Notes under the pieces: generated by a model
The model's input: only the letters and a program-made list of their open reading frames with translations
The model's database searches: none
Told to the model about the DNA's origin: nothing
Source of the DNA: Ectocarpus siliculosus
Lineage: Eukaryota; Sar; Phaeophyceae; Ectocarpales; Ectocarpaceae
Length of the DNA: 64,000 bases
Reading direction: 5' to 3'
Assembly: GCA_000310025.1 (NCBI GenBank)
Contig: FN649728.1
Location: 3,818,506-3,882,505 of the forward strand
Made by a program: the position numbers and the translations under genes
Shown here: piece by piece, positions 1 to 64,000 of the stretch
How the letters are laid out: each line of letters starts with the position of its first letter
How positions within the stretch are numbered: position 1 is the first letter of the stretch

Positions 1-161
1 AACGTTGCCATCGCGGCCGCGGGCTGCGGACGGTGCCACGGACAAGCAGGGGACTACGTAGACGCAAGTAGCCGTTGGACACTCTTGCAGGTGGCGTTTG
101 GCGTCGTACAGAGTAGATGGTATCCCATGCCTCGTTTCAGGCAAAGGATGCAACTTGTCGC

Positions 162-851
162 TCAGGGCTGCCAACTGCACATACTGCATTGCTTTGTAGC
201 CGTCTGCGTACAGACCACTTGGTACCCGGTGTAGAAGTGATGCAACAAAGCTGGTTGGTGATTGCCTATGCACTTGTACAGCAGCGTACAGCAGTTACGT
301 ACAGTAAACACGGCAGTCACAGCAGCAGAGCGGCACATGCTCATGTTTGATGATGATCCATCAAACTCGGCCTCCGCCAAGTTGATTGCAGTCAAACAAA
401 CAAGCGCACATTCATCGCTCACCCCCCTCACCTCTACATGAGCACGGCCTGTCGCTTCGTCCGCGTGGCTAATGTGCCACCGAACGACCGTAGCCGCCTC
501 ACCCCCCTCCCGCAAACACTCCGCCCTAACCCGTCTCTCGTATGACCCTGGGCTAGCTTGCAGAGGCAGGGCAAACTCTCTCAGCACCAGCTCTTGCTGG
601 TCGTAGTCAGCAACGCCGCACATCATCGAGTAGCTCTTGTGGATGCTGTCGGCAGCGCAGAGTCTCCGGGTGCCCATTTCTTGCCTGGCAGCGCTGCGCC
701 TCGGCAACGTCAGCAGCGTTACTGCCGATAAATGCCGATGTATTCTCCCTCGGCGTGAGGCGCCCGCGCTGCTGCCGATCGGTGCGGTGGAAATCAAAGC
801 ATCCGCAGCGGTATAGAGCCAGACAAACCAAGCAACGATGCTGTATTTCAT
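162..851 (-). CDS. Hypothetical protein, weakly supported
   Basis: An uninterrupted 229-codon frame starts with a hydrophobic stretch (about residues 5-20, ending near ADALIS) that could be a signal peptide. It has many cysteines in the last third but no domain I recognise. No intron boundaries were identified. It lies head-to-head with the TBC1D23-like gene, whose start codon is 444 bases away, so the interval could be a shared promoter. It could equally be a chance open frame, since long frames are common in this GC-rich DNA. The rest of 1-1294 shows nothing else I can support. Confidence 0.25.
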   Translation of the reverse strand: MKYSIVAWFVWLYTAADALISTAPIGSSAGASRRGRIHRHLSAVTLLTLPRRSAARQEMGTRRLCAADSIHKSYSMMCGVADYDQQELVLREFALPLQASPGSYERRVRAECLREGGEAATVVRWHISHADEATGRAHVEVRGVSDECALVCLTAINLAEAEFDGSSSNMSMCRSAAVTAVFTVRNCCTLLYKCIGNHQPALLHHFYTGYQVVCTQTATKQCSMCSWQP

Positions 852-1294
852 GGCCTAACCCGGCTATTAGGACTTAGCCTCTATGACACGGGTGGTGGTG
901 TATAGCGATGTGCGTGCTCTGTGGAGCTGAATTTTGTCTGCAGTCCGACCCCACCAGCCACGCCTGCGGACACTGCTGAGCGACCGACGACCCTGTACCT
1001 CAGAGGATACTGGGGTGGGTGGGGAGGTTCATTCAAGTCTTCCCGTCTGTCGGGTTCCATTTGGGGCCGGTGTGATTTTGGTATAACCTCGTAACTGCAC
1101 CTCCCAACCTATCTCCAGCCTCGGCCTCCAGTCCACTGGTTGACTACGTTTGGGGACTCGGACCTTGTTCACAGCAGTCCGGCCCTTCCTTTTGACTGGA
1201 GAGGATACAGCAGTCTTCCTGAGCGGAGAAGCCCCCGGCGTGAGACAGCGGAGCAACCTTTTTTTTGCTGCTGTTGACAGCAGCATCGGGAACT

Positions 1295-3356
1295 ATGGCC
1301 TCCCACGAGCAGGTCGAGGTGGACGTAGGCAAGGGACCTCTCGACTCAGCCGGAGATGGAGACGGGGAGAAGCACGAGGAGGAGGAGTATGCCAGGGTGG
1401 TGGAGCGCTTGAGGACGCTGGTGGGCTGCGAGGACCAAGACCTGGACGAAATCAGACGCCTCGTCGTTACCCGGCCGCCGAAGTCCGCATGCGGCGAACA
1501 TGATGCCGTCGAGCCTATACGGGCAGACCTCTGGAGCGCGATGCTTTTGGGCTTGAGGACGGAGGATCTCAACAGGTGAGCCGCTAGTCGTCTTGGCGTG
1601 ATTCATTTCCACACATGAGGAACGGGGCACTTCTGGGCGTATTGTGTATCATGCATGCAGGAGACTCGTATTTGATGCTCCGAGTTCCGTTGGGAGTGGA
1701 CGTACAGCAGTACTCAAGAGTCAAGAGTGGTAGCGCCAGATGTAGCGCCCCAATCGGCGGAGACCGAAGAAAAGATTCACACACCACTTTTTTTTTTTGT
1801 GGGTTCCCGCGACACGTTCTGTCCATCCCGACCGCTCCCGGCTCACGTGCAACTCGGGGCCTGGGTCGAACTAGGTTCGTGTATCTGCTGCTTTGTAATA
1901 TTGGCAAGTTTAGTATGGAAGTACCTTTATTATCGTGTCCGTTGAGAGGACTGCTGAATGTTTTTTGGAGAGGTCCAGAGCCAAGTAGATGATCATCCAA
2001 TCAGGACCACATGAGAGCCTTTGTCACGACTCGGTGTGTTTGTCCGGACAGCTGCCGGCCCACCGTGCAGCTCGGGCCTGGGTCGAATTAGATGGGATAG
2101 AAACCAACACGAGGGGCGTCTTCTACTCCTTCAGATCGCCTACTTGAGTCAATGCTGTGTGTATACTACAGCAGTAGTACATGACACTTCCTTTTTCTTC
2201 CGTTTTTTTAAATCAAGAACAAAAATCCAGTGGGGCGCATGCGTACCGCAGCCAGTAGTAGTATTGAGCTGGTCAGAAGTTACGCTTTTCTGCTAAATTT
2301 ACCTGCCTACATATACCGCGCACAACACTGCTGTGTGTAGCTCCTCTTTGTGGGCAACAAGCGTTGGTTGTGTATCGAACTCCTGTAAAAACAAGAGAAA
2401 CCTGCTGGTACGTGTCCTACTACTGCTGTACGCTTTCGTTTCGACCGGCTCTGGTACTGCTGTAGATGGCTCAACAGCACCTCGGTTCGACGAGACGCGG
2501 AGAGTTGCTCTACATGCACATTGTTGATCTCTTACACACTAAATAGTGGACAAGATCGAGCTATGTACCAGCCGTGTGTGCAGCTTTCCTCTCGTGCGAC
2601 CCCCCGCTAGTTCGCCCACAAATATGCATATATATTTTCTGGAGGTCGGCACGTCGGCCTTCTCCATCCCCGAGGCGTCATCTTGGCACGTGACGAAAAG
2701 TACAAGTGTACTCAATAGACCGGATCTTCCCATCTCGAGAGGCTGGAACCGAGGACAGAGAGAGCGCTCCAACACCACGTAACGCGTACAAAGCTTGCTG
2801 CCGTGCCTGCGGCGTGCCGAGCGCAGGTCGTAGAATCTGCCTCTCTAACCTTCACCTCAGCTTCCTGCAATTTGTAACCTGGTCGAAGCTTGTCTGAGTG
2901 GCAGCAAGGATTCAAGGGGATGCTGATGTCTCTCTCCGAGACCCACCGCTGTGTCTCTTGTACGAAGTATTTCGAAGTCGTGTTCAACGACCTTTACGAA
3001 CCAGAACTGCATAAAGATACTGCTGCTTTATCACGCTGCCGCCGACATGCGGCAAGGGTACATGTACATGACTGAGGCTGCTGCACCTCCCGTTTGCTGT
3101 AGTAGTGCAACTGCCGATTCCCACCTATCATGAGCCAGCCACCCATATTCCATCAAAAAGGTGGTGAGCACCAGCGTGGCGGCTTTATTTTGAGGGTTGT
3201 TTTATGCGTGGAACGGCCTGTTTCCACACGAACGAGAGCTGTACGTATCAAAAATCGCCGCCGGCATGGGACTTCGACCCTGTTTCGCGCTCACTAATTT
3301 TTGTGATGAGAGAACTTCTGTGAGGGTGAACACCGTGCAAACAGAAAAAAAGAGGT

Positions 3357-3410
<54 letters not shown>

Positions 3411-6400
3411 TAGAATGAACATCGCACAGAGAGAGTCTGCACTAGACACACGAGTAATCAACATCTACAGCAGTACAAGGTGGCGGCCAGCCATCTCCTG
3501 TGATTTACCAGTGCATCGCCAGCAATGATGTGTTGGTGCAAACAATATTTTATCTTCGACTCTTGGAGTGGCTTGCAGAAGCACCGCGCAGCACATACCG
3601 CTACGCGACGAAGCTGGTGTCAAACGTCATGCTGCAGAGAGAACAAGAGCTTGCTGTTGAATGACGTTATTCCCCTGCTCGCTGCGGTGCCGCTCCGGCT
3701 GTGCACACTGCAGAGCTTCGTATGTGCGAATCCTACGCCGACCAGCATGCAAGAGAAGGGTCGGCAGGCACCCTCCCTGCTGTGGTTTGGACATCCCCTT
3801 TGTGCAGGGTGTGCGCTCCCTCACGTGACGATCCTTCAGCAAGCACGGCAGGCTAGGCCAATGGCGACGCGATGTTAAGGGGGGCGGGCACGAAATCTAA
3901 CTCAACAAATATTTTGTGCATGAACTGCTCTGTTTAGTGGTGCTTCGGGTGTTTGGCGGTTCGTTAGTTTCCGACCACGACGACGAGCGTAGGGGGGGGT
4001 GTACTCATAGTCGTGCATGACAATAGTCGTTCGACTATTGACCTCGCATCCCTACAAAGCCGGGACGGAGCACGCCGGGTTCTCACCGGACCAGGCTCTC
4101 ACATCACCAAGCGCGAAGCGCCGTGAGGTATTCGGCGAGTCGCATGAAGGGTGTTCGGCATCCTGCTAAGGGTATTCGGCATCTTGTGCTTACTTCCTTG
4201 CGTACGGATGACAGCTGCGTATGACTTAATTTATTTTTTCTGGTGCTTTCACTTCCAGAGACAGTTATAAGCACTGTGTAACTGCCTCGAGCGTGCTTGA
4301 CCATTTTAACACAACGTGGTGCGATCATCCCCCTTGCGCGCGGAGTGAGGGTTCTCGACCCCGCACAACATGATCTACTCGACCACCATTATGGTTACCG
4401 CACAAAAAAGAGGTACAAAAAAAAAACGGTAACCTGGTTGCCGAGTTCACGAAGTGAATTGGCTTGTTTTTCAACGTCGTTGCCAAGCGACGAAAACCCA
4501 ATCCCGATGGCAAACACCGAGGGTGGGGCGACAACGAGCGTAGGGGAGGGGAATTACCGTTCGGGCGAGAGACCAGAACGGTTTATTTATTCGCTAAGAC
4601 ACAACTACCCAAAACTGCATCGAAATGCCTCTCTTTCCCCGTCGCACCCTCACTCTGTCAGTACATTTCTCTCTCTCCCTCTCTCTCTCCCTGCTTCTCA
4701 TGTTGTCATGTGTCGACACTTTCGCGTTCGTGCGCTCGACTACCGTTACGGTACGGGGTGACGGTAACGGCAACGACACGGCGCGGCGCGGCACAGTCAG
4801 CACGAGCTTGTTAGCACTTCGCTTCATGGAAGATCTTCCGAGGAAGACCATGCCGCTGGCCTTATCCACTTCCCCAAGGTAAGTTTGCATGCGCCCCAAC
4901 AACGAAAAAAGAAGCCAACTACACGTACGTAGGTACTCGAACATGTGCTGTTTTTTGTGTGTCTACCGATGGTGATGCGCGTGGGTGTGTGGTCGCCACG
5001 TCTATTCTGGCTCCAGTCTACGAACACCTTTCTCTTGAACGTATCCGCCGGGGTCACACAGGAGGAAGGAAGGTCAACATGACTTCTTTTTTTTTCGTTT
5101 GTGCTGGTTTGGTTTTTGGCCCCGTTTTTTTCTCCTGCGGTGCTTGCCTGTAGGGTTGGTTGTGGGGAAGGAGTTGGAATAGCATCGGCCGTGCTGTATG
5201 CTGGCACCCATATTTCTTCGTTTGTTTATTGGGTCCACGTGGGTGTGTTTCGTTTTTTTTTCTTTTGCGCGCTGTGGTCGGCAGCTCTCGACGATTCGCC
5301 AACAACACGAGCCACGAGCCACGAGCCACGCGATGCCAAGCCCCAGATGAACCTACCTACTTTTTTTCACGCGCTTCCGAGTAGCCAGCATCAAAGCGCT
5401 GCGGCTGCGTTTTTCAGAAAATATGCATCAAGATACCGAGAGACTAACTGTTCCAGATAATACCTCCATAGTCGAAGGTTGTGCTGAAAGTAATTGCACG
5501 CTGGCTTCACTCCTCCCTGGAGCGCGAGGCGGAACAAGGGGGAACCAAGGTTCAGCAGTTCCTTCGTTGTCGAAACAGATGAAAACACAAGCGTCGCGAA
5601 TTGCCGGCTTGCTTGCTGCAGCAGTTGCGAGTACGTCGCCGCATCGGCGCGCGCATCAAGATCAACCAACCAAGCAAGACGACAAGAAACGATTCCTCGA
5701 GCGGCGGGTAATCTGTAATCTTGTCCCCCCGTGCTTTCTTTCTCTGGTCTGTGAACGTCACCCTAGGAACGGGTACACAGCAGCAGTCAGCACTTTCGTT
5801 TTTTTTTGTTCATGGCGACTTGCACGCATGGTTGTGTCGAAAGCCCTTGCTCCCTACCTACAACCATTTCTTTTCACGATCGGGGCTCTTGGAATCTTCT
5901 TCTTTGTCGTGCAATAACTACAAAATGCTAGCACCATGAATTCCCTCCCAGACTCTTATTTTATCTGTGCAAGAAAGACTTGCTGTAGGTATGAGCCAAG
6001 AAAAATGAAACAATCAAGTTCGTCAACGCATTTGTTTCCGTTCTCATCGTGTCTCCCTTGCGATGTCTGTAATGACGGGTGGCAGGAAGACCGACGGGTT
6101 CTGGCGGCCGACATTAAGCGGACCAGGCAGGCGTACGCCATGTTCAAGCGGGAGGAGGTGATGCAGCTGGTCTCGCAGGTCCTCGAGAGGTACTGCGTGG
6201 GGCACGGCATCCGCTACAAGCAGGGCCAGAACGAGCTGATCGCTCCCTTCGTCATGCTTCAGGTACACGCACCGTATGGCACACGCTTCCTGTTGGGTAG
6301 GTGGGGAAGTTGGTCGTTCCTCACAGTACCTGCGCCGACTTGAGATGTATGGCGGAGTTTTCCATGTGGGTAAAAAACAATCCGATCCAAGTGCCTACCT

Positions 6401-8725
6401 ACCGCCTTGTCAGTTCCATCAGAAACACAAAATCCAACCTGTATCTACCCCTCCCCCCCCCCCCCCCTCCCGCCCCTCCAGGACCCGCCGCTGCCCGTGC
6501 CGGTGCTGGGGTTGATGTTCGAGTCCTTCATGAGCCGGTTTGTTAGCCGCTGGTTCGTGGACGACGAGATAGAGGCCCTCTTGGTGAGCTACAGGGTGTT
6601 CCGCGTGCTGCTGTTCTACGTCGACCCCGGCCTGGCGAGAAAGCTGGACGAGGCCGACTTCGTCCCGGAGCTGTACGCCACGGCGTGGCTCATCACCCTC
6701 TTCAGCAGGTAGGCCTGCTGTCTGCCGCGGTGTGCTGCTGCTGTGCGCTTGTGTGCGACATTAGAAAGTGGTGGTGGTGGGGGGGGGGTTGTGAGAGGTT
6801 TTATGTGGGATGTATTGCGTGGTGGCCCATGTCGCTACATGTCTTTTGTTGGATGTACTCACAGCATTGACAGATTATTGCAACCGAGGAATGTTCCTAG
6901 AAGATGGAGCGGGGGATTTTGGGGGTTCCGCAGTTGTAATAAATTGGGGGAATGGTGGTACCATCTTTGCCACATATTATTGTTTTCTGGGTATGCGTGT
7001 CAGCAACGGTGTTGGCCACGTGCCCTTGATTTATTCATCTTCCTTTTTCCCGGCTATCACGCCCTGGGCTATCACGCCCGTGCCCATACTACCTATCCAC
7101 CATCTATCACGCTGCCAGGCTTTCACGCCTCTAGGCTATCACGCCATCACAACAGCTATCACAGCACCAGCGTCAACACATCAGAGCTATCACGCTCCGG
7201 AACATCATAGATGCGGCGGGTTACCACACCCGTGGGCAGTTTACTGTATTTTATCGTTGCCGGCAAACTCGCCGCGCGGTTCTTTTATTTTTGCCGTCTA
7301 CAACTGCGCCGGGCGCACCAAGCCACCCAACACGCTAGCGTAATAGATCAAGAAAGTGGCTGCTGTGTCTGCGCGAATAAGACGGCTGGAGGAGATGGAC
7401 GAAGACCTCCGCGGGGACCAGGGACTAGTTCCTCTCCCCACGGGGAAGACAACGGGGGGGAAGGACGAGGTTCGTTGAACCTCCCCGATGTGGACCAGCA
7501 GGGAGGAACGAAAGCAGCCGCGGATGGAGGGGAACAAGATCCAACTATCGCCCTTGTCGACCTCCTCCGCCGGGTTGCCAACTTCGCCTCCCAGACTCCG
7601 GGACATGACGTCCGCTCAGGCACGTCTAGTTCCCAGCCCATAGAGTTGAAGCTGAGAGAGAGAGTCGAAGTACCTGAGTGGAATGATGCTTTCTTGAAGG
7701 ATCGAAGTGTGACTGTCGCGTTCCGAATTTTTACGAGTTGTTTCTCAGGGTGGATGGATGCAGAGGGTCTTGAAGAGATCATGAGAGGAGAAGAGATTCC
7801 TGTGGGTTCGTTGCACGTCGATAAGACTTGGTTGCGGCAGAGGTATGGCGATGAAAGTGTTCGAAAGGCCACGAGAGCCTGGATGTGCTTGATCACGAAA
7901 ATCAACGTTCAACCTATACTAGACCAGATACTAGCTTCAGAGAGTCCACAAGCAGGGTGGAGAGTGTTTCAGTCCTACTACACTACAAACAGGACGCATG
8001 AGAGAGAAATCCTGGACGGCACTTGGAACTGCCTTAGACAGAAGCATGGAGAGACTCTGGTCGACTACTGGGGAAGGGCGAATACTGTGTGGATGCAATT
8101 ACAGTCTTGTGGGGACAATCGAGAGGAGACGTTAATGTCGAGACACTTTGCACGTGGCTTGCTCCCAATGTACGACGATGTCAAAGACCGTATTCTGTTC
8201 CACCCCATGCTTTCGAGAGGTACTCTGGAAGAGACGCTGAGGCTGGTCGAGCACGAGCAGAGGATCAAACGGAGGTGTGGGGAGGGGATCGAGGACACGA
8301 GGCATGCGCCCGTCGCTGCCGGCGCAGGCCGGGACGGCGGCATGAGGAGAGCAGCTGCTGCGGGAGCGGATGGCGGACCATCTCATGAGCAGAGAGGTGC
8401 CTTCTTCTGCCAGGTTCACGGAGCGAACTCCTCCCACAACACCCCAGACTGCCATAAACTTCGCAAGGACTTCTTGTTCCACTACAACGACTTCATGGCG
8501 TTCATTCGCGAGAGGGACGGTATGCGGGGACCAGGTTTTCCTCAGGCCGGGGGGCAAGAATCGGGGCGCTTGTCGGGCGGATCATATCGAGAGCAGCTGC
8601 ACCAACTCGACCAAGGGGCAAGCTGGGGTCGGGGCCGCCCGTTCTGTCCCCGTTCTGCAGGGCCCGACGCTGATGAGCAGCGAGTCTTCAACGAGGCCTT
8701 TAGCACCGCTACTCAGCCGGCGACT

Positions 8726-8775
<50 letters not shown>

Positions 8776-11700
8776 CATCGGCGCTAATCCAACGACCTCT
8801 GCCTCCTCGACGGCGACCCCCTCTCCACCTCCGGGCGACACTCCTCCAGCAAGTGGCGCCCCTCTTCGTCTCTTCCTCACACGTAGTGTGAATTCTCTAG
8901 GCGAGTCTGATTCTGTGTCTGGAAATGAGATTAGAGTTGTTAGTGATGGGGAGGTGTCTGGTGTTCCCGTTGCTGGTATGTCTGTGCCTGATGTTCCTGT
9001 GGTTCCTGTGGTGAAGCCTGCTGTGACCTTTCAAGCCCCGGTATGGCACACTAGGATGTCAACACCCAAAGGTGGTGAGCAGTTGCAGGGAGACTCGGGG
9101 ACGAGTGCGAGGATGTTTGATGCGAGGGAAGGTGTTGCGTCTAAGTGTGATGTGGCTGTGTTGGGTCGTGCCGAACAAATGGATGTTGACGGTTTCCACC
9201 ACCGCGCTGGCTACTTTCCCCAACCCGTTTTGAGTTTGACTGCCAAGCAACAAGGGAACACCCTCCCCAGGGAGTTGGGACCCGGGGCCATCGCCGCTTC
9301 GCAGCCCGCTGCCACCGCTGCGCCTTGGCCTGTAGCCGCCGCCGCCGCCGCCGCCGCCGCACCACCGCCGCTGCCGCCAAGTCCCGGGGCACCCGTGCCG
9401 CCTGCATCCTCGCCGGATGTCGCCGCGCTGCCGGACCCGCGGATGACTGCGACGAGGACTACCGCCGCTCCGCTGCCCGCCGCTGTTACTACCGCCGCGC
9501 CGTTGCCGACACGCAAATCGGTGCCGACCTCCGAGGCCGATGGACCACATCCATCTCCGACGGCGCGTATTGAACGGCAAGCCGATGATTTGGCCTGGGA
9601 TGATACGGACCGGTGAGCTGGGGGAAGGCGAGCTGGGGGGCGACGAGATGGAGGGCGGTGGAGAACAGGATGTTTGGGAGGGGTGCATGTGGGAGATCAA
9701 GAACAACCTGCTGGGGGTCGCCCCTCCGAGCGGGGCACTCCGTTTGGGCTCGTGACGCGCCTTGCATCGCGCGACGACATCGAGTCTGATCTAACAATGT
9801 GGGTTTCGTGTTTAGTTTAGTTTTTTTTGCCTTTCTTTCTGGCAGCGCGTTTTACTTTTGCACTGGTTTTTTTTTCTTTGTTGCTGTTTTTATGTACATC
9901 CAGAATCATGGGGGGGGGGATGTCATGTGTGACCATGATTCTAGAGGGCATGAACAGCAATCGATTTGTTTTTGTTTCCCCATATGAACAGCTACCTTTG
10001 CAGGGGGGCTGTCTCCATGTTTGTTAGTTGGCATTTTGATATTCGCGGAGTGTTCTTGCATGAACTCTGGAAATGTAAGGGGTATGTTTCGGGATGTGAC
10101 AGCGGGGGGCTGTCTATATGTTTGTTTAGTTTTCTATCCGTTTCGTGGACAGCAACGGCGGCACCGATTTGCGTGTGCGCACTGTTTAGTTTGGTGCTCA
10201 ACGACTATACTGGAGCAAGGAGTTGGCAGGAGTGATTGTTAGGGCCTATGTGCTTTCCGAATACTCGTTTCTGTCGTCCAAGAAATTGTAACATTGTTTC
10301 GTTTGAGTTTTTGTGCCTACTCTTTGAAGCTGTTTTCCTCAGAATTGTCCGTCCCCATTCCGATGTTTTTCTGATGCAGCGCTGCCGCTTGTTTGGTATT
10401 TGTCTGAGAATGGTTCTGTGCTGTTGACGGTTTGAGATAATTTCCAGAGAAGGATGCATCGCCCAGCGGGGATGGAAACCACGGGCAACGGCGGTTTAGT
10501 GACAGATGTATGCGGGTTTGTGGATCCGGAATTGTTTTTTTGGTTGGTTTTTGGTTTTGGCTTGTTTCGGCGTTCTTTCGGATTTGATTTTGCGATTGAA
10601 ATTGCACCTGCAAGAATATTTGACGGCATGAAGGCTGCGTTGAAACTGTTCAGAAAGGATCATGATGATGGAATAGGGTTATTGGTTTGAATCCTTGCGG
10701 CCATGTCGCGAAGGCCGCTACTATGGTTGTGCTTGTTGTTTTTGTTTTTTCCTTCTGCGTGTGGCATTTTTTTTTAGGTAGAAGGCTCTATCTACATTGT
10801 TGTTGTCCCCTGTGTGTTTGGCGCGCCTCTCCATGTACCATCGGCCCAGGGGTAACCCCTCTATTTATATAAAATGCTATGTCTTCGATGCTGTTGTCAA
10901 TTGTCATTGGGGGGGGAATTGGTGTGTCATGACAATTAACTACAGCAATGTTACGAAGAATGGAATGTTTCGTCTGTTTTCGATGTTCGATTTGCAGAGT
11001 TCGGGATTTGACAATGCAGGTTGCGATTTTGGGGTTGTTTCCAGTACCCAAATGTCACAAGATGCGTTTATCAAGTAGAGGGTTGATCCCTTCACGTCTG
11101 GTGTTCGGAGAAGGGGGGCCGCAGCCAGACATGCATGGGTAGGGTATGCAGGAAGAAAATAAAAGGTATTGTAGGAAACTGAACGAACGGAGGTTTGTTT
11201 GTGTTTGAGGAAAAATAATGAAAGAAGAAGGGGGGCCTATCTTTGTAGCACTCCATGACTCCAATGTACCTCGCGCTGTCAACCACGCAGGCAGGGCACG
11301 TAGCGATGTCACATGTTTCAAGGAGATTTTGTTTCTGAGGCAGGTTTGGTGTTGCTCCCATGTTGCTGAGGTATTCTGGTTTGTAATTTCATCGTGTTTG
11401 TTGGACATTGAATTCAAGATTGGCCGATAGAAAATACTCGAAAGGGTTTTTTTGTATTAATGGTCTTCGTGTTGTTATGAGGATGAGGTATTATTGTGGA
11501 GTCGAGCATTTTTGTGCAATCATGATTCTTGTGCTACGTGTGGATTTGAAGTCTCCTCGGAAAGTGATTTGTCCCGGACGGTGTTGGATGTGTTTGCATT
11601 TGTGTTCGTTTTCATTTGTTCCTGATATAACCCATTGGCGGTTGTTTCCACGATTTGAGTTTTGGATGATTTGATATTGGGAATTTGAAATTCATGAGCG

Positions 11701-14700
11701 ACCGATGGAAATTGTTGGTGGTGTTCCTGGTTTAATGGTTTGGAACCGATGGGAATTGCAATCAAGTGTTTCTGGTTTAATGGTTTTTAGTGAATGTTTT
11801 GATCTTTGGAGATTCTGGATACAATGGAGACCGATGGAGATTCTGGTAGTAGGTGTTTCTGGTTCGTTTGCGACAAATGGAAGTTCGAACTAGTCTCTCT
11901 GGTTTAATGGTTTATGGTTGTTGCAAGAGGATGGGAGGAGAAACGACTGTTGCACAATGACATTGATTTCTGGAGTTTTTGGGATGGGTTTCGTGTGATG
12001 CATAATATAAGCAAGTTCGGGTATAATCTTGACAATGCAGCGAGCAGGGGGGCTGTTGGATGTACTCACAGCATTGACAGATTATTGCAACCGAGGAATG
12101 TTCCTAGAAGATGGAGCGGGGGATTTTGGGGGTTCCGCAGTTGTAATAAATTGGGGGAATGGTGGTACCATCTTTGCCACATATTATTGTTTTCTGGGTA
12201 TGCGTGTCAGCAACGGTGTTGGCCACGTGCCCTTGATTTATTCATCTTCCTTTTTCCCGGCTATCACGCCCTGGGCTATCACGCCCGTGCCCATACTACC
12301 TATCCACCATCTATCACGCTGCCAGGCTTTCACGCCTCTAGGCTATCACGCCATCACAACAGCTATCACAGCACCAGCGTCAACACATCAGAGCTATCAC
12401 GCTCCGGAACATCATAGATGCGGCGGGTTACCACACCCGTGGGCAGTTTACTGTATTTTATCGTTGCCGGCAAACTCGCCGCGCGGTTCTTTTATTTTTG
12501 CCGTCTACAACTGCGCCGGGCGCACCAAGCCACCCAACATCTTTGGTGCTAATTTTTTTTTTTTTTTTGCGTGGTTGTTAGGTCGTTGCTGCAGTTTTGA
12601 GCGGAACGCTTGTGACGGCGAGGATTTTGTTTTCGAGGGGGGGGGGGGGGGGCGGTGCGGCTCCGGGTGATTTTGCCAGCGGGTGAGGCTTTGTCGTCGC
12701 AGACTGCGTGGGATCGACACGGGTACTTCTGCGGATTAAGAAAGAGCCTTCCTTGTCCCGGAGGTTCCGTGTTTGGTCATGCCTACCCTCTGAAGAGTGC
12801 CTGTGGCGGCTTCTTGTGCGTCTCACATCCCACTTGACTGATACATGTTTTGTTTTTTTTTGCTTGTCCACAGTGTAGGGGGCAACGATGAGGCCGCCAC
12901 TTATCATAGTTCCGGTAGTCGGGTGGCGGAGGTTCTTGCGATCGTAGCGCGGGAGGGGGTGTTGTATTTTGGCTTTCGGTCTCGAGTGGCGATCTCTGGC
13001 TCATGGTCGACATATCAAAGAAGAGCCGTGTGGCACATATGGTGCTGGAAATTTACTCCCATTTTATTTCATCATCAGTTCGATTTTGTGTTTTCGAGCA
13101 ATAGAATATGACCTTGCCGTGCCGTCTGTCCGGGCGACAGGGCTGTTCCAGCATTAGCTCTGCCTCGTGCGTGGCGTTGGTTGTGTTGGGGCTTGCTGCC
13201 AACTGCGAACGAGATGTGGAAGATTTCGGGCATTCACCCTCCCCCCCCTCGTTTTTCACGTCCACGACTGCAGGAATTTGACGATGGAGCTGGTGGTGAG
13301 GCTTTGGGACGTGTACCTGGCGGTGAACGACCCCTCCCTCGTGTTCTTCCTGCTCGCCGCTCTCCTCGTCCGTAACAGGCAAGCTATAATAGCTAGCGAC
13401 CGAACAAGGTAACCACCGCCGTACCAATAACACCACGTACTACGCACACAGCAGCAGTAGCGGCAGCAGCAGCAGCAGCAGCCCTGTGATTGCATAAGAG
13501 GACGTGTGCATTGCATAGAGACGAGAGGAACGCTCCCTGTGGTTTGTGTATTTGTTCGAGAGGCAGACCCCAAGACAACAAACAGCCTTGGCAGAAGATG
13601 GCAACAGTTTCTCTCGCCTGCAAGTGCCATTGAACACGTGCAAAAAAGAGAAGGGCCTTCACCGTGGTGTCTTCTTTGTTTCACTCTTCGGCTATGGATC
13701 ACTCGCGGTGGCTCGCACGCCATATTTTCCTTTGTTTTCTTATCTCCGATTTTTGCCGTTCTATATTGGCTTTTACCCCGGTTGCCACACTACACCCATC
13801 CACATCCGTGTGTTAAGTGTTGTCCGTTGTCTTGACAACACGACGAGCTCTGTCTTCACAACACGAGGAGCTCTGTCGAGTACCCAACACTACTTTTTCC
13901 CAGCCCCTCATCGCCTGCACTAACAACAAACATGGCACGATAGGTACTCTTAAGTGTGATTGTAGCATACGGTACCTTTTTTTCTTATAACCTGAAAGAC
14001 ATCGATCGAGGAGGTCCTCGCTCCGGGAAGGCGTTGGTTGCCCCCCGCGCCACCCATATGACCGCTTTTTTCTACGCGTCTTGTTGTTGTGCTTGTTTTT
14101 GTAATGTTGCTGCGTTTCCAGGAACACGATCCTGGGGGTGGACCAGGCACACATGATGCCGGAAATGATCCAAAGCCTTACCGTCACCGACAAGGAGGTG
14201 GGTGTGCTGGTGGGGGTTGTGGCGGGATCTATGTCGTCATCCTGTTCCTCGATCATGCGTGTGTGTGTGGGTGGGTGTGTTTTGGTTTTCGGTTGACGTG
14301 TGGTTTCGTGTTGTAGGGCTGCCATGCCGCACAATCAACGCGGGCGCTTAGGCTGCTGTCGTTCGGCTGCACGTTTGGACGATTTTTGGGTGGCCGTGTT
14401 TGACCATGTTTCGGACGGACGTGGTCGACAGCAGCACTGCACAAGATTTAGCGGTGGTCGTTCAGTCATGATGCTGAATTTCGTGGCGTGATTTTTTCTG
14501 TGTTTCTCTCCGAAGGATTTCACTCAAGCTGTGCGATTGATTGCTGTTCGAACACTGCGCTTGAAATGACCGGAAAAAAATGAATAAATGTCAGGACCTG
14601 GAGGAACTCATAGTGCAGGCGCGAGAGATGCTGAGGAAAGTTCCCGAAAGCTTCCTCCAGACCGTTCGCAGCTGCTGCAGCGACCAGTGCAACGTGCCCC

Positions 14701-17700
14701 TGGACACCTCCCGCTCTCTCTTCTGCGAATCCGTCAGGTTGGTACGGGATACATTAGAGATAACTTTAAGAGTCCTTTTGTTTCTCTTTTCAAACCACAA
14801 CGAATTCATGTCTTTATAGAAGGAGTCCGGGATAAACAAAATCCATAGCGTTGCATAGCGGACACGCTTCCATTTTTTGTTTTTCGCACTCCGCGATTGC
14901 CGTGACTCGGAAGGGTGGTCGTTGGCCTGAATTAGGCCAAGCTCATGGACCGAACGTTCGATGTATCCGTCGCCCGCTCGTCGTGCACAGGCCGCGCCCG
15001 CACGCGCAAGAGCCTTTTTCTTACGTTGCCGCGAGACTCGCTTCTTGCTTCCCTTCCCTGTGTGGGGTAGCACCCAACAGCGAAAACACCTCCAGGGTTG
15101 TAGGATATTAAGTAATAGGATTCTTACATGAGCCCCTGCTCTTGCATGGTCAGGTCAAGTTCTTTCGTCCATACTCTCTTTAGTCTGGACTCCTTATCTC
15201 ACTCCATGGGGCTTGCAGAGGGGACGCGTATACTGCGTGCACCCAAACGGCTCTTTGCACATTTCGGCGCCCCGCCGCAGGTGCGTCTCGATCGGCCCGG
15301 GAGAGCTCCTGGACAGGATGGCCAGAAGGTCGCCGGGGGATGGGGAGGGCGGGGGCGGAGACGGTAGGGAGGGGACACGCGACGGAAAGGTCGCAGCAGC
15401 GGACGGAAACCGCAGCCCTTGCCCGATGCGGCCCGGGGCGGTGGACACGGTTGCGCTGGACATCCGGCCACTGCACGACTACGAGAACAGCGGGGCCGGG
15501 CACCTGGGAAAGGTGCGAGAATCATGTCATAGTGCTGCGAGAAACAAGGTTGGCAAAACAAGTTTTTTTGCTGAAGAGAGTGGCAGGAATGCGGGAGGCA
15601 AGACGGTTCCCAGGCGGCATGTCCATCATACAGGTATCATCCGCTTTTAACCCCCCCGGAGGCCCCGTATTTCAGCAGTACCCTGCCGAGCACCGCCAAA
15701 CATCTTGTCCTTGTCCTATCCGCGGAAGGGTAAGGTTTGACTCAGAGGCCCCAACACAGTTGGACATCGCGCGAAGCACGTACTTGGCCAGTTGCCCCCG
15801 CTTGTCGTTGCTGTTGTTGTTGTGGTCGGTTGTTTTCTTGAGGTGTGTGTGCTGTTGTTGGTGGTTTTGTCGTTCATGATTGTTGTGGATGTGGGTGCCC
15901 GGTTGACGTGCGATAGGCATGTACACTACTGGTGTTTATTTTCAGCGTGTATTTCTGGTCGCAATGCCTTGTCACCTAATTCTTGCCATGCACTACTGCT
16001 GGGGAAGCAGCGGCGTTGGAGCCGCTAAAACAATGGCGGCAGTCGATAGAGCTAAAATAGCCGTAGGCGCTAAACAAAGACAACAGTTCGATAGAGCTAA
16101 TTGGCCGTAGTCACTGGTCTGTGATACCCGTTCTGCACCGCGCCGTCTGGCACAGCACGTCTTGGTACATACAGTACTCCCATCGGTGCCGGGTTCGTGG
16201 ATTGGTTATCGGTGTGTCCCTGTAGTGTATGAATTCGAGCGAGGCGTTAGTGGCCGTCTGGCAAGATTACCGCTCGTAACCCCTAACTGGAACGGCCTGG
16301 GAAGGGGAGACGTAGTACGGAACATGGATTTCTACACAATGCACATATGTGTGCTTCTTTTGGGTAATCGCATTTTCACGGTACGGTACGGTGTTCCATC
16401 TCCGTGCAGCATGTTTTGGAACGCACCAAGATGTTACTGAAGTCAGCAGTGGCGATCGGCTGGTTGACTTCGACGAGAATCTTCAACCGTTGCGGTCGCA
16501 CACCGGTAGACTTAACAGTGCAAGAACATGTTTCATCCAGTACATTTTCTACAGATGCTGTTTTGGTTGACGGTGGTTCTGCTGATTTTGCCGGTACTCG
16601 TACCGTGCATCTTGTCTTTGCTTCACCTGGCGACGCCTGCAGCAGCCCATGGTATAAAACAGGTCAGAGAAAAAAAAGGCCGGTAGCACAGCGTCGTACG
16701 TTGATCCACGATTTCCCGCACGCACACACACTGTTTTTGTTGCCCGACGACCAAAAGACTGCAATCGAAGCCCAACCCAACCCATTCCAACCCGCTATTA
16801 TTTCTCATGACACCATCACACACGGCACACCCTCGTTGCCCTGCGACCACAACAATCCGATCGAACCCCCCCCCCAATCCACTCCACCACAAGACACACG
16901 GACACACGCTAATAAACCCCTGCCCTGTCTCTTTTTGGCCCCGGACGCAGTCTCTACGGCTGGATCCCTACCTGTTGGAGATGGAAGACGTCTTGGAGAA
17001 GTGGATGCAGCACTTCGACGGCACCCGGGGGACTCACGTGTGCCTCGTCGACTCTCTCGACCCCTCCACCGGCTCTGGCGCTTACGGCAGCAGCAGCGGC
17101 GGCGGGCACGGTGATGAAGCCGGGGGGCGTGGAGGCCAACAACAGCAGCAGCAGAAGCAGCGACGAGAAGAGGAGCGAAGACGGGGCGGGAGCGAGGCTG
17201 CTGAGAAGGACAGGGCGGGTAGAGAAGTAGCAGCAGCAGGGGCAGCAGCATCGGCGGGGGGCAGGATTATCGAGGACCCCTTGTGGAGACGTCTTTTGTT
17301 CGGGGAGGGGGATCCCATCACGGCGGGCGGGAGAGAGGGCAACGCGGATGCACCAGATTGGGAGTGCCAGCAGCAGCAGCAGCAGCCGGAACAGCGGCAG
17401 CCGTCTGATGGCAGCGATCGTGCCTCTCGTGGGGGAGGTTCAGGGGTAGTGGGGGTAGTCGAAGGCGGCCCGGGAGAGGGTTTCGGAGCTGCGAAGGTGA
17501 AAGAGGGGGGGGGGGGGGTACTCATGCTTCTGCATGCCTTCGCTGTTAGACCATTGACCACACATCCTCGAGAGGACGGAGCATTGTCCTCACATGACCG
17601 ATCACTGATGTCCAATCTTTCGTTCCAGGAGTTGGGGGGGGGGGGGGGGGATGGGTGCTTCTCCAACAATCATTTTCCGGTCATGGTTTTGTGTACAGTT

Positions 17701-20700
17701 TTTCGTTTTGTTTCTGTCGTTGTGCGTACATGGCTGGTATATGGGTGCATCGAGCCTTGGTGGCGCAGCAGGAACACATGAAAAACAGCAGCAGCAACCA
17801 CACGGACCGTAATGGTGCACTTCGAGTTTTTGTTTTTTGCAAATCGTGACCGAGGATCTCACCACGTGGATATTACCGCGGCAATATGATTTTTGGTCAG
17901 TTGATTGTTTTAGCTCCCGAACTAACCATTTTTTGCTCCCCAACAAACCAATTGCACGGCGCGTTGACTGGTTTAGCCCCCCCAGCTAACTAACCAGTTG
18001 CACGGCGGGTTGATTTTTTGTTTGCCCCCCAACGAACCAATTTGCGCGGCGCGTTGACTGTTTTAGCCCCTCAACTAACCGATTGCTGTTGGCTGCTGCG
18101 CATTTGTTGGCAGGCCTTCGCCCGGAGGCTCCACGCGAGAGGATTTCCGTACGTGTCCATCTTGGAGGGAGGCATGGAAGGCATCGTCCAACACCTCAAG
18201 AAGGAGGGGATGTGAGAAAAAACCCGCCCTCTCCCAACGAGGATCGCTACTAGCGCTGTGGCTTGTTCTGAAAAGCAGCGGCAGCTTTGTTGTAATAGGT
18301 TTCCTTTGTTGTACAGCGTGCGTAGGTGCCGATTGCGTGCGGCCGGGCAACGCCGCTACATGGCCACCGCTGGCGGCTGTCGAATGGCGTGCCAGAGGGC
18401 AAGAAGCAATCGCTTGCGAGAGACGCGTGTTCTCGAACGTTTGGAGGCCGGCTCCGCGTTTAGAACGGGAGCGGTGACGCTGCTTTGCCCGGACCGGCCG
18501 CCTGCGCATTCAGTCGTGTCGGAGCATCCCACTCCCAGGAACAGCACTCTGACGATCTATGGGTATCGACCCACCACCCGTAGGATGCATACCGTTCACA
18601 GGAAACAACCCTGCGACTACGTAGGAGTATCGACTCCCCCCCCCACCCCATGCCATCATTCCTTGCGGCAGCCCCCTGGAGCCTACGGTTATCGACCACG
18701 ACCCGGAAGCGTATCAGCGTTGGAGAGAGGCCCAAGCCCGCCGCCTGGCGGCAGCGCTGCCCCCGGAAGGCCAGCGTAGGGAATCCGCCAGCAGGTTTGT
18801 GTGTGTTTGTTTGTGTGTATGTGTTTTTGTGTGTGTTTGTTTTTGGGACTAGCATCGACCGCGCTAGCCGACTGACCAATGAAATCATGGTAGTCTCAGT
18901 GCGGCTGAAAACAGAAACTGCTTCGATGATCTTGGACCTCGTGAGGGGGCCTCATGTGTGTGTGTGTGTCTTGTTTCTTTGTGGACAACTTCCGTGGTGA
19001 CCGACTGACCGATGAAAAGACGCCAGTCTTGTAGCGGGATACCACAAACACGAGCATTTTCTATTCAAAGGGTGTGTGTGTGTTTTCCTATTGCTTTGTA
19101 TTACACAACGAATCCATCTATAGCCATAGATAATGAAGTATGTGTGTGTTTTCGACTTTGAATCGACCGCGCTAGCCGGCTGACCAATGCAAAAATGTGT
19201 GTGTGTGTCTACGTTTATTGTTTTGAATCGATCGCGCAAAGGACGCGGCACGCCGATATTGTTGTAGAGTGAAGCCAAGCCCTCACTGTAACACCGCCGG
19301 AAATATGCCAAACGCATGCCAGCAAGCCAGGTAAGCAGTGATTCCCCTGTACCCTGCCCTGCCCTGCCCTAACACTTGAGCCAAGATGGTAACAGCCTTC
19401 CTTTCACCTGTCTATGTTCCTGACTACGATGATAAGACGTGAAATGGTCACAAACAGCGAGCCACGCCAGTCAGAAATCGGGACCAGCGGCACAAACAGC
19501 AAGACAGCATGGATAAAAGAAAAGCCTGAAATTGTATTGAGCGTTGGTGAGGTAGCTAGCTGGACACCTGACGCGAAATATTTCCTCCTGCACCGAGACC
19601 AACGGCGAATGGGAAAGATAGCTCTAGAGCGATTGAACGCTTCTTTTGCCGCGCGTCACCCCCCCCCATTGGGAGCAGGGCAGGAGAGGCGTTTTCCTGG
19701 AGGGAAGAAGGGGACGGCAAAACCGGCGACAACAGCAACAGCAACAGCCACTACAGCGGTTCTTCCTCCGCCTCTCATCAGAACGACGGGCGCCAGCACC
19801 AGCGAGAGGAGTACGGCGGAGGTGGTGGGGGCGGGGCGGAAGGTGGAGGGGGAGTGGAGACTGGCCAATCGAAAGTCGGCGTTCTCGACCGGCTCGGGCT
19901 GGTGAGCTGAACCCATGCGTTTCAAAAATGTGGAGTGGTACAGCGGCATTTTTAATTTTTTTGGACGAAAGGGCGGGGCAGGTCGGTCGCCTTGAAAACG
20001 TGGGAAAGGCTTGTCGTTCTCGTGTGGAACGTTCTCCTGTGATGGGGATTCGTTTTTTTTTCCCTTCTTTTTTGCCTCGATGCGGAGGCGTGCTTTCCTC
20101 CCGTGTGAAACACATACACGGGCTTGGAGGGCCGAAAGACGAAAGTGGGCTATGATACACTAGTAACTCTACCGTCACGACTGACGCCTGTGCACGATGG
20201 AAAAATGGGTGAGGTTTTCATCTCGGGGCCTCGAGTCCCTGCAAGCCTTCGCGCCTTGTCCTCTTTTGTCGGTGTCTCCTGCGGAGCGCCTGATTGAGCG
20301 TTCTGATGACGTCACGGGTCGACTTGGGATTTGCACCAACCGGAACATTCCTTAAAACATATATATTCCTGAACTATTTCCGAAGTATTGGCCGTGCAGA
20401 AAATTGCGGGGACATGTTTTGCCGGTGTCCTCTCCGGCGGGCCTGTCGAAAGCAAATAAGTTCTGATTCCATGCACTAATCAAACCCCGTGCAAGGTTCA
20501 CGAACGAAAAAAAGATGTTGCCACCTCCCTGGATGGAATTAGGTACCTGTCGACCAGGGACTTTCCCCCACCAAAAATAAAATTCATTCTCAAACACAAA
20601 AATGGACCAAACAGATTTTCTTGCGCCCACACTCTTCTCTTACCCCACCGTTGCCCTTGTCCGCTCGGTCTTTTGGTCCGTCTCGACGCGAAAAGGTGCG

Positions 20701-23270
20701 AGTGAGGGACGGCGTGAGCCACGGCGTGGGCACCGTGGCCCGGACGGGGGCCTGGGCCGTTCGAGGCGGCGCGGGCATGATAATCCCGTCCGCTCTCTCG
20801 GCCGACAGCGGCGACATGGTCCACCAGCAGGAACGGGAGGAGGGCAGGTACGCGTTGGTTGTGCCTTGCCCCGTGGATTTTGATGTGACTGCTGTGGCGG
20901 CGTCGAAAAAGAGTTGAATCAAAAGTGTTGCGGAACGGATTTTTCTTGCTTCAATGTGCTCAAGAGGTGTCCGGACTGCTTGTTGCGGCGTATGTTCGAC
21001 GCGGTCTATTGGACGCCGTCTATTGGACGCGGTCTATTGGACACGATCCATTCGACGCAGTCTATTCGATCACAGCCCTATTCGACGCGGTCTATGCGGA
21101 GGGTGCGCATGATGTACGCATTCATGCGGCGTCGCGTTCACTCTCCTTTGGTCCTTGGAGCAGCGGAAAACCCGCGCCGTGAGAGCCGTCCTCGGGGATG
21201 AGGTGGAGAAACGGTATGTGAAGAAAGTTTCGCGCGACGACGGCAGCGTGAAACAAAACGGCCGATTAAACAGGCTTCTCTGCGGCCGCGCACGCCGCGC
21301 GTGCTTGGAGAGTATTTAGCTCACAACCACCCTCTCTCACCGTAAGCGCTCGCATCTTCGTCGAGTCACCTCTTCAGGTTCCGTGGACAAACCGCTCCCA
21401 GAGGTCACGCGAGAACGGAGAGTGGAAACATCTGGGAGGACGAGGAGGGTGCCGATGGTGGCGGTGGCGGCGGGTTGAACAACCTGATGAACGGGGGCCT
21501 CGTGGACAGCAACGATGTGCAGGCCATCTTGGGAGCGGTGAAGACCGCGCAGGTGCGAAGCACGCCGTGGTTCCACCACCACCAACCCCCCCCCCCCCGA
21601 CCACAATAGCTGGTCGAATGTATTCCGAAACAGTGAGCCCTGGTTGTCAGGTAAATGCTCTTGTCGATGTGTCCAGTGTTTGTATTCCACATGTCCCAAC
21701 CCCCAGCCCCGTTCTCTGGCTCTTCCCCAAGCCACGTGGTTCTCTTGGCCCTCAAACACGCCCCCCAAGGTCAACCCCTCGTCTTGTGATGCTGTTCAGC
21801 TGCACTTTTGCGCTCCGGCCAGTCAGCCAGCGAGCTATTGCCTCTGCTAGAACCCCATCCCTGTCTCTCGTCGTGCGGTAAGATGCATGATGTAAGATAT
21901 GTCACACCCTGGGCCGATTTTCAAAGCTCGATCACCTTGCAGAAAATAAAAAATGGTGACTCCGTTGCAGCCATCGCGCCGATAGCTTTCCGAAAAACCG
22001 GTTCGGGGTGCATATTATCTTTCGGGATCCACGGTACAGTCCCCCCTTGACTCTCGACCCACATCTCAAACCCTCAGCCCTGCTCATGCCCTTTATTCGA
22101 TGTGCATCATGTTCACCCACTGATCAGGATTGTCATTGCGTCAGAAGCAGCGGATGGATATCCCGTAGTACTAGTACCAGGTGCTGCCCGCATCTGCTAC
22201 ATAGGCCGTGCCCCATCCCACGCCCCCGCGAGAGGAGATCTGGTCGGAGGCTCCAGCTCACCCTACCCTTTTAGTACCCCGGCCGCCCTAACCTCGGCCC
22301 CTATCCCATGCCCTCTACACTATTATGTCGTTGTACCACCTATCGCCGGTACAATCTACCCCACTGAGCCCCGCTTTGCTTACCCCTAACCCTTATCGCG
22401 GCTATGAAGTTTGCTCGAACCCTCAACTCTGCGCAACCCGCGCTCTTGACCGCCCCCCCCACCAATGCAGGCGGGCGTCCGAGATGGTATCAGCCGAGGG
22501 GTCGGCACTGTCCGTCGCACAGGGTCCTGGGTGGCGAGGGAGGGAGGCATAGCCGGGAGAGGCGCGACCCCCCCACCCGCCCCTGCCTCCATCGATGGCG
22601 GCAACAACCCGGGTGGGAGCAGCGGGGATGGGGCGGGCAGGGCGCAGCGGCTCCGTCCGAGGAGCGGCACCGGGAGCGGGCAGGTCGGGGAGGGGGCGAG
22701 CGAGGACGATGTGGACGAGGAAAACGAGGAAGCTGCGCTCTTGGTGGCTCTCAAGACGGCAGAGGTGTGAGCAAAAAGCACACGCCTGCACCGTGATCCA
22801 GGAGAGAGATGATTGATATATGTAGAGAGCTGTTGATCCAGCTGCTACTTAGCGTCGCCGTCGGTTTATTAGTATGCTGTTAGGTCGTGTTGGGCGTTCG
22901 TTGATCATTCGTGCGGCTGTTACTGCAGCAGAGGAGGTGCGCGTTTTTGTCTGCTGCCTTGTTCCGAGCTTCCCGTCAAGAACACCCCGTTGCTGCTTGC
23001 TGCTGCCGTTATTGTCGCCGCTGTCGCGCCTTCCCCCCGCCCGGTGACGCTGCCGCCGCGCGGCAGGCGAATGGGCACACCGCTGTCGCCAAGGTTCTCC
23101 GAGGCCGGCTTGGGTTTCTGCAAGGCCAGGCGGTCAGGCTTCGGCTCGCACGAAAAGAAGACAGCGGCGGCGGCGGCGGCGGCGGTAGCGGACCCGCCCC
23201 CTCGAGCGACGTACAACCGCCGTACGAGGACTCTCCCGACCTAGCTAGCACCCCGGTCCGTGTCGACTAG
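1295..23270 (+). CDS. TBC1D23-like TBC/rhodanese-domain protein, 17 exons
   Basis: The model has 1080 codons. Exons: 1295-1575, 4815-4878, 6086-6262, 6482-6708, 13274-13378, 14122-14197, 14595-14737, 15221-15512, 16951-17496, 18114-18211, 18672-18794, 19268-19330, 19679-19901, 20696-20847, 21378-21552, 22471-22764, 23067-23270. All junction phases agree. Residues ~10-95 match the TBC1D23 N-terminus; ~115-290 form the TBC domain with DIKRT (D124, R127) and YKQGQN (Y159, Q161). Residues ~360-670 form a rhodanese-like domain (DIRPLHDYENSGAGHL) with a ~150-residue low-complexity insert, ending in YVSILEGGMEGIVQHL, as in TBC1D23. The C-terminus carries repeats of VRDGxSxGVGTVxRTGxW. In animals TBC1D23 links golgin-captured endosomal vesicles to the WASH complex at the trans-Golgi. 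The small exons 4815-4878 and 19268-19330 are the least certain. The reading frame would stop at 18213, but a donor at 18212 avoids this and joins in phase. Intron 4 (6709-13273) contains an LTR element. Confidence 0.85.
3361..3409. repeat. (GA)n microsatellite
   Basis: About 24 uninterrupted AG units lie in intron 1 of the TBC1D23-like gene. A shorter CT-rich tract is at 4668-4692 in the same intron. The rest of this intron (1576-4814) holds only short chance frames and a dispersed repeat at 3991-4110. Confidence 0.95.
3991..4110 (+). repeat. Dispersed short repeat family, copy 1
   Basis: A G-run followed by TGTACTCATAGTCGTGCATG, then a segment ending in GACTATTGACCTCGCATCC and a conserved tail (CCGGGACGGAGCACGCCGG, TTCTCACCGGACCAGG). 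Relatives lie at 17504-17613, 43190-43285 and 63602-63733, all on the same strand. Short length, dispersal and lack of coding potential suggest a SINE-like or MITE-like family; I could not recognise a tRNA-derived head. Confidence 0.75.
6847..7332 (+). repeat. 5' long terminal repeat
   Basis: 486 bases with the terminal dinucleotides TG...CA and inverted ends TGTTGG/CCAACA. The second half carries many degenerate copies of GGCTATCACGCC, spaced 10-25 bases apart (7043-7200). Same length as the 3' copy, with no difference seen on reading. Confidence 0.95.
7211..9616 (+). CDS. Retrotransposon Gag polyprotein
   Basis: The open frame is 801 codons if read from the ATG at 7211, which lies inside the 5' LTR; the next in-frame ATG is far into the conserved part, so the true start is uncertain. 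Residues ~140-370 resemble a retrotransposon Gag core (for example WRVFQSYY, ETLVDYWGRA, MSRHFARGL, LRLVEHEQRIKR). A zinc-knuckle-like motif CQVHGANSSHNTPDCHKL lies near residue 400: the C-x2-H-x-G-x4-H-x4-C form common in Gag proteins. A poly-Gln tract (8728-8772) and a poly-Ala tract (~9334-9360) follow in a Pro/Ala-rich tail. Gag would form the cytoplasmic particle that packages element RNA. Family assignment (Ty1/copia or Ty3/gypsy) is not settled by Gag alone. Confidence 0.85.
9617..12040 (+). other. Non-coding internal region of the Gag-only element
   Basis: About 2.4 kb, visibly rich in T and G and poor in C on the plus strand, with no long frame or pol motif. It contains extra polypurine-like boxes around 10000 and 10104, each followed by CTGTCT, and a run of degenerate repeats at 11700-11915 built on CTGGTTTAATGGTTT and ACCGATGG. 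It replaces the region where pol would be; it may serve RNA packaging or simply restore genome length. Confidence 0.7.
12041..12053 (+). promoter_or_regulatory. Polypurine tract (plus-strand primer)
   Basis: CGAGCAGGGGGGC directly abuts the 3' LTR, the position where an LTR element needs its RNase H-resistant primer for plus-strand DNA synthesis. Confidence 0.75.
12054..12539 (+). repeat. 3' long terminal repeat
   Basis: Same 486-base sequence as 6847-7332, ending CCAACA and followed by the target duplication TCTTT. The remaining host intron (12545-13273) holds T-runs, a G-run near 12639-12652 and no exon that I can support. Confidence 0.95.
13379..13380 (+). other. Non-canonical GC splice donor (TBC1D23-like intron 5)
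   Basis: Exon 13274-13378 ends ...CGTAACAG followed by GCAAGC, a good GC-AG donor. Using it joins in phase to 14122 and gives RNRNTILG, which aligns without a gap with animal TBC1D23 at this point. The alternative GT donor at 13409 would insert ten extra residues. Confidence 0.65.
17504..17613 (+). repeat. Dispersed short repeat family, copy 2
   Basis: A G-run, then GTACTCATGCTTCTGCATGC, TGTTAGACCATTGACCACA, and a tail ending CTCACATGACCGATCAC. It starts just after the donor of exon 16951-17496, in the following intron. A second, 15-base G-run is at 17635-17650. Confidence 0.7.
17885..18095 (+). repeat. Intronic tandem repeats, ~55-70 bp units
   Basis: Four degenerate units share GTTGACTG(G/T)TTTAGCCCC, (C/T)AACTAACCA and TTGCACGGCGCG. 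They lie just upstream of the acceptor at 18113 in the TBC1D23-like gene. Confidence 0.75.
18800..19230 (+). repeat. TG-rich intronic repeats
   Basis: Three or four degenerate units combine a (TG)n stretch with a segment like GACCGCGCTAGCCGACTGAC followed by CAATG. They fill most of the intron between exons 18672-18794 and 19268-19330. Confidence 0.7.
20994..21095 (+). repeat. 15-bp minisatellite
   Basis: About seven degenerate copies of a 15-base unit close to TTGGACGCGGTCTAT or TTCGACGCGGTCTAT, in the intron between exons 20696-20847 and 21378-21552. Confidence 0.85.
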
Positions 23271-23889
23271 ATCTCAACAAGTTTTTGCTTTGCTGCCGTC
23301 GGTTTCGCGAATAGATGATTCAGTCCATTTTTTACTGGGGAGGGATAGTCTGGGGGAGGGAGGGCGGGGTCGATGGTAAGCGGTAGCGTTCTGCGGCGGC
23401 ACTGAAAGAGAAGGGGAGGTGTATCAAGTCCCCAGCTTTTTTGTGCAAGTCTAGAAAACGGCGTTCCAAACAAATATTTTGACAATCGCTGTGAACTAAC
23501 TGCGCACGCCGCTATTTCTCTATAATAGCGCGTTTTGCTGATGGCATTTGCAGCAGGATTATGTGGACGTCCGCGTCGTGAAAGGTCGGGTTTTAAGCCT
23601 TCCTGCCCATGTGTATGTGCCCCCATGTGTATGTGCCGCGCTTTTCCCGTTTGGATGTGGGTGCACTTTGTCGTGGTCGGTCTATCGCTCTGTGAGACAA
23701 GAGAAGCAAGTGAGAACAAGAAAACGCCCGACGTGTTGAACTCGGCCTACGTGGGCAACAACGTAACCGCTGGTCCCCTTTTCCAGGAACGACACCCCGC
23801 GTACCTCATCCGCCTACAGCCGTCGTTGAATATCGACGCCTCAGAACAGTGGGAGGTGCCCCCAACCAATGAATAGAATCTTAACAATA
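23271..23889. other. Intergenic; one short exon-like stretch
   Basis: Between the stop of the TBC1D23-like gene and the convergent minus-strand exon. A plus-strand frame at 23701-23876 (ending RLQPSLNID...PPTNE and a stop) looks somewhat protein-like, and an acceptor-like CAG lies at about 23785, but I cannot link it to a gene. Confidence 0.3.
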
Positions 23890-24015
23890 TTACTGGAACT
23901 TTTTCTTGGCCCCAACGCCCCCTGCCTCTGCAGCATCGGCGATCTCCCGCTCTTCGTATCGTTTCTGGAACTTTTGGGCGAACGCCTCCACAGATGTCGC
24001 GGCCGTCGTGGACAC
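23890..24015 (-). CDS. C-terminal exon of an unrecognised gene (partial)
   Basis: An acceptor-like CGAAG is followed by 41 codons and a TAA. The peptide is charged and helix-prone (VEAFAQKFQKRYEEREIADA, ending GAKKKFQ), which suggests a coiled-coil tail. I do not recognise the family, and the upstream exons (higher coordinates) are not resolved. It is convergent with the TBC1D23-like gene. Confidence 0.45.
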   Translation of the reverse strand: MSTTAATSVEAFAQKFQKRYEEREIADAAEAGGVGAKKKFQ

Positions 24016-25800
24016 CTTCGGTTAAGGAGCATGCACAGCGTGTTGGGACCGGTGTCGTTGGCATTCGTTGCTCGATGGGGCACTCTTCGTATCATGACAT
24101 TCACCCTTTCCCTGTGACAAGAAAAGGCAAGAACTTCACGTTGTTCATCAAACCAACGTATGTATGTGCACTGCATTAATCCACCTCACTCCGGACACCC
24201 TACTACACAACGGTTGCTGGCAGTATTCCCGACCGAACTCGATTTGCTTGTTCCTCTAGGAGACCGATACGGTCTCTAGAGGTTTCAGAGGACGGAAAAA
24301 AAAATGTGAGTGAATGAATGTCGTCGTTCACGCCGAAGCTCCAAACCACACGCTTTTTTGACGCGACCGCCCGATGCGCCAGGAATCAGACCAATCGGGC
24401 CTCCTTATGTACGTACTTTAGACGCCGTCAGCAAAAGTCGTCTTGATTGGCGCCTCTCTCGTCAAAATTTGGCAATGTCGATGATCGGACTTACCACGCA
24501 CGAATATCCAGCACGTATAAGGTGCTCCCGGCACGAAACAGCACGAAATGCTCCGATCTCGATAATGTTTCGCCTAATCGTTGGCTACCCGCCATCAAAT
24601 TGAAGCTCCGTCTAATCTACAACAGGAATGATCGTGTGTGAACCTATTTAGCCTTCCAACGAAAGGTTAGGAGCACACCTCTGCCGCCTATCGAGGCGGA
24701 GTTTTCCGCCGAAATTTGCACGCTCACAACAACTTGATGATTGATGACTTTCTCTCTATGGTGATCGAATTTATCAAGCACGAAACTCGAGATGGGAGAA
24801 ATTTGCGCTTGCACATAGATGCCTCCCTTCCCGGGATACGTTGCCAACGGCAGGGTCGGGGCACACACCAGTCACCTGCCTCGCGAAGGCTGATTACTTT
24901 TATCCCGGCTGTCAGCAGCTACATTTATTTGTTATTTCTTACGTGCGCGCGCACTGCTTTTAGACTACTATATGATGGTTGCATGTGCTCCGTCATTCCA
25001 TTCACCTTACCCACGGGGTGTGTACGTGGGTGGAGATCCAAATGCACTAGCACCGGTGGTGTTGTATTTTGTGAGGGCAAGCTGCGATACCCTCATTGGA
25101 ATGACTGTCTGCCTAAAAAATTACGCTGCCAGCTGCTTCCGCCGCCGGCCGTCCCAGCAGAAATATTTTCCGGCGCATTGGCAGGGGTACACTGTAATTT
25201 ACGCCGCGTTCCAACAGTTGTCGCATACAGGGTTGATGCCTCACGTCGCACACACTATTGTCCTGCAATTTTTCAACTAGCTTGGACCGCCCAAGTCTAC
25301 AGTTTTTAAATTTGCCGAATTATTTTCTCAAACTCTGCAGCACCACATACAACGTAAACAAAAAACAATCCTAGAGGACCAGCACGGTTGCCCGAGGCAA
25401 GCTGTGTGATACAATTATTATGTGATTAACGGTACAGATGGTGCAAACACGCGCACCATGTATGCGGAGAGAGCAATTTTTTCCAATCTTGCCACACCTA
25501 CCTTTGTACGATCCTCATCTTCGCAAGTCAAGTCCTTCAGGTCTCTGAGAGAACGGAAACACAGTGAATCCACGAGGGCGGACTTGGGAACGTCAAATTG
25601 CATTTATTTATTTGCTGCTCAACACTAAAAACTAGACACACCCCGGGTGAAGTGTTTACAGTCTACTGGAAATAAATGATGCTGGAACCGCAACGAGTTG
25701 ATGCGACGAGATTCTCTTCGGCCGCATGCATGCATAGCCATAGCATGCCGCTCAACTGCATTCGAGTGAGTGCATGTTTACTCTCGCTCCACACACATAC
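24016..25800. other. Mostly unassigned DNA between minus-strand exons
   Basis: A plus-strand frame at 24716-25309 (197 codons) has a protein-like start around IDDFLSMVIEFIKHETRDG, but no known domain and no clear splice signals. A minus-strand stretch at 25505-25590 ends RDLKDLTCEDEDRTK before a good donor (AAAG, GTAGGT) and may be a further 3' exon of the WW/B-box gene, but its phase does not match exon 25801-25859. Nothing else is supported. Confidence 0.3.
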
Positions 25801-27263
25801 CTGACTTTGACAGACAGAGCCTCATCGAGTCTGGCCACTCGTTTGATAGCATCATCGCCCTAACAGGGAGACAAGGTCAAGAAAAGAGAAACGATCGCGA
25901 AACGACAAATAATATGGCTGAGAAGGCGTAATCATATCGCTCGTTGGTTTCATTCCCCAAGAAGCGGAGCACTTTTTGCCAGGATGTCTTGAGCAACATT
26001 ACATGTGTAGACTACTGCTGTTGATTACACGCCTGCGAGACTACATTATTACCAAACTATTGTGGAAACACACATACATACATCGTTCACCTTCGTGTCG
26101 GTATCTTGCATGCAGAGCTCACTGCCCCATTCTGAAGCATGCTCAAGCAGTCCTCGGATGTCCGCAATATTCCTCTCTAGGGTCGCTCTGTAGGATTGCT
26201 GGTCCACGTCCGCCAATCGTGCCCATTTGTGCTTCACCCGGTAAAACGGGTGGCATTTCTTGAAGCAATCACAGCAGTACGACCCCGTGGCCGCCCCCTG
26301 GAACCTTGAACAGCTGAAACAGACCACACTCGCTGGTGCATTCCCGCATCGCGCGCAGCTATCGCGCGCGGGCTGCCAGCGAGGAAGGCACAGCAGATTC
26401 GTTGTAGGTTGTCTTGCGAAGCTTCTGGATCAGTGCCAATACTAGAGCGTAGAAGATCAGGAAGAACCCAAACATGCCGAGAGTTTACAGCTACATTCAT
26501 GTAGAGCGTGCCAAGAAGTTGGCACAGTCTTACACCTCAATAAACAATCATGAGACACAGCAGCACAGCTTCGGGGGGGTTGAATTAAAAGAAAGCTTCT
26601 ACTTGTTGTGTCTCCAGAGTTTCTCGATCAGGTTTGGAGGCAACAGGAAGCAAAACTTACACAGCAGTGCATCGCGATGGTACTGATGGTTCATGTGCTT
26701 CCATAGGATACGGATCATAGAAGTACGTACGATGGATGGACGTGAAATCGTCCACGCAATAGATAGGCCGTTTGCTTAGTGTTTACATACCTTCCGTCAA
26801 CTCCTTCCATCGTCGATTCTGAACCACAGCAAGAAACTGCCGAAACACCTACTGTAGCACGTACTATGCATTACAGGCTACAGTAGAGCACGATTTGTTC
26901 TCTTACTCTGGGAGGAGCGTGTGCGAAGAAGGCTGAATCGGAGTAAAATCCTGCAGGGTCGGCGTCGAGTAACGACATGTGTTGTTCGGGTTCTCCACTT
27001 TCAGATCGAAGCGACACAAGATTGTCGTCCTTTTCTCCTGCAGCAGGGCTCATCTCTTGCGGTCCCTGTAAGAGTGCTTGGGCCATCGCCTTGAAACACC
27101 GGGCGGGCACCGGACTTCGTTCTTCGGTCCCATCTACTGTCAATTCTCCATCTACGACTGCTGCTGCTGCTGCTGTGGTTGCATCCAACGGTCTCTCGCC
27201 CATTTGAATTTTCGCTTGCGCCAGAGATCGACGTGCAGTGTAGCCCAGAGAATGGTAAACCAC
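25801..27263 (-). pseudogene. WW / B-box-type zinc-finger gene with in-frame stop
   Basis: Exons in transcription order: 27263-26904 (start uncertain), 26818-26661, 26424-26091, 25859-25801; the last ends at a good GTATGT donor, so a further 3' exon is missing. Phases agree (0, 2, 0, 2). The second exon reads as a WW-like module: RRWKELTEG, then RPIYCVDD and TYFYDPYP. A TAA codon at 26785-26783 falls in its loop, in frame. The third exon gives a two-zinc B-box-like finger: CARCGNAPASVVCFSC, then YCCDCF, CHP and H of KHKW, followed by a helical segment (RATLERNIADIRGLLEHASE). Such WW/zinc-finger combinations occur in stramenopile scaffold proteins. The stop may mark a pseudogene, an assembly error or an unseen splice choice; GT...AG inside the loop would leave an intron of only 12 bases. 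Confidence 0.5.
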
Positions 27264-27676
27264 AAGAAAGTTCTACCACCGTTGTTTGCTCGCCAATCGA
27301 GTCGCTGCCGCTTTGGCGATGTTGGAATCCCCGTCATCTCGCGCTAGGTTGCTAGGTTGCTAGGTTCCAAAATTGGAAAGAAAAATGCGGTGGGATTGCT
27401 GTCGTTTCGGAGTTGTTCTGATATGGCGCCGCTTTGTAGGTGCCGGATTGCGGATTGCCGGATTGCCTGATTCACAAGTTCCCTCATGCCCCAGCAGTCG
27501 CTCCCACTAAGAACTCGAGGCTCTATGTGCTCTGTCAAATGAAATAGAATCATGGGCGCTTCCCATAAACGTGGGCCCGTAAGGGCTGTTTGTTGGGAGT
27601 GCATCCTTTCCTTCGACAAAACAACAAATGGAATTTAAACTGACTGGTTGGTGGTGTAGGAGTAGAGATGGAGTTA

Positions 27677-27730
27677 GGCCACTTGTTAAGCTGTCCTTTT
27701 TTGGGCTGTCCCTTTTCTCAAAAAGGGACG
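27677..27730 (+). repeat. Left terminal inverted repeat
   Basis: 54 bases, reverse complement of 32224-32276 except for one extra A in a homopolymer. It contains its own small palindrome GTCCCTTTTCTCAAAAAGGGAC. Confidence 0.92.
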
Positions 27731-27856
27731 AACCAAAAAAGAATCTAGCAAAAAGATGACCCACTTGTTACGGTGCTGGTCGATCCTTTTTGCTCATCCG
27801 CAAAAAAAAATGACCCTGCAACAACAAGTGCAACGGCCGTTCGTCACACAATGAGT

Positions 27857-28327
27857 ACCTTGGCACCGAGTTGGTTTTTCGGTGATATCTCCGCACAGAG
27901 CGAAGCATCAGCAACTGTAAAGCTATCCCCCGCGAGCTGGGTGCTTGGTCCGCCTTGTGTGGCGGCTGATCGAGACCACAGGGCAGTGGGAGGCACGGTA
28001 ACTGAGGTGGCGAGAGTCAACAGCACCTTGAAAAACCCCACCGCGCCAACAACCAGCTTTGTTTGCTCTTTTTTGCCCATGCCGCAACTTTGGTTCATGG
28101 ATGCTCCCTCGCCACACACTGAAACAACAGCGATGACAAAGGTATCCGCCACGAGCTATGTGTATGGTCCGTCTTGTGTGGTGGTTGATACAGACCAGAA
28201 GGCTGACGGGCGGTCAGAGGTTGTGAGCCCGAGAGTGGTGGACAAGCGGGAAAAATGACCCGCCGCGTCTCCAAGCATATTTTTTGTTCTTTTTCCCCGT
28301 GTTGCAACTTTGGTTCATCGATGCTCC
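27857..28327 (+). repeat. ~223-bp tandem repeats with an open frame
   Basis: Two units (27857-28080, 28081-28302) and the first 25 bases of a third (28303-28327); the rest of the third resumes at 31699 after the Copia insertion and runs to about 31935. Units share CAACTTTGGTTCAT, ACAGCGATGACAAAGGTATC and CTTGTGTGG. One frame is open across the first two units (27773-28258) and gives peptide repeats of the type SATSYVYGPSCVVVDTDQ. Function unknown; the frame may be a by-product of the repeats. Confidence 0.75.
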
Positions 28328-28357
28328 TGTTCGTGGGTCTACGGACATGGTTTGGAT

Positions 28358-29087
28358 TCTTTACCCCGAAGCACCAAGCTACCCCTCCCTTTGGGCCGAA
28401 GCCACAGCTTGGGCATGCAACGCCCTGAACTGCACCTCCACCACATCCAACCCGGACAAGAAATCGCCGTACGAAATGTGGCACGGGCACCCACCTCCCC
28501 CAGAGGCGACGTACCCGTTCCTCAAACCCGCCGTATACAAGGTCAAGCGCACGCACAAGTCAGAGCCGAAAGCAAAAAAGTGTTTTTACCTCGGCCCTGG
28601 AATCAACACAAACCGTGATTGCGTGCGCATCCTGAACGAAAAACCTCAAGCGATCACCACTCGCAACTTCACCTGGCAATCTGTGCCCGCCGCCCCGACC
28701 GCGCACCCCCAGCCGCTGCCTCCCATTGCAGAGGAGGACGAGGAGCTCACGACTGGGGAGCACGAGGGCGGAGGGGGTGCGTCATGCCACGGTGGAGGGA
28801 GGGCGGAGGGAGAACCTGAGGATGGAGGTTTCCACCTTGACACGACGGCAAACCCGGGGCCCGCGGAGCCGCCCGCGCGCGATGCGCCGGCGGCGCCGCC
28901 GGCCGCGCCCCAGGAGTCGGGCGCGGGCGACGCTGGCGATGGCGCCCCCTCGAGCAGGGAGGGCGCGAGCGTCGCCCCATCTACCACGTCGACCGGGATG
29001 GCCGATGTGGGCGGCGGCGAGGACGACCGCCGCAGCAGCAGCAGCAGCAGCAGCAGCCGCGGCGGCGGCGGCGGCAGCAGCAGCAGC

Positions 29088-29121
<34 letters not shown>

Positions 29122-31134
29122 GTGGCGGCAGCGACAGCGGCAGCGACACGGATATTCCGGCGCTCCGCGGGCCCGAGGAACGGAGGCTCGCCCGCTTTGG
29201 CGAGCCGGCCGAACTCACCAGCCGCCGACTCAGGGAGAACCCTCGCCGGAACACGAGGTACGAGTCGTCAACGAGTGCCGAAGGTCTGCTCGCCCGCCAT
29301 GCATCGGCGGCCGGGCTGCCCACCCTGCCCATCACCAGCACGGAGGAGTACACCCACTGGATGCTCGCGTGTGTGGTCGACGTGGTGGAAGGGCTAGAGG
29401 CGAGGGCGGTGCAAGCGCTGCTGTGCGAGCGCGCGGAGGAGGCCAACATCGCGCGCCAAGAGGCAGAGGACTTCCTGCTGGGAGCGGAGGACCTCGTGCT
29501 CAACTCTCCAGACGCCTTCGTGAGGGCCCTGGCGTCGACCGAGCTGAGTACAGAATCCCCCATAGGCAAGCGTCCGAGTGACGTTGAATCCCCCCCCATG
29601 ACCGTAGCCGAGCGTTGCCAAGTCTGTGTACAGAGAGGGGTGGGAACAGGCCATGAGGGAAGAGTTCGATGGACACTTGGACACGGGAACGTTTTCATTC
29701 GTAGACGGTACGCCAGAGGGGCGTAGACCTGTGAGTTCTAAGTGGCGTTTTACTTGGAAGACGAACAAGGAGGGGAAAATCGAGAAGTTCAAAGCGCGTC
29801 TGGTCGCTAGGGGTTTTTCGCAAATTCCGAATGTGGACTACTTCTACTCATCCTCCCCTTGCCCATCATCCGCATCCATTAAACTGATGCTTGCGGTAGC
29901 CAATGAGAAATCATTGAAACTCAACCACTGGGATGTCAAGCAGGCGTTTACAACCGCTAAGTTAGACGAGGATGTGTTCTTGAGGCTCCCCGCGGGGTGC
30001 GGGGAAAAATCCCACAAAGTTGTGAAGGCTGAGCGTGCTATTTACGGCTTGAAGCAGAGCGGCAGGCAGTGGGGGTACCACGCTGCCGACACGCTTGTAG
30101 AAAACGGGTTCGAGCAGTGCAAGGCGGACCCGTGCGTCTTCCGCAAGATGAAAGACGATGTCGTGGTGATGATTATCGTGATTTATGTGGATGACATTTT
30201 GGTGGCTGGGTCTGATGATGATTGCAAGGAGTTGCTCGCTTCCCTCAACAAGGCATTCCCCACCAAAGACCTTGGAGAGTGTGTGTGGTTCGACGGGTGT
30301 GCCGTTGAGAGAGACCTAGAGGCTGGGACCCTTAAAATCTCCCAAACCGCGTACATTGACAGCATCGTGAATCGCTTTGATGTGCAATCGACCTCCCCCA
30401 TCCCTGCTTCCCCTGGTGCTGACCTAGGACCGAAGCGAGATGACGAAAGTGGAGGGGAGTGGCCGGTGAGAGAGGCCATCGGCAGCATGATGTGGGTGTC
30501 GACGTTCTCGCGCCCGGACATCTCGTTCGCTGTGCGTGCGGTAGCGCGCCACGCCCACGCCCCTGCCGAGAGGCACTGGAAGGCGATACGGAGGATCCTC
30601 GCCTACCTCAAAGAGACGAGGGACCTCGGGATCACCTACAAACGGGGATCGGGGCTGGGGCTGGCGGTGTACGTGGACGCTAGCTACGCCGACGCTGAGG
30701 ATAGACGTTCGGTGTCAGGGCTGGCAACAACGGTTGGAGGAACCGTCATCAGCCACGGTAGCAAGACGCAAGCTATCGTATCTTTGTCGTCTACGGAGGC
30801 AGAGTACATTGCTGCCGGAGAGGGTGTGAAAGAAGCTTTGTTCGTGCGTGCAGTGCTTTCGTTTATTGCCCCAGAGACCAGCGGCAGTAGCATTCAGGTC
30901 CTTGAGGACAATCAGGGGGCCATGGCTTTGGTGCAGAACCCCCTTAGCTCAGCGCGTAGCAAGCACATCGACGTGCGGTACCACTTCATTCGTGGATTGT
31001 TTAGGTCGGGTGACATCTCGATCAAGTTTGTGTCGACGTCGGAGCAACATGCAGACATGCTCACCAAGGCTCTTAGCAAGAGCAACCTGCAGTACCACCG
31101 GAAAAAGCTGATGAATTTGCCGGAGCTTCTGTAG
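28358..31134 (+). pseudogene. Copia pol remnant: integrase end, RT, RNase H
   Basis: The first frame (to ~29610) has the end of a Copia integrase (LWAEATAWACNALNCTS, KSPYEMWHG, KAKKCFYLGP) and a long Ser/Ala/Gly-rich linker with (AGC)n tracts. The second frame (from ~29626) carries RT: WEQAMREEFDGHL, WDVKQAFTTAKLDEDVFL, AIYGLKQSGRQW and the catalytic YVDD. RNase H follows (YVDASYAD, SSTEAEY, KHIDVRYHFIR), ending in a TAG at 31134. The two frames do not join: the upstream frame runs past the start of RT, and the RT frame has a TAG at 29605-29607, so at least one indel lies between 29605 and 29626. The RT/RNase H half is otherwise intact. Confidence 0.9.
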
Positions 31135-31444
31135 GATTTTCTAGCGCTTGGGGAAGGTCATGTATACCATGCGGGGAAAGATGCATTACTGTCGTGGGCT
31201 GTGTCCCAATGGCAGGAGTAGGAGGCTTGCCTCGCATTCTTGTCTTCGCCTTGGCCTTCCTGATAAGTGCGGCCGTTGTGATCCGCCGTGATAGCAATGG
31301 TTTGTGTTGGATGGGATTTATTTTCGAGGGGTTTTGCCCGGGCGCCGGGTTTCCCCTCGACCACCGTATTGGTATTTTATTGATGTATCCGGGGTGTTTT
31401 TGCCCCACTGATGGTTAGTCACTTGCGTGAAGAACCAGGGAGGG

Positions 31445-31698
31445 TGTTCGTGGGTCTACGGACATGGTTTGGATATGTTAGCCGTACGTACAAGTGTGAC
31501 GCAGATGGTGTAGAACCTTTTAGGTAGGGGTACGGTGATGATGCACCGGGGCCCCCTTTTGTTGTGTGCAGCAGCCCTGCTGCCACTCCTCCTTTCTGAG
31601 CACGACAGCGCCCTGGGTACGGGCGTTGCCTCACCGTCTGAAGTTAATACACTACACAAACAATACCCGATAAGTACGCGGAGTACGGCCGACAAACA
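31445..31698 (+). repeat. 3' LTR of the Copia element
   Basis: Starts TGTTCGTGGG and ends GACAAACA, preceded by a purine-rich tract (GAAGAACCAGGGAGGG, 31429-31444). Its first 30 bases match the 5' stub exactly. The sequence between pol and this LTR (31135-31428) has no gene. After 31703 the interrupted tandem repeat of the host element resumes. Confidence 0.88.
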
Positions 31699-32223
31699 GC
31701 TCCCTCGTCACACACCGAAGCAACAGCGATGACAAAGGTATCCGCCATGAGCTGTGCGTCTGATTCGTCTTGTGTGGTGATTGATACAGACCAGGACGCT
31801 ATAGGTCGCCCAGAAGTTGGGTTCGCAAAAGTTGACTGTGCACCAAAAAGACCCACCGCTGCTGCGTCCAGGCTCTTTCGGCTCGTTTGCCGCTTGTTTG
31901 CCGCACACATCGAGTTGTCCACCTGGTCAGCCGAATGACAACATTACGTCTATCGCCGAGGCTACTGACTCCGTACCAGTCACATGACACGACTCGTGCG
32001 AATACCGTTAGAGTTTGCGGGGATCATCCGTCGAGATATTCAAGTTTGTGGGCAAGTGTCATCATGTGTTGTGACAGAAAAAGGACAACAAAAAAGGACC
32101 GTCCCATCCTGTCACAAAGTTGCCCAAAAAGGGACAGGATGGGGCGATCTTTTTTCGCTGTCCCTTTTCGGGAGGTTCAAAAATGCAAAAAAAGACCACC
32201 TAACAAGTGGTTCTTGGTCAGTT

Positions 32224-32276
32224 GTCCCTTTTTGAGAAAAGGGACAGCCCAAAAAAGGACAGCTTAACAAGTGGCC
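32224..32276 (-). repeat. Right terminal inverted repeat
   Basis: 53 bases matching the left terminus in inverse orientation, followed by the TTA duplication. A subterminal copy of the CCACTTGTTA box is at 32203-32212; a similar box lies inside the left end at about 27758. Confidence 0.92.
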
Positions 32277-32494
32277 TTACTGCTGTAGTACCTTCACGCC
32301 GTTATTCTGCAACCGCAGCATCAAACCAGCCTGCAAGATTCATTCTGAATCAAAATCCCCTTAGATAATATGGTCGTCATGTCACTAAGTAGTCCCGCTT
32401 TGTTGTTATAATTTCCCGCTTCTTCAGTGCCGTTTGTCGACGACGGAGAAGTCCGACAGAACAGGCAGCTAACGCTTTTTGATGACCTTTCGCT

Positions 32495-33072
32495 AGACAT
32501 GTTGGATGAACTCACAGCATCAACAGATTATTGCGAGCAAGATTTTCCGAGCAGGTAGAGCGGGGAGTTTGGGGGTTCAATAGTTGCTATGGATTAGATT
32601 TGGTGGTACCAACTTTATCACGTATTGCAGGTTTGAGGGTATGGGTGTCTACAACGGAATTTGTTTGCGTGGCTTGTGTTTCCTCACTTCCTTTTTCTGT
32701 GTATAATAAGTCCTTTTTGCCGGCTCTCACGCCAACCCCCGCTTCCACGCCCATACTCCGGCTATCACGCCAACCCGTCTTCCACGCCTTCAGGCCTTCC
32801 ACGTTCCTACATATACTGAGTAGTCTAATGGGTAAGCCTTACTAACAACCTTTACATCAGGGCTTCCACGCCACCAGGCTTCCACGCCACCCGGCTTCCA
32901 CGCCACAACTATATTATACGAGCTTCCACGCTCCATCACGTAGGAGGGCTTTCACGCCCGCGGATAGTTTCTACATTTTGACCGTTGGCAGTACCCAGCT
33001 GCTGGCACCTTTTGTTTCCCGTCACGGGACCCCGCGCCGAGGCACCCACGCACAAAGCTACTCAACAAGACA
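32495..33072 (+). mobile_element. Solo LTR related to the intronic Gag-only element
   Basis: A 568-base LTR (32500-33067) begins TGTTGGATGAACTCACAGCA, close to the start of the LTR at 6847, and ends ACTCAACA. The 5-base duplication AGACA flanks it. Its middle is filled with GGCTTCCACGCC-type repeats, the counterpart of GGCTATCACGCC in the intact element. No internal region remains, so the two LTRs of an older copy have recombined. Confidence 0.88.
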
Positions 33073-34560
33073 CACCGTGCAACGTACCAGGTCGCTGTCT
33101 GTCATGCTCACGGGGTTTCCGTCTTTCCCCATATTTAAAAACCGCACAACACACGGGGCCTTGCGCCACTCCGTACAGAAGAGTAAATGAAAAATGCTAC
33201 TGTACCCGTCCGATCATGAGCCTCATTCACTCTAGATCACCTAACCCCGCCCACCCTTCTCCCGCGAATTCCAGCATTCGTGTGGCTTGAGTGCAGCCCC
33301 ACCATACGTGATTATGTTGTTTGGATATCTTCCTTTTGTCTAAAGAACAAATATCAACACTTGACTCCGTTTCGAACTTATTCACTACGTAAGGTACGCG
33401 CTGCACAGTTCAGCCCATGTGGCACCATGAACAATATACATGTAGCAAAAAACATGGCTTGCACTCAAGCCGTACGGGTCGACAGCCACGCCATCCCCCT
33501 CCACATACAGAGAGACGATGCACATGATAAGGAGACGAGCCTGCGTTTTTAACACCCGGCACAAAACATTCACCAACACACTCTTCCGCCTCTCGGTGGT
33601 TAATTACCGTACACGCGTTCCGACATCAAAATATAAGGCCTGGTCACACAAAGAAGGTCGGGTCGAACCACCGTCACAAGCATAGCGGCTTGTAAAGGCA
33701 TCAATCACAACCTACATTCATTGTGGCCAACCTTACGGGCGTGCTGGTGGTGAAACCGCGACTCCGCCCAAAACCCGAGCTGCATTTCCCCGACTGTGTA
33801 CCTGTGAACACCCTACCGTAAACACACATAAATATGTGCCTAATGGTTTAGAAGGGAGCAGTCACCCAGGGAGGGGGGGTAAGGCCACCTTCGATCCCAT
33901 CCTCAATCCCAACGACCTATCTATGGTTATCTCCACGTAGCGCACTTTTTTATCCTCACACAAAAAAGCACATCCAAGCGAATCCTTGGCCGACGCTCTA
34001 ATCTACAATTCCACAAGCTTTGCTGCACACCCTAAGACACCCCGCCCCGAGTGTTTTCCGTCCTGAGCACATGGCCTAGCCGGTCATGTTCGGGGAACGG
34101 AAGACCCTTCAGCACCCACAACTTCTCACCCTCGCCCATTATCCCAAGTAGTCTGATACAACTATCGAGAGGAAGGTGTAACACGAGCTCGGTCGTTGCT
34201 GATCTCGTCCCCCGCTGCCAACAATAAAAATAACCCCTGTCTGTGGAGAGATTTCGCTCGCAAGAGAAGCTCTGTTGGCATCAGACGTACACCCTGCATT
34301 GTGATCACGCGGTATCGTCTCGCTCCTGCCTTATTATGGTGGCTTTATCGAAACCGCCTTTGAAGCGTCAACAAAACACGGACACCATAAGACCAAATGA
34401 CAGCCACCGAAGCACGGCAGGCTCCACAAAGGGCATGAACGCAGCACAAAATGAAAGACACGAAGCATGGCAGGGCTATAGCGATGACCGCACGCGAAGA
34501 GGAGAAACACTGGACCTCGACATTTCAGTGGCCATGCCAGGGAGTACCCATTCCCGTTCC
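33073..34560. other. Intergenic; nothing supported
   Basis: Only short frames without recognisable domains or convincing splice sites. No repeat family identified. Short homopolymer and AT-rich stretches only. Confidence 0.5.
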
Positions 34561-34569
34561 CACCCTTGG

Positions 34570-35760
34570 CAACATTTTTCACAGTAGAAATTAGACCAAA
34601 GAAAGACTTTCCGTTGAGAACGAGATTGCCTTGTTCGACGGGACGGGTCAAAGTCTCTACTGGTACTGTGAGGGCTGCGGGGCACTTGAGCGATGGTGGA
34701 CTTCTGTACTTCAAGAAAATTGCCACAGAAGACGGCAACGTTCCGCATTCGGCCGCCCACCGCGCGCAGGGTGCGCCGTGTGTTGACCCGCTGCCCCCGC
34801 CCTTCCCGCCATCATCGGTTCCCGGCCGAGCTTGCGCTACGGCACCTGCGGCGGTGGGGAGCCGGACCCTTGGCCGAAGCAGCCATGTCCTCAGCTTCCC
34901 TCCAACTACAGCCGCCTCTTGTGCGTATTGATGGCAACACGCGCAAAAGGCAGTGGCACTCGGAGGAAGCCGAGAACACCCCTGCTTCGGCAAAGGGTCC
35001 GGTTCCCCGCCGCCGCAGGCGCGATAGCGAAAGCTTGGCCGGGGACCGCTGATGGCCGGAAGCTCTGTGGGAGCGGGTCAACACATGGTGCACCCTGAAC
35101 GCGGTGGGCAACCGAAGTTTGCCGAACTCCGCGATGTTAATGTTCGCAGGCAGGACCAACCTGGCAGCTAGGAGGTGTGTCTCTGTACCGGTGCTCCTTC
35201 CGAACACTTTCGACTAAGTAAGGAGAGGAGCTGATCTTGTCGTGGATTCCATCGGTGATTCCAAGAGGTTCTCTGGAGACCGAGCCATGGCCTGGTCCCT
35301 GGAAGCTTTGGTCTTGGCGGGTGTCATCTTCTTCGGCCTTTCCTTGCGAGTGGTGTCGAAGCTGCCGTGCAGGTGATACATTTGGGACCGAAACGTTTGT
35401 GGACGGGGAGGCTTGGCAAAACATCAAGAATATGATCTCAGGGGCCACAAGGTACTATGCAACAGGGGAGCAGTTCTTGGGCGCCATTAATGACCTCTCA
35501 AGAAGAATATTTTGGCGTACATGTACAATCAGCATCACTCGGACAAGGCAACGGGAGGGTTTACAAGGAACCAACCTCGTTTGCCACATGGCGGCCGCTG
35601 GGCCTGTGCCCCTCTTCTCGACCTTGTCCGTAAGGGGGTCACCCCGGGTGGTCGTGGCGACCAGAGCCCCCTTGAGACGCGCCGGCACGCTCGGGGCTTT
35701 AAGGTTCTCGTGACTGCTGCTTGCGGGGCGGGACATTGTTGTGGGGACAAGAACATCTAG
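34570..35760 (+). other. Unrecognised coding-like sequence around an inverted duplication
   Basis: Following an acceptor-like CAG at 34587, one plus-strand frame reads LYWYCEGCGALERWW (about 34630-34720) and another VEIRPKKDFPLRTR; only one can be real. At 35380-35510 a frame reads FVDGEAWQNIKNMISGATRY and FLGAINDLSRR; just downstream a different frame continues protein-like (AYMYNQHHSDKATGGFTRN to 35757). This looks like a gene or gene fragment with a frame change near 35510. I do not recognise the family. A ~200-base inverted duplication (34737-35130) interrupts it. Confidence 0.35.
34737..35130. repeat. Imperfect inverted duplication, ~195-base arms
   Basis: The left arm (34737-34930) and the reverse complement of the right arm (34932-35130) share CACCGCG, CAGGGTGC, TGTTGACCCGCT, CCCCGGCC-type and GAACCGGACCCTT-type blocks in the same order, with many substitutions. 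The arms nearly abut, with almost no spacer. Confidence 0.8.
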
Positions 35761-37516
35761 TGTGGGTAGTGTTGAGGGAAGGCTGTTGTTAAACATCCTC
35801 ATATAAATCTCACGGAGGATGACGTGCTGCCGAAAAACACCATGTAGGGGAGCAGAGGTTCTAACGCTGCGTACTTCTGCAAGATACAATGCTTGTGTTG
35901 GTTATTTGCTGGTGACACTGCTGTACAACGAACCCCGAAAAATGAAGCGGTCGCCAGCAGCAGCGGATGTAGCAGGTAACTTTGTTACTTACGATATTGC
36001 AGTTGACAACGACTCAATTCTCAATCTTCCATCCGCCAAGAACAGCAGCAACGGTAGCAGTGGCACCCGCAAAGCTCGTTGCCTCGCGTTGTGCAACACC
36101 GCGAGCCTTAAAAACACAGCGAGATGTTCCGACCCGTCGTGCTGCTGCTGCTACATGTATATCCTGCTGTCTCACGTGAGGAACATAAAATAATAAAATA
36201 TACAGCAGTAACGCCGAAAGCGGCGGTCAGCCGGGAGTCGACTGCTGCACTGCTGTACGAGGCGTTTCAACTGATCGATATCGTGGTAAGCAGTTCGATC
36301 TACAAGTACCACCACTTGTATCGATAAGGTAAGAAACGCAGCTGCAACTTTTGTACCGACAGAACACTCAAATGATAGAGTGCTGCAGGACCCAGGACCC
36401 AGCAGATGCTGGTCAGTCGATGGTGAAGGCAAAAAAAAAAAAACATACGTACGCTACAGCAAACAATCTGTTGTATTGACGTTTGAGTGAGGACACGCAC
36501 ATAACAAAAGCTGACACCCTCGATCGTTGACAGCTTGCCATTGTCCCAACAAACTGACGACAGCGACAAAGATACGTACTCACGTGAGGCTACGCTACGC
36601 ATCTGGTGTTGGAGAGGACGTGTGATGATCCACGATAGAGCAAGCGCAATACGGCACACGGCAGGCACACACGCGAAGAAAGCAACGCACACCTCGTCAC
36701 CTCGCAACCCTACCCTCTCCACACAATGAATGCTGCAGTGCGAAACCACGCCACTTACCACAATAGTCAGCAGCTCAGCACGCTCCCCTCGCCTTCCACA
36801 GCTCACTTTCTTTGCTCTCGTCCTGCGCCTCCCACACAGACCCGAAAATCGATCATCATGGCTGTCCAATTCTCCTCCATCGTTGAGGTACGAATGCCGA
36901 GGGAGGACCGGGATCCTGGCAGCTTGTCATCCTCTCTGTGTCGCTTTGCCATCATCCAATGCTACCACCAACCAACTAACAGTACACGTCTACGTCTACG
37001 TCTACACTCTCTGCCTGCTCTGCCTGCTCTGCAGCTCTGCAGCTCGCAGAAAAGAAGACATGAGTATTTTTCAGAATCTTTCGGTTTTACGCTCCCCACC
37101 TCTATTCAAATTTGAAATTAAAACCGCCACTTTCGTTGGATCCATCCACCACCAAAATGGCTTGCACAAGATGACAAAATACTTCTAAAGAGAGCTGTCA
37201 AGAGCTCGTCGAAGTCACCAGCGCACAAATAATAGTGTCCGGATATTTGACACATGCGCCAACAGAGCAGCAGAGACGGCCGACTCGTTGCGAACCTCGC
37301 GTCTCGCGTCATCTTCTCCCGACGGAAATTCGAACATTCAAACCAGGTTCTTGAAAGGCAAGAAACATTCTAGACGGACCATCGGGATCGTTCTTTAGGA
37401 TCGTTCTTTGGGTTCTTGGGGAACGTGGAGAACCTGGTTTTCTAGAAAGCTCCCCCTCACCCCTCTCTCCCTCTGCTCTCTCGCCGTGCCCTTCCCCCAC
37501 ACAACTCACAACATCC
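35761..37516. other. Intergenic / upstream of the PB1 gene
   Basis: No gene recognised. At 36858-36887 a ten-codon frame MAVQFSSIVE runs into a donor-like GTACGA; it could be a first exon of the downstream gene or of another transcript, but no phase-matched partner was found. CT-rich stretches precede the PB1 start codon. Confidence 0.3.
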
Positions 37517-40018
37517 ATGAACACCATCAAACACAACAACTGCGACAACAACGACAAGATGATGACCACCTCTTCCATCAAGATCAACTTCCAGGGCGCT
37601 TCACGCGACGTGAACGTTCCGGCTCCGGTTACGCTCGACAGCCTCCAAGCGGCCATCGCCGCCGCCTTCGATGCTGAGCTGCCTGTCCGCTCCCCCGCGG
37701 GGGAGGCCGCCAAGGACACCGACCTGTCGTTCACGTACAAGGATCCTGATGGGGACGACATCGTGTTCGACAAGGATTCCGAGCTGAAGCTGGCAGTGCG
37801 CCTATGCCCCAGCTCGCTCGAGATCTCGGCTGCCCTGAAGGAAAGCAAGGTGAGCGAAGAGACAGCAGATGTTTGCTTCTCTTCAAGGAGAGGAAAAAAT
37901 CACACGGTGTTGTAGCCGAGGGAGAGTCTTGCGCGAGCGGTCGCGCGTACTCGCAGGGCACAGGGTTCGATGCCGTCGCGGGTAACTAGTCGTGCTGCGA
38001 CACTCACGTCCCGTGCTCACGCTGCTTCATTCGTTGTAAAGATATTTTATTTTTGGTTGCTTCTTGAGCTGGGCGAGACAGACGTACCTACAGCAGTAGA
38101 CGTGACGAAGTTCTCGCGGCCCCGAAATATCTGGTGATCTCTCTTGGCCCTCGCCCTTTGTGTTGGTCGCCGTATCGACCCTGACCGTCTGACTTATACC
38201 ATATGGCGAGCTATCTATCATTGATCATATGTTATGTACCACCTCATGCGCATGTGGCGATTGTCTCCATCGTAGACTGCCTTCAGAACTCGATAAAATC
38301 GGTCTGACCGGAGTGGAGGAAAGAGAAACAACACATCCTCTGTAGATGCATGCAGTACACTGCTGCTCGCTGTATGCTCGCTGTATGCTCGATGTACACA
38401 GCGGCAGTGTACAGGTACTGCATGTACAATAGTCCTCTCCTCTGTTGTATATCCCCTGCCAGAACCAGGACAATAAAAAAAAACACCACCGATGCCCTGC
38501 CAGAACCAAGACCATAAAGACACCAACCACCGATATAATATCTCCAACCCCCCCCCACATCACATTTTTGCCAACGTTGAACGGCGGTTGTGCACAGACA
38601 TTATGTACCTTCTCTGTGACGAATGCTTTTGAGCTGATTTTTTTTTTTCGTTGCTGGCATTTAATTACGCATCGAAATGTTATGTACCGTATCGCACTTC
38701 ATGTTGTGTCCAGAAGTTGGCCCCATTTTACCTGCACCGCCAAGAATTCCTTTTCCCCCACAACCGCACCGCGCTGAATTCCCCCCTGCTTTCCTTGCCC
38801 ACCCTGTGCACCTCTTCCCTCTTCCCTCTTTACATGTAACCTCAGCCTGCTAACAAGCCCGACCCCGAAGCGAGGCTGTACAAGATCGCCGCCCGTAACC
38901 TGCGCGAGTACAACGGCGTGCCCTCCATGACCCCGCCCAAGCTCATCAAGACCCTGGCTTTCCTCAAGCTGAACCCGCAACGCCTCGTAAAGCAGGGCCT
39001 CGCTCCCAAGGTTCTTCTGGCTCGCATGAAGGCCGAAGCCGCCAACAACGCAAAGGTATCGAAGGTTCCTCTTGGTGACGGCAAGAACAACGAGGATCTC
39101 GCCGACTCGGTCGCCGCCGGCATGGAACTGATGAGCGTGGAGGACAAGAAAGAATGGAACGACGGCTTCGTGTCCGCCGAATCGGACGCGCCCGCTGCCG
39201 CGGCGCCCATCACCGCCGAGACTTCCTCTCCCGACAACGACAAGGAGGAGGAGAACGATGACGCTGCGCCTGAGGTCAAGAAGAACCTCATCCACAAGGC
39301 CTTCATCGCAGGCGGCATCCAGCTCCGCCCTCGCGAGGTGCGGCCCCTGCTCGTCGCCCTGGACGTCCGCCCCTGCCGGCTTGCCAAGCTCGGCCTCGTC
39401 GACGGCAAGGATCTCCGCGCCATGCTCCAAGCCGAGAAGAAGGCCGCCCACAAGCGTCACGGCCATGACAACAACAACGATGACACCGCCGCCCTCCACC
39501 ACCGCCGCCACCACCACCGCGACTACCACCGCCAGCAGCACCGCATGGCAGGCCGCCCCCACCCCTTCGCCCCGCCTCCCCCTCCCCCCCCGGCTCACCA
39601 GGAGGTCGGCGACGCCATGTTTGCCGCGCGCGGCGGCGGTGGCGGCGCCGGCGGCCGCCGCGGTGCCCCTCACCGCCACGGCCCGCCCCCTCCGATGAAA
39701 AGGATAATGCGCGGCGGCCGCCCCCACCCCTTCGCCCCCCCTCCTCCCCCGGCTCACATGGAGGACGACCACGAGGCGCCCGGTGGCGGAGGCGGTGGTC
39801 GCCGCGGTGGCCCTCTCTTCCACCCGGCCCACCAGCACTACGCGGAGGTGTTCGACGAGGATGAGGGAGGCCACCCCGGTTTCCACCCCCACCATGACCC
39901 TCCTCGCTGGATGGCGATCCGCAGGGCTCACGGCGGCGGTGGCTACGGCGGTGGCTACGGTGGTGGCTACGGCGGCGGTGTTGGCCAGCAGCAGCGCAGG
40001 GACTACTACTGGGGGTGA
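37517..40018 (+). CDS. PB1-domain protein with two helical repeats and Gly/Pro/His-rich tail
   Basis: Two exons, 37517-37849 and 38846-40018, joined in phase 0, give 501 residues. Residues ~17-95 form a PB1 domain (IKINFQGASRDVNVP, LSFTYKDPDGDDIV, ELKLAVRL), a ubiquitin-fold module that pairs with other PB1 domains in signalling and selective-autophagy scaffolds. The acidic DPDGDD segment resembles the OPCA motif. Two related helical segments follow, around residues 130-175 and 260-305 (KLIKTLAFLKLNPQRLVKQG and EVRPLLVALDVRPCRLAKLG). The tail is rich in His, Gly and Pro (HPFAPPPPP twice, GGYGGGYGGG). No ZZ or UBA domain is seen, so it is not simply p62/NBR1. A second ATG at 37559 is a possible start. 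The single intron is 996 bases. Confidence 0.85.
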
Positions 40019-43000
40019 GCATCTTCGTCACCGTCAAGCCGAAGGAGGAGGAGCCTAGCCGTCTACTACCGTTCTACTCTCTCTTTGTTCCGCGTGTCGT
40101 GGGGCAAGATTGAAGGACGGCATGAGAGTAGTTGAGTTGGTGTAGCCTTGTCTTTCGGTACTATTTGCAATTGGGCAGAAGCCTCCCTCGGAAACACTGA
40201 TACGAGGGGTGGAGAACGGAAGGTTTTAGTAGACGAGAACCGTTTCACCGTTTGGCTTCTGCACTCATGCAGCACTACGATAGGCGTATATGCTCGAAAC
40301 ATCTTTCAAAGTAAAACCGTCTTGGTTTGATTTGAGTTCGGCCTTTCGTGGTTTCTTTGTTTTTTTCTGTGCTCACGTTCTTGAGGGAGTCGTTTATGTT
40401 GCGTGTAAGTGTATAGTCGCTGTGCGACGCAGAGTAGCTGATTGCGAACGGGTAAACCAACGAGTTCGTGGCACCGTTTGCGTGTGGCGTCAGAGTGTTG
40501 TTGCAGCGGGTATGCATACGTTGATCTCGTTGTTTTGAGTTCGTACGGGGAGGAGAGTACCGCTCGTGTGGCATACACGTGGAGTTAAAATGGATAAGAA
40601 GGGACTGCTGTGCACCCACTACTGCTGTCAGCAGCAATAGCAGGAGACAGCGGTCGGTCGGAACACCGGCGGTTCACAAGTGGAAGCGGTAATTGTTGAA
40701 GTCTCAGGGAGGCACACGTCGCGCAGCGGTGTTGTCTATTGCGTGCACTTCATGGGGTAAAAAAGGCGGTTTGGGTAGTCAAACGCCGGCCATGTTGATT
40801 CTTCAGACTGGAAAGTATTCAGATAGGTGGATGGAATGGGGGAGGGAAGTAAATGTAGTAAAAAAAAGTAGGCCGTCCCTGTGGCGAACTGGGCTATGAC
40901 TTTGCAGTCTTCAACAGCAACTACAGGTGTGTCAGCGTGGGCATGGGAGAGAGAGGAGAGGGAGCGAGTTCCACCCACGATGTGATGTTAATTGTAGAGA
41001 GGAAAATGAAAGAAAACAAAAGACCCAAGAGGTCTCAAAAACCAAAAACAGTCTTAACCTTATGTCCTCACGACATCTGTCCGCGGCGACGGCGGAAAAT
41101 ATGTTTTTTCCTACCCTCCTTCGCCTCCTCTCTTTCCTTGGATCACGAGAGGGGCGAGCGCGTCGCAGCACGTTCTATCCGTCGTTATGTTGACACTAGA
41201 AAACGTTCACGAGGTACTCTTGAAACATGCGATCGCGGCGCCGAGACCTCCTTTGTTCCATTCTTATTTCTAGTCGTGTCATGCGGTTTTTTAGCGCCGG
41301 GATTGGATGCTACGGCTGTGGGGTGAGTCATGCCCCCCATGTATGCTACCGGTGCTTGCTTTGTGTTTGACGTCGTCTGTGTCACTCATGAGGCCACCAA
41401 CAACAACGACGAGCAACTTTTTTGAGTCACGACTGTTCAACTTTGGAACGGTTATCACGGACGACGGCAGGAAAGTTGTTCGTGCGTTTTTTTCATGTCA
41501 GGTCGGCTGTGGACAGCCGTCAACATCACTCCTTCCTGAAAACAACATCGAGGACACTCAAAACAGTCTCTTGTTTGTCGTCACCGCCACGACTCTCGTC
41601 GCAGACAACGCACAAAACGCAGGAACCGGTATGTATGCCTCTGCTGTACCTCTGTCTTGTGGTGCTTATTTCAGCCAGAGTGAGCGCAGATGCTCGTGCA
41701 CGGTAGGCTGGGTACGTACCGTATTCGGCAGATCGAGGTACTCCGTGGAGGTCAGAACTTTTCTCGCTTGAGGTCAACAACAAGAACGACGACAACAAAC
41801 AAACACAAAGTTGCAGACAGCTCTCTTACATTATACGAGTGTGGGGACACACGCATGCAACGAAACACAACAGATCCCTCGTCAAATCCAAACAAATCAA
41901 CCCGATTGGCACAAAAAGGTGCGTACACACGCGTATGTATATATATGTACTTCCGCAAACACAACACGAATAACAGCCAGCCGTCCAAGACGCTTCTCAA
42001 TTGACACTGCTGTGCTGGGAACCAGACCGTGAAGTCATCTTGACGGCGGCTAGACGGTAGAACATAAAACAACTCCCAACAACGTCACATCAATACACAC
42101 TTGATTTCAGCCCTTGGTACTCTACAAACTTCCAACACGTACACACCCGAAAATCCGTCAAAAGCGTGTTTGGCCCTGAAAGCACTCGAGCGACATGTCT
42201 CACTACTACGCGAACGCGCCGAGCTAGGTTCAAAAAGACATGGAAGTCATCAGCGTCCCTCAGGACTGCGCGGCTGTCAAAAGAGTCTCACGAAGCTGAG
42301 ACGTAAGAGAGAAGGGAAGTCAAAAAAGAAGCCAAACCATCAGAAAAGGGAGCACGCAAACCACAACAGCAATCAAATATCTTTCGGCGAAAAGGCGAGG
42401 TACAGGAAGATCCTGACAGAAAAACCCAGGCACAAAAGCTTGAAAAAAGGCCATGAAAGAGACACCTGCACCAAGCAAGGCGCACGGAAACAGAGATGAG
42501 CGTCCACAAGAAAACCGCGCTGCACGACATATGTTGTTACATGACGGAAGAAACAAGGCAATCCGAAGACACAAGAAATCGATCAGGGTCACGTCCCGTG
42601 TGCACCCAAAATCCTGAGGTCTCAGCACCGAACCCCGTTAAATACAATAGTATTCTGTGTTTGTACGCAGATTTTCTATTTTATAAGAAAAAAGAAAGAA
42701 GCGGCACACAAGGTCAAGATAAATCCTGGGGGGCGCGGAGGGGGGGGGGGCGAAAAAATGCGCGCGAAAAAACAAACTTTCTTTATCTCCAAGAGGGAAA
42801 GCAGATCCAACTCAAAAGGCTCCACTTCATCTTTGGGCTTTCGTGGCGTCCTAGTGCACAAAATGTAATCGGTGGGCCGTCCCACATCCCGAGAGGCCGT
42901 CCCACTAAGCGTTCCGGTTTGAGCTATTTTGCCGGGGCAGGTCAGGGGGGGTGGGAGGGTTCGTACGGCAAGCAGGCCGAGGGCTCAAACTCAACCGCTA

Positions 43001-43189
43001 ACTTCCGCCGTCGCTTTCGGAGGACTACCGCCCACACCGCCGCCGGTGCAACCCCTCACCCCCACACCCCCACCCGCCGAGGGGATGTAGGTGTTGCACC
43101 CAAGACGCGTCACTTCTACAATAAACCCTTCCGCCGACGGCCCCTTTCCAACTTCATCGCCCTCTCGGCTACAACTTAGAACGCGGGGC
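40019..43189. other. Intergenic, no firm gene
   Basis: The longest plausible frame is 41307-41771, plus strand (154 codons), with a hydrophobic N-terminus (MLPVLALCLTSSVSLM) and several cysteines, which could be a small secreted protein. I cannot assign it. The rest has short frames only. Confidence 0.25.
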
Positions 43190-43285
43190 GCTACCCTCTC
43201 CCTGGGGGGAGGGGGCGGGGTACTCTCGTTTCGCAGGCCTTAGCAGTTAGGCCATTGACCACTGCTCCAGGGGGGAGGGGGGGGG
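43190..43285 (+). repeat. Dispersed short repeat family, copy 3 (diverged)
   Basis: G-run, GGGGTACTCTCGTTTCGCAG, then CCTTAGCAGTTAGGCCATTG and ACCACTGCTCC. The tail seen in other copies is lost. It lies just beyond the 3' end of the histone deacetylase CDS. Confidence 0.6.
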
Positions 43286-43380
43286 GTGCCATTGTCTCGC
43301 CTCGCCTCCATTTCCGCCTCTCACAGCCTCGGCCTACACCCCTGCCATGTGTCCCGCGGAAACCCCACACCTTGACTGAT

Positions 43381-46300
43381 CTACTTCCCGCCGACGGCCC
43401 CGGCAGAAGAAGCAGCTGCGGCGGCAGCAACAGCGGCCTTGGTGTTTGGGACTGGCCGGCTTTGTTGCTGCAAGCGCTGCTGTTCTTGTTGTTGCCTTGA
43501 AGCGCAAGTCATGAGCGCCGATACGTGCGAAACTACCCCTCGCACTAGGCCTCCGTCCCAGGCCCGTATAGCCGCGTCTTCTCCTTCCCCCTTCGCCGCC
43601 GACGCCGCCACGGGGACTTTCCGAGAAGCTTTCTTGCGGTTTCCGCCGCCAACGCCGCTGGAGACGGGGGGGCCGCAGACGACAGCGACGGGCACGGCGG
43701 GGTCCTCGCCAACGACACTGCTCGCGCCTGAACCGGTCGCGCCGAAACCGCCCCCGGGAGGCTTGTCCGAGGGCGAGAGGGAGGAGGCCCCCACCGCCGC
43801 GATCGTGTTGCTTCCGGCTGGCGCAGAAGAGAGCAAGGGTGCTCCTGCTGCCGTCCGCACAGCAGCCGGAACCGTGTGCAGCATCGCCGCCGCCGACTTG
43901 CTGTCGGCCTGGTTACCCGCACCGGGGGCACCCACCGAGGAAGAATGAGGCTGCGGGGGAAAGCTGGCGGCCGAGCCTGCCGCTGCCGCCACTGTTGCCA
44001 CAAACTGTGGTGGCGGTCGTTGTTGCGCGTTGCCGCCGCCGCTCCCGCGCGTTGCGGGGCGGTTGCGGCGCTCGCGAAGGGCCGGGCCGGACCCGCTCCC
44101 CGACGCGCTGCCACCTGCCCCGCTGCTGCCGCTGGTCGTCGAGGCTGCCGCAGCAGCAGTCTCCGGCTTGTTTGCTCGTTTGTTGTTAGCTCGTGCCTGC
44201 GGCGGAAGGGAGAGAGGAGGAGGAGGAGGAGGAGGAGGAGGAGGACAAAGGAATACCGTTTCGATCGATCGTTCGAAAGCGGAGAACAGACGGAAGTGAG
44301 AGAGAGCAATGAAAACGGAAGGCGAGGATTAAACACACGGCTGCACATTTTTTCTCTCTCTTCCCTCTTCCGCATGAAAGGCTTCAGGTAAGGCCGCAGG
44401 AACCAACAAAAACTCCTAGCCCCAAAAGGGAGCTACGGCAGAGGACCTATAATAATATTAGTTGAAGAACAACTAAATGTGGAACGTGGCCTAGGTGACT
44501 GCGGCATTTTTCGCTTCATCGAAGCGTGGATGGACGTAGAGGTATTCGTGAGCAGCAAGGCTAGGTACTTTGTGGACGAGGAGACCAATCCCTTCCGTCA
44601 TCTTCCGTATTTCTGTTTTGGGGGTGTAAAAAAACGATGAGGCAAAGCGGGCCCCGGTCGGCTAGAATCTCCTAAGGTACCCCCTCTGTGGGCCCTCCTT
44701 TCCCGCGTCCCACGACAAACCGCCTCACGGAACTCAGCGAGAGCCGGTTGACATGCACAACAAACGTCACCAGGTACAGCGGACCTGCCAAGCCTGTACG
44801 ACATACCACTGCACACGACTAAGCCTAGCTGCCGGCAACAGACAAAGCAGTAGCTCGCCACTACTCACCTGCTGCGCGGCCTTCGCTCGAGACACCCGGG
44901 CCTCCAGAGAGTAGCCCCCCTCCAGCACCGAAACCACCCGGCCGGTCGGGCAGCAGTCCGCCAGAGCCAGGGTCACCCACTCGTACACCTCGTTGGAGAG
45001 GTAGTGGTAGTAGTCCTCAACGTGCCCGTCGAACCCTGATCACGGACACCACCATCAATCCGGTGGTATTAGACACATGGGGCGAAACAGATGAGTCGGG
45101 GAACCACCACCACTCCTGTTTTCTTGGCCTGTTTTCTTGTGGATTCTGTCTCCGTACCGTGGATCGTTTAAGCGTTGGGTTGGATGAAGCCTCCTGCGCC
45201 GGGCAAGAGTCCTCGCCCCAATTTTTGAAGGCATCCGGTCTAGTCGCGTTTTGGTAAGTGTTTTTTTTATGGTTGCTCTCCTGTGGCGGGAGCATGATTC
45301 TCCCGCCAAGCCGCCGCCGAAACCCGGGTACTCAGAACGCATCATCATGCACTCTCTCGTGTCTTCGCACTTTGGTGCCACACTCTCTCGTGTCTTCGCA
45401 TTTGGTGCCTTGACGGGGGACAACACAACCAGCCTTTCAAAAAACTCCCAAAACACATCGTCACGATGCACGTCATACATACCCTCGAGAGCTAGTTTTC
45501 TTCTTGCTGAACCTACTCACGGCGCCGCAAGGAGCAACACTACGGTGGGTGCTGTCTGGACACCAACCTTCGTACGCTTGTTTTCATTTTCTCCAAAGAA
45601 AGCGCAGCCTTTCAGAGTTGCTCTGTTGTATTGCCAGATCAATCCAACATTTGCTACTCGGTTGTGTCGTGCTCGTGCTCCACACGACATTGCACCGCTC
45701 GCGTCATCCTATCTTCGAAAAAAAAAAACTTGTAGAAATCTCTATTTAGCACCTGCCCATGGGTGATTTGAGGCAGGGTTGGGGAATGCCGTTTTCCGTG
45801 GTGAAAGAAAACAGCAAAAAAAGATACACATGAGCAGTATGCACTACATGGTCCAAAATAGCTGGTAATAAATACCATTGTTAAGGTACGCTCGCGCCTC
45901 GACATCCCACCTGCTGAAATGATGAGCAGATCCGGGCTGAATTCCTTCAGTCTGGCCAACAGAGTCTAATCCAGTCCGCGATGTCCCCGCAAACAGTAGA
46001 CAAGGAATCAAAAACCAACCACAGCAAACGGTCCCGTCCTCACGGACAGACGGGTGGATCAGATTGGCATCACAAGTATATTTCGGGTGCATGAGAAAAA
46101 TTGCGGTAGAGGCAACATCAACCAGCCGTTGTTGCGCATGTCAAGTCATCATCGATGGAAGTGCAAGCGATACTCTTACTACAGTTTCGAGGAGCACCGA
46201 ACACGCCACTGTGCTTGGCAACTCCTGACACCGCTGGCCGAGAGAGCAAGCAAACGACTGAATAACGCAGCGTCTACAGCATCAGAGCGACCCTAAAAGA

Positions 46301-47995
46301 CGCGGCACGGCTGGCTCACTCACCCTCTGGCACTTTTGCTTGAACTCGTTGCAGGCCTTGTTCGTGTACTCGGTTACCTTCGTCTTCGTCAAAGCACGCT
46401 TCTTCCTGTTGAGTTTCATGTGATTTACCCCCACACAAAATAAGACACAACATGCACACACCGCGCACGAGCGCAGAGATGTAAGCTGGAGATATGAAGT
46501 AGACATGAAGTAGACAGGCACATACTCTGAATGTTTTTATTTAGCCAACAACCTCACGAGAACCGTGGCTTGCACACTCGTATGGCGACCGCACCCGCCC
46601 CCAAAAAAAACAATACGCAACGTTCTTGCGCGTGCATGCTTGAGGCTCAGGCAGTTCTCGCGTCGCGATCATATCGTCTTCCTGCTTGATTGTCGCAGCA
46701 TGAATGAGGTGCTGATGGTGATGGAAAGGTCACGGTAATACCGCCGCTGCAGCTACTATCCTGCTGATGAATTTTTGTTGGTGTCGAATGACAATTCACA
46801 CTACCGCTACAGGTACAACGGCCCTTTCCACTGCAACGGGAAGTCCAGTCTGCTGCGTGGGCAACGGCAGATGGGCGTGAGCCGGAAGCTGGAACCCGCC
46901 GAGGACAAAGACAATCGCTAAAGCTAAGTAGTGATACGGCTGCCATGTTTGCATACGCAGTCCAAGCAGCCGAAGCCCTCTTCCTTTTGGCCAGAGATTT
47001 CGAAAAAGAGAAACCGTAGAAATACAGGCAGTTTCCGCTGACAGCATGAATTCATTGCTAGTCTATCTTAGACTCTTTTCAATGGATAGAAATGGATTTG
47101 TTGTGTCATACCAAGAAGAAGAAGAAAAAAAAAAAAGAAAGACAGTAAAGCAGTGTTGGTGTGAATCAGCTGCCAGCTGCCATCAGTGACGTTTCTGAAG
47201 CTCGAACAGCTCACACAGCTCTCGTGTTTTTGACTCCAAGAGCCCAGCGAGAAAACTCAACGAACCAAAAGAAATTAACGAATCTGTATACAGTCGTATA
47301 TATGTTGTACTCACGGCTCGTCACCCGGCGTAGGCCCAAGAGGTGACAGGGACACGTTGACGATGTTGGCGTCGTTGTCATTGAACCGCTCCTCTTCTGT
47401 GCCTGAAACAGCGGCAGCAGAGGTAGAAGTCGTGGCAAGTATTGGACACAAACGAGAAAGGAGCCAAAAACAAAAACGTCGACAGAGATGATTTTTTGTT
47501 CTTCTTTCTTTAAAAAAAAATACAAGAAGAAACCAAGAGGAATGAACCACTCGAAAACCAGAAGAGAAGTCTATCCCTTGGCCAGGCAGCAGTCTGCAAG
47601 GGCACAGAAGACCACACAAGTTGGTCGGATCGTAAACCCCTCACAAGAACTGCGTGATCGTCTCTAAATTTACGTACCAATGTTTTCGAAGGCTGTACAC
47701 GAGATAGGGAAGGGTTCAATATAGTGGGGCAGTCACTTTACATGATAGATAAAGTGCGAGCGTTGTCACGAACAAAACGAGTATCGACCAACAACCCGAC
47801 AGCATGAGAAGGGAAACGCAGAAACGCAGCAACTGGTACGAAGGATGCGAGTCTGCGTCCTACGACAACCTCCTCGGCCTCCCCCCCGCACCCATGCCAG
47901 ACCAGCTCTCAAGACCGAGGCCCGATCTCGGTCACAAGGCAACACTTCTTCGTTTCAAAGCGCATCAGCAGCAGCTAACCAGTAGCAGCAGCGGC

Positions 47996-48029
<34 letters not shown>

Positions 48030-51000
48030 CTTACCCGATGCCGGGTAGAACAAGTCCTTATCCTGGAGGCTGACCGACCCGAAGAAGACGTTGTCCGCGT
48101 CGCCATCGTCTAGCCAAGGCTTGTACACGGTCTTCGTCATGGGCGGCCAGCTAGGGGGCAGCGGCAACCGCGTGGTCATAGGCCGCAGGCACCTACACGA
48201 CCACCATGACACAACCAAAGCGGCACCAAAGAGCAGTTGTCATGGAAGCAACTGACCTCACCATCTGTGCAGCTCTTTGGGGTTGCCTTACGAGTAGACC
48301 GGCACCTGGAATCTGCTAAAGTTTACGCTCGGTGCGGCAATAACCAAGGGATTTTGTAGTAAACAACAGTATCATCTTAGACATAGCGGCGCAACATGGC
48401 CGAAGGAGGATTAGGAGCCAACAGAGAGTAGACCTTAGTGCGAAGGGGAATCCATAGTGCGAATGGCCGGAACTCGCATAGAGCCTCGCACCTGCCACCG
48501 ACGTCTCTCCTATCGCGGCTTATTTACCGGGCACCTAACAACATTGACGACAATCGGAGCTACGTTCTTACGGCGTCGAAAGGAAGACATATTCTCTAAT
48601 GTCTTTGTCCAAGATCGACATATCGATCACCCGAGAAAGATATCGGAGTTTTACTGATCAAAGCCTTGTGAGTTACTGCTGTTGCTGCTTCTGCTGCTGC
48701 AGCTGCGGCTGCTGTCGTAAATTAGTTTTATTTTCTGTGGTTTCTCGCGGTTCTTACCGGACGATCTCCTCCGTGCCGTTGCCGTGGTGTATGTCGATGT
48801 CCACGATGGCCACTCGAGACAGCTCGCCAGACCTCCCGTACCTTCCAGCGACAACCAAAGCAGACATTCAGCAGCAGCAACAGCAGCAGCAGCAGCAGCA
48901 GCAGCTGTGTGGGCATTTCTAATCACCAACCAAGAACCCGCATCCTACGATACGAATGTCGAGCACCAGCAGCGGCAGAAGAACCAACCAACCACCACCA
49001 TCGCCATCACCAAAATCAGCGGCAGCGCGCGGGAGGTTCAACTTTCCAGACCAAGACAACAAAGACGATCTCCCACAATACATACAATGCTGCATCGTTG
49101 CCGCTGCTGGCACTGTGTACAGTGCGTCATCTGCATTTGCGGTTCTCTACTTCTGCTGTACGCCTATGCTCGCTACCTACCTGCATCTGGCGTACGCCGC
49201 TCCGATGGCCGCGTTGTTGAGCAGGCAGAAGCCGCTGCTGTTCATGCCGGGGTTCTTCCAGAAGGACGAGGCTGGTGCGGACCCGCTGCAAAAAGAAAGA
49301 AAAACGAAGAAAAAAAGACACATCAGCACCAGCGTGACAACGACACAAAATAACAGACGCGGTTAAATATTGTTGAGAGGGGCAACAACACACCATCAAC
49401 ATCATCAACGACAGTAACAAAGAACAGAATACACAGCCCGCAGAGTTGGGAGGGAAAACAAGCCTGGACGATTCTGAGAAGATGCAGAAAAAGCGGATGG
49501 GGTGTGGAGGAGTGGCTTGAGCACCCTAGGTTTCTGTAAAAACGAACGGAGCATCTCAGACCCATCCTCGCTGCTGCTCAGCAGAACAATCACACGAAAG
49601 ACCAACGAGTCAGAACGAGAGAGAGAGAGAGAGAGAGAGAGCAACGAGGATTCTCTTGAGGGAACAAATGACGTTTGCGGGGCGTGTGTGAGCAGGGGAG
49701 CCAAACCGGGGGGGGTGGGGCGAGAGGAGAGAGATGAGGACATGCGTGGGGTAGGGTTATTACTACCCTTCACGGTGATTCTCAGCAAGAGGGACCGACC
49801 CATTCCCCCTGCACCGCTCCTGTAGACCAAGATCTACATGGAAAGGCGATAAGAACTTCTCAGAAATTCTTGTTTCCCTCGGGAAAGAAAAGTGTTACCG
49901 CCGGGGAGTGAGGCGAGCGAGCGCTGGCGGGTGTCGCCACCACAATTGTACCCTCCGTCGGCAAAAAGAAGTTTCGTCTTGTTCTTGCTGCTTCGTTTCG
50001 TCGTGTCTACATGTATGTACGTTCCACAACAAAAATGCACATTCTAGAACAATATGTAGTCTCTACAACAAATTGGTACATTCTACAACAAATACATGTT
50101 CTACGTGCCAAAATGTTTTCGCCAGACGCAAGTGGTGGTGGTCCGCGAGTGCGGCAGAAGCAGGTTGTTCAGCAGCATCTACGCAAAGACGGCGGCGTGC
50201 ACGGTCCTTTCACAAAAAAAGGTCGCGGTCGGGGATACGTACACAGAGCGGGTCCCTCCAAAGGCGTGTGCTGCGTACCGAATAATTCCGAACGAATAAA
50301 TACGCCACACGCAGCCCCCTCTCTCCCGCTGATATTGCGGAAACGGGGGGGGGGGGGGATATATTGGTCACCCCCCCCACTCTACTGCATGTGCCGTCGT
50401 GCCAAAGTACGCTATCTAATCGAAATGGGCAAAATAGAGGCTACGAGCCGGCCGCGGCGGCGGCGGCGCGGCGGCGGCGTGTTTAGACTCACGAAGGCCC
50501 GGCGTGGTGTCCGGGGGGTCTGACGGCGACGAAGGCGTTCGGGTTCTTGCCCTGAACCACTCGGTCCACCTGATGGAACGGTTGCACGGTACACGGTACA
50601 AATAGTATGGTGGCATGGAATGACGTGATATGGCACGGTATGGTGTGTCAGTGTGGTGCGGTACGGGTGCCCAGAATCGGTCCACCTGGTGGCACGGTGG
50701 CACGGTACACGGTACACATATGGTTCTATGGAATGGTGTGATGGCACGGAATGGTGTGTTAGCGTGGTGCGGTATGGTGCAGTGAAGAAAGACTCTGCAG
50801 TTGAGCAGTCGAAAAAATCACACGATGAAAAATGCGGGACGGTTCCGGTCAACCAATGAGAACACTTCGGTGGATATGGGTAGCCCAAGAATCCCAAGTC
50901 TCAGGCAGCGTACTGGAAACAAGATGTGGCGCTATCGATAGTGGTACGAAAGGGTTCGTTACGGCGCTGCACGAGAAAGCACCAACCCAGAATCACAAGC

Positions 51001-51397
51001 GGTTCCTCCAAAACGCGTTTCTCCAGGCGGATACCGGGCAGGACATACTACGGCGCGAAACCAAAACAAGCCACAAAAGACCTCAGCTGTTCCCTGTTAT
51101 TGTACATGTCATTCTGTGCTCTGCAATGTGACGGGAAACAGCGGTCATCAATGAGAACGAAACGAAGAAACAAGAGAGAAAAGGAAGAGCTCGCTAAAAG
51201 CTCTCGTTGTGTCGGTGAAAGGGGGGCCAGTGGCGCATCATCTCACCGCCAGGATGACCGCGCCGGCAGCCGTCCTCGCCGCCCCGTACGACTCCCTCGA
51301 GACCCTCGTGTCCACGTCCACGTACCCGACGTCGGCCTCGAACCTTCGCCCGAACCCGCCTCTGGCGTCACCCGCGGCTTCTTCCTTCTTCTTGCTC

Positions 51398-51433
<36 letters not shown>

Positions 51434-54400
51434 AGCTGCGGCGGGAGCTGGTTGTCCCCGTGGTGGCGGTGGTGGTGGTCAACTGCGGCCGTGTCAGGAC
51501 CAAGCGGGGTGCTGGACGGGGGCGCTCCTGCGCAACGCTCCTGCAAACACCAACCAAAACACGGCGGGAAGAAACTTATTGCTCCGCGAGGGGGGGGACG
51601 CGGAGGGGGCGAGGAATCCAACACTGCTGCCGGGGCGTGTGTGCTCGCCGGACATGCTGCGCTCCGCGAGCGCTTCTTCTGCGGTTCAGGTCGTTGCTGC
51701 CGTTGCGAGAGCGCAGAGTCGTCTGCAGTTCAAGGCGTAGCTGGCGTTAAGAGAGCGCAGGGCCGCCTGCAGTGCAAGCCAGGGAAGGGAAAACAACGCG
51801 GGTGTACCTACCGTAGGCGTAGGCGGCGTATTTATCATCGATTGTGTGGTTGTTCCCCTGTCAACATGCGTTTCTCGATGGCGTCATTACACACACCACC
51901 ATGAAGAAGACAAATTGGATATGGAGCGATCACGATCAACTGCAGGAAATGGACTACGCTAATGTAGCAACATCGTTCCGAGGAGCAAGTGTCACAGGAA
52001 GCGATTGTGATATTCACGTTGTTTGCACAGAGTATCGTCTATTTTTCAAGCACTCTGCACCCGAATGCTGGGTCGCCCGTTCTCGACGGCCTCCTGGAAG
52101 CCCCAAGCGTCAGTCTCGGGAGGCTGTGCACCAAAACGCGCTCGCTCAGTTCCCGCGCGGAGGGTCGCCGCACATGCTTTGGGGTTCCGGGGCATATGTT
52201 TCTACCTCCGCATTCGAGGCGTACTGGAAGGGGTCGGATGCGAACAGGTTCTCGTCGCCGTCCCCGCCGCCGTTGAGCCTATCGCCTGACGTCTGGGGTC
52301 CGCCGCTCGGCGGCGGGGACGGCGGCGGGAACCCGTTCGCAGCCGACCCCTTACGGTACTCCTCAAGTGCGGAAATGGAAGCGTGTGATCCGAAACTCAA
52401 AAGCATGTGCGGCGCCCCCTCCCCCCCGCGGGAACTACGCGAGCGCGCTTTGGTCCACGGATTCCTCAGACTGACGTTTTGTTCCCCACGAGACTCGTGT
52501 ATGTTTATTGGCCACCCGGTAAAACACGGGGGGTCGCCGCACATGCTTTGGGGTTCCGGGGCATATGCTTCTACCTCCGCATTCGAGGCGTACTGGAAGG
52601 GGTCGGATGCGAACAGGTTCTCGTCGCCGTCCCCGCCGCCGCTGAGCCTACCGCCTGACGTCTGGGGTCCGCCGCTCGGCGGCGGGGACGGCGGCGGGAA
52701 CCCGTTCGCAGCCGACCCCTTACGGTACTCCTCAAGTGCGGAAAGGGAAGCATTGCCCAGGAGCCCCAACGCATAGACCACGGCACCCTGCGCATTTATC
52801 ACATTCTAGGTCGAACGACAAAGCGATCCAAAAAAGACAGAGTACGCCAAACCATGAATAGACGCAGAAAAAGACTACGGGGAACAAACCCGCAAAGGGC
52901 GCGAAGCGGAGAGTGAAGGAAGGAGCTTGCGCTTCGAATTGGTACAGACATCCGCGGATGCTGCTGTACTCCGAGGCAGACGTACGTCTGCCTCGCATGC
53001 TGTTGGCGTTTGGAAACGTGGTGATGACATATTTCTTCCAAGGGCAGCATGGTTCCGCTTCCATTGTTGCTGTCGGTGTCTCCACGTAAAAAAACCGTCC
53101 CGGTCTCTTGCTCTGTACCACATTCTAACACCCGCACCGGTCTAACTGACGCGGATGTCTTTCGCCAAAGGGGCTGTTTTTTCACGGCGGTAGGTAAGGG
53201 TTGCAGGGCGCCGCCAAACCGTGTCTCCGGCGTTCGTCTGGCGGACGGCGTGACGGAGAACGGCGGTAGGAAACGAACACGCACGCAGAACGTGCGATGC
53301 TGCGACCAACTCGCCTGTATGTGCACGAGGTAGTCGTACTCGTGCACCCTCAGCAGATCGGTGATGAGCGCCGGTTGGATGAAAGACGGGTCCACCCACT
53401 CCAGTCCTCCTCGAGTTTACCCAAGGCAAGAAAGGCAGGGCAAGCAGAACATGAAGAACAAGCGAAGTAAGCAGAGCAAGCAACACGAGCAGGCCAAGCA
53501 GAGCAAACAACGTGTCATGAAAACTACTCGTTGTTTTGGTAGGCGATGTGAGTGCCTTCTATACTTTTATTTTTTCTCATGAAAAGAAGGGCACACGCAC
53601 AACCTACGAACCAAACGTTGCGTTCAATAATATTGTGGCCGGCTGACCAATCAAAAGACGGGACGAAAATGGTAAAAGCCTGTTCTGTGTTTGTGGTTGC
53701 TCATCATATTGATATTCTCTGTCGTTGCGCTAGTGCCAAGCAAGGAGGGTGCTGCTACTGCTCTTGCGCTTGTTGATGCTGTCGTCGTCTATCGTGTCGA
53801 GGTTTCGCCAAGAATAAACCCACCATGATCGCCACACACCACTAGCCCAGCAACAAACCAGCCCTGGCGGCAGAATAGATCTTGGACCTCCTCTGCACAC
53901 TAGTCTTTCTTTCTTCGTGACAAACACCGTCCTGTGTTAAGGCATCAAAAAAACAGCTCAACAAACACATTGCTGTATCTCGTCATGTAAGTGCTGTTGC
54001 TGCTGTACTACGAATATGCCAGACACCTTGGAAGGTAGTCCTCCGTAGGGCGCCTTGCTCCCCGCACAGCAGCTCGAGTCGCTTGGGCTTCTCCTGGTGG
54101 TTCTCGTGGTCCTCGACCCCCCTGCCGTCGCATCATGCAGGGAAAGCCAACAGTACGAAGCAGGAAATAACCAGATAACGAAACTCCGCACAACATACTA
54201 AGTAGCATGAAATGGGTAAATACCCTCGCGGTGAATATTGTTGTGATCGTCGAGTCCCTTGGTCGTACACCTCGGGACGTTGTGGTTTGTGGAACCAAAG
54301 ATGGATACGACCAATGGTATCTTTGAACACCGACAACACGTGTCTGAACCGGCTGATTTCTCACATGTGCAGGAGGCACTCCGGTGGGTAAACTACCAGA

Positions 54401-54733
54401 GTGCGCCTCTCCGTCGCCGCCGCCTTCGAGGGCGGGGACGCCATCGATTCATCCCCTCCTTCCTGGCGCAGGCCGCCCACGTAAGAAGAGGGAGCGCTCG
54501 TGATGGCCATCTTTTCGGAGGGCACGCGCTCAACGGTCATACTTTCAACGGGTATAACTGCTGCTGCTGCTGCTGCCGCTGCTGCCGCTGCTGCCGCTCT
54601 TGCCGCTGACGTTCCCGCTATCGCGGCGGCGGCGATCTCCGGAGATTGTTCGACCGTAGTCGCCGCTGGCGCGGGCGGCGGCGGCGGTGGGGGCGGGGGC
54701 GGGGGCGCATCCGCTTCCTTGAAGAAGTGCATC
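43381..54733 (-). CDS. Class II-like zinc histone deacetylase, 13 exons
   Basis: Exons in order: 54732-54365, 54121-54027, 53406-53315, 51540-51247, 50569-50493, 49285-49181, 48841-48758, 48192-48035, 47402-47315, 46405-46324, 45965-45911, 45035-44869, 44196-43381; every phase matches and the sum is 826 codons plus stop. The deacetylase domain spans ~115-560: HENHQEKPKRL, LLRVHEYDYLVHIQ, RPPGHHAG (H304, H305), SSGFCLLNNAAIGAAYA, VDIDIHHGNGTEEI (D358, D360, H362), NIVNVSLSPLG, LLIISAGFDGH (D502), VLEGGYSLE (Y541). D360, H362 and D502 are the expected zinc ligands and Y541 the transition-state tyrosine, so it should be active. It removes acetyl groups from lysines of histones or other proteins. 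A loop near residue 230 holds 11 Gln; the N-terminus has poly-Pro and poly-Ala, and the 270-residue tail is low-complexity except for DGGLVRGVVSHVSAL. The N-terminus may continue upstream. Confidence 0.92.
47996..48029. repeat. (AAC)n microsatellite abutting a splice donor
   Basis: About ten AAC units end exactly at the ACTTAC complement of the donor of HDAC exon 48192-48035, so the microsatellite begins within a few bases of the splice site on the intron side. Confidence 0.85.
50561..50792 (-). repeat. 116-bp tandem duplication covering an HDAC splice acceptor
   Basis: Two units start TCGGTCCACCTG at 50561 and 50677 and share GGCACGG, GGTACACGGTACA and GTGTGGTGCGGTA blocks. The first unit holds the real acceptor and first nine coding bases of exon 50569-50493 (reverse strand CATCAG, then GTGGACCGA). 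The second repeats them (CACCAG, GTGGACCGA) 116 bases upstream in the intron. Confidence 0.85.
52166..52785. repeat. Tandem pair of foldback repeats, open on both strands
   Basis: Unit 1 (52166-52414) and unit 2 (52535-52785) are each an imperfect palindrome with ~107-base arms starting CGCCGCACATGCTTT, and a GC-rich centre (CGCCGTCCCCGCCGCCG and its complement). Period 369 bases. Both strands stay open: plus 51844-52776 (MLWGSGAY, AFEAYWKGSDANRF repeated) and minus 52802-52146 (SALEEYRKGSAANGF repeated). The pair lies inside the HDAC intron 51541-53314. It may be a foldback or MITE-like element, or a duplicated exon that folded back. Confidence 0.8.
53313..53314 (-). other. Non-canonical GC splice donor (HDAC intron 3)
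   Basis: Exon 53406-53315 ends in CATACAG followed by GCGAGT. Splicing here in phase 0 to 51540 joins YLVHIQ to ERCAG, the expected continuation in deacetylases. No usable GT lies nearby. Confidence 0.75.
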
Positions 54734-55114
54734 CTGCTCCGTTTACGAGTGACAAAAGAAAAAAGGGAGACAAAAGAGAGGCAGGTACATCAAGCAGTGG
54801 AAGTGTGTCAGAGTAGAGAGTTGAGGCCTATTTTGGTGCATATGTCAAACATGTAGCACGTACGATGCGGATTGTCTTCAGGTTATCTGTCTTCCCGCCT
54901 GCCTCTAGCTCGCCCAGCGTACCAAAACGAAAACACGCGGTGTGCTTTCTTGGGTAGTCCGTTCGAAACCCGAACAGGAGCTCGAAAGCACGGAATAGCA
55001 TAGGCTTATCTATACAAGTAAATACCCTGGAAGAAAAGCATACACTCCGTGGAGGCACGGCAACAAAAACGAGCGGGAGCGCGAGAGAGCGGGGGGTTTA
55101 AAACCAACCCTTGC

Positions 55115-55268
55115 CTGCGCGCCACGCCGCTGACCCCTCCGGTGGGGGCAGGCGATGCGCTGTCTTTGCGGTAGGTGTCGTGGTCGTGGTGGTGCTTCTT
55201 CGCGGGGGACTCCATCGCCCATTCCTGGTCGTCCCCGTCATCCCCGTCCCCGTGCTCGAATTGCAGGC
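55115..55268 (-). CDS. Possible upstream HDAC exon with GC donor
   Basis: Acceptor CTTGCAG, then 154 bases encoding an acidic and His-rich peptide (FEHGDGDDGDDQEWAMESP, KKHHHDHDTY, ending GVSGVAR). It ends CGCAG followed by GCAAGG, a GC donor. Its phase (2) fits an acceptor AGCAG at 54734, just before the Met of the next HDAC exon, giving GVARR then MHFFKEAD. If used, the Met at 54732 is internal. Confidence 0.5.
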
Positions 55269-55808
55269 CTGCAAGCCTGGCCGTAGCGCTGGTTTAAATT
55301 TCAAAACATAATCAAACATGTACACGGACATCAAGCAGTCAATTCGATCAATCACGGCCGTTGGACAATTAGAGGAGGCTTGTGCGGGAGTATTTACGGC
55401 GGTGTATTCACCAACCTGGACGAAAACGGGTTCCTGGGTCACACGCTCGGTCATGTTGCGCTCATAATATCAGTGGAAGAAACATGCGCGTCCGAGCGTG
55501 CACCGTGCGGGGAGCCCGCGAAATCAAGCGTCGTCGTGTTTCTTGGTCGGCTGGGAGCGCCCGTGGTCATCTTCGTTGGTCAGCCGGCAAGCTCGGCCGC
55601 TGCTGCAAGCACACAATTCCAGCATGGGCGAAACCACACAAAAGAGCAGGCAAAGACAAAGAGGCTATTGTACGGCGACGGAGAGGCCCCCGGCATGTAG
55701 AAGCGCGTGGAGACATGCCGTCTAGAGCAGATCGTAGTGATAGACACTCCAAGGTTGGGGAATATCTGGCACAATATGCGGGGGCGCGCCCCTCGACCAA
55801 ATTCTCAC

Positions 55809-56299
55809 CGCCCCACTTCATCCCCCGGGCTGTTGGTGCTGCCGCTGCCGCCCCAGCCGAGGCGAGCCGCGTACGGAGAAAACGACGCGATATCGACGCC
55901 CCTACTCCTCCTCTCTCCCCCCCCGCCCCTTCCCTCCACCTCCATGTCCATCGTGCGCGTAGTCTGCTTCTGCCCGCTACCGCCACCGCTGCCGCTGCTG
56001 CGGCTGCTGCTTGCGCAGGGAAACTCCCGCCGTTTTCTGCTCATCCAGCCTTCGACGGACCCGCTGCCCGCGTTGGCATTCACGCCTCCATCTCCGCCGC
56101 CGCCACCGCCGCGGCTGGGCGTAGTGTGTGACGCCGCCCGGTTCTTGCGGTCGGCGGCGGCCGCGGCGGTGGCGGCGGCGGCGCTCGCTCGGCGGCGGCG
56201 GGAAGGGGACGACGAGGAGGACGAGCGGCGGGACATGGCGGACGTCCGGCGAGTGGGGGAAGACGAGCGGCGGATCGACGGAGAGGACGACAACGTCAT
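55809..56299 (-). CDS. Possible 5'-terminal exon, Arg/Ser-rich
   Basis: An ATG at 56299 opens a 163-codon frame rich in Arg-Ser pairs (SIRRSSSPTRRTSAMSRRSS), poly-Ala and poly-Gly, ending at a donor-like GGCG with GTGAGA. It looks like an unstructured nuclear N-terminus and could be the first exon of the HDAC gene, but I found no in-phase exon linking it to 55268. It could belong to another gene. Confidence 0.4.
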
Positions 56300-58076
56300 C
56301 GGAAGGAAAAAGAGAACAAAAAAAGGTTTGGGTGGGTTGGGGTGGGGCGCAAAAAGTGCGAGATGCGCCGCGCCAGTGCGAGTGTTCGTAGTCGTGGCGA
56401 AGCCAGCCGGACTTGATTTTTATTGGTGGCCTGACGTTTGTTGTCGTCCAGCTCTCGTCCCTGAAGCGGTTCGTTTCGGGGTGCGGGCGGGGGGCGTTGG
56501 GGGAGGGGGGGAGGTTCAGTCGAGCTGCGTCGTGCTGTGTGCAGGCCATACAGAAATAACTGCTGTGATTCCCCTTACCTTGCTATGGTCTTGGGCCGAA
56601 AACAACCCCATTATCTGATGGTTTGATTTCGGCTTCTATTAAAAATAGTCGTCGCGGGGTCCCCGAATGACCCGACACTTGTCACCAACCACACCGAACC
56701 AACGCAAACGTTTTTTCTCAGACACACACATACGTCACACGTGAACCGCTTTCGCTCCAAGGATGGTCAGACGTTGTTCAAACGACATTGCAATCAGGGA
56801 GCGGGTTAAACTGGTATATGCCGAACAAGGTAGAGGGCCCGAACTTGAGACGAGAGCTTCACAGCTGCGGGACGACTTGTATGCAGTGGTATCCCCAAGT
56901 GCATGCCATCTATCTGCACTCTATGGGGGTTGCATCGCCTTCGGGAGTTCGAAAGTCCCAAACATGACCTCTCTCGAAAGCCCGTACCGCTGTTGAAGGT
57001 ATATGCCTGTCTCTCTCGTTTTAGTCCCCCAATAAACTGACTGCTTCTCCCTTTGATCAGGCGGCTATTATAGTGCGGTCGATGCCACTTGAAGAAACAC
57101 AAATACACACAGCAATTCGAATTCCAGTCTTCATGAACGGACGTGGGTCTAATATATACCTGGGACACGTTTGCTGGCAATTTCAAAGCCCGCCTCTGAG
57201 AGGACGAAAGGACACGAAATCCACCAGCTCACCAGCTCAAGTTTGAATCTCACTACAAGTATAATACACGCTACGTGAGATATGTATACATAGGTATCCC
57301 ATCAAGTCGCGCCTCTTTGACGACTCGCCAAGCGCCCGCACAGCAGAGGGCCATAACAACAAACAATGGAGGCTACCTCTGCTCTCGCCCGCACCGCCCT
57401 CTGGCAAAAGTGGGTCCGTTGTTGAAATACTGCTGCTGCTGCTGCTGCTGCTGCGGATTGTTAAATTTGAGAGCCACGATGGGCACATGATGCGACATGC
57501 CCGTGGGGCGGAAGCACGGTGGTCAATCAAGCGTAGGGCGACAAGGGTCGAGAAGGCAGCAGCACAGTAGTGCAGCTCTGCTGCTGTTGCTGCCACCTTC
57601 TTCGCAATATGGTGTGTAAGGCAGGCAACTCAACCCCGCGAACTCAACCCGCGGTAGCATCGCCTGCGGAGATGAACGGAACCACACCACCGAATAAATT
57701 CAAAATTCGATACGCCTGCAAGTGTATCCAACTACTAAACTCACCTTCGAATCCAGTGAAGAGAGAAGCCGTCTCAGCAGCAAAAAAAGACGCCTCCAGC
57801 TCTTCCGTGACTGTGTAAGCGGCGCACTTTTCCAGTCTCTCTCTCTATGGTCTCGCTTCTACTCTGCTGCAGCGAGGGCAGGCAACAGTCTGCTGCTGTG
57901 GTACGGTCTTTCGGAGATCGTCCGGGGCTCCGAACAATACATTTTAGTCCCACACGTAGGGGGGTATGCATCAGAACATCTGGGTGCCCCCCAAGCCGCA
58001 GCGCAGCAACCGCGCTCTCAGTTGGTCTGCTCCTGCTGCTCTCCACCCCCTTGCTCCCTGCAACCCCTCAGCAAAG
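56300..58076. other. Intergenic between HDAC 5' region and eL30
   Basis: Divergent gene starts, so promoters for both should lie here. A (CTG)n tract is at 57430-57451. A pyrimidine-rich stretch (58041-58070) just before the eL30 start resembles the 5' TOP-like leaders of ribosomal protein genes. No gene recognised. Confidence 0.4.
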
Positions 58077-61021
58077 ATGGCGCCCGGAAAGAAATCGGTG
58101 GGTGACAATCCTGCCCTTGTGGGTCAACGGCACGTCGCTGGAGGCTAACGCCAGCTTCGTGCGACACACTCACGGCGCGGTGCAATTATTTCGTGGCTGT
58201 GGCGTGTTTTTGAGAGTCAAGTGCCTAGGCGATCCGTGATGAGCGCCCCCCTTGCACGCCTAGCCCTCTGTCTCTCGCTCGCTCTCCCGAGTGGATAGAG
58301 GACGGCGGCTGGGGAGGGCCCCATCTCGGGGATAGGCTAATGTAGCAGCTGGTCTCAACTCCTCAAGTACCCGAGAGATCCACGTTTTCTTTTCTCGAGA
58401 GAACGCGGGGACGGGGTCTGCCGGCCTCGCACACAGCGCGGTTGGTGCTATAACAAACGTGGGTTGTGATTGGTTTTCTCTCCCTAGAGGGTTTATTCGT
58501 GTCCCCTTCCAGTCTTTGTTTCATGTGCGATTTTCACGTTTGCTGTCGTTACGCTTGCTTGTCTACATGTCTCCTTGGGAGACGCGGCCTGTTTTTTCTT
58601 TCTCGTGTGTTTCTGTGTTTCTGTGTTTCTGTGGCTCCTACGCAACGCGGCGGAATTTACCGTAGGTGACGTCTTGGTGACGTATGATATCACACCCCCT
58701 TGGTTGGACCGATTGTCAAAATCGTCCACAGCACAAAAGAGTGGCAGCCCCGACAATGGCGGGAGGCGTTGAAACCGCCTCGTTTAGAGCTTTGCGGAAA
58801 CGTATCATTTATGTATCCTCTTCGTCGTGGAGTAGCGGAGCTTTGAAAATCGGTCCAGGGGTTTTGGCACTCGTGGCACCCAACATACGATTCGTCTGTC
58901 GGTGTTTGTTGGTCTCTGCATCGTCGGTTGTTGGTCTGTCCCCAAGGCTCCCTCATTCCTCCCACCGCGCCGTAAACAAGTACCTTCCGCACCATCGTTC
59001 GTGTAAAGGCTACAAGCCGGCTTGGGGTGTACCGTAAGGTTTCGAGTCAGCGCACAGGGAGTGCGAACTATTTTCAAAGCGTAATTTCTCCACAATCAGG
59101 AGGTTGGTTACCACTGTCGAAAGGGGCGGTTTTGGAAGTATCTCATCGAGAGCTTTCCCGAGAAGTATCAGTTGGCGCTCGCACCCTCCTGGTTGTGGAG
59201 AAATTACGCTTTGAAAATCGATCGCACCCCTGTGCGCTGACTCGCAACCTTTACGTATGCGCCATGAGGTAGCTCTTTCGTGCCGTGTGCAGGCAGACAA
59301 GCCCGCGTGATGAACAAACCAAGTTTGGGTTGTTTGTTTCGCCCATTGCTTGTTGCAGTAGGTGGCTCTCACAGACCCTACTGTATCTTGGTTACAGCCA
59401 CCCACGTGCCTACCTACCTACAATTTGCACCTGTTTGCACTACCATACAAAAGGCTCGTTAGAACAGACCGGCGTGCAAGCGCTGGCTTCGCCTAACTGC
59501 GCCCGCTGGTTGCTGCTCGCTCGACATCGTCAATCTAGCGCTGTTGCCTGGCACGGACGACGAATGATTTTTGCCTCATCATGCCGGTAACCCCAAACCT
59601 CCCTTCGTCGAAGGGCTTGACATTCCGGACACGGGTGCTTTGTTGTGCTGGAGGTTGGGGTGACGTGCCGCCATGATGAGACGTTACATTTTCGCTCTGC
59701 GTTTGCCGCGACTATCCTCGTCCTCTGTGTGCCTCGTTTGTGACGTACGTGCATAAAAGCGGTAGATGACCCTCCGGAATCACGCCAAGAACGTCCACTT
59801 AGAAGACAAGGATACTCGCGGCGATACGCAAAACTTATATATGTATCCTTCCATCACGGCATTGACACACCCCAACCTCTGGTACTTTGACGTCCAGTGC
59901 CCACTTGGAGGTTGTAAGGAATGCCCACCCCTTGCGCGTGCGTCCATGAAGGAAATCATTGAACCAACGTGCCTGAAATCGTGGATGCTCCAGCGTTAGG
60001 CGTATCCCACGCAAGCTGGAAGTGGGCACGACAAACTCTTATGCTCCAAGCGCTAGGTACACACGCCCAAGAGAGGTCTATTTAGTTCGTCGGTATTGTA
60101 GATGTGCACGGAACGTCTCATCTTGCTCGAGATTTTCGTTCGCTTGGCAGGTCGTGTGCGCGATTTGCGTTGGGCGTTTCCAAGTATTCGTGTGACTGCC
60201 TGCCGTGCTCGTGCTCAAGCTGAGTAAAATCTGCGAAAATCTTGGGGCCCACGACACGATGAGGAGAAGCGTGGATAAATCATGTGAAGCACCCCCGCTG
60301 CCGCGAATTTCCCAGCCGGCCTTTGACACAATAAACTACGAGAGATATTCTCCACGCTACACCCCCAGACTTTTTTGTTTGTTGTTGTGCTCCTCCCGCC
60401 TACGTCACCTATTCTCGCGCGGGCATTGCATGTCTTCTTGCTGGAGTGTGTTTTTCCGAGCAGAACCAGTAGTTAGGTTCTACAAATTACCTGTCCATAA
60501 ATGAACGTCCGGGATAAACTCGAGAGAGTGGCTCCGTACCCAGTTGGTTGATTGAATGAAATAGACGGGTCCGCGAACCGGCATTTTGCCGTCTTTCACG
60601 TGTATGCACAGTGCATTTGCTGCATCACATTTGCTGACTTTGTTTTTTTTCCCTTCCCCCTGACCTCCCATCTTGTTGTATCTCCGTTTATTTTTTTGTC
60701 GAGCAGAAGAAGGCGATCGAGTCGATGAACGCCCGGCTCCAGCTGGTGATGAAGTCCGGCAAGGCCTCGCTGGGCTACAAGAGCACCATCAAGTCCATGC
60801 GCAGCACCCGCGCCAAGATGGTGCTCATCTCCAACAACTGCCCGCCCCTCCGCAAGTCGGAGATCGAGTACTTCGCCATGCTCGCCAAGTGCGCCGTGCA
60901 CCACTACACGGGCTCCAACACCGACCTCGGCACCGCCTGCGGGAAGTACTTCCGCGTGTCGGTGCTCTCCATCACCGACGCTGGCGACTCCGACATCCTT
61001 CGCCAGGGCGCGGAGGCTTAA
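58077..61021 (+). CDS. RPL30: 60S ribosomal protein L30 (eL30)
   Basis: Two exons, 58077-58097 (MAPGKKS) and 60707-61021, joined in phase 0 across a 2.6-kb intron, give 111 residues; eL30 is usually about 105-115. The second exon reads [60 protein letters not shown] and DAGDSDIL, near-identical to eukaryotic eL30. The protein is an L7Ae/L30e-fold component of the large ribosomal subunit in the cytoplasm. The very short first exon followed by a long first intron is common in ribosomal protein genes. A foldback repeat sits in the intron. Confidence 0.97.
59033..59255. repeat. Foldback (MITE-like) repeat in the eL30 intron
   Basis: Two ~71-base arms (59033-59103, 59185-59255) are inverted copies sharing GAGTCAGCGCACAGG, ATTTTCAAAGCGTAATTTCT and CCACAA, with an 81-base centre. 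A related single segment GAGCTTTGAAAATCGG occurs at 58849, and its reverse complement at about 21912. No clear target duplication. Confidence 0.85.
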
Positions 61022-63601
61022 GATGGACTTAAGACCGCCGCCCTGCCTGCCTGCCTCAGCTTTTTCTTCCGTCATTCGTGTGTAGTAGCCGGAGAGACAT
61101 CGTTGTGTTTTGGCTGCATGACCCGTCTTGTGAAAAGAGAGAGTTGCTGGACGGGAGAGAGAGGGCGTGCGTACGTGTGAGCGGCGTGGGGCCTGTTGTT
61201 GCGTAAATGGCAGGCTTTCCCACCGGAACCGCCATACGCTCTCACGCCATTTCCACTTCTTTCATCTGTAGACTTTTGTCTCGTTGGAGAAGGAGGTTTG
61301 TGGGGGTCGCCTCTTTCTTGATCTTCAGTATTGGTGGGGCGGGAGATGCGGTTGCCGGGCAGCAGACAACAACCTCTGTGGGGTCTTTTGGGTTGAAAAC
61401 TAATGGATCTTGTGGACCAACCTTTTTTGTCTTGCATATTGTTTTGGTTGCGTTTACGCGTGCACCGTGTCCGATCGACGGTGTTCGGGAGTGATTCTTG
61501 CGCGACGGTAACGCGCGCACATGCCACTGTCGTCGGCCTGCGGATGACCACACTGCTGTGTCGTTACGCGGACGCGACCGGTTTACCCATGAATGGATGT
61601 GGGAAGATCTGTTCCCACACATCGTGTGACGGGTTTCTTCCCGAACAGAACATGGGCGCAAACACCGCTCGCTGTTTTTTGTCGGTCGTCCCCATCGCTC
61701 ATATCTTGCCCACGTAAGTAGTTTGCGCCCATTCTCGGAGACCTCCGCCCTAAATGTTTTGGTCGAGACGTCAAAGCTGCTGTAAGAAGCTTTTTCTTTT
61801 TTTTTCTCGGCGAACAAACCACGAAAGGCAGGAGAGATCGAGACAAACGCCACGAAACACCGCGCACGACGGATGCCACAAAGTGTAAACGCCTATGAAA
61901 TGTACTTCGCGAACACATGGGAGGTACAAAACGAACAAAACGAAAAACGCAGGCACCAAGAAAACACAGTACAGATGATTTTTCGCGACGTCGACCGAAG
62001 CGAAGCGTAAGGTGGTGTCGGGGCTGGCTCCTGTGTGTCATGAGGGGTGCGATGTCGACAACAAGAGTAGCCTGTTGGTTGTCGAGGAGGTCGGATAAGA
62101 GACCAGAGGCGCCGATCAGGACGTTGGAATGAGGACAGCACTTGGACGAAGTTGCCCGCAACAACAGCAGTTACTATTCCTTCCACGCCCACGTGAAAAT
62201 CCAGCAACACAGCAAGCTTGAGGAGATTGATAAGGAGAAAACTAGGCTTGGTTCATGAGATTGGCCAAATCTCAAACCAAATGCACCGTGAAGCCTATCT
62301 TATGTATCGCCTTCTACGGAGAAACTGTCCCAAAATCGTCTTGCTCTTCTTGAGGCCCACTCACTGAAAACACTCCACCACATCCCGTTCGACTGTGGGT
62401 ATATATATCTCGAATGGGTAGTCTTTCTGTGTGTGTTTTTATTAGACTATTCCTTAATTGTTGAGGCCCAACAGAAACTGGCCTAAGCGCAGCTTTCTTT
62501 CTTCGTGCACGCAATTTTTTTCTTTCGACCTTCTTTTCGTTTCGACATGTCGTGGGCTCACTGGCTGGCTAGGCTGTCCTTCCACAACACCCTGTCGCTC
62601 TCCAAAGCCTCCATAACCGCCCTACTCGTGTAGAGTAGGGGAAACTAGAAGGCAATGGACCTTTCTTTACAGCAGTACCATCCATTTCATACCGCCCCAA
62701 AACAGCTAACAACGTATGTCCACTCTTTCTTCGTCCCGCTCTGCCTACAGAGACTTGACGGACGGTATTTTTCTTGGGTCAACCGGAGTATAGCACCATC
62801 CAGTTAAATCAAGCAACACACACAACAGCACAGTTTTCAAGTCACTGCTGGCAGATCGGGTATCCCCATCCCTGCTCTCCCCGATACCTACCACCATAGG
62901 CCCACCGCAGGTACACCGGCTGCAAAACCACGACGACGACGACGATGACAACGACGCTGAATTGAAAGTAGGCCGCCGACCGGCAATCCACCCAGCAAGA
63001 AACCGAAAGCCCTCTAGCCTCTGTGGCTACCCTGGAGTGGAGAAGGGAAGCACCGAACACAAGCAAGAGCACACAAAAGACTACAATATCTTATTCCAAA
63101 GACTACTGTCCTTGGGGGTCATCAGCCGGTGGCACCACCCAATTCTGTTGTGTTGAGAAACTAAAATACACACACACGACACACAAACGCACGCAAGACG
63201 GACACCGACGTACGACACCGACGTACGGAGCAGACGTGCGAAAGGGAAAACTCCGACAACAACACCATCGAAAACCAAAGACAAAAAGTCAGAACACAAG
63301 AAGGTAGAAAAAGTAGCGGTGGCAAGACTACATACGGTATACGATATGCGTACCGTTACAACAAAGCGAGCAGCAAGCAGTGTTTGCCGGTGGGGAGCGA
63401 GGGGGCACACGGATAACACCCGATATTCTAATTCTCGGGGCGCAAGCCAAAAGCCACGTCAGGCAGCCTTGCGTCCCTCAACCAACACAGAGAGAGGCTT
63501 GGGTGGTGAGATCGCCCAGAGATAATCGAAAGACTTGGTTGAGGAGGAACAGAACACGACACAATGTCCACCGTCTTTACACCAACACACCAACCTTCCG
63601 G
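61022..63601. other. Downstream of eL30; no gene supported
   Basis: Short frames only. A minus-strand frame at 62842-63072 has a long hydrophobic run followed by LRWAYGGRYRGEQGWG, which might be an exon, but nothing flanks it convincingly. Confidence 0.3.
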
Positions 63602-63733
63602 GCGGGGGGGGGGGGAGGGGGGTGTACTCATAGTCGTGCATGCCGTAGTCGTTAGACCATTGACCTCGCATCCCTACAAAGCCGGGACGGAGCATGCCGG
63701 GTTCTCACCGGACCAGGGTCTCACATCACCAAA
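63602..63733 (+). repeat. Dispersed short repeat family, copy 4
   Basis: Closest relative of copy 1: G-run, TGTACTCATAGTCGTGCATG, CGTAGTCGTTAGACCATTG, ACCTCGCATCC and the full tail ending CTCACATCACCAA. Confidence 0.8.
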
Positions 63734-64000
63734 CCGGAGCGGGGGGGGGGGGGGGGGCCCAAAAACGGTCGCCCCGGGGGCCCCCCCCGCGCCCTCTTTT
63801 AAAAAAAAAAACCCCCCCCTATTTATGGAAAACAACCGTCCCCCCTTTACTTTTCCCCCGGGAAACCCACCAAAAAAAAAAAAAGAAAGGGGTGAAAAGG
63901 ACCCCCCGGTAAAAAAAAAACCCCCCCGGGAAAAAAAAAAAACTGAAATTTTAACCCCCCCGGGCCCCCTCTTTTAAGGGGGGGGGGGGGGCCCCCCCCC
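63734..64000. other. Probable low-quality contig end
   Basis: Dense runs of G, C and A with almost no complex sequence between them, unlike anything else in the window. This looks like sequencing or assembly error at a contig edge and should not be annotated. Confidence 0.85.

Follow-up and report, generated by a model that had tools for sequence, protein, structure and literature searches.

A probable TBC1D23-family protein with a putative dual-finger Rab GAP site in the brown alga Ectocarpus siliculosus

The window, by which we mean the whole 64,000-nucleotide stretch of Ectocarpus siliculosus DNA analyzed here, from position 3818506 to 3882505 of contig C3, contains a gene whose predicted product is probably a TBC1D23-family protein (TBC domain, connecting helices, and rhodanese-like domain) that keeps a dual-finger GAP site and would act through it as a Rab GAP. 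The nearest other relative of this gene in the same genome, on contig C26, encodes both fingers as well. On the best reading of these sequences, brown algae keep TBC1D23-family proteins that resemble working Rab GAPs. TBC1D23 is described as a TBC protein that lacks GAP activity and works as a tether (PMC7274447); the protein is also linked to pontocerebellar hypoplasia (PMC6595604). Were the fingers intact in a relative alive today, it would reveal the role that the family may have had before catalysis was lost and would point to a Rab pathway, and the algal and animal proteins would form a natural before-and-after pair for testing the change from GAP to tether. Within the literature searched (titles and the beginnings of abstracts, a set outside which the main survey of TBC evolution lies, doi 10.1091/mbc.E12-07-0557), we recognized no statement on fingers being kept in TBC1D23 outside animals.

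Gene model and the exon with the finger motifs

Reading the plus strand from position 1295, GT-AG exons can be joined with consistent phases into a gene of 10 or 11 exons that runs from 1295 to at least 18211 (Table 1) and has a predicted product with TBC and rhodanese-like domains. The protein comprises 660 residues if it stops in exon 10, or 700 residues and a frame that is still open if exon 11 is included. The model is least secure at exon 2, at its two ends (start codon and 3′ end), and at the donors of exons 7 and 11. The start codon in exon 1 is a prediction; an in-frame stop lies just 5′ of 1244, upstream of the exon, and a splice acceptor upstream of the coding part of exon 1 is possible. 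Splicing exon 1 straight to exon 3 gives the wrong frame; exon 2 is thus needed, and it was found in place of that junction. Exons 3 through 10 are phase-consistent, and the C26 paralog shows the identical order of TBC domain, helix, and rhodanese domain, the joining of exons having been read from the sequence only. A frameshift or a chance open frame is ruled out by the phases, the Pfam matches, and the paralog.

Table 1. Exons of the window gene, the element inserted in its fourth intron, and the second gene of the family (positions are those of the window unless a contig is named)
Feature	Position	Strand	Content
Exon 1, coding part	1295..1575	+	Low-complexity N terminus, then the first helix of the TBC domain (IRADLWSAMLLGL); GT donor; outgoing phase 2
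Exon 2, least certain	4815..4878 (64 nt)	+	Links exons 1 and 3 in frame; donor gtaagt; polypyrimidine tract weak
Exon 3	6086..6262	+	LAADIKR, R-finger motif (R127); YKQG, Q-finger motif (Q161)
Exon 4	6482..6708	+	Middle helices of the TBC domain; Pfam RabGAP-TBC, 30 bits
LTR retroelement inside intron 4, not in the protein	6847..12539		LTRs at 6847-7332 and 12054-12539
Exon 5	13274..13408	+	C-terminal helices of the TBC domain (WDVYLAVNDPSLVFFLLAALL); phases 2/2
Exon 6	14122..14197	+	Helix after the TBC domain
Exon 7	14595..14737	+	DLEELIVQAREMLRKVPESF, aligns with a TBC1D23 helix; weak donor gttggt
Exon 8	15281..15512	+	Linker and first rhodanese strand (VALDIRPLHDY..AGHLGK)
Exon 9	16951..17496	+	Rhodanese middle (THVCLVDSLD) and long low-complexity insert
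Exon 10	18114..18211	+	Last rhodanese helix (ARGFPYVSILEGGMEGIVQHL); ends at TGA 18213-18215 or splices at 18211
Exon 11, possible	18672..18794	+	In-frame continuation IPLEPTVIDHDPEAYQRWREAQARRLAAALPPEGQ
Second TBC1D23-family gene	C26:5602476-5607027 (= L022 2476-7027)		Layout like that of the window gene; modeled as seven phase-0 exons, 747 residues

The spliced protein matches Pfam RabGAP-TBC at residues 75 through 288 (89.7 bits, E = 2.8e-25), and RabGap-TBC_2 is a second TBC model above its cut-off (31.1 bits); the rhodanese match at residues 626 through 652 is subthreshold (14.8 bits against a Pfam cut-off of 22.2). Taken singly, exon 3 matches RabGAP-TBC weakly (E = 4.5e-4, 20.4 bits; curated cut-off 25.2), the open frame around exon 5 (13215-13412) scores 19.6 bits, under the cut-off, and the top PDB match of exon 4 is TBC1D23 with an E value of only 0.042.

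Both finger motifs lie in exon 3, the translation of which is EDRRVLAADIKRTRQAYAMFKREEVMQLVSQVLERYCVGHGIRYKQGQNELIAPFVMLQ. The exon spans 59 codons between an acceptor (ggcag/GAAGAC) at 6086 and a donor (CTTCAG/gtacac) after 6262 and is in phase 0 on both sides. The six frames of the window contain a single match to the search pattern of [ILVM]xxDxxR, 25 to 45 residues, and YxQG, and 100 first-order Markov resamples of the window yield three between them; the motifs by themselves are therefore about a 1-in-30 event, and it is the domain context and the splice phases that carry the case. An initial annotation of the region had proposed an exon with both motifs here, and this is borne out by the coordinates, the splice sites, the Pfam match of the spliced protein, and the paralog. 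Its DIKRT for the arginine finger is present, but the motif is better written LxxDxxR, with R127 as the finger. The window protein has the dual-finger pattern of IxxDxxR and YxQ inside its TBC domain.

The C26 protein has both fingers in the same aligned columns, as DVERT (R211) and YKQG (Q245). The two algal proteins match at 32% over 334 residues (E = 3e-45), and the fingers are kept in both despite identity at only 96 of 266 aligned positions; the residues FKR and YKQG around the fingers are common to the two. Intron positions around the Q finger differ between the genes, which makes the duplication look old.

Catalytic residues and tether features

We aligned 12 TBC rows: the two algal proteins, human TBC1D23 as the single animal TBC1D23, and nine others, namely six further human TBC segments taken from HMMER alignments, a provisional human TBCK sequence, and exons from the algal contigs C78 and C2 (the C2 row contains upstream residues that are possibly intronic). 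These contigs come from the 189-Mb, 492-contig assembly that was searched, in which 10 other contigs have TBC exon matches; C26, C78, and C2 were used, and C340, C475, C19, C1, C17, C15, and C29 were left out. Eleven of the 12 rows have both fingers, the provisional TBCK row among them. The sole exception is human TBC1D23, where Q88 and T124 align to exactly the R- and Q-finger columns (residue numbers of the solved chain, with Q88 as the anchor).

That animal TBC1D23 has lost both fingers, as the initial annotation stated, agrees with published accounts. PMC7274447 gives Q88 and T124 at the finger positions of the human protein and finds it without obvious GAP activity when tried against a panel of Rabs; loss of the fingers is stated for Drosophila Tbc1 and its orthologues in PMC6595604. 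That paper also cites an observation that points the other way: the R50A mutation abolished a phenotype seen on overexpression in macrophages. RABGAP1, TBC1D14, and TBC1D17 have the IxxDxxR and YxQ motifs in the same columns as the algal proteins, and Gyp1 likewise has dual-finger motifs (PMC7274447).

Judging from these residues, the TBC1D23-family protein would most likely work as an ordinary Rab GAP of the dual-finger kind. If expressed, the window protein would bind a GTP-loaded Rab through its TBC domain on trans-Golgi or endosomal membranes; R127 would stabilize the transition state, Q161 would take the place of the Rab's own glutamine, and the resulting GTP hydrolysis would terminate the Rab signal. 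Human TBC1D23 has a C399x5R405 loop in its rhodanese domain (PMC7274447), whereas both algal proteins have D instead of the arginine (after C476 and C601). Because the arginine of CxxxxxR is replaced, the algal rhodanese domain would be a packing or docking module. A long low-complexity insert sits, by eye, at about the same rhodanese site in both paralogs (window 16951-17496; L022 6572-7027), after the strand that holds the former Cx5R loop.

Dual fingers do not prove activity: according to PMC3747267, TBCK has them and a Rab screen found no partner for it. Finger loss or retention also varies within TBC families, since in Toxoplasma a recognizable dual-finger site is present in 10 of 18 TBC proteins (PMC11101121). 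The algal proteins could be tethers or adaptors like animal TBC1D23, with motifs that persist for Rab binding or by chance. We consider this unlikely. Golgins with a GRIP domain, which such a tether might bind, are encoded at four places in the genome, and golgin-pocket positions 237, 239, and 275 stay hydrophobic (L, V, L in the window protein; F, I, L in the C26 protein), with L275 kept. However, the human triple mutants I236/I237/V239 and L278/Y281/Y282 nearly abolish binding to golgin-97, and golgin binding by TBC1D23 is established for human, fly, and worm (PMC7274447). At these six positions of the golgin-97/245-binding set, the window protein has A, L, V, Q, E, and M and the C26 protein A, F, I, T, D, and L; two of the six are alike and four are not, including all of L278, Y281, and Y282 as well as I236, and the residue set of the animal tether form is not kept in full in the algal proteins. 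Human E179 is D in the window protein and H in the C26 protein.

A genome-wide search at E ≤ 10, run without a positive control and with a provisional 3′ end of the window gene, gives no hit for the C-terminal vesicle-capture domain TBC1D23_C (PF19430); strumpellin of WASH likewise has no match in the genome (also without a positive control). Both catalytic residues are kept in two divergent paralogs. The algal proteins thus retain the requirements for a GAP, while the only tether feature open to a proper test is partly missing from them, and we prefer the reading as a Rab GAP.

Relationship to TBC1D23 and TBCK

Among all solved chains, the top match of the spliced window protein is human TBC1D23 (E = 2.9e-14), followed by TBC1D17 (1.1e-7). 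The C26 protein is closer to human TBC1D23 than the window protein is (top solved match, E = 9.5e-29) and matches it in two stretches, the second of which is the rhodanese domain; that stretch is weak alone (i-Evalue 0.1) and under the Pfam cut-off (16.4 vs. 22.2 bits). A joint profile of the two algal proteins, built with the low-complexity inserts left out, matches TBC1D23 at 122.5 bits (E = 1.6e-34), with the next chain at 49.9 bits (1.6e-12), so that canonical dual-finger RabGAPs are much weaker matches than TBC1D23. RABGAP1, TBC1D14, TBC1D17, and Gyp1 are not known to carry a rhodanese domain. The joint profile also matches the rhodanese domain of human TBC1D23 (PDB: 6jl7; i-Evalue 1e-6), which places a rhodanese-like domain C-terminal to the algal TBC domain although Pfam Rhodanese alone stays under its cut-off. 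TBC domain, DIEDL-type helix, and rhodanese-like domain follow one another in the algal proteins in the same order as in human TBC1D23 and Drosophila Tbc1.

In the reverse direction, 194 residues of human TBC1D23 searched against the whole genome give three matches; C26 heads the list (E = 1.8e-5), and the window gene comes next (E = 0.28). The window, C26, and human TBC1D23 rows form a clade with 94 to 98% bootstrap support (96/94, 94/92 once the finger columns are removed, and 98/97 when the two longest rows are taken out). Inside this three-member clade, an approximately unbiased (AU) test allows C26 to pair with human TBC1D23 and leave the window protein outside (p = 0.224).

The window gene could instead be of the TBCK type (kinase, TBC, rhodanese), its N-terminal pseudokinase lost or hidden, in which case intact fingers would be unremarkable. 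TBCK is a subunit of the FERRY complex. It combines a TBC and a rhodanese domain and keeps the key GAP residues but differs in its N-terminal kinase-like domain (PMC3747267). With the provisional TBCK sequence, the window protein alone scores slightly higher for TBCK (61.7 bits) than for TBC1D23 (58.6 bits), and provisional TBCK finds the window exon in the genome at E = 3.5e-5, against 0.28 for TBC1D23; the exon is second among four matches, all weak, and the same search with the provisional sequence yields no clear TBCK gene. A possible splice acceptor upstream of the coding part of exon 1 also speaks for this type. The scores of the two families differ in specificity. Scored with the row of human TBC1D23, C26 and the window protein (89 and 59 bits) stand far above the next row (27.7), whereas provisional TBCK is flat across the window protein, RABGAP1, and C26 (63, 61, and 59) and thus not specifically close to the algal sequences. 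A pairing of the window protein with provisional TBCK is rejected (AU test, p = 0.010); a group of the window protein, C26, and provisional TBCK without TBC1D23 is not (p = 0.059). The joint profile matches both the TBC and the rhodanese domain of TBC1D23. The window's first 1.3 kb together with the 10 kb before it hold 49 plus-strand frames of at least 70 amino acids; six were scanned and have no Pfam match, and the remaining 43, read by eye, include none that looks like a kinase. On this evidence we regard a TBCK-type gene as quite improbable.

Because the TBCK scores are unspecific and those of TBC1D23 specific, we assign both algal genes to the TBC1D23 family, with firm confidence for C26 and with greater caution for the window gene. 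The resemblance of the rest of the gene to TBC1D23, which the initial annotation had asserted, holds up in the order of the domains and in the rhodanese match of the joint profile. Its subfamily assignment stands in part: in the trees the TBC domain clusters with those of human TBC1D23 and C26, and it is most similar to TBC1D23, though the window protein alone scores about equally for provisional TBCK, and the wider grouping of both algal proteins with TBCK survives the AU test. A return of R and Q in an ancestral TBC1D23 that had been inactive, or an exchange of the exon with another TBC gene, is very improbable on a sampling of one algal genome plus human, as FKR and YKQG are shared by the paralogs, the clustering with TBC1D23 holds without the finger columns, and the duplication looks old from the introns around the Q finger.

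Taking the algal proteins as TBC1D23-family members, the dual-finger form would be ancestral by parsimony, the fingers being present in the nine other rows and in both algal paralogs, as seen from one algal genome and one animal sequence. On the same parsimony argument and this one algal genome, the animal tether may have been derived by loss of catalysis. We offer a broader proposal only tentatively, and think it rather less than an even prospect: the TBC1D23 family of brown algae, and perhaps of stramenopiles in general, would consist of active dual-finger Rab GAPs that lack the golgin pocket and the WASH- and cargo-binding C terminus of the animal protein; the animal tether would have arisen by losing catalysis and gaining golgin and cargo binding, and in the two algal paralogs the GAP that came before it would survive to the present.

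Repeats and other open frames

The retroelement in intron 4 looks young; its LTRs are identical, at 486 nt each (TGTTGG...CCAACA), and it is flanked by a 5-bp target duplication (TCTTT). Its 801-aa open frame (7211-9616) has no Pfam match at 0.01. A Copia-type reverse transcriptase open frame lies at 29608-31134 (Pfam RVT_2, E = 3.6e-49). On the minus strand, the Cys/His-rich open frame at 26049-26429 (CARCGNAPASVVCFSCSRF...YCCDCFKKCH) resembles a B-box-like zinc finger by eye and has no Pfam match at 0.01.

By eye, introns of both TBC1D23-family genes share a run of G with a motif similar to GTACTCATAGTCGTGCATG...GTTAGACCATTGACC after it, at about 3990-4060 and 17500-17560 in the window and about 6070-6130 and 6190-6250 in the C26 locus (L022); it may be a dispersed repeat. 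The EsV-1-7 repeat is greatly expanded in brown algae, and at least 150 matches to it were counted in this genome (150 of 880 candidates scored).
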